DNA from: Chloroflexota bacterium | GTDB lineage: Bacteria; Chloroflexota; UBA6077; FW602-bin22; CADDYW01 | Assembly: GCA_021324795.1 (NCBI GenBank) | Contig: JAJPIK010000068.1 | Coordinates: 124,001 to 188,000, forward strand | Direction of reading: 5' to 3' | DNA length: 64,000 nucleotides | Shown here: positions 1 through 64,000 of the stretch, piece by piece | How the letters are laid out: the number at the start of each line of letters is the position of its first letter | How positions within the stretch are numbered: the stretch's first letter is position 1 | The notes under the pieces: generated by a model | What the model saw: the letters and a program-made list of their open reading frames with translations, nothing else | Database searches by the model: none | Told to the model about the DNA's origin: nothing | Position numbers and translations under genes: made by a program

Positions 1-245
1 ACGAGCTCCTGGTCGACGTGAGCGTCCGGAGGCAGGCAGACGTAAAGCGCGTCAAGCCTTTCGTGCGCGAGCATCTCCGGAAAGCTCAGATAGACCTTCG
101 CATCAAACGGCTGCGCCGCGGCGATAGCCCGCTCTTCGATCACGTCGCAAACCGCGACGACCTCAGCCTGATCGCGTAAATGACCGAGCGCCCCGAAGTG
201 GCGGCGGGTGATGTTACCGGTTCCGACAAAGCCAACACGGATCAC
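1..245 (-). CDS. Gfo/Idh/MocA family oxidoreductase, N-terminal part (truncated by window edge)
   Basis: Reverse-strand reading from a GTG gives VIRVGFVGTGNITRRHFGALGHLRDQAEVVAVCDVIEERA..., a Rossmann GxGxxx fold typical of the family. Confidence 0.75.
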   Translation of the reverse strand, partial: MIRVGFVGTGNITRRHFGALGHLRDQAEVVAVCDVIEERAIAAAQPFDAKVYLSFPEMLAHERLDALYVCLPPDAHVDQEL

Positions 246-254
246 AATTATCCC

Positions 255-1280
255 CTATCCTTTTAATCCAGTGAGCACAATTCCTTGAATGAAAGCGCGC
301 TGGGCGACGAAGAAGATGATAATGATTGGCGTGATCATCATGGTCGACATGGCCATGAGGAGATTCGTCGTGTCGCGCCGGCCGATGGAAGCGTTTTTCA
401 GCAAGACGACCCCCATCGCCAGCGTCCAAGTATGAAAGTCGTTCAGGTAGATCAATGGCGCGAGAAAGTCATTCCAATGGAAGAGAAAGCTAAAGATCGT
501 GACGACAATGAGCGCCGGGACCGACAACGGGAGAATGATCCGCCAGTAGATGGTAAGGTAGCCGGCGCCGTCGAGCAGCGCGGCCTCTTCGAGCTCATCT
601 GGAATCGTGAGGAAGAACTGGCGCAGCAAAAAGACGTTGAAAGCGCCACCCCCGAACCAGAACGGGACGATCAGGGGAAGATACGTGCCGAGCCAGCCGA
701 ACGCTTTGAACATGATGTAAACCGGGATCAGCGTCACTGCATAGGGCAGCATGAGCGTGGCGAGCAGCGCGCCGAAGGCGACGTCGCGGCCGGGGAAGCG
801 CAACCGGGCAAAGCCGTAGGCGGCGAGCGACGAGGTCAGCACCTGACCGAGCATCGCTGGAATCGTGATGATCAGGGTATTGCGGGTATAGAGAAAGAAC
901 GGCAGCTCGGTCACGACCTCGGGATAATTCCCCCATTGGGCCGGATGTGGCAGCCAGATCGGGGGAAAGACGTAGATCTCCTGGGGCGATTTGAGCGAGG
1001 AGGACAGGAGCCAGAAAAATGGCAGGAGCAGAGGGCGGGGATCGCTGAATCGGTCACGCTGTCGGTTGCCGTCTGCCGAATCTGCCGATCCATCTCCTCG
1101 ATCTGTGGCTGGGCCGTTTCCAGAACCGGTCTGAGCAGCACCGCCACCGGGGGCAGCTCGGTTTGCGGTTGCTTCAAGCGCATGCTGGTCTGGCTTAGGC
1201 CTTGGCGGGTCGTCCAATCTTGGCGGCAAGGGTAGCTTGTTGTACACCATACTCGCCGATTTGGCATCTAAACCATACAA
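255..1280 (-). CDS. Carbohydrate ABC transporter permease (MalG-like); N-terminus abnormal, possibly truncated or chimeric
   Basis: LPFFWLLSSSLKSPQEIYVFPP and EAALLDGAGYLTIYWRIILPLSVPAL (EAA loop) are typical of MalG-type permeases; the first ~90 aa are hydrophilic low-complexity sequence rather than TM1. Confidence 0.7.
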   Translation of the reverse strand: MYGLDAKSASMVYNKLPLPPRLDDPPRPKPDQHALEATANRAAPGGGAAQTGSGNGPATDRGDGSADSADGNRQRDRFSDPRPLLLPFFWLLSSSLKSPQEIYVFPPIWLPHPAQWGNYPEVVTELPFFLYTRNTLIITIPAMLGQVLTSSLAAYGFARLRFPGRDVAFGALLATLMLPYAVTLIPVYIMFKAFGWLGTYLPLIVPFWFGGGAFNVFLLRQFFLTIPDELEEAALLDGAGYLTIYWRIILPLSVPALIVVTIFSFLFHWNDFLAPLIYLNDFHTWTLAMGVVLLKNASIGRRDTTNLLMAMSTMMITPIIIIFFVAQRAFIQGIVLTGLKG

Positions 1281-1311
1281 AGGAGCAGAACTGAAGGAGC
1301 CAGCGCCCAGC

Positions 1312-3009
1312 TTAGCGACCGCGCGACCTCACAATACTCCAGGCGAGGTAGGCGCCAAGCATGCTGGCGGCAAGGAAGCCGCTGGCAAAGATGATTCCGG
1401 CCCAACGTTCGAAACCGGGAGGACGGTAGGTCGAGACGAGCACGGCGAGGCCATTGACGAAGGCAGCGGCGATGATCCCGAGGACGATGCGATTCGCCAA
1501 ACGCTCGAAGCGCTGAATCAGCGGCTCGAAGCCCATTGGCCGCATGCCGACCTCGAAGCCACCGCGTTCGAGATCGCCAAAGATCTGGCGCAACTGCTGG
1601 GGTAGCTCGACTCCCAGTAGCGCAGCGTCTAGGCTAGCCGCACCAAGCCGGCGGGCCCAACGCAGTGGCGAGAACTGTCGCAGGATTAACCCCTGAGCAT
1701 ACGGAACGAGTACCGTCGTCAGGTTGAAGGAGGGATCGAGTTGCCGGGCGAGGCCTTCGCCGACGATTAAGGTCTTGACGAGGAGGGCAAGGTGGGCGGG
1801 CAATCCTAAGCGATGCTCACGAATCAGCGCCAGGGCATCGGTCAAAAGCGCCGCGAAGCTGATCTCGCCCAAAGGCCGGTCATAGTAGCGGGCAATCAGA
1901 TGGTCCAGATCACTCCGCAGATGGAAGCGATCGATTCGTTCCCGAGCGACGCCGAGCTCGATTAGAGTCTCGACGACCCGATCGGTATTGTGCGTTGTGA
2001 CGGCGAAGAGCAACGCCGCCAGTTCGTCTTGGCTGTGCTCGTCGAGGATCCCGACCATCCCGAAGTCGACTAATCCGATCCGGCTGCTCGACTCGACGAA
2101 GAAATTACCCGGATGGGGATCCGCGTGATAGTAGCCATCCTCGAAGATCATCTTGAGGAGGATCTGGCTCGCTTGCTCGGCGAGCTTAGTGCGGTTGATC
2201 CCAGCGGCGTCGAGCGCATCGAGATCGTTGATCTTGATCCCTCTCATTCGCTCCAGGGTCAGTATGCGCGGAGTGGTGAGATGCCAATAGACCCGGGGAA
2301 CGCGCACCATTGGATTCTTGGAAAAGTTACTCCGAAAGCGTTCGGCATTCTGGCCTTCGTGAACGTAGTCGAGTTCCGAACGCAGGGTGCGCGCGAACTC
2401 TTCAGCCAGCCCGACCAGATCGTACTGATCGGCAAGATCCCAGCGTCGTTCGGCTGCCCTGGCGAGGTTCTGCAGGATGCCTAGGTCTTCCTCGACCTGC
2501 TCGAGGACGCCGGGCCGCTGCACTTTGACGACGACCTCGGTTCCATCCAAGAGAGTCGCGGCGTGGACCTGACCGATTGACGCGGCGGCCAAAGGGATCT
2601 CCGCGAAGGCCTGGAAGAGACGATCCAATGGCTGGCCGAGTTCGGCGACGACGACCTGCTCTACCTCCTCAAATGGGACTGGCGGCGCACTATCCTGCAG
2701 CTTGGCTAGCTCCTGCTGATACTCGGGCGGCAGCAGATCGGCGCGCGTGGAAAGAATCTGGCCAAGCTTAATGAAAGTTGTTCCCAACTCTTCGAGTACC
2801 AAACGAACGCGCTCCGGTCGAGTGTATGGAATGTGGTGCTGCTGGCGACCGAACAAGCGCCGGGGAAATGACACGAAGCGCTCGAGACCGAGCACACTGA
2901 GCAGGTAAGCCATGCCGTGCCGAGCGAAAGCCTCGGCGATTTGTCGATAGCGCGAGGCATATCTTGTGAAACGCTGCTTGGGAAAGGTTCGGGGAGCGGA
3001 AAAGCTCAT
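1312..3009 (-). CDS. ABC1/UbiB (AarF) family atypical kinase
   Basis: LGTTFIKLGQILSTRADLLPPEYQQELAKLQDSAPP, AAASIGQVHAATLLDGTEVVVKVQRPG, GYYHADPHPGNFFV; start taken at MSFSAPRTFPKQRF inside the longer TTG ORF. Confidence 0.9.
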   Translation of the reverse strand: MSFSAPRTFPKQRFTRYASRYRQIAEAFARHGMAYLLSVLGLERFVSFPRRLFGRQQHHIPYTRPERVRLVLEELGTTFIKLGQILSTRADLLPPEYQQELAKLQDSAPPVPFEEVEQVVVAELGQPLDRLFQAFAEIPLAAASIGQVHAATLLDGTEVVVKVQRPGVLEQVEEDLGILQNLARAAERRWDLADQYDLVGLAEEFARTLRSELDYVHEGQNAERFRSNFSKNPMVRVPRVYWHLTTPRILTLERMRGIKINDLDALDAAGINRTKLAEQASQILLKMIFEDGYYHADPHPGNFFVESSSRIGLVDFGMVGILDEHSQDELAALLFAVTTHNTDRVVETLIELGVARERIDRFHLRSDLDHLIARYYDRPLGEISFAALLTDALALIREHRLGLPAHLALLVKTLIVGEGLARQLDPSFNLTTVLVPYAQGLILRQFSPLRWARRLGAASLDAALLGVELPQQLRQIFGDLERGGFEVGMRPMGFEPLIQRFERLANRIVLGIIAAAFVNGLAVLVSTYRPPGFERWAGIIFASGFLAASMLGAYLAWSIVRSRGR

Positions 3010-3242
3010 GAGTTCCTTCGATTTCGTTCGGTCAGCCGGGCGGCGCGGACGGTGCGCGAAGCAAAGACGTTCGAAGCGATGCCGATAACCAGGCCGATTG
3101 CCATGCCAACTAGCATGGCCGATGACCCACCAAGCAGCAGCGCGAGCAGTGCGCCCAGGATGACCGGAGCAATCGTTAAGGTCCACACTGCGCAGGTCAT
3201 CAACCAACCCAGTGTCGCCGCCTTGGCCTGCTGATTATTCAT
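3006..3242 (-). CDS. Small two-TM membrane protein, overlapping the start of the UbiB gene
   Basis: 78 aa with two hydrophobic segments; stop overlaps the UbiB start. Confidence 0.55.
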   Translation of the reverse strand: MNNQQAKAATLGWLMTCAVWTLTIAPVILGALLALLLGGSSAMLVGMAIGLVIGIASNVFASRTVRAARLTERNRRNS

Positions 3243-3600
3243 TCATCCCGCTTTCGTGCCTGCCTTGAGACGCAAAAAGTGTACAGGGAGAGTTTACCGC
3301 AGATCTGGATTTATCGATGGCGAACGAGCTATCAAGCCACACGTCTGATCGACCCAGACTCCTGTCGGCAATGTCATCAGCAGCCATGGTGCCTGTTGCA
3401 AGGCACGTATGATACCTCTTGGGGCCGGTGACGTCGAGAGAACGCGATTCGCAGTTAGCAGGGGAGCCAGTGACGTCACCGGGTTTGCAAAGAGCGAGCT
3501 GGCCTGGGCATCCCCCAGCTTCGGAAAGTCATGATCATGTCAGAGACCGGTAAGCCAACTGTTCTTAGATTTCTGTCCTCGCTTCGTGGCCACTCCGGCC

Positions 3601-4458
3601 CTATACGAACAGCGGCTCCATCTGCTGCGCTTTGACGACCTGGGCCATTTCCTCATCGCTCGGTCGGCGCTCAAACCGGTTCGCGGCGTCGAGTACTTTC
3701 GGTAGCACGTGTATGTCGCCGACCGTGTTCAGGAAGACGCCGGGGCGGCCGAACACCCAGTGGACGGCGCGGTCGATGTCTTCCTGGTTCTGCAAAGGCT
3801 CGTACCAGGTCGACGTGGTGTGCGGGCGGTCGCCCCAGGGCGCGCGGGTGATCGACTTGATCGTCTGCACTGCCACGTTCCGCTGCTGGCAGACCGTGAC
3901 CAGCGCTTCGAAATCGGCGGCATACTGCGGGTTTTGGATCAACACGTAATTATACGGAAGAAGAACCGAGTCGAAGTCGAAGCGCTCCAAGGAGCGCAGA
4001 TGCATCTTGGCGATCCCCAGGCCGTGGCCGGTCACGCCGATAAAGCGGACCAGCCCTTCGTCACGCGCCTCGATCGCCGCCTTGAGCGCCCCCTCGGGGC
4101 CCATCGCTACTTCCCATTCTTCTGGCTGGGCGAGATTGTGAAGCTGAATGAGGTCCACCTGTTGGACGCGCAAGCGCTCTAACGAACGGCGAATCTGGTC
4201 GCGTGCTCCCTGATAGCTGCGCTCGCCGGTCTTTGTCGCCAGGAAGAAGCGATCGCGGTTTCGTTCGAGGAATGGCCCAAGTCGCAGCTCCGATTCGCCA
4301 TAACTAGCGGCGGTGTCGATGTGATTTACACCGTAACGGTCGATCAGCTCGAACGTGCGATCAGCTTCCTCTTGGGTCACCCGGCTCAGCGAGGCTGCGC
4401 CGAAGATGGTACGGGTGCTCTGATGACCGGTCCGTCCAAAGTTCAGCGTTGGAATCAT
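3601..4458 (-). CDS. Aldo/keto reductase
   Basis: [40 protein letters not shown] motifs. Confidence 0.9.
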
Positions 4459-4498
4459 GATTCTCTCCTTACTTCTGTGGCAAGCATAACCCCGTCGT

Positions 4499-4906
4499 TT
4501 GAAGAGTAGCGTTCGTCTGCTAGCATGTCAACCAATCTTGTCCAACGCACCTTTGGTCAGACTCGCCGGACTCCTGGCCGCACTCACCCTGGCCGTCACG
4601 CCGATCGGCATGACGACAAATCGCAAGACAGCGATCTCCGTGGTGACGCTCTCGGTCAAAACGGCGAACGGCAGCGCGGCTGCCATTCAGGAAATCGTGC
4701 CTGGTCACATCCGCACCTTAGCTATCGGCCAGGTGGCAGACATTCACCTCGGCGAGACGCTCGTCATCGTGGGCCACCAGCAGGGATCGGTCCTACCCGC
4801 TACGAGCGTCAGCATTTCTCCTGTCTTCGCCGGTGGGACGAGCACAGTTCCCACGGAGCCCCCTGGTCAACCGAAACCGAATCCAATTTCGTTAATTTTA
4901 CGATGA
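4499..4906 (+). CDS. Hypothetical small secreted/anchored protein
   Basis: TTG start, hydrophobic N-terminal segment, then [19 protein letters not shown]...[19 protein letters not shown] beta-rich stretch. Confidence 0.35.
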
Positions 4907-4961
4907 TAGTCATAGGAGATTCGTATAAATTGGCTGAATGCCAGGTGATGAGGGGACCGAC

Positions 4962-5336
4962 GTGAATAAGAGCGATCAGGGAAGTCAGTCGACGGTTTAC
5001 GAATCGATTCGCGGCACGATTGTCGAAGCGGGTATCAATCCGGAAAGCCCAGCAGGGAAGGAGATCACCGCGAGTCTACTCCAGAAGGCGACAATCTTGG
5101 CAGGTGTGACTCGGTCGCATTCGTGGGTGCGGAGTTGTATGACAAAAGACTTAGTGGATGCTGCCCGATGGGTTGGCCTGAACGTCGACGAGGCAGGCCG
5201 CCTCAGTATCCCGGATCACTGGAGACGCCCCGACGATGCGACACTCGAACGCTTCCGCCTACCGCGGCTCGCCCATTGGCTGGCCGACCGTTGCGCGTAC
5301 GGAATAGCCGGAACGCGGAGACACCGGTATCGTTAG
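4962..5336 (+). CDS. Hypothetical protein
   Basis: Open frame from GTG with RBS-like spacing; no recognised family. Confidence 0.3.
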   Translation: MNKSDQGSQSTVYESIRGTIVEAGINPESPAGKEITASLLQKATILAGVTRSHSWVRSCMTKDLVDAARWVGLNVDEAGRLSIPDHWRRPDDATLERFRLPRLAHWLADRCAYGIAGTRRHRYR

Positions 5337-5480
5337 CGGGTTTTACCCTCTCTTTACTCCGATGTCCAGACTACCCGCTCATGATACCAGTACGATATCA
5401 AACCGATCTAGCTCCACGCTTGTGCAGAACATCCTAAAAAAATATGCGCACTTCTGTATGGCGCGTCCGTAGCTCGGGCT

Positions 5481-5527
5481 CTCTCCAGGGCGTAGATTGG
5501 AGTAGTAGCAATCTACGCCCTGGAGAG
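5481..5527. repeat. Perfect inverted repeat, 19-bp arms (ctctccagggcgtagattg / caatctacgccctggagag), 9-nt loop
   Basis: Arms 5481-5499 and 5509-5527 read directly; no T-tract follows. Confidence 0.9.
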
Positions 5528-5565
5528 ACGCTATCCATGCTGTTTAGCCAGGTCTCACCGGACTG

Positions 5566-6000
5566 ATGGCGGTAAGCATGCTTACTCCGGCTGAGACAGG
5601 AACCCTCACTCACTGTCCCGATTGTGCGTTTCAATGCGGAATGACTCTGGTTCGTGCGAACGAGGAGATATCGGTCGCAGCGCGACCAGATTTTCCGGTC
5701 AACCGTGGCGTCCTCTGCGTCAAAGGGTGGACGGCGGCCGAGACGCTGGAACATCCGGACCGTCTCCGAACTCCGCTGGTCCGTGACACCGGTGCGCTTC
5801 GCCCGGCCGGCTGGGTTGGTGGTCTGGGCGCTTTTGGAGGCTTTGCTATTCCGCCATTGCTTGGTATCATGGTACATATGCAGGGGGCCGCCGGCTACGC
5901 TCAGGGATTCGTGATCTTTTCCGGATTAGCAGCTTTTTCCCTCGTCCTCGCATATCGGATTGCCGCGCCTCGTCGGTCTCCGTCCAGTCAGTTTTCGTAG
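5566..6000 (+). pseudogene. Chimeric remnant: N-terminus of molybdopterin nitrate reductase fused in frame to the C-terminus of a NarK-like nitrate/nitrite MFS transporter
   Basis: Residues 1-~83 have CPDCAFQCGMTLV...DFPVNRGVLCVKGWTAAETLEHPDRLRTPLVRDTGALRPAGW (CX2CX3C...C Fe4S4 of Mo-bisPGD enzymes); from ~84 on, VGGLGAFGGFAIPPLLGIMVHMQGAAGYAQGFVIFSGLAAFSLVLAY resembles the final NarK TM helices. Confidence 0.75.
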
Positions 6001-6032
6001 AGGCGAGACTTACCTCGCCTCTACGAAAACTG
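5989..6032. repeat. Perfect inverted repeat, 19-bp arms (cagttttcgtagaggcgag / ctcgcctctacgaaaactg), 6-nt loop; candidate terminator
   Basis: Arms 5989-6007 and 6014-6032; overlaps the stop of the chimeric ORF. Confidence 0.9.
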
Positions 6033-6070
6033 GTCGGCTACATGGTCTTGAAGCCACTCCTTGCGAGGTG

Positions 6071-6745
6071 ATGGCCGAAATGAAAACGCTCGAGAAGCTT
6101 CTCGAAGCGAGCGCGGCTTTGCATACCCACCTTTGCCCGCGCCAGGTGCTCGGCGTCCGCATGGCACTCTTAGCAGGGCGGATTCTCGACCTGGAGCTCC
6201 CTTGTCCGGATAAGCGCCTTCTTGTCATTGTCGAAACTGACGGCTGCATGGTAGACGGTGTCGCCGTGGTCACCGGCTGCTCGGTTGGCCGAAGAACGCT
6301 GCGCATCGAGGATTTTGGCAAGATCGCAGCAACGTTCGTCGATACCCTGAAAGACCGAGCTGTCCGGATTGCACCGCATTCCGACGCACGGGTTCGCGTG
6401 GTTGGCTTTGCCCCGGAAGCCGTTGATCGTTGGACTGCCCAGCTTCTCGGCTATCAGCGCATGCCGGATGATTTGCTTCTTATCTGGCAATGGGTGAAGC
6501 TGACGACTCCGGTCGCGATTATTGTCGGCCAGGATGGTCAGCGCACGACCTGTCAGCATTGCCATGAAGAGATCATCAACCAACGTGAGGTCGCGCGCAA
6601 CGGCGTGATCCTCTGCCGGGCCTGCGCGGGCAGCGCTTACTATCAATCTGTTGCACCGGAGATTGAAGGAACGAGGGTGACCAGCCCAGAGTCTCCGCCC
6701 CTTCAAGGCGAGGGCTCGATCCCGCCGACCCCTGCTTGCCCCTAA
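6071..6745 (+). CDS. FmdE/FwdE family protein with C-terminal zinc-ribbon-like motif
   Basis: LHTHLCPRQVLGVRMALLAG..., ETDGCMVDGVAVVTGCSVGRRTLRIEDFGKIAATFVD..., C-terminal CQHCHEEI...LCRAC. Confidence 0.85.
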   Translation: MAEMKTLEKLLEASAALHTHLCPRQVLGVRMALLAGRILDLELPCPDKRLLVIVETDGCMVDGVAVVTGCSVGRRTLRIEDFGKIAATFVDTLKDRAVRIAPHSDARVRVVGFAPEAVDRWTAQLLGYQRMPDDLLLIWQWVKLTTPVAIIVGQDGQRTTCQHCHEEIINQREVARNGVILCRACAGSAYYQSVAPEIEGTRVTSPESPPLQGEGSIPPTPACP

Positions 6746-6890
6746 CCATTTCCTCAAAAGGGTAGAGAGCATCCTTCCTTTCAGCCTCCCCGCGAAAAAT
6801 GTTTACCGACCGGACCAACGTTTGTTATGATACTTCGCGTAGACAAGAATATTTCTATCGACAACAATAACGAGCCGGGAGCTAGCCACT

Positions 6891-8426
6891 GTGTCTGAAA
6901 AATGGAACGTCATGATCTCCACGATGCTCGGCATCTTGATGTTTTTGATCGACGTTACGGTCGTGAACGTTGCTTTGGCGAAGCTCCAGGCGGTTTACGG
7001 GGTCGACGTCGCTACGGTGCAGTGGGTGATTACCGGCTACGCCCTAGCGAGCGGTATTGCCACCCCTTTGGCGAGCTATCTTGCGCTCCGTTTTGGCACC
7101 AAGCGTGTCTGGCTGATTGCTCTCAGCGTTTTCACCGGAGCTTCCATTTTGTGCGGGCTATCACCAGTTTTCTTCATTTTGATCGTCGGACGAACTCTAC
7201 AAGGTTTCGCCGGAGGCATGCTCTTGCCAATCGGGATCAGTCAGCTTTTCGCAGCGTTTCCCCCCGGCGAACGTGGTCTGGCGTTGGGCTTTTTTGCCAT
7301 ACCCCTCGTAGCCGGGCCAGCCCTCGGACCGACGCTGGGCGGCTACATCGTCACCAATTCCGATTGGCGACTGGTGTTTTTTATCAATGCGCCAATTGGA
7401 TTTCTTGCCGTATTACTCGGAGCCATCCTGCTCCGCCAGAGTATCGCCGAAGAAGCACCCCGATTTGACGCTCTCGGTGCCGTTTTTTCCGTTCTAGGAT
7501 TCGGAACCATTCTGTACGGGCTTTCACGTGCTGCACCCGATGGCTGGGGCTCCCTGGAAGTTGTCTCGCTCCTGACGTTTGGAACAATCTGCCTGATTGC
7601 TTTTGTGGTCGCTGAGTTGCTTCAGAATGAGCCGCTGCTCGACGTGCGCTTGTTTAGCATCTGGCAGTTTATGATTGCGAATGTCGTCGGTTGGGTTAGC
7701 ACTGTCGCGCTGTTTGGCGCGGAGTTCCTCTTGCCTTTGTATCTCCAGAACCTGCGTGGTCTCTCGGCTGTAGACACCGGCCTGCTCTTGATGCCTCAGG
7801 GGCTCGCAGCGGGCCTCGTCGGACCGATCGCCGGGCGGCTCACCGACAAGATTGGCGCGCGCTACGTCGTCGTGTTCGGATTCATTCTGCTCGCGATCAA
7901 TACCTGGAATCTTTCACAACTGACAATCTCGACCAGTTACGAGACGCTGCGCCTGCTGCTTGTGATTCGTGGTGCCGCCCTCGGGTTCGCCCTGCAGCCG
8001 ACCCAGCTCGTGGCGCTCGCGGTCGTTCCCCGCCGCCAGTTGACCAGCGCGAGCTCGCTCAACAACGCCCTGCGGAACGTCTTTCAGTCTTTTGGTGTTG
8101 CCTTGCTCGGGACGATCGTTCAAACCCAGACGGCCTTGCGAACGGCCCAGCTCAGCCAGCAAGTCACCCTGACCTCGGCGCCCGCTCAATTTATTGAGCA
8201 GTTCAGGCTTTTCTTGGAGCTGCGGGCCGGTCTGGCGGGGCCGGCGGCCGAGGCGGGGGCGATTGTGCTGCTCTTTGGCCAGATCGAGCGGCAAGCGGCT
8301 GTCCTGGCATTCGGTGATGCCTACCGCTTTACCTTCTTCGCGGCATTGCTGGCAATTTTGCTCAGTTTCCTCTTGCCGGGGCGCGGGGCAGTCAAGGCGG
8401 ATCCCAGCCTAATGAGCGGACATTAA
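6891..8426 (+). CDS. DHA2 (EmrB/QacA) family MFS drug transporter
   Basis: LDVTVVNVALAKLQ-like motif (LIDVTVVNVALAKLQ), WVITGYALASGIATPLASYLALRFGTKRVW, GRTLQGFAGGMLLPIG; 14-TM size (511 aa). Confidence 0.9.
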   Translation: MSEKWNVMISTMLGILMFLIDVTVVNVALAKLQAVYGVDVATVQWVITGYALASGIATPLASYLALRFGTKRVWLIALSVFTGASILCGLSPVFFILIVGRTLQGFAGGMLLPIGISQLFAAFPPGERGLALGFFAIPLVAGPALGPTLGGYIVTNSDWRLVFFINAPIGFLAVLLGAILLRQSIAEEAPRFDALGAVFSVLGFGTILYGLSRAAPDGWGSLEVVSLLTFGTICLIAFVVAELLQNEPLLDVRLFSIWQFMIANVVGWVSTVALFGAEFLLPLYLQNLRGLSAVDTGLLLMPQGLAAGLVGPIAGRLTDKIGARYVVVFGFILLAINTWNLSQLTISTSYETLRLLLVIRGAALGFALQPTQLVALAVVPRRQLTSASSLNNALRNVFQSFGVALLGTIVQTQTALRTAQLSQQVTLTSAPAQFIEQFRLFLELRAGLAGPAAEAGAIVLLFGQIERQAAVLAFGDAYRFTFFAALLAILLSFLLPGRGAVKADPSLMSGH

Positions 8427-8566
8427 AGTCGGTCGTGGGGCTTTCACCGTCTCTGGTCGATTGCCGGCCTGGAGCGCGGCCCCTTGCAAGCCGCTCGCCG
8501 CATTGTCCGACCATTGGAGCCAGGGCAGCAGGAAATGGCTTCAGGCCGTACGCTCCGCGTGCAGGC

Positions 8567-9799
8567 TCAAGCCTCGCGCACTGCCGGACGCGCTGCGGTC
8601 AGGTAAAGGGCGTAGGCTCCCACGAGCAGCGCACTAAGGAGCACGACCGGTTGGGCTCCGAGGGTGGTGGTGAGCGCACCGGCTGGGAAATCCCCCAATG
8701 GCCGTACGCCCATGATGAGGAGGGTATTGAGACTCATCACCCGGCCGCGCATCTGAGGAGGGACGCGCGTTTGGAGCAGCGTGATCGTTGTCGCCGCGAC
8801 CCCGTTCTGTGCCATGCCGTACAGACCGAGTCCGGCGAGCGATAGCCCCATGGTTCGGCTCACTGCGAAAATCGCCAACCCGCCAGTCCAGACTAGCAAT
8901 GCCGCGAGCATTAACATCCCTTTGCGCTGAACATCGCCCAGGGAAGCGATCCCCAGTGCGCCGACGATCGTCCCGATACCCGCTGCGGTGAAAAGCAGAC
9001 CGAGCTGAAAAGGGTCCAGGTGAAGGATCTGGGTGCCGAAGATCGGCAACATGAAGGCGGGTGATGGTCCGAGAAAGAGCAACAAGCCGTACCCCGAGAT
9101 GACCCACGGTAAAACGGGATCCTGGGTGATGGCTTGCAATGCGGCGACGGCTGACGTGTAGAGCCCGCGTTGCTCGGTGCTCTTAGCGTGTGCTTCGACG
9201 GGAACCCGCAGCAGGTAGACGGCTACGAGCACGGCGATGAAGCTCAGGGCATTCAGGTAAAAGTCGCCGGCGATGCCGATAAGGTTGATGACGATCCCGC
9301 CAAACGCGGGGCCGACGACCGCCGCGCCATTGACGGCTGGTTGCAACGAGATCGCGTTCATCAGGTCTTCTGGAGGTACGAGCAGTGGAACGAGCGCAGC
9401 GCGGGTGGGCTGGTCGAAGCTAACGACCGCACCCGAGCAGAAGGCCAGGACGACGATCATCCAGACCTGGACCAGCCCGGTGCTGGTCAGGATGCCAAGC
9501 AGTAGAGCGAGGAGAGCGGCGAGGCTCTGTGTCACGAGAAGCAGGCGTCGCTTATCGACGCGGTCGGCGATCGTTCCGCCGACAACGGCAAAAAGAAAGA
9601 AGGAGAGAGCCTGGGCGAGTGAGACGAGCCCAAGCGCAAAGGCAGAGCCTCCAGTCAAGCGCAGGACGAGCAGACTTTGGGCAACCACCTGCATCCAGGT
9701 TCCCACTGCTGAGACGACGAGGCCGAGCCAAAGCAGACGGAAATTGGGATAGCTCAGGGCACGAAAGGTTCGTGGGCGAGCACGGAGAAGCTGATTCAT
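8567..9799 (-). CDS. MFS transporter (EntS-like/MFS_3)
   Basis: RALSYPNFRLLWLGLVVSAVGTWMQVVAQSLLVLRLTGGSAFALGLV...GGTIADRVDKRRLLLVTQ. Confidence 0.88.
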   Translation of the reverse strand: MNQLLRARPRTFRALSYPNFRLLWLGLVVSAVGTWMQVVAQSLLVLRLTGGSAFALGLVSLAQALSFFLFAVVGGTIADRVDKRRLLLVTQSLAALLALLLGILTSTGLVQVWMIVVLAFCSGAVVSFDQPTRAALVPLLVPPEDLMNAISLQPAVNGAAVVGPAFGGIVINLIGIAGDFYLNALSFIAVLVAVYLLRVPVEAHAKSTEQRGLYTSAVAALQAITQDPVLPWVISGYGLLLFLGPSPAFMLPIFGTQILHLDPFQLGLLFTAAGIGTIVGALGIASLGDVQRKGMLMLAALLVWTGGLAIFAVSRTMGLSLAGLGLYGMAQNGVAATTITLLQTRVPPQMRGRVMSLNTLLIMGVRPLGDFPAGALTTTLGAQPVVLLSALLVGAYALYLTAARPAVREA

Positions 9800-10061
9800 G
9801 CGGTAGAGAAGATCCTTTCGCTGGCTCCACTCATCAACGATATATTATCGGCGGAAGGTGCGCCACGAACCACCTTACTGGCTCCCGTTCCAGGTTAAAA
9901 CTGCGTTAAATCTTGTCTGGATTGCCCTTCAGTGGGTCCTTCTTTCTTTTTTAACATCTTCTCTGTAGTCTGATATCAATGAACTGAGTGTGAGCACAAC
10001 CGCTCGATCCAAGCTTTGCCAACGATACGGCCGACCGAGCAAGCAGTAAGAGGAGAGCATT

Positions 10062-12155
10062 ATGGCAACCCGAACGCTTACCTCCCCCGGGGCGGGTGGA
10101 TTTCGACCTTCAAAAGCGCTGGTCGGAACGATCACACTGGCGGTCATTGTGGGCATCCTCGCGGTGACCGGCGTTCTCGCCCGGGCACGTCAGCTTGTGC
10201 CTGGCTTACGCACTCCGTCCCCCACCTTCCAAACGACAACGGTGAGTCGGGGCAACGTGGTGGTAAGCGTCACCGCGACCGGCCCGGTCGCCGCGGTCAA
10301 CAGTACTCCTCTGACCTTCAAGACATCCGGGAAGATTACCGAGCTCAAGGTCAACGTGGGGGAGAACGTCAAGGCGGGACAGGTACTGGCGGTGCTGGAT
10401 ACCAGTGATTTGCAGACGGCATTCAACCAGGCGCAGGCAAACCTCCAGGAAGCCCAGGCAAACTTGGCTAAAGTGCAGGGTGGTGCGACCCAGGCTCAGG
10501 TCGCCGTTTCGAAGGTCGCGGTCGACAACGCGCAGACCGCGGCAGCGAGCGCCCAGGCGAACATTGCCATCAGCCAGACGAACGCAGCCAATAGCGTCAA
10601 GACGGCGCAGGGGAACGTACACACGGCGGAGTTGAGCTTGGCAGCGGCCCAAGATGCTCTGAAAGCGGCCCAGGATCAGGAAACTCATAGTCTGGCTGCT
10701 GATCAGCAGGCAATCGTCAACGCGCAGAAAAATTTGGCTGCCGCGCAAGCCACGGCGGCGGGGGATGTGCCGATTCAAGAAACGAACCTCGAAAAAGCCA
10801 AGGACGCCCTCTGGTCGGCCCAGGTGAGCCGTGACCAGACCTGTAGTCGGTCCTCCGGCGCCGATTGCCAGGCGGCAAACGCCAGTGTTGGCTCGGCGGA
10901 AACCGCATTAAATGCCGCTAATCTTCAAATGCAACAGCAACTGAAGACCGATCAGCAGCAAGTCAATCAGGCCCAGGCGTCATTAGATCAGGCGAACTCA
11001 ACGCTCGCCAACGACAAAGCCAAGCTGGATGCCGCGGTGGTGAGTGCCCAGAACCAGGTGAAGCAAGCCCAGGCTGCCCTCGACAATGCCAAGATGGGGG
11101 TGACGACGGCCCAGGCGCAGGCCACGGCAACGGTGCAGAGTGCACAGTCCCAGGCCGACCAAGCGTTGGGGGCCTTGAAGTCTGCGCAGGCCAATTACAA
11201 TCAGACGGTGGCCCCTCCTAGTGATGCCGACCTGGCGAGCGCGAAGGCGCAGGTGGTGAATGCGCAAGCAGCCTTTGACGCGGCGAAGACGAATCTGGAG
11301 AATGCGACCCTGACCGCGCCTTTCGATGCGCAGATCGCGGCGATCAACGGGGCGGTGGGAGAGTATGTGAACGGTGGCCCCGTCCCGGTCGGCGGGACCT
11401 CTCTCTTTACCCTGATTGATCCGAACAATCTCCAAGTGACGGCACAGGTCAACGAGGCTGACATTGGCAAGGTGCACCTGGGTGATCCGGTGACTTTCAC
11501 GGTGAATGCCTACCCCAACCTGAAGTTTACCGGTAAGGTCCTGACAATCCAGCCGCAAGGTACAGTCGTTCAGAACGTCGTGAACTACAATGTGACCTGC
11601 TCGATCCAGTCAACCAAAGACGCGACCCTCTACCCCGGAATGACCGCCACGGCAACGATCATCTCTGCCGAGCACGACGGAGTTCTGACTGTTCCCAATA
11701 CCGCTCTCTCCTTCGCTCAAACGGCGGTTCGTACTGGGTTGCTCCAACGACCGACCGGTGCGGGGCAGGCGACGAACGGCAGCCGACCCAACTTTCCGGG
11801 GGGTGGGACTCGACCGCAGGGCCTGGCGACGGCCGGTTTGGCCAGGAGTGGCAGTGGTAACGGCAATGGTTTTGCTGGCCGCAATGGGAACGGGAATGCC
11901 AACGCTGGTCAAGGGGCGAATGGCCAGGCTAACGTCAATCGTGGCATTCTCTTGACGATGACCAACGGGAAGCTGACTCCCGTGCCAGTCACTCTCGGTC
12001 TCACCGATGGCTCGATTACCGAGATCGACTCTGGTGTGCAAGCAGGCGAGGAAATCGTCGTTGGACAAACCGGGGGCCAAACTGGTACTGGCGGAGCCAA
12101 CGTGGGGCGACCGGCAGGCGGACCGCCAGGCGGTGCCTTCTTTGTGGGGCGTTAA
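10062..12155 (+). CDS. HlyD/MFP-type efflux periplasmic adaptor with an unusually long coiled-coil hairpin and Asn/Gly-rich C-terminal linker
   Basis: VVVSVTATGPVAAVNSTPLTFKTSGKITELKVNVGENVKAGQVLAVLDTSDLQ lipoyl half; A/Q heptads over ~280 aa; ATLTAPFDAQIAAINGAVGEYV; NLQVTAQVNEADIGKVHLGDPVTFTVNAYPN. Confidence 0.9.
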   Translation: MATRTLTSPGAGGFRPSKALVGTITLAVIVGILAVTGVLARARQLVPGLRTPSPTFQTTTVSRGNVVVSVTATGPVAAVNSTPLTFKTSGKITELKVNVGENVKAGQVLAVLDTSDLQTAFNQAQANLQEAQANLAKVQGGATQAQVAVSKVAVDNAQTAAASAQANIAISQTNAANSVKTAQGNVHTAELSLAAAQDALKAAQDQETHSLAADQQAIVNAQKNLAAAQATAAGDVPIQETNLEKAKDALWSAQVSRDQTCSRSSGADCQAANASVGSAETALNAANLQMQQQLKTDQQQVNQAQASLDQANSTLANDKAKLDAAVVSAQNQVKQAQAALDNAKMGVTTAQAQATATVQSAQSQADQALGALKSAQANYNQTVAPPSDADLASAKAQVVNAQAAFDAAKTNLENATLTAPFDAQIAAINGAVGEYVNGGPVPVGGTSLFTLIDPNNLQVTAQVNEADIGKVHLGDPVTFTVNAYPNLKFTGKVLTIQPQGTVVQNVVNYNVTCSIQSTKDATLYPGMTATATIISAEHDGVLTVPNTALSFAQTAVRTGLLQRPTGAGQATNGSRPNFPGGGTRPQGLATAGLARSGSGNGNGFAGRNGNGNANAGQGANGQANVNRGILLTMTNGKLTPVPVTLGLTDGSITEIDSGVQAGEEIVVGQTGGQTGTGGANVGRPAGGPPGGAFFVGR

Positions 12156-12171
12156 CTGCGCAGCAGAAGTA

Positions 12172-12762
12172 ATGGTGGGTAAGAATCGCCGGTTCAGGAG
12201 CACGCTCTTCGGTGTCCTCCTGACTGTCCTGAGCATCACGATGCCAGCTCCGGTATTTGCCGCAGGTACCGCCGCTCCGGCGATCAGTATCCCGCCGGTT
12301 TCGGGCACGCAGATTCTTACCACTGCCGCCGGCCTTCTGGGAATCCGGTATCGCTGGGGTGGGACAACGATGTCCGGCCTCGACTGCTCAGCTTATCTGA
12401 GCCTGGCCTGGCAGGTTCCCCGTCAAACGACGGATACGCTCGGCAGTGTGGCCTATCCGCTTAGTAAGGATCAACTGCAGCCTGGCGATGCGCTCAATCT
12501 GACAACGAGCCAAGACCCGCACCATCGTGGGCACGTGCGCATCTTCGCGGGATGGGTAGGCACCGACCATACCTGGATGTGGGTCTACGAAGAGACGCGA
12601 CCGCGGTCACTCTTCCATGCTATCCCATACGATCCGCGCTTCACGCCGATGAGACGTTACAACTACCAGCCCGGGGACGTTCGTTCGCTTGTGCCACCGC
12701 CCATGCCTCTCATTCCCATGAACCCGGCTGATCCCCGTTTGCCCAACTCGCTCTGGACGTAA
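12172..12762 (+). CDS. Secreted NlpC/P60-like (C40) hydrolase
   Basis: Signal peptide, then TTAAGLLGIRYRWGGTTMSGLDCSAYLSLAWQVPRQTTDTLGSV..., LQPGDALNL, HRGHVRIFAGW. Confidence 0.75.
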   Translation: MVGKNRRFRSTLFGVLLTVLSITMPAPVFAAGTAAPAISIPPVSGTQILTTAAGLLGIRYRWGGTTMSGLDCSAYLSLAWQVPRQTTDTLGSVAYPLSKDQLQPGDALNLTTSQDPHHRGHVRIFAGWVGTDHTWMWVYEETRPRSLFHAIPYDPRFTPMRRYNYQPGDVRSLVPPPMPLIPMNPADPRLPNSLWT

Positions 12763-13059
12763 ACGACGCTACGCGGTCCGCATTCGCTGGCGATCAGGGA
12801 GAGGAATGAAGCTAGCTTGTCCTGACCGTCTGATAGTCCGATTGGTCCGCCGATCGGCTTTGCTGATCGCATTGCTGAGTGGCTCGCCATTCCCGAGGGC
12901 TTGACTTACGTCGCTTCTCGCGTAGAGTCAGTACCAACTTGGTGACGGCTTCGGAAATCGCCTTTAGGATAGATTGATGCCGTCTGGAAGCGGCCGGCCG
13001 CCACGGTGGGAGAGAAAAAGACGCGGTATCGCGGTATCAAGGAGAGGATTGAGCTGACG

Positions 13060-14037
13060 ATGAAGATTCTGGTCACCGGTATCACCGGGCGCATTGGAGC
13101 GAATCTGGCGGCCGCTTTAGTCAGGCAGGGACACACCGTCCGAGGATTGGTCTGGCCGCGAGATGCGCGGATCGAAAAGTTGAAGTCGCTTGACGTCGAT
13201 CTCGTCGAGGGGAGTTTGACCGAGGAGGAGGACGTCACCCGGGCAGTTGAGGGGATCGACGTCGTCTATCACCTGGGAGGCGCATTTCAAGGGGGCGGCC
13301 CCTTCACGACCAAAGAGTATTTTGAGATCAATGTGCGCGGGACATTTCTCATCCTCGAGGCGGCGCGCGTCCAAGCGAACCTCCAGCAGCTTTTCTTCGC
13401 CAGCACTGACGCGCTCTATGAGAAGTACGTGCCCGGCGGGATGACCAAGCCGATCGATCCGGACCGTTCGCCACGCCGACCGCGTGGCTGGTATGCTCTT
13501 TCCAAGTCTATAGGGGAAGAGCTATGCATCGGCTACGTCCGGACCTACCAGATGCCGGTGACAATTCTCCGCTTCGCCCTCGTGGTGGGGGCCGGCGAGA
13601 TTCTCCACTTTCCCCAGTTTTACCTGAGCCGGTTGAAGGAGACCGATCCCAATCTGCAAACCGTGTGGAATGGGGAAGAGCGGCTGGTGATCGCGCGCGA
13701 CGTGAACGGACGAGCATGGCGTAAGCACATCGCTGACGTGCGCGATATCGTCGCGGGCTGCGTAGCCGCTTTAGGAAGGGCCGCCGCCCGGGGTGAAACA
13801 TTCCAGTTAGCCGGACCGTCCCCGTTCACCTGGGAAGAAGCGATCCCCTACCTTTCCGAGCGTCTCGGCATCCCGTACGTCGACGTTCGGATCAGTGCTG
13901 TGCCGACCTACTACGAGTACGATCTGAGCAAGACCCACCGCCTCCTCGACTTCCGGCCTCAGTACGACATCTTCCGAATGATCGACGACGCCTTGGCGTA
14001 TGAGCGAGGAGAGACCATCGGCGTGCTTCCGACCTGA
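13060..14037 (+). CDS. NAD-dependent epimerase/dehydratase (SDR)
   Basis: MKILVTGITGRIGANLAAALVRQGHTVRGLV; DVVYHLGGAF; YALSKSIGEELC. Confidence 0.88.
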   Translation: MKILVTGITGRIGANLAAALVRQGHTVRGLVWPRDARIEKLKSLDVDLVEGSLTEEEDVTRAVEGIDVVYHLGGAFQGGGPFTTKEYFEINVRGTFLILEAARVQANLQQLFFASTDALYEKYVPGGMTKPIDPDRSPRRPRGWYALSKSIGEELCIGYVRTYQMPVTILRFALVVGAGEILHFPQFYLSRLKETDPNLQTVWNGEERLVIARDVNGRAWRKHIADVRDIVAGCVAALGRAAARGETFQLAGPSPFTWEEAIPYLSERLGIPYVDVRISAVPTYYEYDLSKTHRLLDFRPQYDIFRMIDDALAYERGETIGVLPT

Positions 14038-14106
14038 GCGGGTGGAAAGAGCCTTCCCCCAGGAGAGAGGAGATTTGCTCCATCTCAAATCCATCTTGAC
14101 GCTCAC

Positions 14107-14151
14107 TTCTACAAGTGCTACGCTGCGCACAGCAGCGTAGCACTTGTAGAA
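14107..14151. repeat. Perfect inverted repeat, 20-bp arms (ttctacaagtgctacgctgc / gcagcgtagcacttgtagaa), 5-nt loop
   Basis: Arms 14107-14126 and 14132-14151; lies between the epimerase and GntR genes. Confidence 0.9.
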
Positions 14152-14172
14152 TGACTCTATCAGAGGATCAGC

Positions 14173-14886
14173 GTGTCAGCAATCGCGAAGCCGTCGGGTG
14201 CACTGCGTGCCCTGCCGCGGGAGCGGTTGATCGATCGCGCGACGGTCGCGATCAAGGATTTTATCCTGGCGAACGGTCTGTCTGGCGGCGATCGGCTTCC
14301 GTCCGAGTCCGAGCTGGCCCGCTCGCTTGGTGTCAGTCGTAACGTCGTACGCCAGGCGGTCTCCTCCCTCGAGACGCTCGGGATCGTCCGAGTGGCGCAC
14401 GGACGGGGGATTTACGTTGGAGACGTGGCCGACACCGATGTCTTCCGCCAGCTCGCGAACTGGATCGACACCAGTGAGCTCAATAACCAGGAGTTCATCC
14501 GAGTCCGCGCGATTTTTGAGCGCGGCATTTTTGAGATGGTAATCGAACGGGCAAGCGACGATGATTTCGATCATCTCGAATCGCTCGCCGTCGCGTTGCG
14601 CGATGCCTCGACCCCGGAGGATGTCAATCGCCTGCATGACGAGTTCCACCAGGCGCTGTTGGCGACAACCGGCAATCGCTTCCTGATGACCTTGGGTACG
14701 ATCCTTAACCGCTTTTTCTGGTCGGTCGCTTACAGTGGGCCGCACGTCCATCGCGTTCAGCCTCCCGCGTTGCAACAGAGCCACATCCATCTCGTCGAGC
14801 TATTGCGTCAGCGCGATCCGGCCAAAATTCCCAAAATGGTGGCCATCCATTTGGATGTCTTAGATAGGGATGGGGAGGTCGTCTGA
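14173..14886 (+). CDS. FadR/GntR-family transcriptional regulator
   Basis: GDRLPSESELARSLGVSRNVVRQAVSSLETLGIVRVAHGRGIYVGD wHTH followed by an all-helical FCD-type domain. Confidence 0.9.
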   Translation: MSAIAKPSGALRALPRERLIDRATVAIKDFILANGLSGGDRLPSESELARSLGVSRNVVRQAVSSLETLGIVRVAHGRGIYVGDVADTDVFRQLANWIDTSELNNQEFIRVRAIFERGIFEMVIERASDDDFDHLESLAVALRDASTPEDVNRLHDEFHQALLATTGNRFLMTLGTILNRFFWSVAYSGPHVHRVQPPALQQSHIHLVELLRQRDPAKIPKMVAIHLDVLDRDGEVV

Positions 14887-15825
14887 GTGGTCTCTTACAT
14901 CGTGCGCCGACTCGTGAGTCTCTTACTGACGATGGTCGTCGTCACGATAGTGATCTTTGCTTTGATGCACTCGGTGCCCGGCGGCCCGTTCGCTTACGTC
15001 AACAGCCAGCAACCATTACCGCTATTTGCCTACCAAAACATCCTGCACAAGTACGGCTTGGACAAACCGGTCTGGCAACAGTACCTACTCTGGCTAAGGG
15101 CCGCGTTGCAAGGCGACTTCGGCATTCCCTATGAGAGCCCGACGGAGACGGTCACTGGTTTGATTGCTCGAGCCTGGCCGATCACTATCCGGATTGGGTT
15201 AATCACGCTAGTGGTCGCCTATATGCTCGGCTTGACCCTGGGCATCGTGGCCGCGTTCAAGCAAAACACCTGGATCGACGGCGCCATGACCTTTCTCGCG
15301 ACCTGCGGCATTGTCCTGCCGAGCTTTGTCGTCGGGTTCATTCTGATCGACCTGTTCTCGGTAGAGCTTCACTGGCTCCCAACCGGCGGTTGCTGCGAGC
15401 CCAAGCAGTACATCATGCCGGTGATCGCTTATATGCTCGGACCAATGGCTAACGTCGCGCGCTATACCCGGACCAGCATGCTCGAGGTGATGCGCTCGGA
15501 ATACGTCACAATGGCGCGTGCTCGTGGGCTACCCGAATGGCGGATCTTACGTCGCTACGTCTTACGCACGGCGTTGATTCCGCTGATCACGATCCTCGGT
15601 CCAGATATTCCCAACATTCTCACCGGCTCTATCTTTATCGAGGCTACTTTTGCGATTCCAGGACTTGGCGGCTACTTCACCACGGCGAGCGAAACTCGTG
15701 ACTATCCCATGATCATGGCGCTAGTGCTGATGGTCAGTTTTCTCTGGGGTACGCTCTACCTCCTGAGCGACATCGCTTATACTCTCGTCGACCCGAGGGT
15801 GCGGCTGGAAGGGCTGGCTCGATGA
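14887..15825 (+). CDS. Peptide ABC transporter permease (DppB/OppB-like)
   Basis: VSYIVRRLVSLLLTMVVVTIVIFALMHSVPGGPF; RYTRTSMLEVMRSEYVTMARARGLPEWRILRRYVLRTALIPLIT. Confidence 0.92.
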   Translation: MVSYIVRRLVSLLLTMVVVTIVIFALMHSVPGGPFAYVNSQQPLPLFAYQNILHKYGLDKPVWQQYLLWLRAALQGDFGIPYESPTETVTGLIARAWPITIRIGLITLVVAYMLGLTLGIVAAFKQNTWIDGAMTFLATCGIVLPSFVVGFILIDLFSVELHWLPTGGCCEPKQYIMPVIAYMLGPMANVARYTRTSMLEVMRSEYVTMARARGLPEWRILRRYVLRTALIPLITILGPDIPNILTGSIFIEATFAIPGLGGYFTTASETRDYPMIMALVLMVSFLWGTLYLLSDIAYTLVDPRVRLEGLAR

Positions 15826-16712
15826 GTGCCATCGCCACGATCGCCCAGGTCATTCCGCGTCGTCGTGTGCACTCGTCGCCCTGGGGCGATGCCTGGCGGC
15901 GTTACCGCCGTAATCGTATGGCCCTGGTCAGCGCTTTCATCGCCGGGCTTACCGTCTTTCTGGCGATCTTTGCGCCGCTCATTGCACCTTACAGCTTCAG
16001 TTACGCCGACTTGGCAGCGACTCTCCAGGGACCGAGCGCGCACCATCTACTCGGCACCGACGAGATCGGGCGTGACGTGTTGAGTCGCTTGATCTATGGC
16101 GCGCGGACGTCGATGACGGTCGGATTTCTGGTGCCGTTGATTGGGCTTCTGATTGGGATGCCGGTCGGCGCGGTGGCGGGCTGGTTTGGCCGAAGGAGTG
16201 ATTTCATTGCGCTACGGCTGATCGAAGCGTCGACGGCAATCCCTCCCATTCTGGTCGGTCTACTCCTTATCGCCATCTATGGTAGTGGGCTGTTCCACGT
16301 GACGCTGTTTCTCGGTATCGTCAGTTGGGTGCCATTCGCTCGGCTCACCCGTGCCCAGTTCATCGCGCTACGGGAGCGGGAGTTTGTCACCGCGGCGCGA
16401 GCAATTGGCACTCCGCCCTGGCGGATCATGCTTCTGCATATCCTGCCGAATGCCGCGGGACCAATCATTCTACTGTTCGCCCTTTCGATTCCTGCTGCCA
16501 TATCGGCCGAGGCGAGCTACAGCTTTCTGGGGCTCGGTGTCCAGGATCCAGTCCCGAGTTGGGGAAAGATGATCACCGAGGGAGGGCAATATATCCAAAT
16601 CGATCCGCTTTTCAGCCTGCTGCCGATGCTCTGTCTTGCACTGACCACACTCAGCTTCAACTTCGTTGGTGACGGTCTGCGCGATGCGCTCGATCCAAAT
16701 GCCTTGGAGTGA
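15822..16712 (+). CDS. Peptide ABC transporter permease (DppC/OppC-like)
   Basis: HHLLGTDEIGRDVLSRLIYGARTSMTVGFL; EREFVTAARAIGTPPWRIMLLHILPNAAGPIIL; overlaps the upstream gene. Confidence 0.92.
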   Translation: MSAIATIAQVIPRRRVHSSPWGDAWRRYRRNRMALVSAFIAGLTVFLAIFAPLIAPYSFSYADLAATLQGPSAHHLLGTDEIGRDVLSRLIYGARTSMTVGFLVPLIGLLIGMPVGAVAGWFGRRSDFIALRLIEASTAIPPILVGLLLIAIYGSGLFHVTLFLGIVSWVPFARLTRAQFIALREREFVTAARAIGTPPWRIMLLHILPNAAGPIILLFALSIPAAISAEASYSFLGLGVQDPVPSWGKMITEGGQYIQIDPLFSLLPMLCLALTTLSFNFVGDGLRDALDPNALE

Positions 16713-16904
16713 AATCCGGGAACAGTGGCTTGCTCTTCAGGCAGAGAAGGGGTCGGGCCTCATCCGAAAGCAGAACAGAAAGGGGTGTTGTTGAACAGCA
16801 AATATCAGAATTAGGGGCTACCAGGCTGTCTTGGTGGTTGCCACGCGATGAATGAAGAGACACGACGTCGCGTGATGGAGCAAATTGAAGGGAGAGACAC
16901 TCTG

Positions 16905-18824
16905 ATGAATCGATCCATGCGTGATTCCTTGAACGTTGTCTCCCGGAGGATGAGCCGCCGGGGACTCCTGGCCGTCGCCGGAGCTGGGGCCACGGCACTC
17001 CTGGCCGCCTGCGCCGGCCAGACGGCTGCGCCGACGGCCGCGCCCACGACGGCCCCGGCCGCTCCAAGCGCACCGCCGGCAACGGCGACACCGGCTCCGA
17101 CGGTCAAGCCGGTGCAGATCAGTACAGCAGTGCCGGCGACAGCGACGCCAGCTGCTGCCGCGAGTACGGGTGGGAGCACGAATGCCTGGGGTAAGCAGCT
17201 ACCAGCCGACGCGGCGCCTCCGTCGAAGCAGGTTTCCATTGGCTTCAATAACTCCGAGGGCGCCAACTATAAGGCGATGGACTTCTACGAGGCAGTCTAC
17301 GCGCGCGCCCCCGAGCCGGATCTCTTCAACTGCCCGTTGACCCGCATCGATAACAATTTCAATATTCATCCGGGTCACGCGACGAAGTGGGATGTCTCCA
17401 AGGACGGGCTGACTTGGACGTTCACTCTTAAGAAGGGGGCGAAGTGGACCGATGGGAACGAAGTCACGGCGAACGATTATGTACAGACATTCCGCTATAG
17501 TGCTGACCCCAAGCACGCCTGGGATTTCACTTGGTACTGGCAGGGCGTGATCAAGAACTATACCGAGGCGACCAAGGGGACGGTGCCGACTAGCCAGATT
17601 GGTGTACGGCAAGGCTCGGATCCGTATACCCTCATCTTCGAGACCGAAGTGCCGGTTCCTTACATGCCTGCCCAATTACTCTACTCCTGGCCGCTGTCGG
17701 CCGCTGGTCTTGCCAAGTACGGGTCGGGCACTTACAACACCAACCCACAGACGAGCATCAGCTTCGGGCCATACGTTCTCAACGAATGGAGCCCGGACCG
17801 TCGCGTCGTCGTCACGCCGAACAAGCTCTATCAGGGCGACATTACCCCGTTCATTGAGACGATGATCGGCAATATCTACAAGGGTGGCAGCCAGTTCCAG
17901 CGCTTCCAGGCGGGCGAGATCGATAGCACCGAGGTGTTCAAGCCGGACATCCAGGTCGCTCAGAACGACCCGAAGCTGAAGGACCTGCATCTCTACGTGA
18001 ACCCGCAAGACTTCCGCGTTTTCTATGCCTTCTTTGACGTGACCAAGAAGCCATGGGACAACCTAAAGGTACGTCAGGCCTTTGCTCACGCGGTCGATCG
18101 CGACTCAATTATTAAGGCTATCCTTGCACCACTGGCGATTCCCGCGTACGGCGCGCTCATGCCAGGTTATCCGTCCTCGATCAACGACGACCTCAAGTCG
18201 TTGACGAACTACGATCCGGCTAAGGCGAAGCAACTCCTAGCCGAAGCGGGCTACCCTGACGGAAAGGGCTTTCCGGAGGTCACCTTCTACATCCGCGGCA
18301 ACGGCCCGGCAACTGACCCGGCGGTGACCCAGGCGCTCGCGGCGGGCTGGCAGCAAGTGCTTGGCGTGAAGATCAATCTCCAGAATCTGGATCAGCCGAC
18401 GTTCATGACCAAGCTCAACGCGAAACCCACCCAGATGCCTTTCGGCTGGATCTCCTACGGCATGGATTACTTCGATGCCTCGAACATGCTTGGCGTCTGG
18501 AAAGGTGGCGGTCGCCACAACTGGAACAATGCCCAATACGACAAGCTGCTCGCCCAGGCTGGTCCGGAGACCGATCAGGACAAGCGAAACTCACTCTATG
18601 CCGATGCCCAGAAGCTGCTGACTGGTGAAGCGAGCTCGATCTTCGTCTATTTCCAGTTGCACGGCTACTATTACCAGCCCTACTTTAAGGGTCCCGCGCT
18701 GGAAAAAGACAAGTACAATTACGACGGCATCGAGTGGCCCGGGATTGGCACGGCAACCTTCGATCTGCCCAATCTCTACATCGCCAACAACGTCGATCAG
18801 TATCGCCACGCGGCACCCGCGTAG
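16905..18824 (+). CDS. Peptide ABC transporter substrate-binding protein (SBP family 5), Tat-like lipoprotein signal
   Basis: SRRMSRRGLLAVAGAGATALLAACAGQ; YKAMDFYEAVYARAPEPDLFNCPLTRID; SKDGLTWTFTLKKGAKWTDGNEVTANDYV; exact start uncertain (ORF opens at 16848). Confidence 0.9.
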   Translation: MNRSMRDSLNVVSRRMSRRGLLAVAGAGATALLAACAGQTAAPTAAPTTAPAAPSAPPATATPAPTVKPVQISTAVPATATPAAAASTGGSTNAWGKQLPADAAPPSKQVSIGFNNSEGANYKAMDFYEAVYARAPEPDLFNCPLTRIDNNFNIHPGHATKWDVSKDGLTWTFTLKKGAKWTDGNEVTANDYVQTFRYSADPKHAWDFTWYWQGVIKNYTEATKGTVPTSQIGVRQGSDPYTLIFETEVPVPYMPAQLLYSWPLSAAGLAKYGSGTYNTNPQTSISFGPYVLNEWSPDRRVVVTPNKLYQGDITPFIETMIGNIYKGGSQFQRFQAGEIDSTEVFKPDIQVAQNDPKLKDLHLYVNPQDFRVFYAFFDVTKKPWDNLKVRQAFAHAVDRDSIIKAILAPLAIPAYGALMPGYPSSINDDLKSLTNYDPAKAKQLLAEAGYPDGKGFPEVTFYIRGNGPATDPAVTQALAAGWQQVLGVKINLQNLDQPTFMTKLNAKPTQMPFGWISYGMDYFDASNMLGVWKGGGRHNWNNAQYDKLLAQAGPETDQDKRNSLYADAQKLLTGEASSIFVYFQLHGYYYQPYFKGPALEKDKYNYDGIEWPGIGTATFDLPNLYIANNVDQYRHAAPA

Positions 18825-18837
18825 GTCGCTTCGTCCC

Positions 18838-18872
18838 GCCCCTGGCCACCGCCATTACGCGGAGCCAGGGGC
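18838..18872. terminator. Hairpin gcccctggc / gccaggggc between SBP and ATPase genes
   Basis: 9-bp inverted repeat 18838-18846 / 18864-18872; no T-tract, could be attenuator or mRNA-stabiliser. Confidence 0.4.
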
Positions 18873-18890
18873 AGTTCAAATGAGCCCGAG

Positions 18891-21134
18891 GTGAAGCTCG
18901 TGGTTAGGAGCAACGGCTACTCCAATCCCAGCGAGAGCCGGGCGGCCCCCTTGCTCGAGGTGCGTGACCTGCGAACGCAGTTCCGGGTACGCGATACCAC
19001 GGTTTACGCCGTCGAAGGGGCCTCGTTCTCGCTGCATCAGGGCGAGACAGTGGGCATTGTTGGTGAGAGTGGATCAGGCAAGAGTGTTAGTGCTCTCTCG
19101 ATCATGGGTATGATTCGTTGGCCTGGTCGCGTTGTCGGCGGCGAGGTTCTCTTCCACGGTGAAGATCTGCTGAAGAAGCCCGAGTCCCAGATGCGACGGC
19201 TACGCGGGCGTACTCTCGCGATGATCCCGCAGAATCCACTCACCTCGCTCAATCCCGTCCTCACCGTCGGTGATCACTTGCGCGAAATCCTCTGGGTTCA
19301 CCTGGGAACCGGCGCATCCGAGGCAACCCGCCGGGGGATCGAACTGCTCCGGCGGGTTGGGCTGCCGGACCCGGCGCAGCGGATGAACGAGTATCCGCAT
19401 CGAATGAGCGGCGGTCAGCGCCAACGGGTGATGATCGCGCTGGCGATGGCCTGCGGTCCGGAGCTCTTGATCGCCGACGAGCCGACGACTGCCCTCGACG
19501 TCACGATTCAGGCGCAGATTCTCGATCTAATGGATGAGCTAGCCCGCGAATCGAACCTTGCTTCGATTCTAATCAGCCACAATCTCGGGATCATCGCTGC
19601 TCACTGTGACCGCGTCGTGGTGATGTACGCTGGGCGGGTGGTCGAGTCGGCGACGGTCGCCGACATCTTTGCTGATCCGCGCCATCCATACACCGTTGGC
19701 TTGCTCAATTGTGTGCCTCGTCTGACTGCGCATCGAGCGGACACCTTCCAAACGATTCCCGGTTCACCACCGGTGGTGACCGAGATTCCGACCGGCTGTC
19801 CATTCGCACCACGCTGCGGCTATGCATCGGAGGTTTGCTGGGAGCAGATTCCCGAGTTGACCCTGATGGGGCCGGATCATCGAGCTGCTTGCTGGAATCC
19901 GGTCCAAAGATCGGTTGAATTGGACACGAGTCGAGAGGCAGCTGCCAGACTCGGGGCTGGGAGCCGGACGACCGCTAAATACAACCTGAAGCGCCCTGTA
20001 ACAGAGGAGAAAGACAGCGCTGCTTCGGCGGCAATGTTGGCGGCGAGTAGCGAGATCAAGTCCGCAGAACCAACGTCTGCCATCGCATACTGCCAGTCTC
20101 CTGCCACTCATCTCCAACCTCTCATCGAGGTCAATGGCTTGAAAGTCCACTATACGGTTCCCGGCGAAGGCTGGTTGATTCAGTCGCGGAAAGTCCTCCG
20201 TGCCGTCGACGGTGTCAGCTTTCAGATCCGGGAAGGCGAAACGCTGGGATTGGTCGGCGAAAGCGGCTGTGGTAAGAGTACAATCGGCCGAACCATGCTT
20301 TTTCTCGAGCGTCCGATTGAAGGTCAGGTCAAGTTCCAGGGACGTGACCTCGGTGCACTCGCAGCCGACGAGCTACGCGCGCTGCGGCGCCACATGCAAA
20401 TCGTCTTCCAAGATCCGTTTGCTTCACTCAACCCGCGCATGACGATCGGTCAGATTATCGGCGAGCCGCTGTCGGTCCACCATCTCCACGAGGGAAAGAC
20501 GCGGCGCGACCGCATCGCCGACCTGCTCAGCATGGTCGAGCTCAGTCCTGACTTTGTCCAGCGTTACCCGCACGAGTTCAGTGGTGGGCAGCGACAGCGG
20601 ATTGGCATTGCCCGCGCCCTGGCCGTTGAGCCTTCCTTCATCGTCCTGGATGAGCCGGTCTCGGCATTAGATGTCTCGATTCAAGCGCAGATTCTGCGTC
20701 TGCTGAGCGATCTCCAAAAGAGATTACATCTGTCGTATTTGTTCATCGCCCACGATTTAGCGGTGGTTGGCCAAATGAGCGACCGGGTTGCAGTGATGTA
20801 TCTTGGCAAGATCGTCGAGCTCGCGGAGCGCGACGCCTTGTATCAGCGGCCTCACCACCCTTATACCCAGGCGCTCTTCTCGGCGGTGCCGGTCCCCGAC
20901 CCGCAGGAGGCCCGACAGTCCAAACGCCTCGTCCTGGCTGGGGAGGTTCCCAGTCCGATCAATCTGCCGTCTGGCTGCCGGTTTCACTCGCGCTGTCCAC
21001 TGGCCCGAGACGTCTGCAGTCACGAGGAGCCACCACTTCGGCCGGTAGGCTCCGACCACGAGGTGGCCTGCCACTTTGCAGAAGAGGCGGCGCAGCGCTT
21101 CGAGCCATTCTTGAAGGAAAAAAGGAGGATATGA
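18891..21134 (+). CDS. Fused double ABC ATPase (DppD-DppF-like) of the peptide transporter
   Basis: Two Walker A ([24 protein letters not shown]), two signature motifs ([24 protein letters not shown]), two Walker B, two oligopeptide-type C-terminal Cys regions in one 747-aa frame. Confidence 0.93.
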
Positions 21135-22300
21135 TGACCGTCAGCGCTCTGGACGTTGCCACGGTCCGCGAGGCATACCCGATTCTCCGTGAGCTCGCCT
21201 ATTTCAACACGGGAACCTATGGCTTGATGGCGGAGCCGGTCCTGACGCGCTATCTGGAAAACGTCGCCAGCTTCGAGCGGCAGGGCCTGCGCGTCGACCT
21301 GGCCCTGCGGAGTCAGATCGAGGCATCGCGTGAGCGGATCGCGGCGCGAATCAACGCGTGCCCGAGCGAGATCGCCCTGAGTGGCAACGCGACCGATGGC
21401 GTCGCTTACGTCGCCGCCGGGCTTGATTGGCAGCCCGGCGATGAAGTGATCATCTCGAATCAAGAACACCCGGCGATGAACTACCCCTGGCAGTATGCTG
21501 CTCAGCGTGATGGCATCGTCCTCAAACGCTTCCCAGTGCACTTTGATCCGTGTGAGAATCTGAAGGCAATTGAATCTCTGCTCACGGATAAGACGCGTCT
21601 GATTGGAGCCAGCCACGTGACCTCACCGACCGGCATTCGTCTCCCGGTCAAAGAGATCTGCGACCTGGCGCACGCGCACGGCGCTTTGGCTTTCGTCGAC
21701 GGTGCCCAATCATTCGCGGTCATGCCGATCGACGTACAGGAGATTGGCTGTGATTTTTTCACGAGCAACTGCCACAAATGGCTGGGGGCGCCGAAAGGGA
21801 CGGGCTTCCTCTACGCGCGCCAAGCGCTCATGGAGCGGCTCCAGCCCGCTTACGTCGGTGCGGGCTCGGCCGAGAGCTTCAGCTTTGAGAACGGCCTCGT
21901 GCTCCAACCGAGTGGAAAGCGCTTCGAATTTGCCACCCGCGGCTTCGCGGTGCCGGCGAGCATTAGCCTGGCCTTCGATTGGTTCGATCAGCTCGGCTGG
22001 ACACAGATCTTCGATCGGATCGCCTATCTCTCGACCTATCTCAAGCATCAGTTGCAAGAGATTCCGGGCGTCGAGCTCGGAACACCGATCGAGTGGGAGC
22101 GATCGAGTGGGCTGGTCAACTTTCGGGTGGTCGGGCGCGATGAAACCGCTCTTCAAGAACGCTTCGAAACCGCCAAGCTCTATCCGCGCACCCTTGGTAA
22201 AGGCTCGGAAAAGATCCGTGTTTCGACCGCTCTATTCAATGATGAGGACGAAATCGACCGCCTGGTCAGGTGCGTCCGGGAGTTCGTCCAGGCTGGGTGA
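21131..22300 (+). CDS. Class V aminotransferase (PLP; cysteine desulfurase/isopenicillin-N epimerase-like)
   Basis: [57 protein letters not shown] (PLP Lys); overlaps the ATPase stop. Note read as FVDGAQSF in the track. Confidence 0.9.
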
Positions 22301-22430
22301 GTGGTTGCCTCAAAAGGTGGTGGAGCGTGACTAAGGCTTATCGAAAAGCGATTGGGCCCGGATCATTGACCACATGTAACCGTACCGACAGTCAGATCGC
22401 GCGTAGTTTAGGGCACCCCTCTTCAATGAG

Positions 22431-23984
22431 TCACGGCGAGAATCCGTTGATGTGAAGCGAGAGGACCCTAGCAAGCGACATCGCGGTGTGAGGGGGAAGC
22501 CAAACGACGATTGCGTCGATGACCGTTCCAGTCGCCGGGTCAATCAGGACTGCGATGTAAGTGAAGAACAAGAGCATCGTGAAGGCCGTGCAGGCCAGCA
22601 TCAGCGTAAGGACAAGTCCGTGCAGAGCGGGAGATCTGTCATTGACACGATATAGCAGCCAGGATAATCCGATCACGAACACCGGATACATTTCGGTCAT
22701 TCGTCGCATACCGAAGCTTGAACCGGCCGTGGGATCGCCGGCGACCGAATTTATCAGAATTTGTAGGACGACGATCAAAGTCAGCACGATTGCGATTCGG
22801 CGTCGGCCGTCGATGAGCATACACGCCAGTCCGATTACCGCGAGTAACGTCAGCGGTGCCCAGGCGAACATTCCGCTTGCTGGCGCGATCAAAACCTTCT
22901 CCCAGCCGGTGGGTATCCAATCACGCACTGTCCCAACGGCCGTTGGCGAAGGTGATCCGTACATGTAAATCCAGCTCAAGGGCACCGTGATAAATATGGC
23001 GCCTACTCCCACCGCGAATGTCACCAGGTCGATGAGTCTCGCTCGAAACAGCAACGCCAGCGCCAGCGGGATTGCCAACAGAATGAGCTGCCACCGAACT
23101 GTGCCAGCCAGGCCAGTCAGCAGTCCCACCATTAACCAATACCAAGGGCGTGCGAATCGCATTTGGGGTTGACGCGCGAGCCAGGATCCGGATCGCGGCG
23201 CAGGGATCGGAGCATCCGTGTCATCGTTGAGCGGGAGCAGCCCTGATTGAACCGTGAGCCAGATTGGGACAGTTACTGCAAATGTGGCAACGCCGTGTGC
23301 CATCGTCGGTTCGATGACAGTGTAGTAATAGAGCGGAGTTCCTAAGAACGCTAGCAGAGTCACCAGTACCGCGGCTTTGATCCCCAGTAGTCGGCGAGAC
23401 ATCAGAAACGAAAGTACCAGGGTGACGGTGACGTATGTCCAGGTAGCGAAAGCAACTGCAAAGGAATGAACGAGCGTATCTCCTTGAAGGGCGAGGAAAA
23501 CCTGGTCGCGCGCGTGGATGAGACCCAGCCCCTTGAACTGATCCAAGAGCAGCGACGCGGAATAGAAAGGAGCCCAGAAGATCGCCGCGCCGAAAGCAAA
23601 CGCCGAGTTATAGCGGCCAGTCTGATTGTTAACCCTGACCTGATAGGTAATAAAGCGCGCGAAGTGATTCGCTGCCAGAGAAAGATCGAGCGTATGGTTG
23701 CGCACAAGCGTTTCGAGCCAGATGTAGTAAGCAAATCCATCCGATCGAATCATTGGCACGTCGAGCGGCGCGGCGAGAAACCCGGAGATTCCGATCAAGA
23801 CGAGGATTGCCAGGTGATTGGCGGTGAGGCGACCAGACGTCGCGACTGTGGCCTGCCGTTTGAGGACATGTGCTGCCTGGCTGCGTTGGTACGCCTTTAC
23901 CCCTTCGCTGCTCCGCTCAGGGCAAGCTCTCGCCAGCTCTCCCTGAGCCGTACGCCGCGCATTCTCAAGCAAGAAAGCTAACAT
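22431..23984 (-). CDS. Polytopic membrane protein, glycosyltransferase (GT39/RgtA-like) candidate
   Basis: About 10 TM segments, VPMIRSDGFAYYIWLETLVRN, NNQTGRYNSAFAFGAAIFWAPFY; N-terminal ~45 aa appear repeat-derived. Confidence 0.6.
   Translation of the reverse strand: MLAFLLENARRTAQGELARACPERSSEGVKAYQRSQAAHVLKRQATVATSGRLTANHLAILVLIGISGFLAAPLDVPMIRSDGFAYYIWLETLVRNHTLDLSLAANHFARFITYQVRVNNQTGRYNSAFAFGAAIFWAPFYSASLLLDQFKGLGLIHARDQVFLALQGDTLVHSFAVAFATWTYVTVTLVLSFLMSRRLLGIKAAVLVTLLAFLGTPLYYYTVIEPTMAHGVATFAVTVPIWLTVQSGLLPLNDDTDAPIPAPRSGSWLARQPQMRFARPWYWLMVGLLTGLAGTVRWQLILLAIPLALALLFRARLIDLVTFAVGVGAIFITVPLSWIYMYGSPSPTAVGTVRDWIPTGWEKVLIAPASGMFAWAPLTLLAVIGLACMLIDGRRRIAIVLTLIVVLQILINSVAGDPTAGSSFGMRRMTEMYPVFVIGLSWLLYRVNDRSPALHGLVLTLMLACTAFTMLLFFTYIAVLIDPATGTVIDAIVVWLPPHTAMSLARVLSLHINGFSP
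23915..23948. repeat. Inverted-repeat element (gctcaggg ... ccctgagc) encoding an AQGELA...PERSSEG-type peptide on the minus strand
   Basis: Arms 23915-23922 / 23941-23948; reverse frame reads ARRTAQGELARACPERSSEGVKA. Confidence 0.5.
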
Positions 23985-24163
23985 CCTCTCGGATAAAAGG
24001 GATGATTATACACCGGGGAGACGTGATTGATGCTGATATTGTCCGGCTGAATTGTCGTGCTCTGAGAGAGTTAAAGTACGAATTTGCCTGTGGATCATGC
24101 TAGCCACCCGCCAGCGCGCGTTTGCTAAGAAGTTGTTAACTAACTGTAAATCCGTCCCTCAGC

Positions 24164-24190
24164 TTACCGGAGCGCCTTTCGCTTCGGTAA
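24164..24190. terminator. Hairpin ttaccggagcg / cgcttcggtaa, candidate terminator of the DUF347 gene
   Basis: 11-bp stem with one G-T wobble, 5-nt loop. Confidence 0.5.
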
Positions 24191-24284
24191 TTTCGACATC
24201 GTCCGCGCGACTCTGAGCCCGACCGGTGCGCGGTCTGACGGCAGAATGGCCATTTTCTGCCTTGGATCGGCGTCGCCGGCATCG

Positions 24285-25082
24285 CTATCTTTGGTTTACC
24301 TGGCCGGGTTGTTCTTCCGTGATATCCTGGCGGGTAACGGTCAGGTAACCGACGCAGCCGATGATCAAAATCGTCAAGACCAGAGAGACCTTGGCGTCGC
24401 CCAGTCCGAGACCACCCAGATATGGTTTCCCAAACCAGTCAGCAAACGACGCACCGAGCGGCCGAGTCACGATGTAGGCGAACCAGAAGGCCAGAATCTC
24501 GTTGAGACCAAACAGCCAGTAGCCCAGGGCCGGCACCGCAATCAATGCGGTAAACAGCACCCCCGAGGCAAGATACCCCAAGCCAAGGGTTGCGGCGGTC
24601 ATGTCACCCGCGGCGGTGCCGAGCGCGAACGTCGCCATGACAGTGGCCCAATAAAACAGCTCGCGACGGAGCAGATCGATACTATGGATCGAGAGGGTTT
24701 TCTCGCTGACATACCAGGCAACGAAGATCAGAGCGAGCACGACCGCAAAGAAGACGGTTGCTATGAGGTACGGAATCCCCAGCACAACGTGCAACACGTC
24801 GGCGGCCATCGTCCCGAAGACGGCGACCATCACAACGGCGAACCAGTAGATCGAGGCCACATAGCGCCGGACAACGAGTTGCAGGATCAACGCGGCAATC
24901 AGGCCGATGCCCCCGAGAGCGACCGCGACGTAGGGATTGATGTGAAAGACCAGGTAGTCCGAGGTCGATTCGCCCATCGCGGTACTCAACAGTTTGATGA
25001 TCCAGAAGTAGACTGTAATCTCTGGAACCTTTCGAAGAGTGCGCAGCGCAAGACTCCGAGTGAGAAGCTGTTGAGCGATCAT
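24285..25082 (-). CDS. COG4705/DUF347 family membrane protein
   Basis: RKVPEITVYFWIIKLLSTAMGESTSDYLV; internal repeat-like segments FYWATVMATFALGTAAGDM and ILAFWFAYIVTRPLGASFADWFG. Confidence 0.85.
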   Translation of the reverse strand: MIAQQLLTRSLALRTLRKVPEITVYFWIIKLLSTAMGESTSDYLVFHINPYVAVALGGIGLIAALILQLVVRRYVASIYWFAVVMVAVFGTMAADVLHVVLGIPYLIATVFFAVVLALIFVAWYVSEKTLSIHSIDLLRRELFYWATVMATFALGTAAGDMTAATLGLGYLASGVLFTALIAVPALGYWLFGLNEILAFWFAYIVTRPLGASFADWFGKPYLGGLGLGDAKVSLVLTILIIGCVGYLTVTRQDITEEQPGQVNQR

Positions 25083-25383
25083 GATCCTTTGTCTCCGGAT
25101 AATTCCTCTTCAGGTGGTAATGAGGCGACCTCGGTCTGAATAGCACTTCTCCCAGGGGAGAGTATGCTCCCTCCCTGAACTAGCGTCAATTTTCTCTCGA
25201 CGTGCTAGCACGCCTGCTATCGGGGATAGCCTGGTCGAGTGCATCCACTTCTCGGTGCTCCGTCGAGTCATACCGACCCCTGCGTTGGATAAGCTCTGTG
25301 CGGCCATGCTGCTCGGGCGGGAGATTGACTGGCCAGAGGGCAAGCAACCATGCTGCTGCACTCGCCGGGATCGAATGAGAGAG

Positions 25384-26061
25384 CTACTCGTCTGGGACCA
25401 CGGTGGGAGCGGAGTGCCCCGCGGCTGGCGCGGTCCGACGGAGCCGCTGCCAACCGGCGACCCCTCCCAGACCCACCGCCAGAACAATCGCGAGCACCGG
25501 CAGTGAGACCAGGTCATCGAGGTCACCAGTGAATAGGGCGATCAAATGGCGGCTCTGCTGCTGGAGGACCATTCCGAGAAAGAAATAGAAGAGGGCCCAG
25601 AGCATTGCGGCGATAGCAGTCGCCGGAGCAAAAGTACGATAGGGAATGCCGACCAATCCAGCCATGATTGTCGTCGGAGTACGCACCCCGGGTACCAGTC
25701 GTCCGATCACGATGGCGACAGCACCGTGCTGTCGGAACCAGCGTTCCACGGTCGCGATGTGCCCATTGTCTCCCCGGTGTATCGGGAGTCGCCTCAGGAG
25801 GCGAGAACGGCCTCCACGGCGCATGAGGGTATAGAGGAGGGACGACCCGAGCGTCGCGGCGACGCTGGCGGTGAGGATAACGAGGACAGCACCGGTGAGC
25901 GGTAGGTTGTGTCGCGCGCCGGCGGCAATGATCAGGACATCACCGGGGATCAACAGCGGAACCCCTGCTTCTTCGATCAGCAGGAAGACAAAGAGTCCGG
26001 GGATTTCGTGCGCCCGATAAAAGCCAAAGAGCAGTCCGGGGATGATCCAGAGGTGTCGCAC
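25384..26061 (-). CDS. DedA family membrane protein
   Basis: VFLLIEEAGVPLLIPGDVLIIAAGA; WFRQHGAVAIVIGRLVPGVRTPTTIMAGLVGIPYRTFAPATAIAAMLWAL; GTG start chosen at VRHLWIIPGLL. Confidence 0.88.
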   Translation of the reverse strand: MRHLWIIPGLLFGFYRAHEIPGLFVFLLIEEAGVPLLIPGDVLIIAAGARHNLPLTGAVLVILTASVAATLGSSLLYTLMRRGGRSRLLRRLPIHRGDNGHIATVERWFRQHGAVAIVIGRLVPGVRTPTTIMAGLVGIPYRTFAPATAIAAMLWALFYFFLGMVLQQQSRHLIALFTGDLDDLVSLPVLAIVLAVGLGGVAGWQRLRRTAPAAGHSAPTVVPDE

Positions 26062-26071
26062 CTTCCCCCTC

Positions 26072-26647
26072 CTACCCCAGACGCAGCCGACGGGCAATCG
26101 CGATTGCGCCTTGGTAGGGTACCTGGAGGTGAGGATCCAAGTGGAGGAGGACGATCGCCCAAAACATCCCGAGCGCGGCACCGATGATGACGTCCAACGG
26201 GTAGTGCGCGCCGACGTAGACCCGAGCGAAGGCGATCAGGAGCGCGGTGGTCAGAAAGAGCCAGCGGCCAGGCATCGTCCGAAGCAGGGCCGTCGCCGCT
26301 ACGCTAAACGCCGCGGTCGCATGATCGCTGGGGAATGACGAATCGTGCGCAGCCTGGACGAGCAGGCGCACCTGCTGGGGATGGGCGATGAACGGGCGCG
26401 GGACGTCGATCAGATGGCCAATCGCGAGGTTCACGATCTGCCCGGCGACAACTGCCGCTGCCGCCGCGAGCGCGGCCGTTTTTCCGATGTCGTCGGCCGG
26501 CGTAAGAATCCACCAGAGGGCCGCGCCGAGGATGACCAAGAAGATCAGGTCGGACGCGGTGACACGCATCAGGGTATCAGCGAGCGGAGAGTGGCCAGCA
26601 AGCCCATTGATCGCTTGAGCGAAATGCCAGTTTAAGCCGTGATCCAC
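26072..26647 (-). CDS. PAP2-family phosphatase
   Basis: VPRPFIAHP, DSSFPSDHATAAFSVAATAL, RVYVGAHYPLDVIIGAALG. Confidence 0.92.
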   Translation of the reverse strand: MDHGLNWHFAQAINGLAGHSPLADTLMRVTASDLIFLVILGAALWWILTPADDIGKTAALAAAAAVVAGQIVNLAIGHLIDVPRPFIAHPQQVRLLVQAAHDSSFPSDHATAAFSVAATALLRTMPGRWLFLTTALLIAFARVYVGAHYPLDVIIGAALGMFWAIVLLHLDPHLQVPYQGAIAIARRLRLG

Positions 26648-26932
26648 CCGACGCTCCTTGTTGGGCTATTCGTTATTGCACAAGCGAAGATCCAACCGAG
26701 GCAGATTCTAACGCGCGCGGCTGGGGTGCTGTCAAGTTTCGAACTGCTAGCGATCACGTGCTGGATAGTACTGTTGTATTGCTGCCGTCGCCTTTCGTCG
26801 GCGGGTAGCCGAGAATCGCGACCTGGGCTACGTCCGAGCAAATTATGCCCACTCATTGCGATCGATCTGCCACGAATCTGCTCGCTTACCGCGATATCGA
26901 TAGCTGTCAGGATCGGAACCAGGCAGACCGAG

Positions 26933-26965
26933 ACAAGGGGGAAAGCTACAGGTTTTCCCCCTTGT
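26933..26965. terminator. Hairpin acaagggggaaa / tttcccccttgt
   Basis: 12-bp perfect stem, 9-nt loop, just downstream of the PepSY stop. Confidence 0.65.
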
Positions 26966-26999
26966 GGCGAAATTTGATTATTGGGATGCGGTGAGCGAT

Positions 27000-27581
27000 C
27001 TAGCGGTTGGTCTCGGCGGCTTTCGTCCCACCGTCGCTTTCGCCCGCGCCACTATTATCGACCCCGCCGGCTTCGGCCCGAAGCACGTTGCCGTTGCCCG
27101 CGTCCACCTTCACGTCTTGCGCTGTGCCCGACGAGTCGGTGAGCTCAACGCCGTACACGACGTTGCCGTTCTCGTTCTCCAGATGGACCGACGTCACGGT
27201 CGCACCTTTGAACTGAGCGAGCGCCGCTGCCCTGGCCTGATCTGCAGTGATCTTCGCCTTGCTTTGGAGCGCAGCCTCCTCGTTGGCTTCGCTCTGGCCG
27301 CTCTGATCCTGAGGAGCGGTCACCGAACTCGTATAGCTCGGCTGTGCGTCCTGCGTGCCGGTGCCCTGATCTGTCGTTTCCGCCTTCGCCGTCCCCTCGT
27401 TGTTCGTCGCTGTGGAGGGAGGCGCATGGCTCGTCGAGATCACCTGGCTGGTTGACGGTGCGATTGGTGAGGGGTGGGACGGCGAGGCAGCGAACGCGCC
27501 ACCTAACGTGAGGCTACCAATAAGGTAGGCCGCTGCGAGCGCACTAGCCGCACCACTTCCATAGAGAATACGCTTGATCAA
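27000..27581 (-). CDS. Secreted PepSY-domain protein (TTG start proposed)
   Basis: ITADQARAAALAQFKGATVTSVHLENENGNVVYGVELTDSSGTAQDVKVDAGNGNVL; signal peptide LIKRILYGSGAASALAAAYLIGSLTLGGAFA preceded by an AAAGGAGA site. Confidence 0.8.
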   Translation of the reverse strand: MIKRILYGSGAASALAAAYLIGSLTLGGAFAASPSHPSPIAPSTSQVISTSHAPPSTATNNEGTAKAETTDQGTGTQDAQPSYTSSVTAPQDQSGQSEANEEAALQSKAKITADQARAAALAQFKGATVTSVHLENENGNVVYGVELTDSSGTAQDVKVDAGNGNVLRAEAGGVDNSGAGESDGGTKAAETNR

Positions 27582-28007
27582 TGGAGGTATCTCCTTTTTG
27601 TCTTGTGTCAATGCATCGTGTCAGTTTAACCACGACATGATCCAACTGAGACGCCATCTCAGAGTGTTCGTAGCAGTCCCTTCGATTCCCATCGTCAGCG
27701 CAAGTGCTACGAACCCCATGCTCATTTGCTTTCACCCCCTTCTGTGCCTGCTGAGGCTCCGGCACTCCCAAGCCTCGACGGATATTGTCAGGGCTGTCGA
27801 TGAAGGGGTCGTGAAGCCGATCTGAAAGAATTCTCATCGTATCCAGATTGCTCTTCGTGCCAACAAGTGCGCTGACCAGGTTACGTACCGGGCCCGCGGC
27901 ACTGGCTGGATCGTCGATCGACCTGGTGAGCGGGTGACGAAGGGATCAAAGCCGTTGGTGCAGGACGAGCGAAGAACGCGGGAGCAGTGTCGCCTGAGTA
28001 CGCTCGG

Positions 28008-29519
28008 TTAGCCTGTGCCATTCGTGCCGCGTGCGCGGCGGACTGTCGATTCGGCCGTGTCTGCCGATTGATAGGCATCGGAGGCGGTGAGAACCGGTAG
28101 GGTGACGGTGAAGGTGCTGCTGCGGCCAGGCTCGCTCGCGACCGAGATTGTCCCGCCGTGCGTTTCCGCGATCCACCGGCTGATTGCCAGCCCTAGACCA
28201 GTTCCACCGGTGGCACGGGACCGGGCCTTGTCGACGCGGTAGAACCGTTCGAAGAGGTGAGGCAAGTGCTCTGGCGGGATCCCAACCCCGGTATCCGTGA
28301 CCTCAACATGGGCGTAGTCTCCTTGACGTCGGACCGCGATGCTGACGATCCCCCCAGCCGGTGTATACTTCAGGCCATTGTCGACAAGATTCACCAGGAG
28401 TTGCGCAAGGCGCGTTTGATCTCCGCGGACCACGACTGAATCGGTCGAGTCAAACTTCAGGGTGAGCTGACGCGAGCGGGCGAGCGGATCGAGGGCGGTC
28501 ACGACTTCGTTTGCGAGGTCGCGCAGGTCGAGCGGCTCGCAATCGAGCTCCTCCTGATGGGCATCGGCGCGCGCGAGCGTGAGCAGGTCGCTGAGAAGCC
28601 GATGCATTGCCTGAGCATCGTCACGAATACTGCTCAGGGCACGCCGATACTCGGCGGCCGTGCGGGACCGCTCGAGGGCGAGATCTGCCTGACTGATCAA
28701 GAGTGCCAGTGGCGTACGGAGCTCGTGGGATGCATCCGCGGTGAAGGTGCGCTGGCGCTGAAAGGCGCGATCGAGCCGATCGAGCATGCGATCAAACGTC
28801 GCGGCGAGTCGACCGACTTCGTCGTCGGCGTGGGCGAAGCTCAGCCGATACGAAAGATCCTCGGCCCCCAGGTGTTCGGCGGTTCGGGTGATCCGAGCAA
28901 TCGGATTGAGCGCTCGCCCTGCCAGGAAGATGCCTCCCACGACCGCGAGCAGAAGCGTCAATGGAATTGCGACCGCGATCAAGAGGACCAATTGATCGAG
29001 GGCAGTCGTCACCTCCTGCTCTGTGCGTGCCACTACGAGCACACCGATGATCTGGCCATTGTCGACCGCCGGCATCGCCAGCACGCGCCACTTGGCTCCG
29101 TCGGTACCTTGAGCCGTGGCGAAGAGTTGGTGCCCCTGAGCTGCTTCCGCCAGCAGCGTGGCCGGTAGGACAAAGGGCGGGTGACGTAGGCCGGCCATGG
29201 GAATTGTTCCCCCTCGGTCGTAGATCGTGATGGCTACCCCGGTGCCCGGTGCCTCGGTCTCTTCATTGAGAGACGGTTGACCGTCCTGAACGTCTAGTGT
29301 GGCCATCGATCGTTGGGCCTCGCCGACGAGCGAGCGATCGAGTTCAGCGTGGAGGTTGCGGGAAAGGTTTAGGACCAGGAAGGCGCTGAACACGACCAGG
29401 ATGATCGTGAGAAGGGCCACGTACCACAGCGTGAGTCGCACGCGGATGGTTCGCAACGGCATGCCAATGCAGTGCAACGCGACCAGGAGGGCGCTCATGA
29501 GGACGATGCCCTCAAACAA
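28008..29519 (-). CDS. Sensor histidine kinase (HAMP, HisKA, HATPase)
   Basis: TADASHELRTPLALL, LVNLVDNGLKYTPAGG, DTGVGIPPEHLPHLFERFYRVDKARSRATGGTGLGLAISRWI. Confidence 0.93.
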   Translation of the reverse strand: MFEGIVLMSALLVALHCIGMPLRTIRVRLTLWYVALLTIILVVFSAFLVLNLSRNLHAELDRSLVGEAQRSMATLDVQDGQPSLNEETEAPGTGVAITIYDRGGTIPMAGLRHPPFVLPATLLAEAAQGHQLFATAQGTDGAKWRVLAMPAVDNGQIIGVLVVARTEQEVTTALDQLVLLIAVAIPLTLLLAVVGGIFLAGRALNPIARITRTAEHLGAEDLSYRLSFAHADDEVGRLAATFDRMLDRLDRAFQRQRTFTADASHELRTPLALLISQADLALERSRTAAEYRRALSSIRDDAQAMHRLLSDLLTLARADAHQEELDCEPLDLRDLANEVVTALDPLARSRQLTLKFDSTDSVVVRGDQTRLAQLLVNLVDNGLKYTPAGGIVSIAVRRQGDYAHVEVTDTGVGIPPEHLPHLFERFYRVDKARSRATGGTGLGLAISRWIAETHGGTISVASEPGRSSTFTVTLPVLTASDAYQSADTAESTVRRARGTNGTG

Positions 29520-30172
29520 TAGCCGGTGCCGCGAACGGTCTGGAGGAGGCGCGGCTCGCAGTCGTCACCAAGCTTGCGGCGCAGATAGCCCAGGTAAACG
29601 TCGACGACGTTCGACATCGCCACAAAATCGTAATTCCAGACGTGCTCGGCGATCTGGGTGCGGGTGAGCACCCGGTTAGGGTTGCGGACGAAATACTCCA
29701 GAATCGCGTACTCCTTACTGGTGAGGGCGATGGGCCGACCACCGCGGCGGACCTCGTGGGCAATGGTATCGATCTCAAGGTCGCGCACCCGGAGAATCGC
29801 GTGGCGCGACAGACTATCGCGGCGCAGCAGCGCCCGCACTCGCGCCAGCAGCTCGCGGAATGCAAATGGTTTGGTGATGTAATCGTCGGCTCCGCTGTCG
29901 AGCCCCTGGACGCGGTCATCGAGCGCATCGCGGGCGGTGAGCATAATGATCGGGACGTTGTTCCGGTGAGCGCGCAATTGCTGGCAGACGGCGAACCCGT
30001 CGAGCTTCGGCAGCAAGACGTCGAGGACTATGAGGTCATAGGGGACAATCTCGGCGAGCCCGAGCCCCTCCTCACCATCGTACGCGACGTCCACGGCATA
30101 ACCGTTCTCTTCAAGGCTGCGACGAATGACCAGAGCCAGCTTGTGTTCATCTTCGACGACCAGCAGACGCAT
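29495..30172 (-). CDS. OmpR/PhoB-family response regulator
   Basis: MRLLVVEDEHKLALVIRRSLEENGYAVDVA, DLIVLDVLLPKLDGF, ITKPFAFRELLARVRALLRR, C-terminal winged helix. Confidence 0.94.
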   Translation of the reverse strand: MRLLVVEDEHKLALVIRRSLEENGYAVDVAYDGEEGLGLAEIVPYDLIVLDVLLPKLDGFAVCQQLRAHRNNVPIIMLTARDALDDRVQGLDSGADDYITKPFAFRELLARVRALLRRDSLSRHAILRVRDLEIDTIAHEVRRGGRPIALTSKEYAILEYFVRNPNRVLTRTQIAEHVWNYDFVAMSNVVDVYLGYLRRKLGDDCEPRLLQTVRGTGYCLRASSS

Positions 30173-30407
30173 GATATCCTCGTATCGAAGAAAAGGTTAC
30201 CGCGGAAACATCGGAAGGAACCTTCCTCCGTGAGATCACGGTTGATCGGATTCGTGGATCCTGCCAAGAGGATCCCACGTCAACATGAAGTATAGATGAA
30301 ATGCGCGCTCATCCCGGATGTCGAAAGGTTGCCAGGAGTTGTTGTGCGCAATGCTGGTACACCGCTTGCAGTGATCTCCTCTCACCTTGTTCCGTAAGGA
30401 GGATAGG

Positions 30408-30656
30408 ATGGCGCAGATGCAACCGATGACGAGCGGCAAGCTCGAGCCGGTGAGCAACGTTACCTACGACCTGGTCACTGTGCTGTCGAATGTCGGCGAA
30501 GCGGTCGATGCCCTCGATACCTACATCGAGGATGCCAAGAAGGCGAATGACCGCGATGCCCAGCAGGTGTTCGAGCAGATCCGGGCGGATGAGATGCGTC
30601 ACGGCGAGTTGCTGCGCAACACCATCTGCAACCAGATCAAGCAAGGGAAGTTCTAG
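30408..30656 (+). CDS. 82-aa two-helix ferritin-like protein (hypothetical)
   Basis: GGAGGATAGG RBS; DALDTYIEDAKKANDRDAQQVFEQIRADEMRHGELLRNTICNQIKQ has ferritin-like E...ExxH spacing. Confidence 0.65.
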   Translation: MAQMQPMTSGKLEPVSNVTYDLVTVLSNVGEAVDALDTYIEDAKKANDRDAQQVFEQIRADEMRHGELLRNTICNQIKQGKF

Positions 30657-30677
30657 AAGTCTCTCGGTGACCGCACA

Positions 30678-30708
30678 GCGCGGGCTGGGCCACGCGTGCA
30701 GCCCGCGC
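30678..30708. terminator. GC-rich hairpin gcgcgggctg / cagcccgcgc
   Basis: 10-bp perfect stem in the convergent interval between 30656 (+) and 30727 (-). Confidence 0.6.
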
Positions 30709-30726
30709 CGCGTCGTTGCTGGCCAA

Positions 30727-31392
30727 TCAACGGCAGACGGTCAGTTCGTTTACCACGCTTACGACGCCAGCCACACTCCAGGCATCCGTGGAGGCCTGCT
30801 GGATCTGGTAGTAGGTGGGCACCGTACCGCGCAGGTAGACCACCCCGTTGGTTACACTGACGTGAACGTTTGCCGCGTTGATCGCGGGGTCGCAAGCGAG
30901 CGTGCGCCGGACGTCGGCCTCGATCTCGGCGTCGGAGCGGGGGATCGAAGGCACGACGACGATGTCGTTGATCACGTCGATCACCCCCGGAACCGTCCAG
31001 GCGTCATCCGAGGCTGCGTTCTTCTGGTCGTAACTGGGCACGGTGCCTGTCAGGGTGACCACGCCACCGCTGACCGCGACGTTGATGGTCGACGGCGTCG
31101 TGATTCGCACGTCGCGGTCGAGGTTCCCCCGCACCGTGGCCCGGATCTCCTCGTCGGTCCAGACTCGGGGAAGCCGGACGACGAGGTTGTTCACGACCTC
31201 GATTACTCCCTTGATTCGGCGGGCATCCTGCCCGGCCGTGATCTTCTGGGAGTAGCTCGGGACGGTGCCGTCAAGGTAGACAACGCCATTCCTTACCGTC
31301 ACACTGATGCTACTGGAGTCGATCCGGCTATCGTGGGAGATTTCATCCCACACGTTGGTCCGAATCTCTTGGTCGGTATAGGTAACTGCCAT
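30727..31392 (-). CDS. Triple BON-domain protein
   Basis: Three repeats of DxEIRxxVxxxLxxDxRIxxxxIxVxVxxGVVxLxGTVPSYxQ...AxxxAxxVxGVxxVxNxL. Confidence 0.9.
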   Translation of the reverse strand: MAVTYTDQEIRTNVWDEISHDSRIDSSSISVTVRNGVVYLDGTVPSYSQKITAGQDARRIKGVIEVVNNLVVRLPRVWTDEEIRATVRGNLDRDVRITTPSTINVAVSGGVVTLTGTVPSYDQKNAASDDAWTVPGVIDVINDIVVVPSIPRSDAEIEADVRRTLACDPAINAANVHVSVTNGVVYLRGTVPTYYQIQQASTDAWSVAGVVSVVNELTVCR

Positions 31393-31464
31393 CGTGTCTC
31401 CTCTTGCTCGCCATGCGAGCGGGTGTGTTGCGCTAGCGGCCAAGCAAAAAGCGTACCGAGCCGA

Positions 31465-34041
31465 TCAGCGCTGCTCCGAGTAACGCCGCACACGCGGCGC
31501 ACGGGGACCGACCTGGGCAGGCTCGGGGAGAACCGTCGGAGCAGCCACGGTCGCTTTCGCATAATGCTGTAGTCGCGTGGCGTACTGGGCGAGTTTGTCA
31601 CTGGCCCGGGCATGGATCGTACCGGGCTCCCAGGTACCGTCAGGCCGCCGCTGTCCCGCCTTGACGCCAGTCAAGATCTGGATACCCTCGTCGACGTGGC
31701 GAATCGCCCAGAGGTGAAAGCGACCATCGGCCACGGCCCCTACGACCTCGTCGCGCAGCATCAAATTCTCCAGGTTCGCCGCGGGGATGATGACGCCTTG
31801 CTGGCCGGTCAGCCCCTTCCGCCGGCAGATCTCGTAGAATCCCTCGACCTTTCGGGTCACCCCGCCGACCGGTTGGATCTCGCCATGTTGGTCGACTGAG
31901 CCAGTCACTGCGATATCCTGACGAAGAGGCACCTCGGCCAGCTCGGAAAGCAGAGCGTACAGCTCGGTGCTCGAGGCGCTGTCTCCTTCGACCTCGTCGT
32001 AGGTCTGCTCGAAGGTCAAGTGGGCCGCGAGCGCGAGGGGCTGGTCCTGAGCGTACTGGCCGTGGAGAAAACTGCTCAGGATAAGGAAGCCTTTGCTGTG
32101 GATGGGGCCGGAGAGCTTCGTCTCCCGCTCAATATTAAGAATGCCCTCGTGACCGAGCGAGGTCTGGGCAGTGATGCGGACCGGTAGCCCAAACTCGTAA
32201 TCCCCCAGCGAGATAATTGATAGGCCATTGACCTGGCCAATCCGCTGTCCGGTCGTCTCGATGCGTAGAGTCCCTTCCTGGATCAGCTCGTCGAGCTTGT
32301 CCTCGATCAGGTCGGCTCGCTCGATCTGGGCGTCGATCGCCTGCTTTACGTGCTCGGCCTGGACCCGCGGGGAGTTCGCCAGTGCCGCCCGGTAGCTCGC
32401 CTCGGTAGCCAAGTCAGCGATCCGGCTGGACCGCGCCGTCAGCTTCCGTTGATGCTCGGCGAGCCGTCCAGCGGCGTCGATGATCGCGGCAAGCGCGCTC
32501 GGTTCGAAAGGCAAGAGCTTCTTCTCCGTGGCTTGCTGACAGATGAACGCGGCGTATTGGGCCAGGTGCTCCGGGGTCCGGTCCATGACCGTGTCAAAGT
32601 CGGCTTTGATCTTGAAGAGGCGGGGGAATTCTTCGTCGAGGAAGTAGAGGAGGTAGTACAGGTCGGGTGTCCCAATCAGGATCACCTTGGCGTCGAGGGG
32701 AATCGGTGCCGGGCGTAAGCTCGCGGTGGGGGTCGCGGAGAATTGCTCGCCAAGGTTCTCGATCTGAATCTCGCCGGTGCGCAGGGTGCGCTTCAATGCA
32801 TCCCAGGCGAAGGGTTGGCGTAGAACGTCGAGGGCGTAGAGGATCAGATAACCGCCATTGGCGCGGTGGAGCGCACCGGGCTTGATCATGCGGAAATCGG
32901 TGACCGCGACGCCGAGGCGCGCGCGGTACTCGATACGCCCAAGCAGGTTGTAGTAGGTCGGGTTTGCTTCGACGACGACCGGCGCGGCTGATCGTCCGAG
33001 GTTGCTCACCAGCACGTTGACTTTGTAGCGGTCGAAGAAGGATTCGCTCTCAGCCGCGTTGAGGGCTCTGAGGAGGCGGCCCGTGACGCTTTCCTCCCCG
33101 GCTGGCTCACTGGCCGAGCGGAACTCGTCGAGATGGTTGAGGATGTCCTCGCGTGCCTGATCCAGGTAGCCGAGGATCTGGGGGTGCTCGGTATACTGGC
33201 TCTTAAGGTCGCGGATCAACGGCTCGATGGCGAACGCGGCGATGTCGTGGTTGAGCTTGCCGATCTCCTCGCGCCGCTGCTTCTCTAACTGCTGAATCTG
33301 ACCCAGCGCACGATCGATCTCCTCGCGCAAGGTCTCGGCTTTCTCGTGCAACTCCTTCTTTTTTTCTGCCGTTAATCTGGCGAACTCCTCGTCAGTCATG
33401 GGCCGCTCATCAACTAAGGGAATTGTCACCACGCTGGTGGGACTAACCGAGAGGGCAAATCCCGCTTTCTTGGCGGTCTCGGCAAGCTGCTCGATGATCT
33501 GCTGGCGCTGGTGGAGCTCGCGCGTTTCGATCTGATCGCGCCGGTGGCGATAGTCATCGCTGGCGAACGCCTGAGAAAGCTGACGGCGGGCAGCGTCGAT
33601 CAGACCATCCATCCGGCGCGCCAATGCCGCGCCGCCCCCTGCCGGTAGCTCGATCGTCAGCGGGTAGTCGGGCTCAGCGAAGTTATAGACGTAGCACCAA
33701 TCATGGGGGGCAGGCCGGGTGCGAGCGATCTGGTCGACACAGAGACGCGCGGTCGTCATCCGGCCTGTCCCCGGGACGCCGGACACGTAGAGGTTGAAGC
33801 TAGCGTTCCGGATACCCAGCCCATCTCGCAGCGCGTGGATCGCCCGTTCTTGGCCGATGCCGCCAACGCCGATCACCGGCTGGTTTGCCATGGCTGCAGT
33901 GAGCTCGGCGGGGGTACAGCGGATACACAGCCGCTCAGTCGGAACAGCCCACTGCTCGACCGAGGGCGCGGGCTGAAGTGCCATTTCCTTTGGCTCGCGC
34001 GGCTGGGTTTCTCTTGTGCCTTGAGAGCGTGACGAGGCCAT
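31465..34041 (-). CDS. Lon-like ATP-dependent protease (AAA_32/LonB-type, S16 domain)
   Basis: NLYVSGVPGTGRMTTARL, GGYLILYALDVLRQPFAWDALKRTLRTGEI, proteolytic GDSASSTELYALLSELAEVPLRQDIAVTGSVDQHGEIQPVGGVTRKVEGF. Confidence 0.92.
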   Translation of the reverse strand: MASSRSQGTRETQPREPKEMALQPAPSVEQWAVPTERLCIRCTPAELTAAMANQPVIGVGGIGQERAIHALRDGLGIRNASFNLYVSGVPGTGRMTTARLCVDQIARTRPAPHDWCYVYNFAEPDYPLTIELPAGGGAALARRMDGLIDAARRQLSQAFASDDYRHRRDQIETRELHQRQQIIEQLAETAKKAGFALSVSPTSVVTIPLVDERPMTDEEFARLTAEKKKELHEKAETLREEIDRALGQIQQLEKQRREEIGKLNHDIAAFAIEPLIRDLKSQYTEHPQILGYLDQAREDILNHLDEFRSASEPAGEESVTGRLLRALNAAESESFFDRYKVNVLVSNLGRSAAPVVVEANPTYYNLLGRIEYRARLGVAVTDFRMIKPGALHRANGGYLILYALDVLRQPFAWDALKRTLRTGEIQIENLGEQFSATPTASLRPAPIPLDAKVILIGTPDLYYLLYFLDEEFPRLFKIKADFDTVMDRTPEHLAQYAAFICQQATEKKLLPFEPSALAAIIDAAGRLAEHQRKLTARSSRIADLATEASYRAALANSPRVQAEHVKQAIDAQIERADLIEDKLDELIQEGTLRIETTGQRIGQVNGLSIISLGDYEFGLPVRITAQTSLGHEGILNIERETKLSGPIHSKGFLILSSFLHGQYAQDQPLALAAHLTFEQTYDEVEGDSASSTELYALLSELAEVPLRQDIAVTGSVDQHGEIQPVGGVTRKVEGFYEICRRKGLTGQQGVIIPAANLENLMLRDEVVGAVADGRFHLWAIRHVDEGIQILTGVKAGQRRPDGTWEPGTIHARASDKLAQYATRLQHYAKATVAAPTVLPEPAQVGPRAPRVRRYSEQR

Positions 34042-34257
34042 GAGTCGGAATCCTCCGAAATCTGCTCTACCCCCCTTTAGGCAAGTTTCCGGCCGTTCTC
34101 GGCGGTCCATGCGGTGGATCCTGGCTCACTTCTTGCAGGCATCGCCGCGGGCACGCACACACAGGCGCCCGGTAGCTTTCCCCGACCACCGTGGACAGGG
34201 TCCGGGTGGCTGCCCGGGATGCCACAACCGTGGAAATCGGAGGAAACGTCCTTGGTG

Positions 34258-34527
34258 ATGAATTACAACTACGGACGAACGATGGAGTTGCCGAACTTGC
34301 CCTGGTGGTCGGCCGCTACGTTCGTCCCGCCGATCCTCCCCTCTGCCTATACCCCCTCCTGGGGAATGGGCACTTTTCCCGCGACCGCCCCGATAGTTTG
34401 GGCCGTCCCGCCGTTTCCGTTCGTCCCGCCCGCTTTTGGCCCCCTGTCCTACGTTCCCGTGCGCGAGGAGGTTGCAGCTTCTCCGCCGACACGTGCCGCC
34501 GAGGGCCCACGCCGGATGCGCCGCTAG
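34258..34527 (+). CDS. Small Pro/Trp/Phe-rich hypothetical protein
   Basis: RBS-like cggagg upstream of ATG; MNYNYGRTMELPNLPWWSAATFVPPILPSAYTPSWGMGTFPATAPIVWAVPPFPFVPPAFG. Confidence 0.45.
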   Translation: MNYNYGRTMELPNLPWWSAATFVPPILPSAYTPSWGMGTFPATAPIVWAVPPFPFVPPAFGPLSYVPVREEVAASPPTRAAEGPRRMRR

Positions 34528-34546
34528 AGCAATAGTTACCGCTTCG

Positions 34547-34587
34547 CTCTCTCCTATCCACGCTCGGCGAGGGGGGATAGGAGAGAG
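34547..34587. terminator. Hairpin ctctctcctatcc / ggataggagagag
   Basis: 13-bp perfect stem, 15-nt loop, between convergent genes. Confidence 0.65.
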
Positions 34588-34594
34588 GCCGGAC

Positions 34595-34960
34595 TTATTT
34601 CCAGAGCCGCCGGAACCCGATTCGCTCGCACTGCGCGGGGACGGGCTCGCCGGGCGGAGAGGTCGGCAAGCAATCCTGCAACGTTGCCCATTCGTCCGGC
34701 GTGATCTCGCTAAGCCCGGCGATCTTGCAAAGCAGATCCGGAGTGATTCCCAAGGCGTTCGCGATGCGCTCAAGCGCGTGCCGATTCTCGATCGGGAGAT
34801 GGCGCTCGAGACAATTGACGAAGTCCAGGTCGACGTCTGCCTTCTTTGCGAGTTCTTCGGAGTTCAGGTGGTGGCCGTACTTGCGTTCCTCCAGCGCGAA
34901 GATCACCTCAGCGGTTTGATGCTTAGTCAGTCGGAACGGTGCCGGTGCAGGCTGTGCCAT
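34595..34960 (-). CDS. XRE-family helix-turn-helix protein
   Basis: HHLNSEELAKKADVDLDFVNCLERHLPIENRHALERIANALGITPDLLCK. Confidence 0.75.
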   Translation of the reverse strand: MAQPAPAPFRLTKHQTAEVIFALEERKYGHHLNSEELAKKADVDLDFVNCLERHLPIENRHALERIANALGITPDLLCKIAGLSEITPDEWATLQDCLPTSPPGEPVPAQCERIGFRRLWK

Positions 34961-35077
34961 GAGAGTCCTCCCTGAACGTCTGATTCCTGAGCCTGATCCT
35001 AAGCCCTTGCATGGCACGCATTGTGCCACCCTTTCTCGCTATTTCGACGTCTCTAGCCTGTATCTTGAGGGATCACG

Positions 35078-35887
35078 ATGGTAAAACCGCGAGTATCCGG
35101 ACATCCGCACGTGCAGATTCTCGAGGCCGGCAACATCGCCTTCTTCTACCGTCCCAAGGAGGGCATCCTCCATCCGAAAAGCCCGGACGACCTCGAACGC
35201 GCCTACTTCATACTCTTTCCAGACGACCAACAGCATCACCAGAACCGGCTCTTCAACGTCGCCCACGGCGTCTTCCCGGCGATTGTCCCCGGGAAGGCCC
35301 TTCCCGAGGAGCGGGACTGGGCGTTCATCGACGACGTCAGCCATGACCCTCGCGACGTGGTCGACGCCCTGGAAAAGAATGTTCCTGGCCCACCGGGACC
35401 AGGCGGTCAGCGTGCTCGGCCCTGGGCTCGCATTGCCGGGGATGGTCGCTATGCGATTGCCCGCCACGTGGATCACACCCACCTCGTCTACGTCTTGCAC
35501 CAGCCTGAGCGTCCGGGCGAAGTCCAGCAAAAGCTGGAGATCCAGCCTGAAGCTAGTTACATTATCTCGGTCAAGCAGCCGTACGCGCCCTCGGAGATCA
35601 ATCTCAAGGAGAAGCCGAGCTATCCCGCGAGTCTGATCAAGAAATTCGATGGCCACGGCTTCATTCCGGTCGAGCCGACCGATTACCTCGACTACCGCTG
35701 GACTCAGGTCTTGCTGATCGGAGCGCGCACCGATGTCGAAAAAGAGCTGGGGATCAAGCTCGACGCGGCCCAAGAGAACCGAGCCGAAGAAGAAGCCCTC
35801 CAGTTCCTGCACCAGGAAGCACAGGAAGCCCACACGAAGTGGCACGTCGATATTTTTGCGCCGATGTGTCAGGGGAAATGGGAGTGA
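35078..35887 (+). CDS. Conserved-looking hypothetical protein (269 aa)
   Basis: Full-length frame with clean RBS region and typical codon usage; VQILEAGNIAFFYRPKEGILHPKSPDDLERAYFILFPDD; no family named with certainty. Confidence 0.7.
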   Translation: MVKPRVSGHPHVQILEAGNIAFFYRPKEGILHPKSPDDLERAYFILFPDDQQHHQNRLFNVAHGVFPAIVPGKALPEERDWAFIDDVSHDPRDVVDALEKNVPGPPGPGGQRARPWARIAGDGRYAIARHVDHTHLVYVLHQPERPGEVQQKLEIQPEASYIISVKQPYAPSEINLKEKPSYPASLIKKFDGHGFIPVEPTDYLDYRWTQVLLIGARTDVEKELGIKLDAAQENRAEEEALQFLHQEAQEAHTKWHVDIFAPMCQGKWE

Positions 35888-35944
35888 TCGGGCATGGTGG
35901 ATCCGCGCGAGAAAGGGGGGTTGGCGTCCTCGGTCCTTGCTAAC

Positions 35945-36829
35945 TCATTTGGTTGATTTCGTGCGTCCGGACTTCGCGAGGAAGTCGCTGATGGCGAGCC
36001 GTAGAATCTCGGCGATGTACCCATCAATCACGCGGGCGGCGTCGAAGGCCTGGACCGCGTTGAAGTGGGCCTCGCCAATCTGCTCGCGCAGAAAGGCCAG
36101 CATCTGATCGTTCAGAACCTGGTATTCCTGAAGGACCGCGGTAGGCGTGAGCCCCTGGCTTACCCGGAGATTCTCGTGTTTCCTGATAGCTTCCCGAATG
36201 GCCGCGGGCGCCACGACCTGCTCCGGCGTCAGATCGCGCTGCAGTCCAACGATGATGGCTCCCACGATCACGGGGAGGTTATCGACGAGGCCCGGGGACA
36301 GCTCAGCGAAGTGGGAGGTGAACGGCTCGATCTGTTGCAGGCGACTGATTGCCCGAAGCACGACCTCGCGGCTATGGGCACTGAGGAGCTTCCCGGCCGC
36401 GAGGAGCGACTCGGGGGGAGGATGGAGAGGTGGGGGCAGCACCGCGGCCGGTGGGGGGCGTTTCAGGGCATCGGCTACTGCTCGTTGCAGGGCGTCGATG
36501 TCGTAGGGCATCACGATGACCTGTTCGACGGTGGGGGCGGCGCGGGCCTCGGCCAGGAGGCGTTCCGAGGAAGAGAGGGCGACGACCGGGATCGTCTCGG
36601 TGCGCGGATCGGCGTTCAGGCGATCGATGATCTGCCAGTCTTCGGGCTGGCGTGGGCGGATGTGGACGACGATCACGTCGGGGGAGGTCTGAGCGGCGGT
36701 GGTGACGGGATCGGTGCCGGGGGGAAGGAGGGTGACCTGGTAGCCGGCCTCGCGAAGAATCAGCTCATTGAGCTCGCGCAGCTCGGATTGACTCTCGATG
36801 AGCAGCACCCGCGGCTCTTTCCTCCGCAT
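35945..36829 (-). CDS. Degenerate response-receiver domain fused to an RsbRD-N-like regulatory domain
   Basis: N-terminal RVLLIESQSELRELNELILREAGYQVTLL...PDVIVVHIRPRQPEDW...VIVMPYDIDALQRAV; C-terminal helical domain TPEQVVAPAAIREAIRKHENLRVSQGLTPTAVLQEYQVLNDQMLAFLRE. Confidence 0.65.
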   Translation of the reverse strand: MRRKEPRVLLIESQSELRELNELILREAGYQVTLLPPGTDPVTTAAQTSPDVIVVHIRPRQPEDWQIIDRLNADPRTETIPVVALSSSERLLAEARAAPTVEQVIVMPYDIDALQRAVADALKRPPPAAVLPPPLHPPPESLLAAGKLLSAHSREVVLRAISRLQQIEPFTSHFAELSPGLVDNLPVIVGAIIVGLQRDLTPEQVVAPAAIREAIRKHENLRVSQGLTPTAVLQEYQVLNDQMLAFLREQIGEAHFNAVQAFDAARVIDGYIAEILRLAISDFLAKSGRTKSTK

Positions 36830-37628
36830 CGCCGTCGCTCCACGACCTGTTTAATCCCACTGGCATGCAAATTCAAGACCAGACGCGTGGGATAGCGATG
36901 GGTAAAGATCATGCACCAGGGGAAGTCAGTCGACACACCAGGCCGATGCTGACACGGAGGAGTGGCCGGATGAAGTATGGAGCACATACGAGCGGCCATG
37001 GCAACCAGGTCGCTCGGTCAGATGACCTGCTCGCCGGGACCAGCAGAAGCGGCGAGCTTTAGTCCGTCGGCTTCCGACTCGCTGCGATCCGCCACGCCGA
37101 GCCGACATCCTGCGGGTTACAGTCGATTTTACTCTGCCAGCGCCACTCCTGCACCGGCCAAGAATCTCAGCCGATGATTGACCGCCTTAACTCAACCAGA
37201 TTATAACTCTGACTCAACGATCTGCAAACGGTCGTCAGATAGAATTAGCTTGTGGTGCATGGCTGGCCAGCGAGCGCTTGTCGAACGTCTGCCAGCTTTT
37301 TCAGACACTCGTCACCAATCGGCATTCCAAGCAGCGAGGCAGCTCTTCACGCAACGGCGCACCCATGTTGACACCGGACGTGATCGAGTTATCTCGTGAA
37401 CATCTTCTTTCCATACGGGTTTGCCCATGAGATGAGCCTGTAGTGGCGGAGCTTGTTCGATGCCTTGCTCGCATTGGAGATCGCCGGATCATGAATCGAC
37501 TTAAAGTCCGCCCGTTCTCAGACCACGAGCGAGGGGCGAGATAGCCATCCGGGAAGCGCCGCGTGAATAGAAACGTCGACTAGCGCCCCGTCTAGCGCTC
37601 CATGCCCTTCCCCAACCCCCCCCAGCAA

Positions 37629-37684
37629 GGATCGATAAACCTTACCTGTGTCACCTCTGGGTTTATAGATCGGGTTTGTAGATC
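37629..37684. promoter_or_regulatory. Three copies of a GGTTTATMGATC-like 12-mer (one inverted, two direct tandem) upstream of the glycan cluster
   Basis: ggatcgataaacc 37629-37641 (inverted); gggtttatagatc 37659-37671; gggtttgtagatc 37672-37684; first gene starts 37763. Confidence 0.5.
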
Positions 37685-37762
37685 CTTCTCTCAGCCAACC
37701 TCTCGTCCCGTCTCCGGCAAGCACAGACATCGAAATTCGAAGCCCCAGCAGGAGGAATCGCG

Positions 37763-39253
37763 ATGCAGCCGCGATCAGGTAAGGCGATCATACTCGGGGG
37801 TGGCCCGGCGGGATTGACGACTGGGTTAGCGCTTTCCCGTGCCGGTTGGGTAGTGGAGGTATTTGAAAAGGCACCGACCGTGGGCGGTCTGGCTCGTACC
37901 GAGGTCCGAGATGGATTCCGCTTCGACATCGGTGGCCACCGCTGGTTTACCAAGAAGGATGAGCTCAATTACTTCCTCGTCGAGCTTCTTGGCGACGAGC
38001 TACTCATGGTGGATCGTACGAGCCGGATCTTCTTCGACGGAAAGTACGTGGACTATCCATTGAGACTTGGGAACGTCTTAACTCGGATTGGCCCAGCGAC
38101 CAGTGTACGTGCTGCTGGTGACTTTCTCATCTCGATTGCATCGCAGAAGATAAATCCCAAAGAAATCGCATCGATGGAAGACGCCTATGTGGCACAGTTC
38201 GGACAAACCCTCTACGAGCTGTTTTTTCGTCGATATTCCGAAAAAGTTTGGGGGCGCCAGTGCTCCGAGTTGTCCGGTGATTGGGTCGCTCAGCGAAGCC
38301 GCGGTCTTTCGCTCTTCACGGCAGTGCGGGACGCGATCAAACCCAGCGATAGTAAGGTAGAAAGCCTGGTCGAGCGCTTCATGTATCCTCGACTTGGCTA
38401 TGGGCGCATCTCCGAGCGGATGGCCGAGAACATCGCCGCCGCCGGCGGGAAAGTCCATCTCGGCCAGCAAGCTGTCCGGGTGCAACACGACGGTTCGGAA
38501 ATCACCGGCGTGACCGTGAGCGATGGCTCGAAAGAGCATATCGTCAATGGTGATGCGTTCGTATCGTCGATTCCGATGACCGAGCTCATCCAGATTCTCG
38601 ATCCTTCGGCCGATCGGTCTGCCCTGTCGGCGATTCAGACCTTGACCTACCGCGATCTGATCACCGTCAATGTGATGCTCAACCGCCAGCAAGTCACCAC
38701 GGATACCTGGACCTACGTCCACGATCCGACAGTTCACTTCGCCCGACTCCATGAGCCTCGCAATTGGAGTCGGGACATGGTGCCCGAGGGTAAAACTTCT
38801 CTGGTGCTGGAGTACTTCTGTGATGTCGGCGACGGACTCTGGCAACGCTCGGACGCGGATCTGTGCGCTCTTGCCGTCAAGGAGCTGGTAGAAAAGCTTC
38901 ATTACATCACTCCGAACGAGGTCATCGGTGCGTACGCGTCGCGCAATCGGGACGCGTATCCGCGATACAACCTGGGCTATCAAGGCGCGGTCGAGACGGT
39001 CAAGAACTATCTTCGATCCTTCCGCAATCTATCGATTGTCGGACGGGGCGGGACGTTCCGCTACTTTAACACGGATCACGCGGTCGAGACCGGACTACTC
39101 GCGGCGCGGGGTGTTTTGGGCGAGTCGGTGAACCTGGACGACGTCAACTCGAAACAAGAGTATCTGGAAGAGCGACGCGTGTCGAGTCGAAGAGCCTCAC
39201 CACCCTCAGTGGGTCAAGAGGCCACGCCCCGGGAGGGTACGAAGATATGCTAG
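37763..39253 (+). CDS. FAD/NAD(P)-dependent oxidoreductase, UDP-galactopyranose mutase/amine-oxidase-like
   Basis: AIILGGGPAGLTTGLALSRAGWVVEVFEKAPTVGGLARTEVRDGFRFDIGGHRWFTKKDEL. Confidence 0.88.
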   Translation: MQPRSGKAIILGGGPAGLTTGLALSRAGWVVEVFEKAPTVGGLARTEVRDGFRFDIGGHRWFTKKDELNYFLVELLGDELLMVDRTSRIFFDGKYVDYPLRLGNVLTRIGPATSVRAAGDFLISIASQKINPKEIASMEDAYVAQFGQTLYELFFRRYSEKVWGRQCSELSGDWVAQRSRGLSLFTAVRDAIKPSDSKVESLVERFMYPRLGYGRISERMAENIAAAGGKVHLGQQAVRVQHDGSEITGVTVSDGSKEHIVNGDAFVSSIPMTELIQILDPSADRSALSAIQTLTYRDLITVNVMLNRQQVTTDTWTYVHDPTVHFARLHEPRNWSRDMVPEGKTSLVLEYFCDVGDGLWQRSDADLCALAVKELVEKLHYITPNEVIGAYASRNRDAYPRYNLGYQGAVETVKNYLRSFRNLSIVGRGGTFRYFNTDHAVETGLLAARGVLGESVNLDDVNSKQEYLEERRVSSRRASPPSVGQEATPREGTKIC

Positions 39254-40365
39254 TGGAATCTCGCCCGGGCGCGGCCGGTGCATTGAACTCGTCGGGCATC
39301 CCCGCGATTAGCGTCATCATCCCGGTACGAAACGGTAGTCAGACACTGGAATGGTGCCTGAGAGCCCTCCAAAAGAGCCAGGGCGTTGCCTGGGAGTGTA
39401 TCGTCGTCGACGATGGCTCCACGGACGACTCGATGGCTATTGCCGAGCGGTGGGGCGCGCAGGTCATCGTCGGCGACGGCCAAAACTATGGCCCGGCCCG
39501 TGCCCGAAACGTCGGTGCCGCCGAGGCTCACGCGCCGCTGCTGTGTTTCCTCGACGCCGACGTGACAGCACGTGAGGATACGCTAGCTGCGTTCGTACGC
39601 CTGTTCGAGATGAACGAAGGTCTGGCCGCGGCGTTTGGCTCGTACGATGCGAATCCGGCCGCGGGCGACTTCCTTTCCCAGTACCGCAATCTGCTGCATC
39701 ACTTCGTTCACCAGAGCGGCCACGAAAAGGCCTCGACGTTCTGGAGCGGCTGTGGCGTGATCCGCCGCGACATCTTTCTCTCCATGGGGGGCTTCGATCC
39801 CGGCTACGTTCGGCCGAGCATCGAAGACATTGAGCTTGGCTATCGCCTGCACCGAAATGGCCTGCCAATTCATCTGGCCAAGCAGATCCAGGTCACCCAC
39901 CTCAAACAGTGGAGCCTCTGGTCAATCCTGAAAACCGACATTCGCGACCGCGCGCTGCCTTGGACCGAGTTGATCCATCGTTCTGGCTACCTGCCCAACG
40001 ATCTGAATCTCCAGACGTCCGGTCGGGTCAGCGCGCTCTGTGTACTTGCTCTCACCCTCTGCTTGCTCGCCGGGTGGGAAAACCCGCTGCTCTGGCTGGG
40101 CTGCCTGCCGCCGGTCGGGATCCTGCTCGCCTATAATCGCGGACTCTACGCCTTCTTTGCGCGCCGTCGCGGCTGGTGGTTCTTGCTGCGTGCTCTCCCC
40201 CTGCACTGGCTCTATTTCTCCTATTCCGCGCTCGCCTTCGTCTGGGCAACGTGCATCATCATGGGCAGTCAGACGCGATATCTGCAATGGATGTCTCCGC
40301 TGCGAAGTCGGATTAGCGGGTTCCGGGCGACTCCCACCAACGCTCGAGAAGTCGTTAATCAATGA
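39247..40365 (+). CDS. Glycosyltransferase family 2 with C-terminal TM region
   Basis: ISVIIPVRNGSQTLEWCLRALQKSQGVAWECIVVDDGSTDDS; CFLDADVTARED; RPSIEDIELGYRL. Confidence 0.92.
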   Translation: MLVESRPGAAGALNSSGIPAISVIIPVRNGSQTLEWCLRALQKSQGVAWECIVVDDGSTDDSMAIAERWGAQVIVGDGQNYGPARARNVGAAEAHAPLLCFLDADVTAREDTLAAFVRLFEMNEGLAAAFGSYDANPAAGDFLSQYRNLLHHFVHQSGHEKASTFWSGCGVIRRDIFLSMGGFDPGYVRPSIEDIELGYRLHRNGLPIHLAKQIQVTHLKQWSLWSILKTDIRDRALPWTELIHRSGYLPNDLNLQTSGRVSALCVLALTLCLLAGWENPLLWLGCLPPVGILLAYNRGLYAFFARRRGWWFLLRALPLHWLYFSYSALAFVWATCIIMGSQTRYLQWMSPLRSRISGFRATPTNAREVVNQ

Positions 40366-41798
40366 GCTTGGCGCGCCGGGTAGCCGTTGCCGGCTCGCCG
40401 AGCGAAGCCCGGACACGGTCGTGGTGGCAAAGCCTCGTTAGTCAGCCATGGCTGACCATCGCCGTGGTCGCGCTGATCTTTCGGATTCTGATCGCGCTGC
40501 CGGCCATTCCCCATGTCCTGAGATTCTTTATCCCACCTGACTCGTTCGAATACGACCAGCTTGGCTGGAATCTTGCTCAGGGGCATGGGTTCTCAGAGGC
40601 ATCCTCGCCCCCCTTCGCGCCGGACGTGCGTCGAACGCCGATTTACCCGCTGCTGCTCGCCGCGTTATACCTGGTGGGCCACCATCCAGCAAGCGCGGTC
40701 GCCGTCAATCTCCTGCTCGGGGTAGCCACCTGTGTTCTGACCGTCATGCTCGGCAACCGGATTGGAGGTCCGAGCGTCGGCTTCATCGCCGGCCTCTTGA
40801 TCGCCACCGACGAGACCTCGGCTGCCTATAGTCTCGTCCTCATGACGGAGACGCTCTTCACCGTCCTGGTCCTGGTCTCGGCGCTCAAGCTGGCTCGCTA
40901 TCTTATGGCCGGCCAGATTTCGGACGTGATCGTGGCGGCCCTCTGCATCGGTGTCGCCTTTCTGACGCGTCCCATTGGACTGTTTTTACCAATTATCGTT
41001 GGGCCGGCCATCTGGTGGCTGCGTAGAACCTCGGCGAGGCGTGCGAGTCTGCTGGCCGCGGGCGCGTTTATTCTCGTCGGAATGCTCTTTCCGGCCGGCT
41101 GGACGGCGCGGAACTATTTTGTCGCCGGTCTGGCCCAGCCGACCTCACTGATCGCGATCAACGGCTACTATTACCGAGCAGCGCCGCTTCAGGCCCGGAC
41201 ACAGGGCATCTCGGTGAACGACGAGCAGAGTGCGCTGTCGACCGCGCCCGGCATCCAGGCCAGTCGCACCGGCGAGGAGAATTCGGCAGAGCTCCGGACA
41301 ATGGAACAACGTGCCATTCAGATCATCTTGAGCAATCCAGTCAGCTACGCGGAGATAAACGCCCTGGGCACCGCGCGCATGCTGGGGCCAGACCGGGACA
41401 TTCTCGCCCGTTTGAGCGCCGCCGAACGCATGAGCACGACGCCACCGAGTAGCGTGGCAGAGTTCATCACGACTACGACGCGACACGGTCCGGAGACAAC
41501 TGGTGTTGTGCTGGGCGTTGAAGTGGCGCAATTAGTGGCGCTGTATTCATTGGCGGTGATCGGCATCCTGATCGGGTGGCACGATGAGTCGCGTCGGGCG
41601 CCGATCGCACTCCTGGTCATGCTGATCTTCTACTTTCTGGTCATCTCCGGCCCCGAGGCGTATCCACGGTTTCGGGTTCCGATGATGCCTTTCGTGTGCA
41701 TCCTGGCGGCCCTTGGTGCCCAGGCGTGCGGGCGATACCTGGCAGCGCGGTCAATTCTGGCCGAAACTGATCCAGGCGCGAGAAGAGAGCAAGCGTGA
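40362..41798 (+). CDS. GT39-like integral membrane glycosyltransferase
   Basis: PDSFEYDQLGWNLAQGHGFS, RRTPIYPLLLAALYLVGHHPASAVAVNLLLG; ATGA overlaps. Confidence 0.82.
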   Translation: MSLARRVAVAGSPSEARTRSWWQSLVSQPWLTIAVVALIFRILIALPAIPHVLRFFIPPDSFEYDQLGWNLAQGHGFSEASSPPFAPDVRRTPIYPLLLAALYLVGHHPASAVAVNLLLGVATCVLTVMLGNRIGGPSVGFIAGLLIATDETSAAYSLVLMTETLFTVLVLVSALKLARYLMAGQISDVIVAALCIGVAFLTRPIGLFLPIIVGPAIWWLRRTSARRASLLAAGAFILVGMLFPAGWTARNYFVAGLAQPTSLIAINGYYYRAAPLQARTQGISVNDEQSALSTAPGIQASRTGEENSAELRTMEQRAIQIILSNPVSYAEINALGTARMLGPDRDILARLSAAERMSTTPPSSVAEFITTTTRHGPETTGVVLGVEVAQLVALYSLAVIGILIGWHDESRRAPIALLVMLIFYFLVISGPEAYPRFRVPMMPFVCILAALGAQACGRYLAARSILAETDPGARREQA

Positions 41799-42763
41799 GT
41801 TCGCCTTGGATGACTCCCTATTTCAGACAACCGATCGATTCATTAACCCTCTCGGTCGTCGTCGCGGCGCGGAATGGGCGCGCGACGGTCGAGCCTTGCT
41901 TGCGAGCGCTCGAGGAGCAGCGCAAGGACGGGATCGTCGAGATCATCGTGGTGGATCATTCGACTGACGGCACCGCGAGTATCGTGCGCGAACGGTTTCC
42001 GGAGGTGGAGATTGTGGAACGGGCTGATTCCGCGCTGGTTCCAGAATTGTGGGCGGAAGGAGTGCTTCGGGCGCGCCAGTCGATCGTCGCGTTGACGACG
42101 ACTCAGATGGCCGTCTCTCCGGGTTGGGCGCGAACGTTGATTCGCCTTCATCAGACGCATCCCTGGGGTGGAGTAGGAGGCCCGATTTTCCAAGCGAGAG
42201 GATTACGCCTTGCGGATCAAGCGGTGTACTGGCTCCGATTTGGACAATGGGGCGGAGCGAATTGTCAGGGCGTCGTCCACGACCTGCCCGGTGATAACGT
42301 GAGCTACCAGCGGGCGCGAATCCTCGACTTCGATGAAACTATCCGCCGTGATGGTTTCTGGGAAAATGAGATTCACGCCGTTCTTCGTCAGTCAGGTGCG
42401 CGGTTTTACGCGGAGAGCGAGGCGTCGGCTCGTTTTCTCGGCCACACTTCGATTCGCGAATTGGCCAGCCAGCGCCTGGTCCACGGTCGTCGCTTCGGCG
42501 CCCGGCGGGTAGCGTCGGCGTCCTTCGTCCGACGCTCGCTCTTCGTGCTTGCCTGGCCGCTGACACCGGCCGTCTTTCTGGCGCGCCTCTTCGCCCGGGC
42601 ACGTCGGGCTGGTGGGACTCTGAGCTTTGTCCGATCGTTACCGTGGCTACTCTATCTTCTCGCTTGGTGGAGCAGCGGGGAGTTACTGGGCTATCTGTTG
42701 GGAGAATTCGCCGACGATTCAGTCTCGCCGAGCCAGGGAGCTGTCCATAAAAGTGGACACTAA
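41795..42763 (+). CDS. GT2 glycosyltransferase, GT2 paralogue A of 4
   Basis: LSVVVAARNGRATVEPCLRALEEQ...VVDHSTDGTASIV; DNVSYQRA; C-terminal LPWLLYLLAWWSSGELLGYLLG. Confidence 0.9.
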   Translation: MSSPWMTPYFRQPIDSLTLSVVVAARNGRATVEPCLRALEEQRKDGIVEIIVVDHSTDGTASIVRERFPEVEIVERADSALVPELWAEGVLRARQSIVALTTTQMAVSPGWARTLIRLHQTHPWGGVGGPIFQARGLRLADQAVYWLRFGQWGGANCQGVVHDLPGDNVSYQRARILDFDETIRRDGFWENEIHAVLRQSGARFYAESEASARFLGHTSIRELASQRLVHGRRFGARRVASASFVRRSLFVLAWPLTPAVFLARLFARARRAGGTLSFVRSLPWLLYLLAWWSSGELLGYLLGEFADDSVSPSQGAVHKSGH

Positions 42764-43721
42764 GGTGACGAGTCACTCGGTGGACTCGCGGACGATCTCT
42801 CAGGAACGGCTTCAGGCACACCCGACCGAGCGCCCCCAGGTGTCCGTCGTGATCGCGTCGGTGAACGGGCCATCATACCTCGACGCTTGCCTCGCGTCGC
42901 TGTCGAGCCAGCGTGGCAACGTTCGAGGAGAAGTGATCGTTGTCGATTGTTACGGCGGTGAGATCCAAGATCTGGTCACCCACAAGTACCCCTGGGTGAA
43001 GCTGCTGTCGTTTAGCGAGCGACTGACCATTCCGAGACTACGGGCAATCGGGATCGCTCATAGCACCGGCCAGTTCGTCGCGATCACCGAGGATCACTGT
43101 ATCCCGGCGGACGATTGGTACGAGCGCATCGTCGCCTGTCTTGAAGGATCCTACGTTGCCGTGGGTGGCGCCGTCGAGAACGCGAGCACCGAGCACCTGG
43201 TCGACTGGGCAGTCTTTCTCTGCGAATACTATCGACAGGTCAATCCGATTCCGAAAGGCGAAGTCGACGACGTCGCGGGGATGAACGTTGCCTACAAGCG
43301 CGAAGCACTTGATGGTTTACAGGATCTGCTCGCGGCGGGGCGTTGGGAGAACTTCTTCCACGCGCGACTCCGTGCGAATGGCTTTCGCCTTTATTCCGAT
43401 CCCGCGATGTTGATCTACCACCGCAAATCGTTCAGCGTCACTGGTTTCCTCGCTCAGCGCTTCCATTACGGGCGCGCCTTCGCGGGCATGCGTGTCGACG
43501 GAGCGACGGTATCGCGGCGCGCGATCTTCGGGATGGGGACCGTGCTCTTGCCGCCAGTGCTGATCGGGCGCATCGCGTCCCAGGTTGTCTCTCGGCGCCG
43601 CCACCGCCTCGTCTTTCTGAGGTGCCTCCCGTTGTTGAGCCTTTTCGTGGTTAGCTGGGCCGCCGGTGAGTGTGTTGGCTATCTGGCCGGGCCTGGCGAC
43701 AGCCTCGCTCGGGTCGAGTAG
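42753..43721 (+). CDS. GT2 glycosyltransferase, GT2 paralogue B of 4
   Basis: VSVVIASVNGPSYLDACLASLSSQ; ITEDHCIP; MNVAYKRE; FHYGRAFAGMR; VSWAAGECVGYLAGPGDS. Confidence 0.9.
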   Translation: MDTKVTSHSVDSRTISQERLQAHPTERPQVSVVIASVNGPSYLDACLASLSSQRGNVRGEVIVVDCYGGEIQDLVTHKYPWVKLLSFSERLTIPRLRAIGIAHSTGQFVAITEDHCIPADDWYERIVACLEGSYVAVGGAVENASTEHLVDWAVFLCEYYRQVNPIPKGEVDDVAGMNVAYKREALDGLQDLLAAGRWENFFHARLRANGFRLYSDPAMLIYHRKSFSVTGFLAQRFHYGRAFAGMRVDGATVSRRAIFGMGTVLLPPVLIGRIASQVVSRRRHRLVFLRCLPLLSLFVVSWAAGECVGYLAGPGDSLARVE

Positions 43722-43743
43722 GTAATCGGAGCGTTAGGACGCG

Positions 43744-45003
43744 ATGCAGGTTGGGATTGATCTCAGTTGCTGGTCAAACTACCGCGGCTATGGCCGCTAC
43801 ACCCGCAATCTGGTGGATGCTCTTCTGGTGGCCGGCGGGAAGCATTCCTACGTCGGGTTCTGCGATCGAGTGACCGCTCGGGAAGGCACGTTTCCCTCCG
43901 GGCTGAAGCTCGTGACCGTGGCAACCTCACAAGCGCCGACGCAAGCGGCTACCGCCTACGGACGGCGACGCGTCTCGGACATGTGGCGGATGGCCTGGGC
44001 GGTGTTTCGCTCCGGCGTCGACCTGATGTTCTTTCCCAGCTCTTACACCTACTTTCCGGTCTTGCCGCGAACTCGGTGCGTCATCGTCGTCCACGACGCG
44101 ATCGCCGAGCGCTGGCCGAAGCTGATCTTTCCGACCTGGACCGGGCGTCTCGCCTGGACTGCGAAGTCTCGCATGGCTGGCTGGCAAGCAGACCGCGTCA
44201 TCACGGTCTCGCACAACGCGGCCGACGCCATCCACGCACACCTGGGGATCTCGACGCGGCGCCTCCGGGTGATCTATGAAGCCGCTGACCCGGTCTTCAG
44301 AATCCAGGACGCTAGCATCGAACGCGAGAGACAGGTGCGCGAGCAGTACGGAATTCCTCCGACCGCGCGGTTGCTGCTCTACGTCGGGGGATTCAGCCCC
44401 CATAAGAACCTGGAGGCCCTGCTCGCGGCCTTCGCGCGTTTGGTCGGTAGCTCGGCCGCGAGCGAGCCGCGCGACGAGGGGCCGCTCCATCTCGCCCTGG
44501 TCGGTGAGACGACGCGGGAAGCGTTCTTTTCTTGCTACACTGCCTTGTGCGAGCAGATCGGCCAGCTTGGTCTGGAATCACGGGTGACCTTTACCGGCTT
44601 CGTTCCGGACGCGGATCTCGTTCAGCTCTACCGAACGGCAGTTTGTCTGGTCCTGCCCTCCCGCGACGAGGGCTTCGGTCTGCCGGTCGTCGAGGCAATG
44701 GCGTGCGGAACGCCGGTCGTGACCAGCCGGGGCGGCGCGCTGCCGGAGCTGGTGGGCGAGGCAGGAATACTCGTCGACCCGGATCGAACCGACGACTTTG
44801 CCGACGCGCTGCGCCGGGTGTCCGAGGATGTCGAGTGCCGGGCCGAACTTCGCGAGCGTGGCCTGCGCCGGGCGAGCCAGCTTGACTGGAACGTGGCGGC
44901 GGCAGACTTGCTTCGGGTTTTCGACGAGCTCGATCCCACCGCGCGCGTGACCGCGGGTCCGAACCCCTCCGAACTCTCGCCCGGGTGGCGTGAAGGTGGC
45001 TGA
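43744..45003 (+). CDS. Glycosyltransferase family 4
   Basis: LYVGGFSPHKNLEALLAAFARL; FVPDADLVQLYRTAVCLVLPSRDEGFGLPVVEAMACGTPVVTSRGGALPELVGEAGILVDP. Confidence 0.93.
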   Translation: MQVGIDLSCWSNYRGYGRYTRNLVDALLVAGGKHSYVGFCDRVTAREGTFPSGLKLVTVATSQAPTQAATAYGRRRVSDMWRMAWAVFRSGVDLMFFPSSYTYFPVLPRTRCVIVVHDAIAERWPKLIFPTWTGRLAWTAKSRMAGWQADRVITVSHNAADAIHAHLGISTRRLRVIYEAADPVFRIQDASIERERQVREQYGIPPTARLLLYVGGFSPHKNLEALLAAFARLVGSSAASEPRDEGPLHLALVGETTREAFFSCYTALCEQIGQLGLESRVTFTGFVPDADLVQLYRTAVCLVLPSRDEGFGLPVVEAMACGTPVVTSRGGALPELVGEAGILVDPDRTDDFADALRRVSEDVECRAELRERGLRRASQLDWNVAAADLLRVFDELDPTARVTAGPNPSELSPGWREGG

Positions 45004-46264
45004 GCCGCTCTCATTTTGCATGGTCAGCACTTTCTATCCGCCGTATCACTTTGGTGGCGATGCTATGTACGTCTATCGGCTGAGCAACGCGCTGGCGCGG
45101 CGTGGACACCGGGTGACGGTGATTCACTGCGTCGATTCCTATCAGCTTCTCAGCTCGGTCGAGCCGACCGATACTTATCCCAACCACCCGAATGTGCGCG
45201 TGGAGCGGCTACGGAGCCCCTGGGGAAAGCTTTCCCCCCTGGTAACCTACCTGACCGGCCGCCCTGGACTCAAGGCACCGGCGCTAGCTAATATCTTTGA
45301 CCGCGAACACTTTGACGTCGTTCACTTTCACAATATTTCGCTCGTCGGCGGACCGCGGATCTTGCGCTACGGCGACGGTATCAAGCTGTATACCTTACAC
45401 GAGCACTGGCTCGTCTGCCCGATGCACGTGCTCTGGAAGTATAACCGGGAGCCGTGCGTCAAGCCGGACTGCCTTCGCTGCACCCTGGCGTTTCACCGGC
45501 CGCCACAAGCGTGGCGCTACACCGGTCTACTGGCGAACGAATCGCGCCAGGTTGACTTGTTCCTGGCGCCGAGTCAATTCACCCTAGCCCAGCATCGAGA
45601 GCGGGGCTTCACTCGGCCCATCCGCTACCTGCCCCACTTTCTTCCGGTGGTGGACACCGTCGTCGACTCGGCAGGACTGGCCGAAAGCAGCCTACCCTCG
45701 CCGGTCCGCCCCTACTTCTTGTTTGTCGGGCGCCTCACCAGGCTCAAGGGGGTCCAGACCCTGCTCGACGTCTTTCGTCGGTTCGACGCGACCGACCTGA
45801 TTGTCGCCGGCCACGGCGACCATTCCGACGAGCTTCGGCATCAGGCGGCCGATCTGCCCCACGTACGCTTCATCGGGCAGCGACACCCGGACGAGCTACG
45901 AAGTCTCTACGCGGGGGCGATCGCCTTGATCGTGCCGTCAGTTGGCTACGAGGTGTTCGGACTGGTTGTCCTGGAGGCGTTCGCCCAGCGCACACCGGTC
46001 ATCGTTCGGGATCTGGGGGCACTTCCGGAGCCGGTCCGAGAAAGTGGGGCCGGATTCACCTTCCAAGACTCCAACGCGCTGTTGGAGGCGATGCACGCGC
46101 TCGCCGCGAATCCAGGCCTGCGCCAGGAGCTGGGGGAGCGTGGCTATCAAGCCTATCTGCGTCGCTGGTCGGACGACGCCCACCTTACGATGTATTTCGA
46201 TGCCATCGCAGAGGCAGGCGAACGTCGGCATGCACGACTGTCAGCCGGAGACCTGGTGGGATGA
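44990..46264 (+). CDS. Glycosyltransferase family 4
   Basis: FYPPYHFGGDAMYVYRLSNALARRGHRVTVIHC; FVGRLTRLKGVQTLLDVF; VPSVGYEVFGLVVLEAFAQRTPVIVRDLGALPEPV. Confidence 0.93.
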   Translation: MKVAEPLSFCMVSTFYPPYHFGGDAMYVYRLSNALARRGHRVTVIHCVDSYQLLSSVEPTDTYPNHPNVRVERLRSPWGKLSPLVTYLTGRPGLKAPALANIFDREHFDVVHFHNISLVGGPRILRYGDGIKLYTLHEHWLVCPMHVLWKYNREPCVKPDCLRCTLAFHRPPQAWRYTGLLANESRQVDLFLAPSQFTLAQHRERGFTRPIRYLPHFLPVVDTVVDSAGLAESSLPSPVRPYFLFVGRLTRLKGVQTLLDVFRRFDATDLIVAGHGDHSDELRHQAADLPHVRFIGQRHPDELRSLYAGAIALIVPSVGYEVFGLVVLEAFAQRTPVIVRDLGALPEPVRESGAGFTFQDSNALLEAMHALAANPGLRQELGERGYQAYLRRWSDDAHLTMYFDAIAEAGERRHARLSAGDLVG

Positions 46265-47142
46265 GAATCCCGATCCTGACCTACCACGATCTCGACGAAG
46301 CCAGTTCGCCGGTTTCGGTGTCGCCCGCAATTTTCGAGCGACACCTGATCCGGTTGCGAACCGCCGGGTATCGCGTAGTAACCTTGAGCGAGGCGCTGGC
46401 GCGGCTGGGGCTGGACAGCCCCGGCAAGCCCCTCCTTGCCGTGATGACGTTTGACGATGGCTACGCCGCCGTCCACGAGGTCGCGCTCCCGCTCCTCGCC
46501 GCTCAGGGGTGGCGTGCCACTGTCTTCGCGGTGACCGAATATGTCGGTCGTCCCAACCGCTGGCCAGGTCAATCTCCTGCCGTTTCCGAGGCTCGGTTGA
46601 TGGACTGGAGCGAGCTCCGCGAGTTGTCCGCCCTCGGTTGGGAGATTGGTGCCCATACGCGATCCCATCCGGATCTTCGGTTGCTGAACGATGGCGACCT
46701 TTCCGAAGAAACGCTCGGCGCAAAAGCCGTTCTGGAAGACCGGCTGGGACAGCCGGTCCGAACTTTCGCCTATCCCTACGGATCGGTCGATCGACGCGTC
46801 CGCTCCCAAGTGCGGAAGATTTTTCACGCGGCCTGTGGGACGGAGATGGGGATCGCTGACGAGCAGAGCGACCGATCCGTACTCGAGCGAGTGGACATGT
46901 GGTATTTTAGTCATCCAGGAGCGTGCGATCTGCTCGGGACGCCATTGGCCGGTCCATACATCCGTCTCTGTCACCTGGCTCGGCGCACTGGGGCATGGCT
47001 GCGATCGCCCCAAAGGCAAGATCGATTGGTTCGGCGAATACTCCTCAACGACCGTTCGGAACCGACACGAGCGCCAACTGAGCAATTAGGGCATCGCGGT
47101 GGTCGTGCACAGACGGAAAAGGAGGTCCCTCCCAAGCGATGA
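46261..47142 (+). CDS. Polysaccharide deacetylase (NodB homology)
   Basis: MTFDDGYAAVHEVALPLLAAQGWRATVFAVTEYVG; WEIGAHTRSHPDLRLL; FAYPYGSVDRRV. Confidence 0.92.
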   Translation: MRIPILTYHDLDEASSPVSVSPAIFERHLIRLRTAGYRVVTLSEALARLGLDSPGKPLLAVMTFDDGYAAVHEVALPLLAAQGWRATVFAVTEYVGRPNRWPGQSPAVSEARLMDWSELRELSALGWEIGAHTRSHPDLRLLNDGDLSEETLGAKAVLEDRLGQPVRTFAYPYGSVDRRVRSQVRKIFHAACGTEMGIADEQSDRSVLERVDMWYFSHPGACDLLGTPLAGPYIRLCHLARRTGAWLRSPQRQDRLVRRILLNDRSEPTRAPTEQLGHRGGRAQTEKEVPPKR

Positions 47143-47933
47143 GTTACGGACCGCAGATTCTGACTCCAAGCTACTATAGCCGCTTGTTCGAGCTCGAACA
47201 GGTCCACGGCTGGTGCACTGGCATGCGAACTCTGGCCGCGGCGCTTCTCGATCCGATTTTTCGTTCGCGCACCCACTGGCGCGTTCTCGACGCTGGCTGC
47301 GGCACCGGCGGCATGGCCGACTGGCTCCGACGCTATCCGGGAACGGACGTGGTTGGCATAGACCTGTCGGAGGATGCGCTGGGGTTTTGTCAGCGGCGTG
47401 GGCAGCGTGCGCTCGTGCTCGGGTCGGTGTGTGAGCTACCCTTCGTCGATCAGAGCTTCGACTTCGTCCTCTCGACCGACGTGCTCCAGCATGTAGTCGA
47501 TCCGCCGGGTGACGTAGCGACACTGCGCGAAGCCCTACGGGTGTTGCGCCCGGGTGGATACCTGTACCTGCGGACCAACAGCCGCTTCGGGCTCGGGCCC
47601 CAGGTGCGCGAGGCAAACTATCGTCGGTACACCCGGCCAGAGCTCCTCGATCGGTTCGCCCAGGCCGGCTTCGCCGTGGAACGCGCGACGTACGCCAACA
47701 GTCTCCCGTCCTTGCTCGCCATCGCACAATCACGGTTGCGCCGGCGGACGGCCTCGGCGCAGGCGATGGACCTTGGGCTCCGACTCAAGCCGCGCCCTCG
47801 GGGATTGCGTTGGATCGATCACGGGCTCGCGTCGGTCCTCGCTGCCGAGGCGTGGTACGTACAGTCTCGCCAGCGCGATCTACCCTTCGGACATTCACTG
47901 GTCGTCCTGGCCCGACGGCCTGACAATGGATGA
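47139..47933 (+). CDS. Class I SAM-dependent methyltransferase
   Basis: WRVLDAGCGTGGMADWLRRYPGTDVVGIDLSEDALGFC; LSTDVLQHVVDPPGDVATLREALRVLRPGGYLYLR. Confidence 0.9.
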   Translation: MSYGPQILTPSYYSRLFELEQVHGWCTGMRTLAAALLDPIFRSRTHWRVLDAGCGTGGMADWLRRYPGTDVVGIDLSEDALGFCQRRGQRALVLGSVCELPFVDQSFDFVLSTDVLQHVVDPPGDVATLREALRVLRPGGYLYLRTNSRFGLGPQVREANYRRYTRPELLDRFAQAGFAVERATYANSLPSLLAIAQSRLRRRTASAQAMDLGLRLKPRPRGLRWIDHGLASVLAAEAWYVQSRQRDLPFGHSLVVLARRPDNG

Positions 47934-48871
47934 GCACGAGAGGCGATTCAAGGGGCAACGAGACCACGGTGGTTAAGCTGTCGGTGGTCATTGCCGCGCA
48001 CAACGCGTCCGCCGTGATCGAGACATGTCTCTCAGCATTGCAGGCGCAGCGCGTGCCCGATCTGCCGGAAATCATCGTGGCCGACAGTTCCACTGATGGG
48101 ACGGATACGATCGTTCGCACGCGGTTCCCATCTGTCAAGCTGCTGCACTTCGACGAAGCGCTGACCGTGCCACAGCTCAGAGCACGGGGAATCGCCGTGG
48201 CATCCGGCGAGGTGATCGCGATCCTCGATCCCTATTCGATCGCCGATCACCAGTGGGCCGAGGCGTTGATCGCGGAGCATGCCGCCCGATCAAGCCCGAT
48301 CATCGGGGGAACGGTCGATCTCTACGATGCCGACCACCAGAGTTATCTGTCCTGGGCGCAATACATCAATGAATACGGGATGTTCATGCCACCGATGGGC
48401 GCGGGGGCGAGTGAAATACTGGCCGGCAGCAATGTATCGTACAAGCGCGCATCGCTGCTGAACAACGCAAAGTACCAGCACGATGAGTTTTGGAAAACCT
48501 TTGTGAACGAAAGCGCCGAGGCGGCCGGTTCGGCGCTCTGGCTAACCCCCGAGGTCAGGATTGCTCTAAAGAAGCCAATTGCTTTCAGCGATTACTTCCG
48601 CACACGATTCGATCACGGACGCTGTTACGCCGGCATGCGCATCGCCGGTCGCTCTCGGGTCGAGAAATGGCTCCGCGCGGCCTCGGCGCCTCTGTTGCCA
48701 TTCGTCTTGCTCGGGCGCACCGGCCTGCGCTATTGGTCCAAAAAGCGTCATCGCGAGAAACTTCTAACCACGCTTCCCTGGCAACTGCTTCTGTTTGGAA
48801 ACTGGGCATTGGGAGAAATGATCGGATATCTGTGTGGCCCCGGAAAGAGCTGCCGTCGGCTGTTCTATTAA
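47930..48871 (+). CDS. GT2 glycosyltransferase, GT2 paralogue C of 4
   Basis: LSVVIAAHNASAVIETCLSALQAQ; SNVSYKRAS; FDHGRCYAGMRIAG; LPWQLLLFGNWALGEMIGYLCGPGKS. Confidence 0.9.
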   Translation: MSTRGDSRGNETTVVKLSVVIAAHNASAVIETCLSALQAQRVPDLPEIIVADSSTDGTDTIVRTRFPSVKLLHFDEALTVPQLRARGIAVASGEVIAILDPYSIADHQWAEALIAEHAARSSPIIGGTVDLYDADHQSYLSWAQYINEYGMFMPPMGAGASEILAGSNVSYKRASLLNNAKYQHDEFWKTFVNESAEAAGSALWLTPEVRIALKKPIAFSDYFRTRFDHGRCYAGMRIAGRSRVEKWLRAASAPLLPFVLLGRTGLRYWSKKRHREKLLTTLPWQLLLFGNWALGEMIGYLCGPGKSCRRLFY

Positions 48872-48898
48872 CAGGAGCACTTGTAACAGGAGCACTTG
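48869..48898 (+). repeat. Tandem duplicated 15-mer taacaggagcacttg containing an AGGAG ribosome-binding site
   Basis: Two exact head-to-tail copies, 48869-48883 and 48884-48898, between GT2 paralogues C and D. Confidence 0.9.
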
Positions 48899-48909
48899 GC
48901 GAAGAGCGG

Positions 48910-49800
48910 ATGACGAACCCGAGATTGTCGGTCATCGTGGTTTGCATCAACAACGACCGCGTCTTAGAGCAGTGCCTGGCGGCGCTCGTGCCGCAAATGG
49001 CCTCGCAGGACGTCGAAGTTCTCGCGATCGGTCACCACGACGATGGACCAAATGGTCGAGCAGTGCGATCGCGTTACCCCGCCGTCGTTTGGGTCTCCGC
49101 GCCGAATGACTTCACGGTCCCTCGAATGAGAAGCAGCGCGATGAATCAAAGTCATGGCGAGATCGTCGCGCTGCTCGAAGATGACTGCGTGGTGGCAAGT
49201 AATTGGTGCAAGGAGGTCGTGCGTGCACATCAGGCGTCATTCATGGCCATCGGCGGTCCGGTCGAGCCGGGAGGTACCTATCGTCCTTGGGACTGGGCAA
49301 TTTACTTTTGCGAGTACGGGCGCTTCATGGCCCCATTTTCGGGGGTTGTCTCGGCCCTTTCCGGGAATAACGTCTCCTACAAACGGGCTGTTCTAACCGA
49401 CGTGCAGGACGATCGGGGATTTTACGAGGTTTTCTTTCATTGGCGCTTGCAGCAACGTGGGCACGCGCTCTACGCCCAGCCCAATCTCGCCGTTCGCAAC
49501 GTGAACCACTGGTCGCTTGCCCATCTGACTGCCATACCTTTTCATCACGGACGTGCGTTCGCGGGGCTCCGCGCGGCAGGTTTGCCCCGGTGGCGACGCT
49601 TCCTTTACGCTGCTCTGAGCGGTGGCCTACCGGTCGTCAAGGTCGCCCGGGTCGCTCAGGAAGTATTCCGCCGTCGTCGAAACGGGAGGAACTTTCTCCG
49701 TTCGCTGCACTGGACCGTGCTGTTTATGCTGTCCTGGTCGCTTGGAGAATTTTCGGGATATCTGGCCGGCGCCGGCGGGAGCCCGAATCGCTGGCGCTGA
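48910..49800 (+). CDS. GT2 glycosyltransferase, GT2 paralogue D of 4
   Basis: [82 protein letters not shown]. Confidence 0.9.
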
Positions 49801-49867
49801 GCTGGCTTGCAGGATCTGTCGAGGCGGATGGGCTCGATACTGTCGGACGTCATGGGAGGTGAAAAAG

Positions 49868-51040
49868 GTGGATCCAATCCAACGAGTCGTGCGTCACTCG
49901 CGGATCACGCTCGATAGCTATCGGGCAAATCCAAGTCCAAGGTTCCTGGTGCTCTTCATCAACTCCATTTGTAATATGAAGTGTGAGCATTGCTTCTATT
50001 GGACGAGCTTGAATAAGAAGGACGACCTCACCAAAGAGGAGATTTTCGCGCTGTCTCGCTCCCTCGGAAGGCTGGAAAACTTGAACTTGTCTGGCGGCGA
50101 GCCGTTCTTGCGAAAAGAGTTTGCCGAAATCTGTCGCCAGTTTATCCAGCATAACCAGGTCAGGCAGATTTACGTGCCGACCAATGCGTACTATACCAGC
50201 CGGGTCGTCGACGCCGTCACCGGCGTGCTCCAGGAAAAGGACCTCGATTTGTTGGCGTGTGAAATCTCGCTGGATGGCATGCCGGAGTTCCACGATCGGT
50301 TTCGTGGGGCGAAGAATGCCTTCCAGAAAGCGATGGAGACTTACGATGCGCTGGCGGAGCTTCAGCAGCGTGATCCGCGGCTCCGCATCCACGCGATCTC
50401 CACCGCGACCGACGTCAACATCGCTGAAATCAAGAGCCTTACGACTTATCTCTACGAACGTTGCCCGCGGATGGACCACCACAACCTCGCTATCATTCGC
50501 GGCGACCGCAAGAACCCCGATCTGGCGGCCCCGTTGCTGAGTGATTATCAAAAGCTGTATCAATTCATTCGACGGCTTTGGGCGCCGCGGGAGCGTGGGC
50601 GATACGGCGCCGTGGTCGAGCCGATGTTGCAGTGGGCCAAGGTCGAAACGCTGAAAGAAAGACGGCAGATTGTCCCATGCAGCGCCGGACGTCTCAGCGT
50701 GGTGGTGTACGCCAACGGAGACGTCAGCGCGTGCGAAATGCACAAGCCGATCGGCAACTTGCGTCAGAAGTCGTTCGCGGAGATCTGGGAGTCGCTGGAA
50801 GCGGAGACGCTGCGCCAGTCGATCGCCAACCGGGAATGCTATTGCACGACCGAGGTTTTCCTCTGGCCGAGCATCGTGTTTCAGCCGCCGAGCCTGGCGC
50901 GGGCGCTGGTCGGCGCGAAGGTATGGGAGAAGGTGAATCCCTTGAGGGCGGACGAGATCCCGGTCATCGACGTGGACGAGAACAAGCTGCCGGTGCGCAT
51001 CGGGAATCCGGCTAGCTCGGGCCAGCCCGCTCAAAGCTAG
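49868..51040 (+). CDS. Radical SAM protein with SPASM-like C-terminus
   Basis: [29 protein letters not shown] (CX3CX2C), [17 protein letters not shown]-terminal [39 protein letters not shown]...NRECYC. Confidence 0.9.
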
Positions 51041-51067
51041 TCGAGCAGCGATGGGTAGAGGCAGACA

Positions 51068-52195
51068 GTGATCCTCGGCGTGAATGGCATTCGCCTGGTC
51101 GGACAGCGCAGTGGCGTTGGGCGCGCCATCGAAGCAGTTCTCCGGTGCCTGGAGGAGATGGAGCATCCGTTTACCGAGATTCGCGTCTATTCGCCAGTCC
51201 CGATTGACGATCCGGTGACGTTTTCCGGCCGCGTTCGGAACGTCGTATTGCCCGCTCGGCTTCATCCTGGTCTCTGGGAGCAGTTCACCATGTTGCGAGC
51301 CCACGGGTCGCGCGACGTCCTCTTCTGCCCGAGTTACGTCATGCCATTGCTGGCGCGTTGCCCGACCCTGTTGGTGCACCACGGCTCTTACGAGGGGTAT
51401 AAAGAGGCAGCACAAGCGTACTCGCTCTGGCGGCGGATCAAGGCTCGGGTGATGTACGATCTGAGCGCGCACCGTGCCTCAATCGTTTCAACCGTCAGTG
51501 CCTACAGTCGGCGCGACATGGTGCGCTATTATCGGCTCGCCCCGGACGAGATTCAGGTGATTCCCGAGGGCGTCGACACCCGGCTGTTTCGCCCGATCGG
51601 CGACCGAGCCTTGCTCGCGAATTGGCGCCAGCGCGTCTTTGGCCAGGACGTGCCTTTCATTCTATACGTCGGGAAGCCTACGCGCCGGCGCAATCTAGGA
51701 AATCTGCTGCGCGCATTTGATCGGCTCAAGCGCCAGCGCTCGATACCACACAAGCTTCTCCTGATCGGTTCCTCTCTGCCGGGCACCTCATTCGAAAAGG
51801 ACGTCCAAGAGTTGGGATTGAAGAGCGAAGTCGTGAGCATCGGTTATCTGCCCCACGAGGAAGTCGTTCTTGCCTACAATGCGTGCGATACATTTGTCTA
51901 TCCTTCCTCCTACGAGGGCTTTGGCATGCCGGTTCTGGAGGCGATGGCCTGTGGAGCGCCGGTCATCGCGCTGAACAACACGGCATTTCCGGAGTTTGCA
52001 GGAGGAGTTGCCCGATTGCTGCCGGACGCCAGCGTGGACACTTTGGCCGAGGGAATCGAACAAGTGGTATGCGACGCGAAGCAGCGGGAGATCATGGCGC
52101 GGCAAGGTCCGCTTCGGGCGGCCGGATATGATTGGCACATTATCACCGAACGATATTTAGAGCTACTCGTGCGGTTGGTGAGCAGAGCCTGCTGA
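51068..52195 (+). CDS. Glycosyltransferase family 4
   Basis: FILYVGKPTRRRNLGNLLRAFDRL; FVYPSSYEGFGMPVLEAMACGAPVIALNNTAFPEFAGGVARLLP. Confidence 0.92.
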   Translation: MILGVNGIRLVGQRSGVGRAIEAVLRCLEEMEHPFTEIRVYSPVPIDDPVTFSGRVRNVVLPARLHPGLWEQFTMLRAHGSRDVLFCPSYVMPLLARCPTLLVHHGSYEGYKEAAQAYSLWRRIKARVMYDLSAHRASIVSTVSAYSRRDMVRYYRLAPDEIQVIPEGVDTRLFRPIGDRALLANWRQRVFGQDVPFILYVGKPTRRRNLGNLLRAFDRLKRQRSIPHKLLLIGSSLPGTSFEKDVQELGLKSEVVSIGYLPHEEVVLAYNACDTFVYPSSYEGFGMPVLEAMACGAPVIALNNTAFPEFAGGVARLLPDASVDTLAEGIEQVVCDAKQREIMARQGPLRAAGYDWHIITERYLELLVRLVSRAC

Positions 52196-52235
52196 GGAGC
52201 ATCGGGCGACAAACAGAGTTGGGAGCGGTGGTCGA

Positions 52236-53078
52236 GTGATGCCCGGACCTTCGTCCGAAAGAGTAAAGATTTCTGGTTCAGCGGCGTACTTTAACCAGGA
52301 AGCAGAGAAATACGATTCGGCGTACGACGCCTATACGCCCGGCGGCTACGCGCTGCGCGTGCGACAACAGCGTGTGCTCGAATTGCTGGATCGACGTGGT
52401 GGTAAAGCACTGGACGTCGGCTGCGGAGCGGGCAGGATGGCCGCACCACTGATTGACATGGGCTACGAATTCTGGGGAGTGGACGCTGCTCCGGCAATGA
52501 TCGAACAATGTGAGCGCCGGTACCACGGTTCGCCACGCGCGCACTTCTCGGTAGGAGATGCACACAAGCTCGAGTTCGACGATGCCGTGTTTGACGTCGT
52601 GATTTGTATGGGCGTGATCGACCGCATTCAAAACTGGGAGTTGGCGATTGCCGAGATGGCGCGCGTTCTCAAGCCGGGGGGCAGCCTGATCATCTCGTTT
52701 CCCAATCTCTCCAGTCCCTACGCCTGGTGGAAGAATTTTGTCTTTTATCCGGCGATGGCGGTCGTTCGACCGCTCTACTTCTGGCTGATCCGACGACCTC
52801 GTCCTTCGACTCTCTACAATCGCGTCGATCTCCGGGGGCGCCTGTTGTTGCTCGCGACGTTCGCAAGACTACAAACCGCGCGCGCGGTGACACGCTTTTT
52901 CGAGAGACAAGCTCTGCGAGTGACCGACGTCGTTTATTACAACTTTACGCTGTTCCTCTCGCCATTGGATGAATTGTTTCCCCTCTTGAGTTTGCACATA
53001 TCGGAAAAGATTGAGCAATGGCGTTCTGGCCGATTTCGCTGGATTGGAGCTGGCTACATTATCAAGGCGCACAAGTAG
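52236..53078 (+). CDS. Class I SAM-dependent methyltransferase
   Basis: GKALDVGCGAGRMAAPLIDMGYEFWGVDAAPAMIEQC; MARVLKPGGSLIISFPNL. Confidence 0.88.
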   Translation: MMPGPSSERVKISGSAAYFNQEAEKYDSAYDAYTPGGYALRVRQQRVLELLDRRGGKALDVGCGAGRMAAPLIDMGYEFWGVDAAPAMIEQCERRYHGSPRAHFSVGDAHKLEFDDAVFDVVICMGVIDRIQNWELAIAEMARVLKPGGSLIISFPNLSSPYAWWKNFVFYPAMAVVRPLYFWLIRRPRPSTLYNRVDLRGRLLLLATFARLQTARAVTRFFERQALRVTDVVYYNFTLFLSPLDELFPLLSLHISEKIEQWRSGRFRWIGAGYIIKAHK

Positions 53079-53270
53079 TGCAGCTTGTGAGAATCCACGG
53101 GACTCGAACTTCGCCGCAACCTCTTCTCAACGTTCCACCGGCATGATGCCCGAACAGGCTGAGCGGAGCCGGCGCAATCCCGACTGCTTACCCGACGCGG
53201 GCCAGTATTTTCGAGGACCAAAGCCAGGTCCGGTGTCGATATCACTGAAACCCGGAAAGGATATGCCTCG

Positions 53271-54251
53271 ATGGATTGGACAAGAACGCGGGTCGTTGTC
53301 ACTGGCGCCGGTGGATTCATCGGCAGCCATCTTGTGCAGCGTCTCCTCGATCTCGGTGCCGACGTGACCGCGTTCATCCGTTACAACTCGCAGAACGATG
53401 TCGGCTTTCTCGCGGCGATTGGCGATCGGCCAATCCGGATTGTTCGGGGCGACGTGACTGATGTCGAGGCACTCCGTCGGGCGTTCGTGGGTTCCGACGT
53501 GGTCTTTCATCTTGCTGCGCTGGTCGGCGTACCCTATTCGTTCATCCACGCCAATCAGGTCTTTCAGGTCAACACGATGGGTACCGTCAACGTTCTGACC
53601 GCGGCACGCGACAACAGTCTGTCGAAGGTCGTGATCACGTCGACGAGTGAGGTGTACGGCAGCGCCCGCTACGTCCCAATCGACGAAGCCCACCCGAAAC
53701 AGCCGCAGTCACCCTACGCAGCGAGTAAAATTGCCGCCGACGCGATCGCCCTGAGCTTTTACCATGCCTACGGCCTGCCGGTCGCTATTGTTCGACCTTT
53801 CAATACCTTCGGTCCTCGACAGTCCGATCGTGCGATCATCCCGACAGTTATCGCCCAGGCGCTCAGTAAAGACGAAATCCGCATTGGGAATCCTCACCCA
53901 ACGCGGGACTTTACGTTTGTGACCGATACGGCTGAAGGATTTATCAAAGCGGCCGAGTCAGACAAAGCGATCGGCCAGGAGATCAACCTGGGCTCCGGGG
54001 CGGAAATCTCGGTCGCCGCGCTGGCCGAGACAATTGCCGCGATGGTCGGACGCCAAGTGCCGGTCCGGGTGGACGAGAAGCGGGTTCGATCGCGCCAGGC
54101 CGAGGTGACCCGGCTCCTCGCGAACAATTCGCGAGCACGGGAGCTGATTGGTTGGCAGCCAGTCGTCGGACTAGAGGAAGGACTGCGCCGGACGATCGAG
54201 TGGGTTCGCGAAAACTCCGCGGCTTACGATCCCAATGCGTACCGAGTATAG
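53271..54251 (+). CDS. NAD-dependent nucleotide-sugar epimerase/dehydratase (SDR)
   Basis: RVVVTGAGGFIGSHLVQRLLDLGADVTAFIRY; TSTSEVYGSARYVPIDEAHPKQPQSPYAASKIAADAIALSFYHAYGLPVAIVRPFNTFGPRQS. Confidence 0.93.
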   Translation: MDWTRTRVVVTGAGGFIGSHLVQRLLDLGADVTAFIRYNSQNDVGFLAAIGDRPIRIVRGDVTDVEALRRAFVGSDVVFHLAALVGVPYSFIHANQVFQVNTMGTVNVLTAARDNSLSKVVITSTSEVYGSARYVPIDEAHPKQPQSPYAASKIAADAIALSFYHAYGLPVAIVRPFNTFGPRQSDRAIIPTVIAQALSKDEIRIGNPHPTRDFTFVTDTAEGFIKAAESDKAIGQEINLGSGAEISVAALAETIAAMVGRQVPVRVDEKRVRSRQAEVTRLLANNSRARELIGWQPVVGLEEGLRRTIEWVRENSAAYDPNAYRV

Positions 54252-54274
54252 AGTACGTCGGGCGAGATGAAGCA

Positions 54275-54997
54275 ATGAAAGCAGTCATCCTGGTCGGAGG
54301 GCTCGGGACGCGCTTGCGCCCCTATACGTTCACCATTCCCAAGCCACTGCTGCCGTTTGGCGAGAGACCCATCCTCCAGTGCATCATCGAGCATCTAAGA
54401 AAGTTTGACATCGCGGACATCATCCTGGCGACCGGCTACCATGCCGAGCTCATCCAGGCCGTCTGCGGGGATGGCTCGCGATTCGACGTACGGATCCGCT
54501 ACGTTCACGAGGAAAAGTCGCTGGGCACAGCCGGCCCGCTGACTCTCTTGCGAGACCTGATCGACCCGGACGAGCTGATCGTGGTGATGAACGGTGATAT
54601 CATTACCGATCTCAACTTCACTGCCTTCGTGTCATTCAGTCGGAGCCACGATTTCGACCTCACCGTTGGCTACACCCGCTACGTGTACCAGTCTCCATTT
54701 GGCGTTCTCAAGATCGAGGACGACGAGGTGCACGCAATCGAGGAGAAGCCATCGACGGAGTACGCGATCAGTGGGGGAATTTACACGATGAAAGGATCAG
54801 TGCTCGGGTATGTCCCGACTAACACCTTCTTCACGATACCTCAGTTGATCGAGGTACTGATTGCCTCCGGCCGCCGGGTCGGGGCGTATGACATCAAAGA
54901 GTACTGGATTGGTCTGGAAAGCGTCGCCCACTTCGACGAGGCCATGAAGCACGTGGACGAAAGCGGGTTGGAGGTCGCGCGTGCCGCGAATCGCTGA
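54275..54997 (+). CDS. Sugar nucleotidyltransferase
   Basis: MKAVILVGGLGTRLRPYTFTIPKPLLPFGERPILQCIIEHL; VMNGDIITDLNF. Confidence 0.92.
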   Translation: MKAVILVGGLGTRLRPYTFTIPKPLLPFGERPILQCIIEHLRKFDIADIILATGYHAELIQAVCGDGSRFDVRIRYVHEEKSLGTAGPLTLLRDLIDPDELIVVMNGDIITDLNFTAFVSFSRSHDFDLTVGYTRYVYQSPFGVLKIEDDEVHAIEEKPSTEYAISGGIYTMKGSVLGYVPTNTFFTIPQLIEVLIASGRRVGAYDIKEYWIGLESVAHFDEAMKHVDESGLEVARAANR

Positions 54998-56252
54998 GAT
55001 CGGGATCCCCTGGAACGAGACCAGAGAGCTGCCAGCGCGGCGACTGAAGGTCCTCGAAATGTCTCGCTCCTTTCCGAACAACGTCTTACAGCTCCATGGC
55101 CTCTGGGTCGAGCGTCTCGTTCAGCATCTGGCGGTCGCGTGTGATCTCAAGGTGATCGCGCCGGTCCAGTACTGTCCGCCCATCCCACTCTTACCCGCTT
55201 ACTACCGCCGCTTTCGGGAGATCGAAGAGCGAAGCTGGTCCGGACATGTCGAGGTGCTGCACCCGCGCTTTCTGGTGGGGCCTGGAACACGGTTCCATTT
55301 CCTGGAATCGGCCACCTATTACTCCGGGGTGATCGGCTGCCTCGATCGGCTGCGCCGCGATTTTCCCTTCGAGCTGATCCATGCCCACCACAGCTATCCC
55401 GATGGCGCGGTCGCGGCGCGTCTGAGTCGCCGTTACGGCGTGCCCTTCATTATCACCGAGCAGTCGCCTTGGCTCCCCTGGATGGCCCAGCCAGGTCTCG
55501 TGAGCCAGAAGGCGCTCTGGGCCGCCGGGCAGAGCGCACGCGTTGTCGCGATCAGTCAATCGGTCTTCCGTGAAGTTGTCTCGTTGACCCGGACACCGGG
55601 CAAGATCGTGGTAATTCCCGATGGCGTCGACGGGAACACTTTCTCACCGAGCGAATCGGGCAATAATTGGAACCCCGATCAGATCCTGTTTGTCGGCTTC
55701 ATCAATTACGTGAAAGGCTTCGACGTCCTGCTGCACGCGCTGCGACGGCTTATCGAGCGCCGACCAAGCACGCGTCTGGTCGTCGTCGGCGGAAGCTATT
55801 ACCGGGGGAAGCGCATCCTGGAGGACCAACTACGCCAGATGGTTGTCGATCTGGGCCTGACCGAGTGGGTCGAGTTCGTCGGAACGCTGTCGCTGCCGAA
55901 GCTCGTACAGACCATGCGGGAAAGCGCGCTGCTCGTCTTGCCGAGCCGCTCCGAAAGCTTCGGCTCGGTGCTCGTCGAGGCGCTCGCCTGCGGAACGCCG
56001 GTCGTCGCGACCCGCTGCGGAGGACCAGAAGACATCGTACAGGATGGCGTTGGCGTCCTCGTTCCGAAAGAGGATCCCGACGCCCTGGCGGCCGGCCTGG
56101 AAGAGGTCCTGGCGAACCGAAGCAGCTATGCACCAGACCGCCTGCGAGCCCACGCGCTGGACCGGTTCGGTTGGGACCACGTCGCACGCCAGTACGTCGA
56201 TCTCTTTGAAGAAACCCTTGCAACCACCTGCGAGTCGCCGCGGGAGGAGTGA
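54981..56252 (+). CDS. Glycosyltransferase family 4
   Basis: EMSRSFPNNVLQLHGLWVERLVQHL; ILFVGFINYVKGFDVLLHAL; LLVLPSRSESFGSVLVEALACGTPVVATRCGGPEDIV. Confidence 0.92.
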   Translation: MPRIAEIGIPWNETRELPARRLKVLEMSRSFPNNVLQLHGLWVERLVQHLAVACDLKVIAPVQYCPPIPLLPAYYRRFREIEERSWSGHVEVLHPRFLVGPGTRFHFLESATYYSGVIGCLDRLRRDFPFELIHAHHSYPDGAVAARLSRRYGVPFIITEQSPWLPWMAQPGLVSQKALWAAGQSARVVAISQSVFREVVSLTRTPGKIVVIPDGVDGNTFSPSESGNNWNPDQILFVGFINYVKGFDVLLHALRRLIERRPSTRLVVVGGSYYRGKRILEDQLRQMVVDLGLTEWVEFVGTLSLPKLVQTMRESALLVLPSRSESFGSVLVEALACGTPVVATRCGGPEDIVQDGVGVLVPKEDPDALAAGLEEVLANRSSYAPDRLRAHALDRFGWDHVARQYVDLFEETLATTCESPREE

Positions 56253-56255
56253 GCG

Positions 56256-57404
56256 ATGACAGCGGCAGAATCGGTATTATCATCGGCGCCACAATCAAAG
56301 GTCGCGCTCTACATTGACCCGCCATCTCATCACTTTGAACGCGACGTTCTCTTCACGGTCAACGATCCGCGGTTCTTCAACGGCGATTCGGTCGGCGCTC
56401 CCTACGTGTACGTTCGCAATTACTTCGAGGCTCGCGGGATTCCGGTCCACACCGCCGACCTGCTACCCGAGACGCGCGATGGCGTGCGCAACGTCTACGT
56501 CTCATTCGGGATGCTCGACAAGTACCGTCGGCTCATGCACCGGACGGACACGAGCGTGAGCGCGTTCTTCGCCCTGGAATGCCCAATTGTCGAGCCTGCC
56601 ATCTATCGCGAGCTGCGCCGGGCTCAGCACGATTTCAAGCGCATTTTTACCTGGACCGACAGCACTTCTCTCGAACGCTTCGTCGGTGGTCCGCTACGTT
56701 GCGAGCGCTATTACTGGCCGCAGGCGTTCGACGAGGTGCACGAGGATCTCTGGAGTCGGCGGGACCGCAAGTTCCTCTGCATCGTCACGAATCACCGCTT
56801 GCCCCGGATCTACTTCCAGGAGCTGTACACTGAGCGAGTGCGGGCCATCGCTTTCTTCGCCCAGTACAACGAAATCGACCTCTACGGCCCCGGCTGGAAC
56901 GAGCCTCCGTACCGGGTTGGGCGGACCCGCCTGCCGTACACGTTCAAGCGGATCTACCGCGCCTGGCTGCGTCAATGGGATCGCATCCATCCGGATCCAT
57001 TGCGCGTGGCCGCGCGGCGGGTTTACCGTGGCGTGGCCGCTTCGAAGAGTGAGACCATCGCCCAGTACACCTTTGCTCTCTGCTTCGAGAATATGATCCT
57101 CAGAGGCTGGATCACCGAGAAGATCTTCGACTGCTTTTATTCCGGGACAGTGCCGATTTATTGGGGAGATCCGGAAGTCGAGAAAACCATTCCGACCTCG
57201 TGCTATGTGGACATGCGGCAGTTCAGTGGTTACCCGGAGTTGCGGGCTTTTCTGAAGAACCTCACCCCGGCGCAGATCCAGGGCTATCGAGACGCGGCGC
57301 GCGCCTACCTCAAGTCGCCGCAGGCACGACCGTTCACCAAGGACGCTCTGGTCGACATTTTTCGGCGGATCGTTCAGGAAGATACTGGAGTGACCGTGGC
57401 TTGA
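56256..57404 (+). CDS. GT10 (fucosyltransferase)-like glycosyltransferase
   Basis: IAQYTFALCFENMILRGWITEKIFDCFYSGTVPIYWGDPEVEKTIPTSCYVDMRQF, the acceptor/donor signature of GT10-type enzymes. Confidence 0.8.
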   Translation: MTAAESVLSSAPQSKVALYIDPPSHHFERDVLFTVNDPRFFNGDSVGAPYVYVRNYFEARGIPVHTADLLPETRDGVRNVYVSFGMLDKYRRLMHRTDTSVSAFFALECPIVEPAIYRELRRAQHDFKRIFTWTDSTSLERFVGGPLRCERYYWPQAFDEVHEDLWSRRDRKFLCIVTNHRLPRIYFQELYTERVRAIAFFAQYNEIDLYGPGWNEPPYRVGRTRLPYTFKRIYRAWLRQWDRIHPDPLRVAARRVYRGVAASKSETIAQYTFALCFENMILRGWITEKIFDCFYSGTVPIYWGDPEVEKTIPTSCYVDMRQFSGYPELRAFLKNLTPAQIQGYRDAARAYLKSPQARPFTKDALVDIFRRIVQEDTGVTVA

Positions 57405-57423
57405 GAAGGTCGAGAGGAGATCA

Positions 57424-58941
57424 ATGATGCGCTTTGAAAAGGCAATTGTGCTCAATCCCCCGAATCCGCCAGGGTATGTCTCGAATAAGGATTCGATGGG
57501 CGGATTCGGGCAGCTATTTCCAAGCGGTGCCACCGTGTTCCCCACGTTAGACTTGGTGTATCTCGCCAGTTGTCTAGCCGAGTACAATCTTCCCCTTGTC
57601 GTGCTCGAATGCGCCGGCCTGGGCCTCACCCTGGCTGGTCTGCTCACGCGGATCAATGAGCTTGCCGCGGCCGAGGGTGATCGCCCGGTGATCGTCGTCG
57701 CACGGACGTCCGCACCGACGCTCGACTTGGATCTCAACGTCTGCCGTGAGATCAAGGCGGCGTGGCCGGCCAGCCAGATCGCGATCTACGGGCCAGTCGT
57801 GCCCAACGTCCTCAAACGCATTCGGCGCGAGGCTTGCGTCGATTACATCATTCAAGGTGATCCGGAAGAGACCGTGCGCGAGCTGATGATTGGCGAGCCG
57901 GTGGAGTCGATCCGCGGCTTGACGTTCCGTGCCGCTGGCGAATGGGTCGAAAACCCGGAGCGGCCACTAATCCGGGAGCTCGACCGTCTACCGTTTCCCA
58001 AGTGGGAATTGTTCCCGTGGCATAACTATCAGATTCCCCGGTCGTCGAACCGGTCCGGCACAACCTTTCTGCCGATGCAGACCTCGCGAGGTTGTCCGAT
58101 TGGCTGTCATTATTGCCCGTATCCGGTTGGCCAGGGCCTTCTCTGGCGCTACCGCTCGCCGACGAATGTCGTTGACGAGATGGAGCACCTGATCCGAACC
58201 TTCGGTGTCAAGTACATCTTGCTCCGGGATCCGATGTTCTCGCTGAATCAAAAGCGCGTCATCCAGATCTGCGATGAGATCAAGCGGCGTAATCTCGTCT
58301 TCGAGTGGCGCTGCGAGACCCGGGTGGATTTTCTGAAAGAGGAGACGCTGCGCGCGATGGCGCGCGCTGGCTGCACCGGGATCAACTTCGGCGTCGAGAG
58401 TGCCGACGTCGAGATTCAGAAAGGCGTTGGCCGGCGGCCAATCGAGCCGGCGGTCTTTCGGACCACGATGGCGCTCTGCCGCGAGCTCGGCATTAAGACC
58501 TTCGCTTTCTTCATCATTGGGCTGCCCGGCGACACCGTCGACTCGATCCTGCGGACGGTCAAGTTCGCCATCGACACCCAACCCGACTGGGTCCAGTTTA
58601 CCGCGGCGTCGCCGTTCATCGGGACGAAGCTGCGCGGCTGGGCGGTCGAGCACGGGCTGGCGCAGGAAGACGAATACGCTTACATCAACAGCCACATGGC
58701 GGTGATGGGAAACGAGAATCTTTCGCGGCAGCAGATCGAAACGCTGCATTCTTTCGCCAGGTTCTTTCAAGAATACCTGATCAACCGCAAGGGGATTCTG
58801 AAAGAAGATCGGCGAGCCCAGCCGCTGTACCAGATCTCGAAGACCGTCTCCGACGCCGTTAGCCACCGGGCCGCGCGTGCCATCTATACCGTGGGCAAGT
58901 GGCAATTCGAGCGGACGATGAAAATGGCGGGGCACGCGTAG
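57424..58941 (+). CDS. B12-binding-type radical SAM protein
   Basis: N-terminal cobalamin-binding-like domain; MQTSRGCPIGCHYCPYPVGQ (CX3CX2C); GCTGINFGVESADVEIQKGVGR; FFIIGLPGDTVDSILRTV. Confidence 0.9.
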   Translation: MMRFEKAIVLNPPNPPGYVSNKDSMGGFGQLFPSGATVFPTLDLVYLASCLAEYNLPLVVLECAGLGLTLAGLLTRINELAAAEGDRPVIVVARTSAPTLDLDLNVCREIKAAWPASQIAIYGPVVPNVLKRIRREACVDYIIQGDPEETVRELMIGEPVESIRGLTFRAAGEWVENPERPLIRELDRLPFPKWELFPWHNYQIPRSSNRSGTTFLPMQTSRGCPIGCHYCPYPVGQGLLWRYRSPTNVVDEMEHLIRTFGVKYILLRDPMFSLNQKRVIQICDEIKRRNLVFEWRCETRVDFLKEETLRAMARAGCTGINFGVESADVEIQKGVGRRPIEPAVFRTTMALCRELGIKTFAFFIIGLPGDTVDSILRTVKFAIDTQPDWVQFTAASPFIGTKLRGWAVEHGLAQEDEYAYINSHMAVMGNENLSRQQIETLHSFARFFQEYLINRKGILKEDRRAQPLYQISKTVSDAVSHRAARAIYTVGKWQFERTMKMAGHA

Positions 58942-58955
58942 GCGATAAAGGTGCG

Positions 58956-59972
58956 ATGAAGATTCTCATCACCGGCGCGAGCGGGTTTCTCGGGTCGCAC
59001 CTCTGTCGGCGACTCCTTCAGGAGGGACACGAGGTCACGGCTCTGTGCCGCCCTGAGTCGGATGATCGAGCGATCGAGGATCTGAATCCGCGGCGGGTGC
59101 TCGGCGACGTCACCAACCCAGCCGAGATACGCCAGGCAGTTGCCGGGCAGGACGCCGTGATTCACGCCGCGGGGAACCTGACCTATTGGCGAGGGGTGCG
59201 CGCGGCTCAGACCCGAGTAAACGTCGACGGGACGTGCAACGTCGCGAGGGCATGTCGAGAGGCCGGCGTTAGCCGACTCGTCCACGTGAGCAGCGTGGCG
59301 GCGATCGGCATTCCCGGGCGAGGCCAGGGCCCGGCGGATGAGAGGTTCTCTTTCAATCTCGGCTCGACCGGGTTGAACTATCACGTATCAAAGGCGCTCG
59401 CGGAGCAAGCAGTCCGCCAGGAGATCGACCGTGGCCTGGACGCTGTCATCGTCAACCCGGGCTCGATCTTCGGGCCCTTCCGAGGCCACTACCGGGGTGG
59501 AGAGATGATTGCCAAGGTACGTGGCCGGCGCGTCGTTCCCTCCTTCGTCGGCGGGATCAGCGTGGTCCACGTCGAAGATGTCGTCGACGGCATCGCCCGA
59601 GTGCTGGAACACGGTCGACGCGGTGAACGCTACATCCTGGGGGGGGAAAATCTCAGCTATCGGCAGATCGTCGAGATCGCCGCGCAACAATTGGGAGAAC
59701 ACCCGATCATGGTTCCATTCTGGCCGATTGCGACCGGCGTGATGGCTGCGCTTTTTGAGCCCCTTGGCGCGCTGACCGGTCGGCGACCCAGGATGACCTT
59801 TGACGTGCACTACTGTTCTCAGCGGAACCAGTTTTACCGCTCGGACAAAGCCCGAACGGAGCTCGGCTACAGGGCGCGGCCATTCGCGAGCATCGTCCGC
59901 GAGTACATCGAATGGAGCACGCAGCGCAGGATGGCAATTCGGCCGGAATCAAGGGAGGCACGACGCGCATGA
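58956..59972 (+). CDS. NAD-dependent epimerase/dehydratase (SDR)
   Basis: MKILITGASGFLGSHLCRRLLQEGHEVTALCRPESD; GLNYHVSKALAEQAV; VNPGSIFGPF. Confidence 0.92.
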   Translation: MKILITGASGFLGSHLCRRLLQEGHEVTALCRPESDDRAIEDLNPRRVLGDVTNPAEIRQAVAGQDAVIHAAGNLTYWRGVRAAQTRVNVDGTCNVARACREAGVSRLVHVSSVAAIGIPGRGQGPADERFSFNLGSTGLNYHVSKALAEQAVRQEIDRGLDAVIVNPGSIFGPFRGHYRGGEMIAKVRGRRVVPSFVGGISVVHVEDVVDGIARVLEHGRRGERYILGGENLSYRQIVEIAAQQLGEHPIMVPFWPIATGVMAALFEPLGALTGRRPRMTFDVHYCSQRNQFYRSDKARTELGYRARPFASIVREYIEWSTQRRMAIRPESREARRA

Positions 59973-61300
59973 AAATCGGTATGATCGGATTGGGCAAGTT
60001 AGGGATGCCCGTCGCGCTGGCCATGTCATTGAAGGGCCACGACGTGATGGGCTATGACGTGGACTCGCGCAAGATGCAGAAAACACGCTTCCCCCACCAG
60101 GAAGTTGGGCCAAACGGCGAGCCCTCGATCAATCTGTTGCTGCGTGATTCCAACCTGCGCTTCGGCTCCCTGGCTGAGGTCGTGCATCACGCGGAGATCA
60201 TCTTCGTCGCGGTACAGACTCCACACCAGCCACGTTACGAAGGAGTCACGCCCTTGCCGCCGGAGCGACGCGATTTCGACTACCAGCACCTGGTCGAGGC
60301 CGTCCGTAGCGTCGCGCAGGCAATCGAAGCGGTGGACGAAGACAAGGTAGTCATCGTGATCTCGACGGTCTTGCCCGGGACGACCCGTCGCGAGATTCTG
60401 CCGCGCATCAACCACCGGGTCAAGCTGTGCTACAATCCTTTCTTCATCGCAATGGGGACGACGATTCGCGACTTCCTAAACCCGGAGTTCGTCCTCTTCG
60501 GTGTCCGCGACGATGAGGCCGCCGCCAAGGCCGAAGAGTTCTACCGCACCCTCCACGACCGTCCCTTCTACCGGACCTCGATCGAGAACGCCGAGCTGAT
60601 CAAGGTCGCCTATAACACGTTCATCTCAATGAAGATCAGCTTCGCGAATACCCTGATGGAGATCTGCCACAAGGTGCCCGGCTGCGACGTGGACCAGGTA
60701 ACCGGCGCCCTCTCTTTGGCGACCACGCGCCTTCTGGGGCCGCAGTATATGCGGGGTGGAATGGGCGATGGGGGCGGCTGCCATCCCCGGGACAACATCG
60801 CCTTGTCCTGGCTAGCCCAGAACCTGGGGCTGTCCTATGACTGGTTCGAGAACGTGATGCTCTGTCGCGAGCGCCAAACCGAATGGCTCGCCGATCTGAT
60901 CGAGGAGCACCACCAGCGGCGAGGTTACCCGCACCGGACTGTTGGCATCTACGGCCGCGCCTTCAAGGCCGGCACGAATCTCACGGTTGGCAGCCCGGCG
61001 ACCCTCCTGGCGAATATCCTACTTGAGAGGGGCTTCGAGGCTCAGATGTACGACCCCTACGTCGACGAGGGACCGTGCCCATTCAATCGAAAGGGAGTGT
61101 ACTTCGTGGCGACGAACCATCCAGACTTCGCGCGGGAGTCCTGGCCGTTCGTCGCCGGCTCGGTCGTCCTGGACCCGTGGCGATACATTGCGCCGCGCGC
61201 CGACATCGAGGTGATTCCGGTCGGAATTGGCCCGGACAGGATCCCTGTTTCGCCTGTCTTCACACTTGATGGGAAAACCCCGGCGTTCGCGAGCGGTTAG
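59969..61300 (+). CDS. UDP-glucose/GDP-mannose dehydrogenase family protein
   Basis: MKIGMIGLGKLGMPVALAMSLKGHDVMGYD; IENAELIKVAYNTFISMKISFANTLMEIC; VGIYGRAFKAGTNLTVGSPATLL. Confidence 0.92.
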   Translation: MKIGMIGLGKLGMPVALAMSLKGHDVMGYDVDSRKMQKTRFPHQEVGPNGEPSINLLLRDSNLRFGSLAEVVHHAEIIFVAVQTPHQPRYEGVTPLPPERRDFDYQHLVEAVRSVAQAIEAVDEDKVVIVISTVLPGTTRREILPRINHRVKLCYNPFFIAMGTTIRDFLNPEFVLFGVRDDEAAAKAEEFYRTLHDRPFYRTSIENAELIKVAYNTFISMKISFANTLMEICHKVPGCDVDQVTGALSLATTRLLGPQYMRGGMGDGGGCHPRDNIALSWLAQNLGLSYDWFENVMLCRERQTEWLADLIEEHHQRRGYPHRTVGIYGRAFKAGTNLTVGSPATLLANILLERGFEAQMYDPYVDEGPCPFNRKGVYFVATNHPDFARESWPFVAGSVVLDPWRYIAPRADIEVIPVGIGPDRIPVSPVFTLDGKTPAFASG

Positions 61301-61337
61301 GGTAGTATCCGCAGGACGGGATGATCAGGGAGGATCC

Positions 61338-62966
61338 ATGGGTATCGCCATAAACATGCAGCGGTCAATCCAAAGATCACGCGACTGGAAGTACAGTCGC
61401 TTGCTCCGAAGCGCCGCTTTTGGCATCCTGACTACAGTCGCGACTCTCTGGCTCCCTTACGTCCTGGTGTCGATTCTGATTCTCTACGGCTTTCAATGGG
61501 GGCTGCCAACTCCACCTTACACCGTCACGTCTTTTCAGCCCGACGAGGACGCGGCGGTCTGGGCAGTCGCCCACATTGGGTTTCCCCACTTCAACCCGCA
61601 GATCATGGAGTGGGGAACCGGTCTCTTTTATCAGGTGTATCTCGTCAAAAAGCTACTGACCATTGGCGGCTTGATCCACCTGAGTGAGTTCTGGCTCTAC
61701 GTGTTTGGGCGTTTGGTGGTCTACGCTTCGGCGCTCGGCACGGTCACTGCGACGTTTCTTTGCGGTCAGAAATTGTTCGACCGACAAACCGGATGGCTTG
61801 CCGCTCTCTTCCTGTCCGTGCTTCCCGGATTTGTGATCACCAGCCACTATTTCAAGCCTGACGTACCGATGACCTTCTGGGCGATCGTCACCCTTCTGGT
61901 TACCGTGTGGCTGCTCGAAGCTCCGAGTGTCCGGCGAGTCGTGATCCTTGGCTTGCTCGTCGGATACAGCACCTCGGTCAAATACAATGCCGTCGCCCTA
62001 GCTCCGGTGGCGGCGGTTGCCATCGTTTGGGCGTTCCGACGGTCCGGCCGCTCTCTCCCGATTGTCCCCTTCGTTGCCTCGGCGATCGCTGGCTTTGCCC
62101 TCGGTGAGCCGTATGCATTCCTTGACTTTCCGAGCCTTGTCCACTGGCTCAAATACCTCAAGGGACTGGACGCTCTCGGCAGTACGTACTCCATTGCTCG
62201 GCCCCCGCCGTGGCTAGACTACCCGATCAACGTCTTCCCCTACGCAATGACCTTGCCGTTCTTGTTGTTGTTCCTAGCTGCTCTCCTCGCTGCAATGATC
62301 CGCAAGACGCGCGATCAGTACGTCCTTTTGCTATTTGTACTGAGCTACTATCTGCTCCTTTGCCTCGGCAATACGAGGATTGTGCGTTACGTGGTGCCCA
62401 TGCTTCCGGTCGCCACGATTCTCACAGCACGGCTGATTCAGGGTCTGGTGCAGACACGCATCGGCAAACGGCTATATGTCCCGGGCGTGGCCGCCCTCGT
62501 CGGCTACCTGTTCATTTTCTCCCTATCGTTTACTCGCGCTTTCGCGCAGCCAGATCCCCGGATCCAGGGAAGCATGTGGATTCAAGCTCATCTTCCCAAG
62601 GATACGCCGATCGCCGTCAGCACAACCCACGATTGGAATATTCCCCAGCTTGCCTTGATTGGGTATCAAGAGGCGGAAGTCGACGACAGTATTGCAAAGC
62701 TGCAGGCGGTGAAGGGACCTTATCTGATCCTCAGCGACATCCCGAAGCTTCAATATGAGGAGACCATTGATCACTACCCAACGTATAAGGCATTCTACGC
62801 GTACGTCGACTCGCACTATTGCGTGGTCGCCGACTTCCTGAATTCACAGGAATTACTCGGCATCAACAGTCGCCAGGGAAGCTACTTGCCACAAGACTGG
62901 ATCGAGCCAAATCCACGGATCACGATTTTGGAACGGGCAACGGATGGCTGCCCGTCGAGGAGTTGA
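61338..62966 (+). CDS. GT39-like integral membrane glycosyltransferase
   Basis: FQPDEDAAVWAVAHIGFPHFNPQIMEWGTGLFYQVYLV; TATFLCGQKLFDRQTGWLAALFLSVLPGFVITSHYFKPDVPMTFW. Confidence 0.85.
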   Translation: MGIAINMQRSIQRSRDWKYSRLLRSAAFGILTTVATLWLPYVLVSILILYGFQWGLPTPPYTVTSFQPDEDAAVWAVAHIGFPHFNPQIMEWGTGLFYQVYLVKKLLTIGGLIHLSEFWLYVFGRLVVYASALGTVTATFLCGQKLFDRQTGWLAALFLSVLPGFVITSHYFKPDVPMTFWAIVTLLVTVWLLEAPSVRRVVILGLLVGYSTSVKYNAVALAPVAAVAIVWAFRRSGRSLPIVPFVASAIAGFALGEPYAFLDFPSLVHWLKYLKGLDALGSTYSIARPPPWLDYPINVFPYAMTLPFLLLFLAALLAAMIRKTRDQYVLLLFVLSYYLLLCLGNTRIVRYVVPMLPVATILTARLIQGLVQTRIGKRLYVPGVAALVGYLFIFSLSFTRAFAQPDPRIQGSMWIQAHLPKDTPIAVSTTHDWNIPQLALIGYQEAEVDDSIAKLQAVKGPYLILSDIPKLQYEETIDHYPTYKAFYAYVDSHYCVVADFLNSQELLGINSRQGSYLPQDWIEPNPRITILERATDGCPSRS

Positions 62967-62971
62967 GTATC

Positions 62972-63859
62972 GTGTCTAATCTGGTCATCGTTAGCGGCGA
63001 CTTCTCGTCGGGAACAACGCTGCTCTTTACTCTCTTTCGGAAGACCGGCGACTTCTACTGTCTGTACGAGCCGCTCCACCAGAATCTGCTCGAGTATCTG
63101 ATCTACCCGCTTCGCCCCGACGAACACCACCCGTTCGTCGAGCCGTACTTCACCGAGTACAAGGGCTTTCGTGACCTACCAAGGCTGTTCAAGCCGGAGT
63201 GGGCGACCAGCCGGCTCTACCTGCCGCCAGAGGAAGAAGCAGCGGATCTCTACCGTTACCTCAGCTACCTGATCGGCACCGCCTTCGGCCGGCAGGAGCG
63301 GGTCATGCTCAAGGAGAACCGTTTTCCGTTCCGCCTCGGCTGGGTGCGTGCGCGCTTTCCGGCGGCGCGGATCATCCACATTTACCGCGACCGCGAGGAC
63401 CAGTGGAAGAGCATCGTCCGCCGGGGACAGGAATACGTCGGGCGCGAGGACATCGGCCAGAACCGACCCGACTTCGCGGGATTCAACGTCGGTGCCTGGT
63501 GTGATGATCTCTCGGGGACCTTCCCGGAGCTTGCCGAGTTGAACTTCCAGAACGGGCACGACCGGTTCGCCAAGCTGTGGGAGCTGAGCTACGCGGAGCA
63601 GCGCCGGTACGCCGACGTCTCGGTCGCTTTGCACGAGTTGACCCACGACTTCGAGGCAACCTGTGCGCGGATCAGCCAATGCATCGCCTACGAGCTTGAT
63701 GCCGTTCGTTTGAAAGATGTGGTGGTTCAACCAGAGAATCGGATCAAAACAGCGATCGGGACCTTGACCCTCCGGCGGCGAGTCGCCCAAATCGTCGATC
63801 GACTTGGCCAGCGTTACGCCAGAGCCCGGCTGAGCGCCCGGTCAGCGCCGCGCGGCTAG
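62972..63859 (+). CDS. Sulfotransferase family protein
   Basis: LVIVSGDFSSGTTLLFTLFRKTGDFYCLYEPLH (PAPS 5'-phosphosulfate loop-like); MLKENRFPFRLGWVRARFPAARIIHIYRDREDQWKSIV. Confidence 0.82.
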   Translation: MSNLVIVSGDFSSGTTLLFTLFRKTGDFYCLYEPLHQNLLEYLIYPLRPDEHHPFVEPYFTEYKGFRDLPRLFKPEWATSRLYLPPEEEAADLYRYLSYLIGTAFGRQERVMLKENRFPFRLGWVRARFPAARIIHIYRDREDQWKSIVRRGQEYVGREDIGQNRPDFAGFNVGAWCDDLSGTFPELAELNFQNGHDRFAKLWELSYAEQRRYADVSVALHELTHDFEATCARISQCIAYELDAVRLKDVVVQPENRIKTAIGTLTLRRRVAQIVDRLGQRYARARLSARSAPRG

Positions 63860-63910
63860 GGTCAGCATGGACGACGGATCCGATCGATCCACTCGATGGG
63901 GAGGAAGGCT

Positions 63911-64000
63911 ATGCTAAACGGCAAGAGGATTGTTGTCGTCATGCCGGCTTACAACGCTGCTAAGACTCTGGACCGTACATACCGCGAGCTGCCCCTGGAG
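63911..64000 (+). CDS. GT2 (dolichyl-phosphate mannosyltransferase-like) N-terminus, truncated by window edge
   Basis: MLNGKRIVVVMPAYNAAKTLDRTYRELPLE. Confidence 0.85.
   Translation, partial: MLNGKRIVVVMPAYNAAKTLDRTYRELPLE

Follow-up and report, generated by a model that had tools for sequence, protein, structure and literature searches.

How does one short open reading frame come to begin as a nitrate reductase and to end as a nitrate transporter? The question is raised by an ORF of 144 amino acids at positions 5566-6000 (+ strand) of the window, i.e. of the whole stretch of 64,000 nucleotides that was analysed, which lies in a 194-kb contig of a Chloroflexota draft genome (4.87 Mb in 124 contigs, 93.7% complete, 6% contaminated). 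As called and translated, the frame contains no internal stop codon. The answer that we favour, with a probability of about 0.7, is that the ORF arose by gene decay, as an in-frame and probably non-functional remnant which an illegitimate deletion left in a nitrate gene cluster.

The two halves and their families

The N-terminal part (5566..5814, + strand; residues 1-83) is a remnant of an assimilatory nitrate reductase of the nasA/nasC type and carries the four Fe4S4 cysteines. Pfam Molybdop_Fe4S4 matches residues 13-61 above its cut-off (3.5e-12), and in the NCBIfam profile search residues 11-83 match the NasC and Fdh-alpha models. With 83 residues present, this half scores 36 bits on the NasA/NasC profile against a cut-off of 1100 and is far from a full catalytic subunit of about 700 amino acids with molybdopterin-binding domains. 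The N-terminal C-x2-C-x3-C-x(n)-C Fe4S4 motif is there (CPDCAFQC ... C), with Tyr replaced by Asp so that CPYC reads CPDC. In the NasA/NasC enzymes (NCBIfam NF047855, molybdopterin oxidoreductase family) the N-terminal Fe4S4 domain aligns with residues 13-83 and has the four cysteines in common with them; different from these enzymes however, the chimera is short of about 630 of the 715 residues, all molybdopterin-binding parts among them.

The C-terminal part (5806..6000, + strand) is a remnant of a NarK-type nitrate/nitrite MFS transporter and comprises the last two membrane segments and the transporter's own stop codon. Residues 81-144 align with these two segments of NarK-type MFS transporters (TIGR00886-like), from which the chimera differs by the lack of about 365 of 439 residues and ten of twelve membrane segments; in place of a twelve-helix protein scoring as NarK or MFS, the last ~60 residues are present. 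Taken alone, this half reached no Pfam or NCBIfam model in the profile searches, and among solved structures the sole match, a weak one (E 0.35), was to residues 405-446 of 468 of a nitrite extrusion protein, near its C-terminal end. The C-terminal stretch GWVGGLGAFGGF..PP of the matching NarK subgroup is conserved in the chimera. What is kept thus amounts to roughly one tenth of a nitrate reductase gene, from its 5' end, and one sixth of a transporter gene, from its 3' end. Since 24 of 25 NasA-invariant columns and 18 of 18 NarK-invariant columns are retained, the one loss being the Tyr to Asp exchange in CPYC, the match is far above chance.

Homologues were sought in 85,462 genomes (GTDB scan), in a plasmid collection and in 40 relatives. 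The N-terminal half (residues 13-83) is up to 70% identical to NasA of SAR202/Dehalococcoidia; its best match is the 715-residue NasA of an uncultured Dehalococcoidia bacterium (L041, 68-70% identity), with 67% in a SAR202 MAG (L043) and 55-65% in other NasA proteins, and nearly all of these matches are full-length (about 690-820 amino acids). The C-terminal half, from residue 81 to about 130-144, matches the C-terminal end of many NarK-type transporters in the 85,462 genomes, mostly at 50-62% identity. These are NarK proteins of about 430-490 amino acids, some of them fused or longer, from Chloroflexi, Bacteroidales, Aquificota and archaea; the nearest named matches are largely from Chloroflexota. 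For the NarK of one Chloroflexi MAG (L067) the best NCBIfam model is TIGR00886 (NarK family; 3.9e-50, below the model cut-off).

Neither the GTDB scan nor the plasmid collection nor the 40 relatives contained a protein that matches both halves, and plasmid, viral and literature searches yielded no other case of the fusion. At the few loci where both halves do match, they match two neighbouring genes and never one protein: narK followed by a molybdopterin gene at L097 and L117, a nasA-like gene followed by narK at L039. Since the good matches are all either to a single half or to two separate genes that lie side by side, a genuine small fusion family was rejected. The first-pass annotation had described the ORF as the Fe4S4 N-terminus of a molybdopterin nitrate reductase joined to the last transmembrane segments of a NarK-type transporter. 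Domain and homologue matches agree with this description, and the separate search of the two halves that it had proposed returned disjoint families and refutes the small-family alternative. Judged from its sequence, the ORF at 5566-6000 is a true two-part chimera of a NasA N-terminus and a NarK C-terminus.

The junction and the proposed deletion

The breakpoint lies in the zone GCCGGCTGGG (5806..5815, + strand), which corresponds to A-x-W in both families and is embedded in the window in the context LVRDTGALRPAGWVGGLGAFGGF. At the join NasA relatives read LVRDTDGALRPASWDEAL (L041) and LRPAGWDEAL (L047), actinobacterial NasA reads RPAGW and NarK relatives read GGASGWVGGLGAFGGF. Because A-G-W is compatible with both families, the breakpoint can be placed at codons 81-83 (nt 5806-5815) or adjoining ones, so that the earlier estimate of 5806-5826 was correct and is now narrowed to about 5806-5815. 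No more than about 10 nt of DNA can be common to both genes at the join, where the Trp codon has the same phase in nasA and narK. A short in-phase match of this kind fits what a deletion at such a match would leave.

We propose that in the ancestor nasA lay 5' of a narK-fmdE pair in a cluster of nitrate genes, and that short matching sequences (at most about GCCGGCTGGG, which encodes A-x-W in both genes) recombined illegitimately, whereby at least 3 kb would have been removed, that is about 630 nasA codons, anything in between and about 365 narK codons. The lengths of the L041 NasA and the L067 NarK put the loss at 1.9 kb or more of nasA and 1.1 kb of narK. The frame would have stayed open because nasA and narK have the common Trp codon in one and the same phase, an illustration of how a deletion at a short in-phase match can leave an open frame. 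Any protein made from this frame would comprise an Fe4S4 lobe that is incomplete, attached to two membrane helices, and would probably be idle.

But could the join have arisen in the assembly rather than in the cell? A draft of 124 contigs which is 94% complete and 6% contaminated could contain an error that joins two unrelated pieces or strains, here at 5806-5815. However, the at most about 10 nt common to both sides are presumably far fewer than a k-mer assembler would need, and the fmdE gene downstream fits narK. Moreover, a false join would leave the rest of narK and nasA somewhere, yet in protein searches of the assembly, by which the genome itself was checked, the rest of the nasA that belongs to the N-terminal half is on no contig and narK was not found beyond the chimera tail. 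We consider an assembly error improbable.

Neighbouring genes and their arrangement in relatives

The next gene 3' of the chimera (6080..6745, + strand) encodes an FmdE-family protein with a C-terminal zinc finger. In the Chloroflexi MAG mentioned above (L067) narK is followed at once by an fmdE that is 51% identical to the gene at 6080-6745, and because fmdE directly follows narK there, the narK tail of the chimera is probably native to its site. In G003 an fmdE homologue lies 3' of a NasA-like gene, and in G021 one follows narK and a NasA-like gene. The location of FmdE-family genes directly 3' of narK (L067 529-2471) or of narK plus a NasA-like gene (L170 5392-9253) suggests that in Chloroflexota FmdE may be linked with nitrate clusters or those of other molybdoenzymes.

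The NasA proteins closest to the N-terminal half are encoded in nasA-nirB-nirD-narK operons (L041, L043, L044, L045). The genomes with these operons gave no match to the C-terminal half, their NarK belonging to a different subfamily, and an origin of this half from the narK of such an operon was rejected on this ground. NarK is encoded directly beside a NasA-like gene in the order narK-nasA in G040 and G021 (loci L037 and L170) and in the order nasA-narK in G161 (locus L039; 36-40% identity to the two halves). None of the relatives examined has an intact nasA, a narK of the C-half type and fmdE in the needed order and orientation.

These arrangements lend some weight to a two-step rearrangement, in which the 5' end of nasA was moved or copied beside an already truncated narK-fmdE locus: the closest NasA and the closest NarK come from different operon types, and the order of adjacent NarK and NasA-like genes varies. 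Then again, the join falls where both genes have common in-phase sequence, and fmdE has the same orientation as both halves; a single deletion accounts for this in fewer steps. We regard two successive rearrangements as rather unlikely, though less so than an assembly error. The single deletion had already been put forward in the first-pass annotation, together with a comparison with relatives carrying intact nasA and narK. It fits the short sequence common to both genes at the join and the linkage of narK with fmdE, and the comparison yielded the narK-fmdE pair of L067 and the NasA-like genes near fmdE in G021 and G003, but no intact nasA-narK-fmdE. That there was one event, how much DNA was lost and that the product has no function are what we infer, the first of these because no relative with the three genes in that order was found.

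The nearest full-length NasA-like gene in the genome itself, on contig C123, encodes a different paralogue, which is 51% identical to the L041 NasA as compared to 68-70% for the remnant and whose neighbours resemble NrfC- and NrfD-type subunits by sequence appearance. A close NirB was not detected in the protein search, the nearest protein being 28% identical over part of its length. As the rest of narK and a close NirB are absent and the C123 gene is present, the lineage seems to have lost the nasA/narK pair but to have kept a related oxidoreductase; the chimera would thus record the loss of nitrate reductase and nitrate transporter genes in one uncultured lineage. Annotation pipelines would call it a molybdopterin oxidoreductase, which is a minor warning when metabolism is predicted from draft genomes. 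Among further observations, a molybdopterin oxidoreductase frame with one in-frame TGA (L122, G000 C101:6664-8547) possibly encodes a selenocysteine formate dehydrogenase, and the 132-residue ORF at 4938-5336 is 50% identical to a paralogue on contig C4 of this genome; 60 relatives gave no match to it.

Conservation, possible function and flanking repeats

But why would a remnant retain almost all of its conserved residues? Either the event took place recently relative to the divergence or some constraint acts on the ORF; one genome carries the chimera, and the relatives searched include none of the same genus. A long-dead pseudogene would not show such near-full conservation. Like the chimera, bacterial deletion-fusion pseudogenes consist of the 5' part of one gene and the 3' part of another, with short common sequence, in a single genome; in contrast to them, the chimera has kept its frame and its conserved residues and is not yet visibly decayed.

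The 144-codon open frame, the four cysteines, the 42 of 43 invariant residues and the two hydrophobic segments could also be taken to indicate a new functional fusion gene, whose product would be a small membrane-anchored Fe-S protein kept by selection. However, the fusion was found in a single genome, the sequence directly upstream of its start shows no clear ribosome-binding site or promoter, and a recent event explains the retention equally well. In addition, in the NasA/NasC enzyme family the Fe4S4 lobe normally folds together with the remainder of the catalytic subunit. We consider such a gene very improbable, and hold out next to no prospect that one deletion created a new small redox protein, an Fe-S protein tethered to the membrane that is both expressed and under selection. 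The Fe4S4 lobe lacks the rest of the enzyme, and the membrane-tethered Fe-S domain that the first-pass annotation foresaw as the product, if expressed, is possible but unsupported. The chimera is most likely the scar of a recent deletion and, unless expression is demonstrated, ordinary genome decay; if expressed, it would be relevant to the origin of new genes, and otherwise not.

A perfect 20-bp inverted repeat with a 9-nt loop and no T-run (5480..5528) lies 37 nt upstream of the chimeric ORF, and a perfect 19-bp inverted repeat with a 6-nt loop, likewise without a T-run (5989..6032), overlaps its stop codon. Neither hairpin was called by the terminator scan, and a standard T-tailed terminator was rejected for both; the downstream repeat was rejected as a dispersed mobile repeat, as the genome has a single copy of its core hairpin. 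The two perfect hairpins bracket the chimera, and the window contains only one more of such size (14107-14151).
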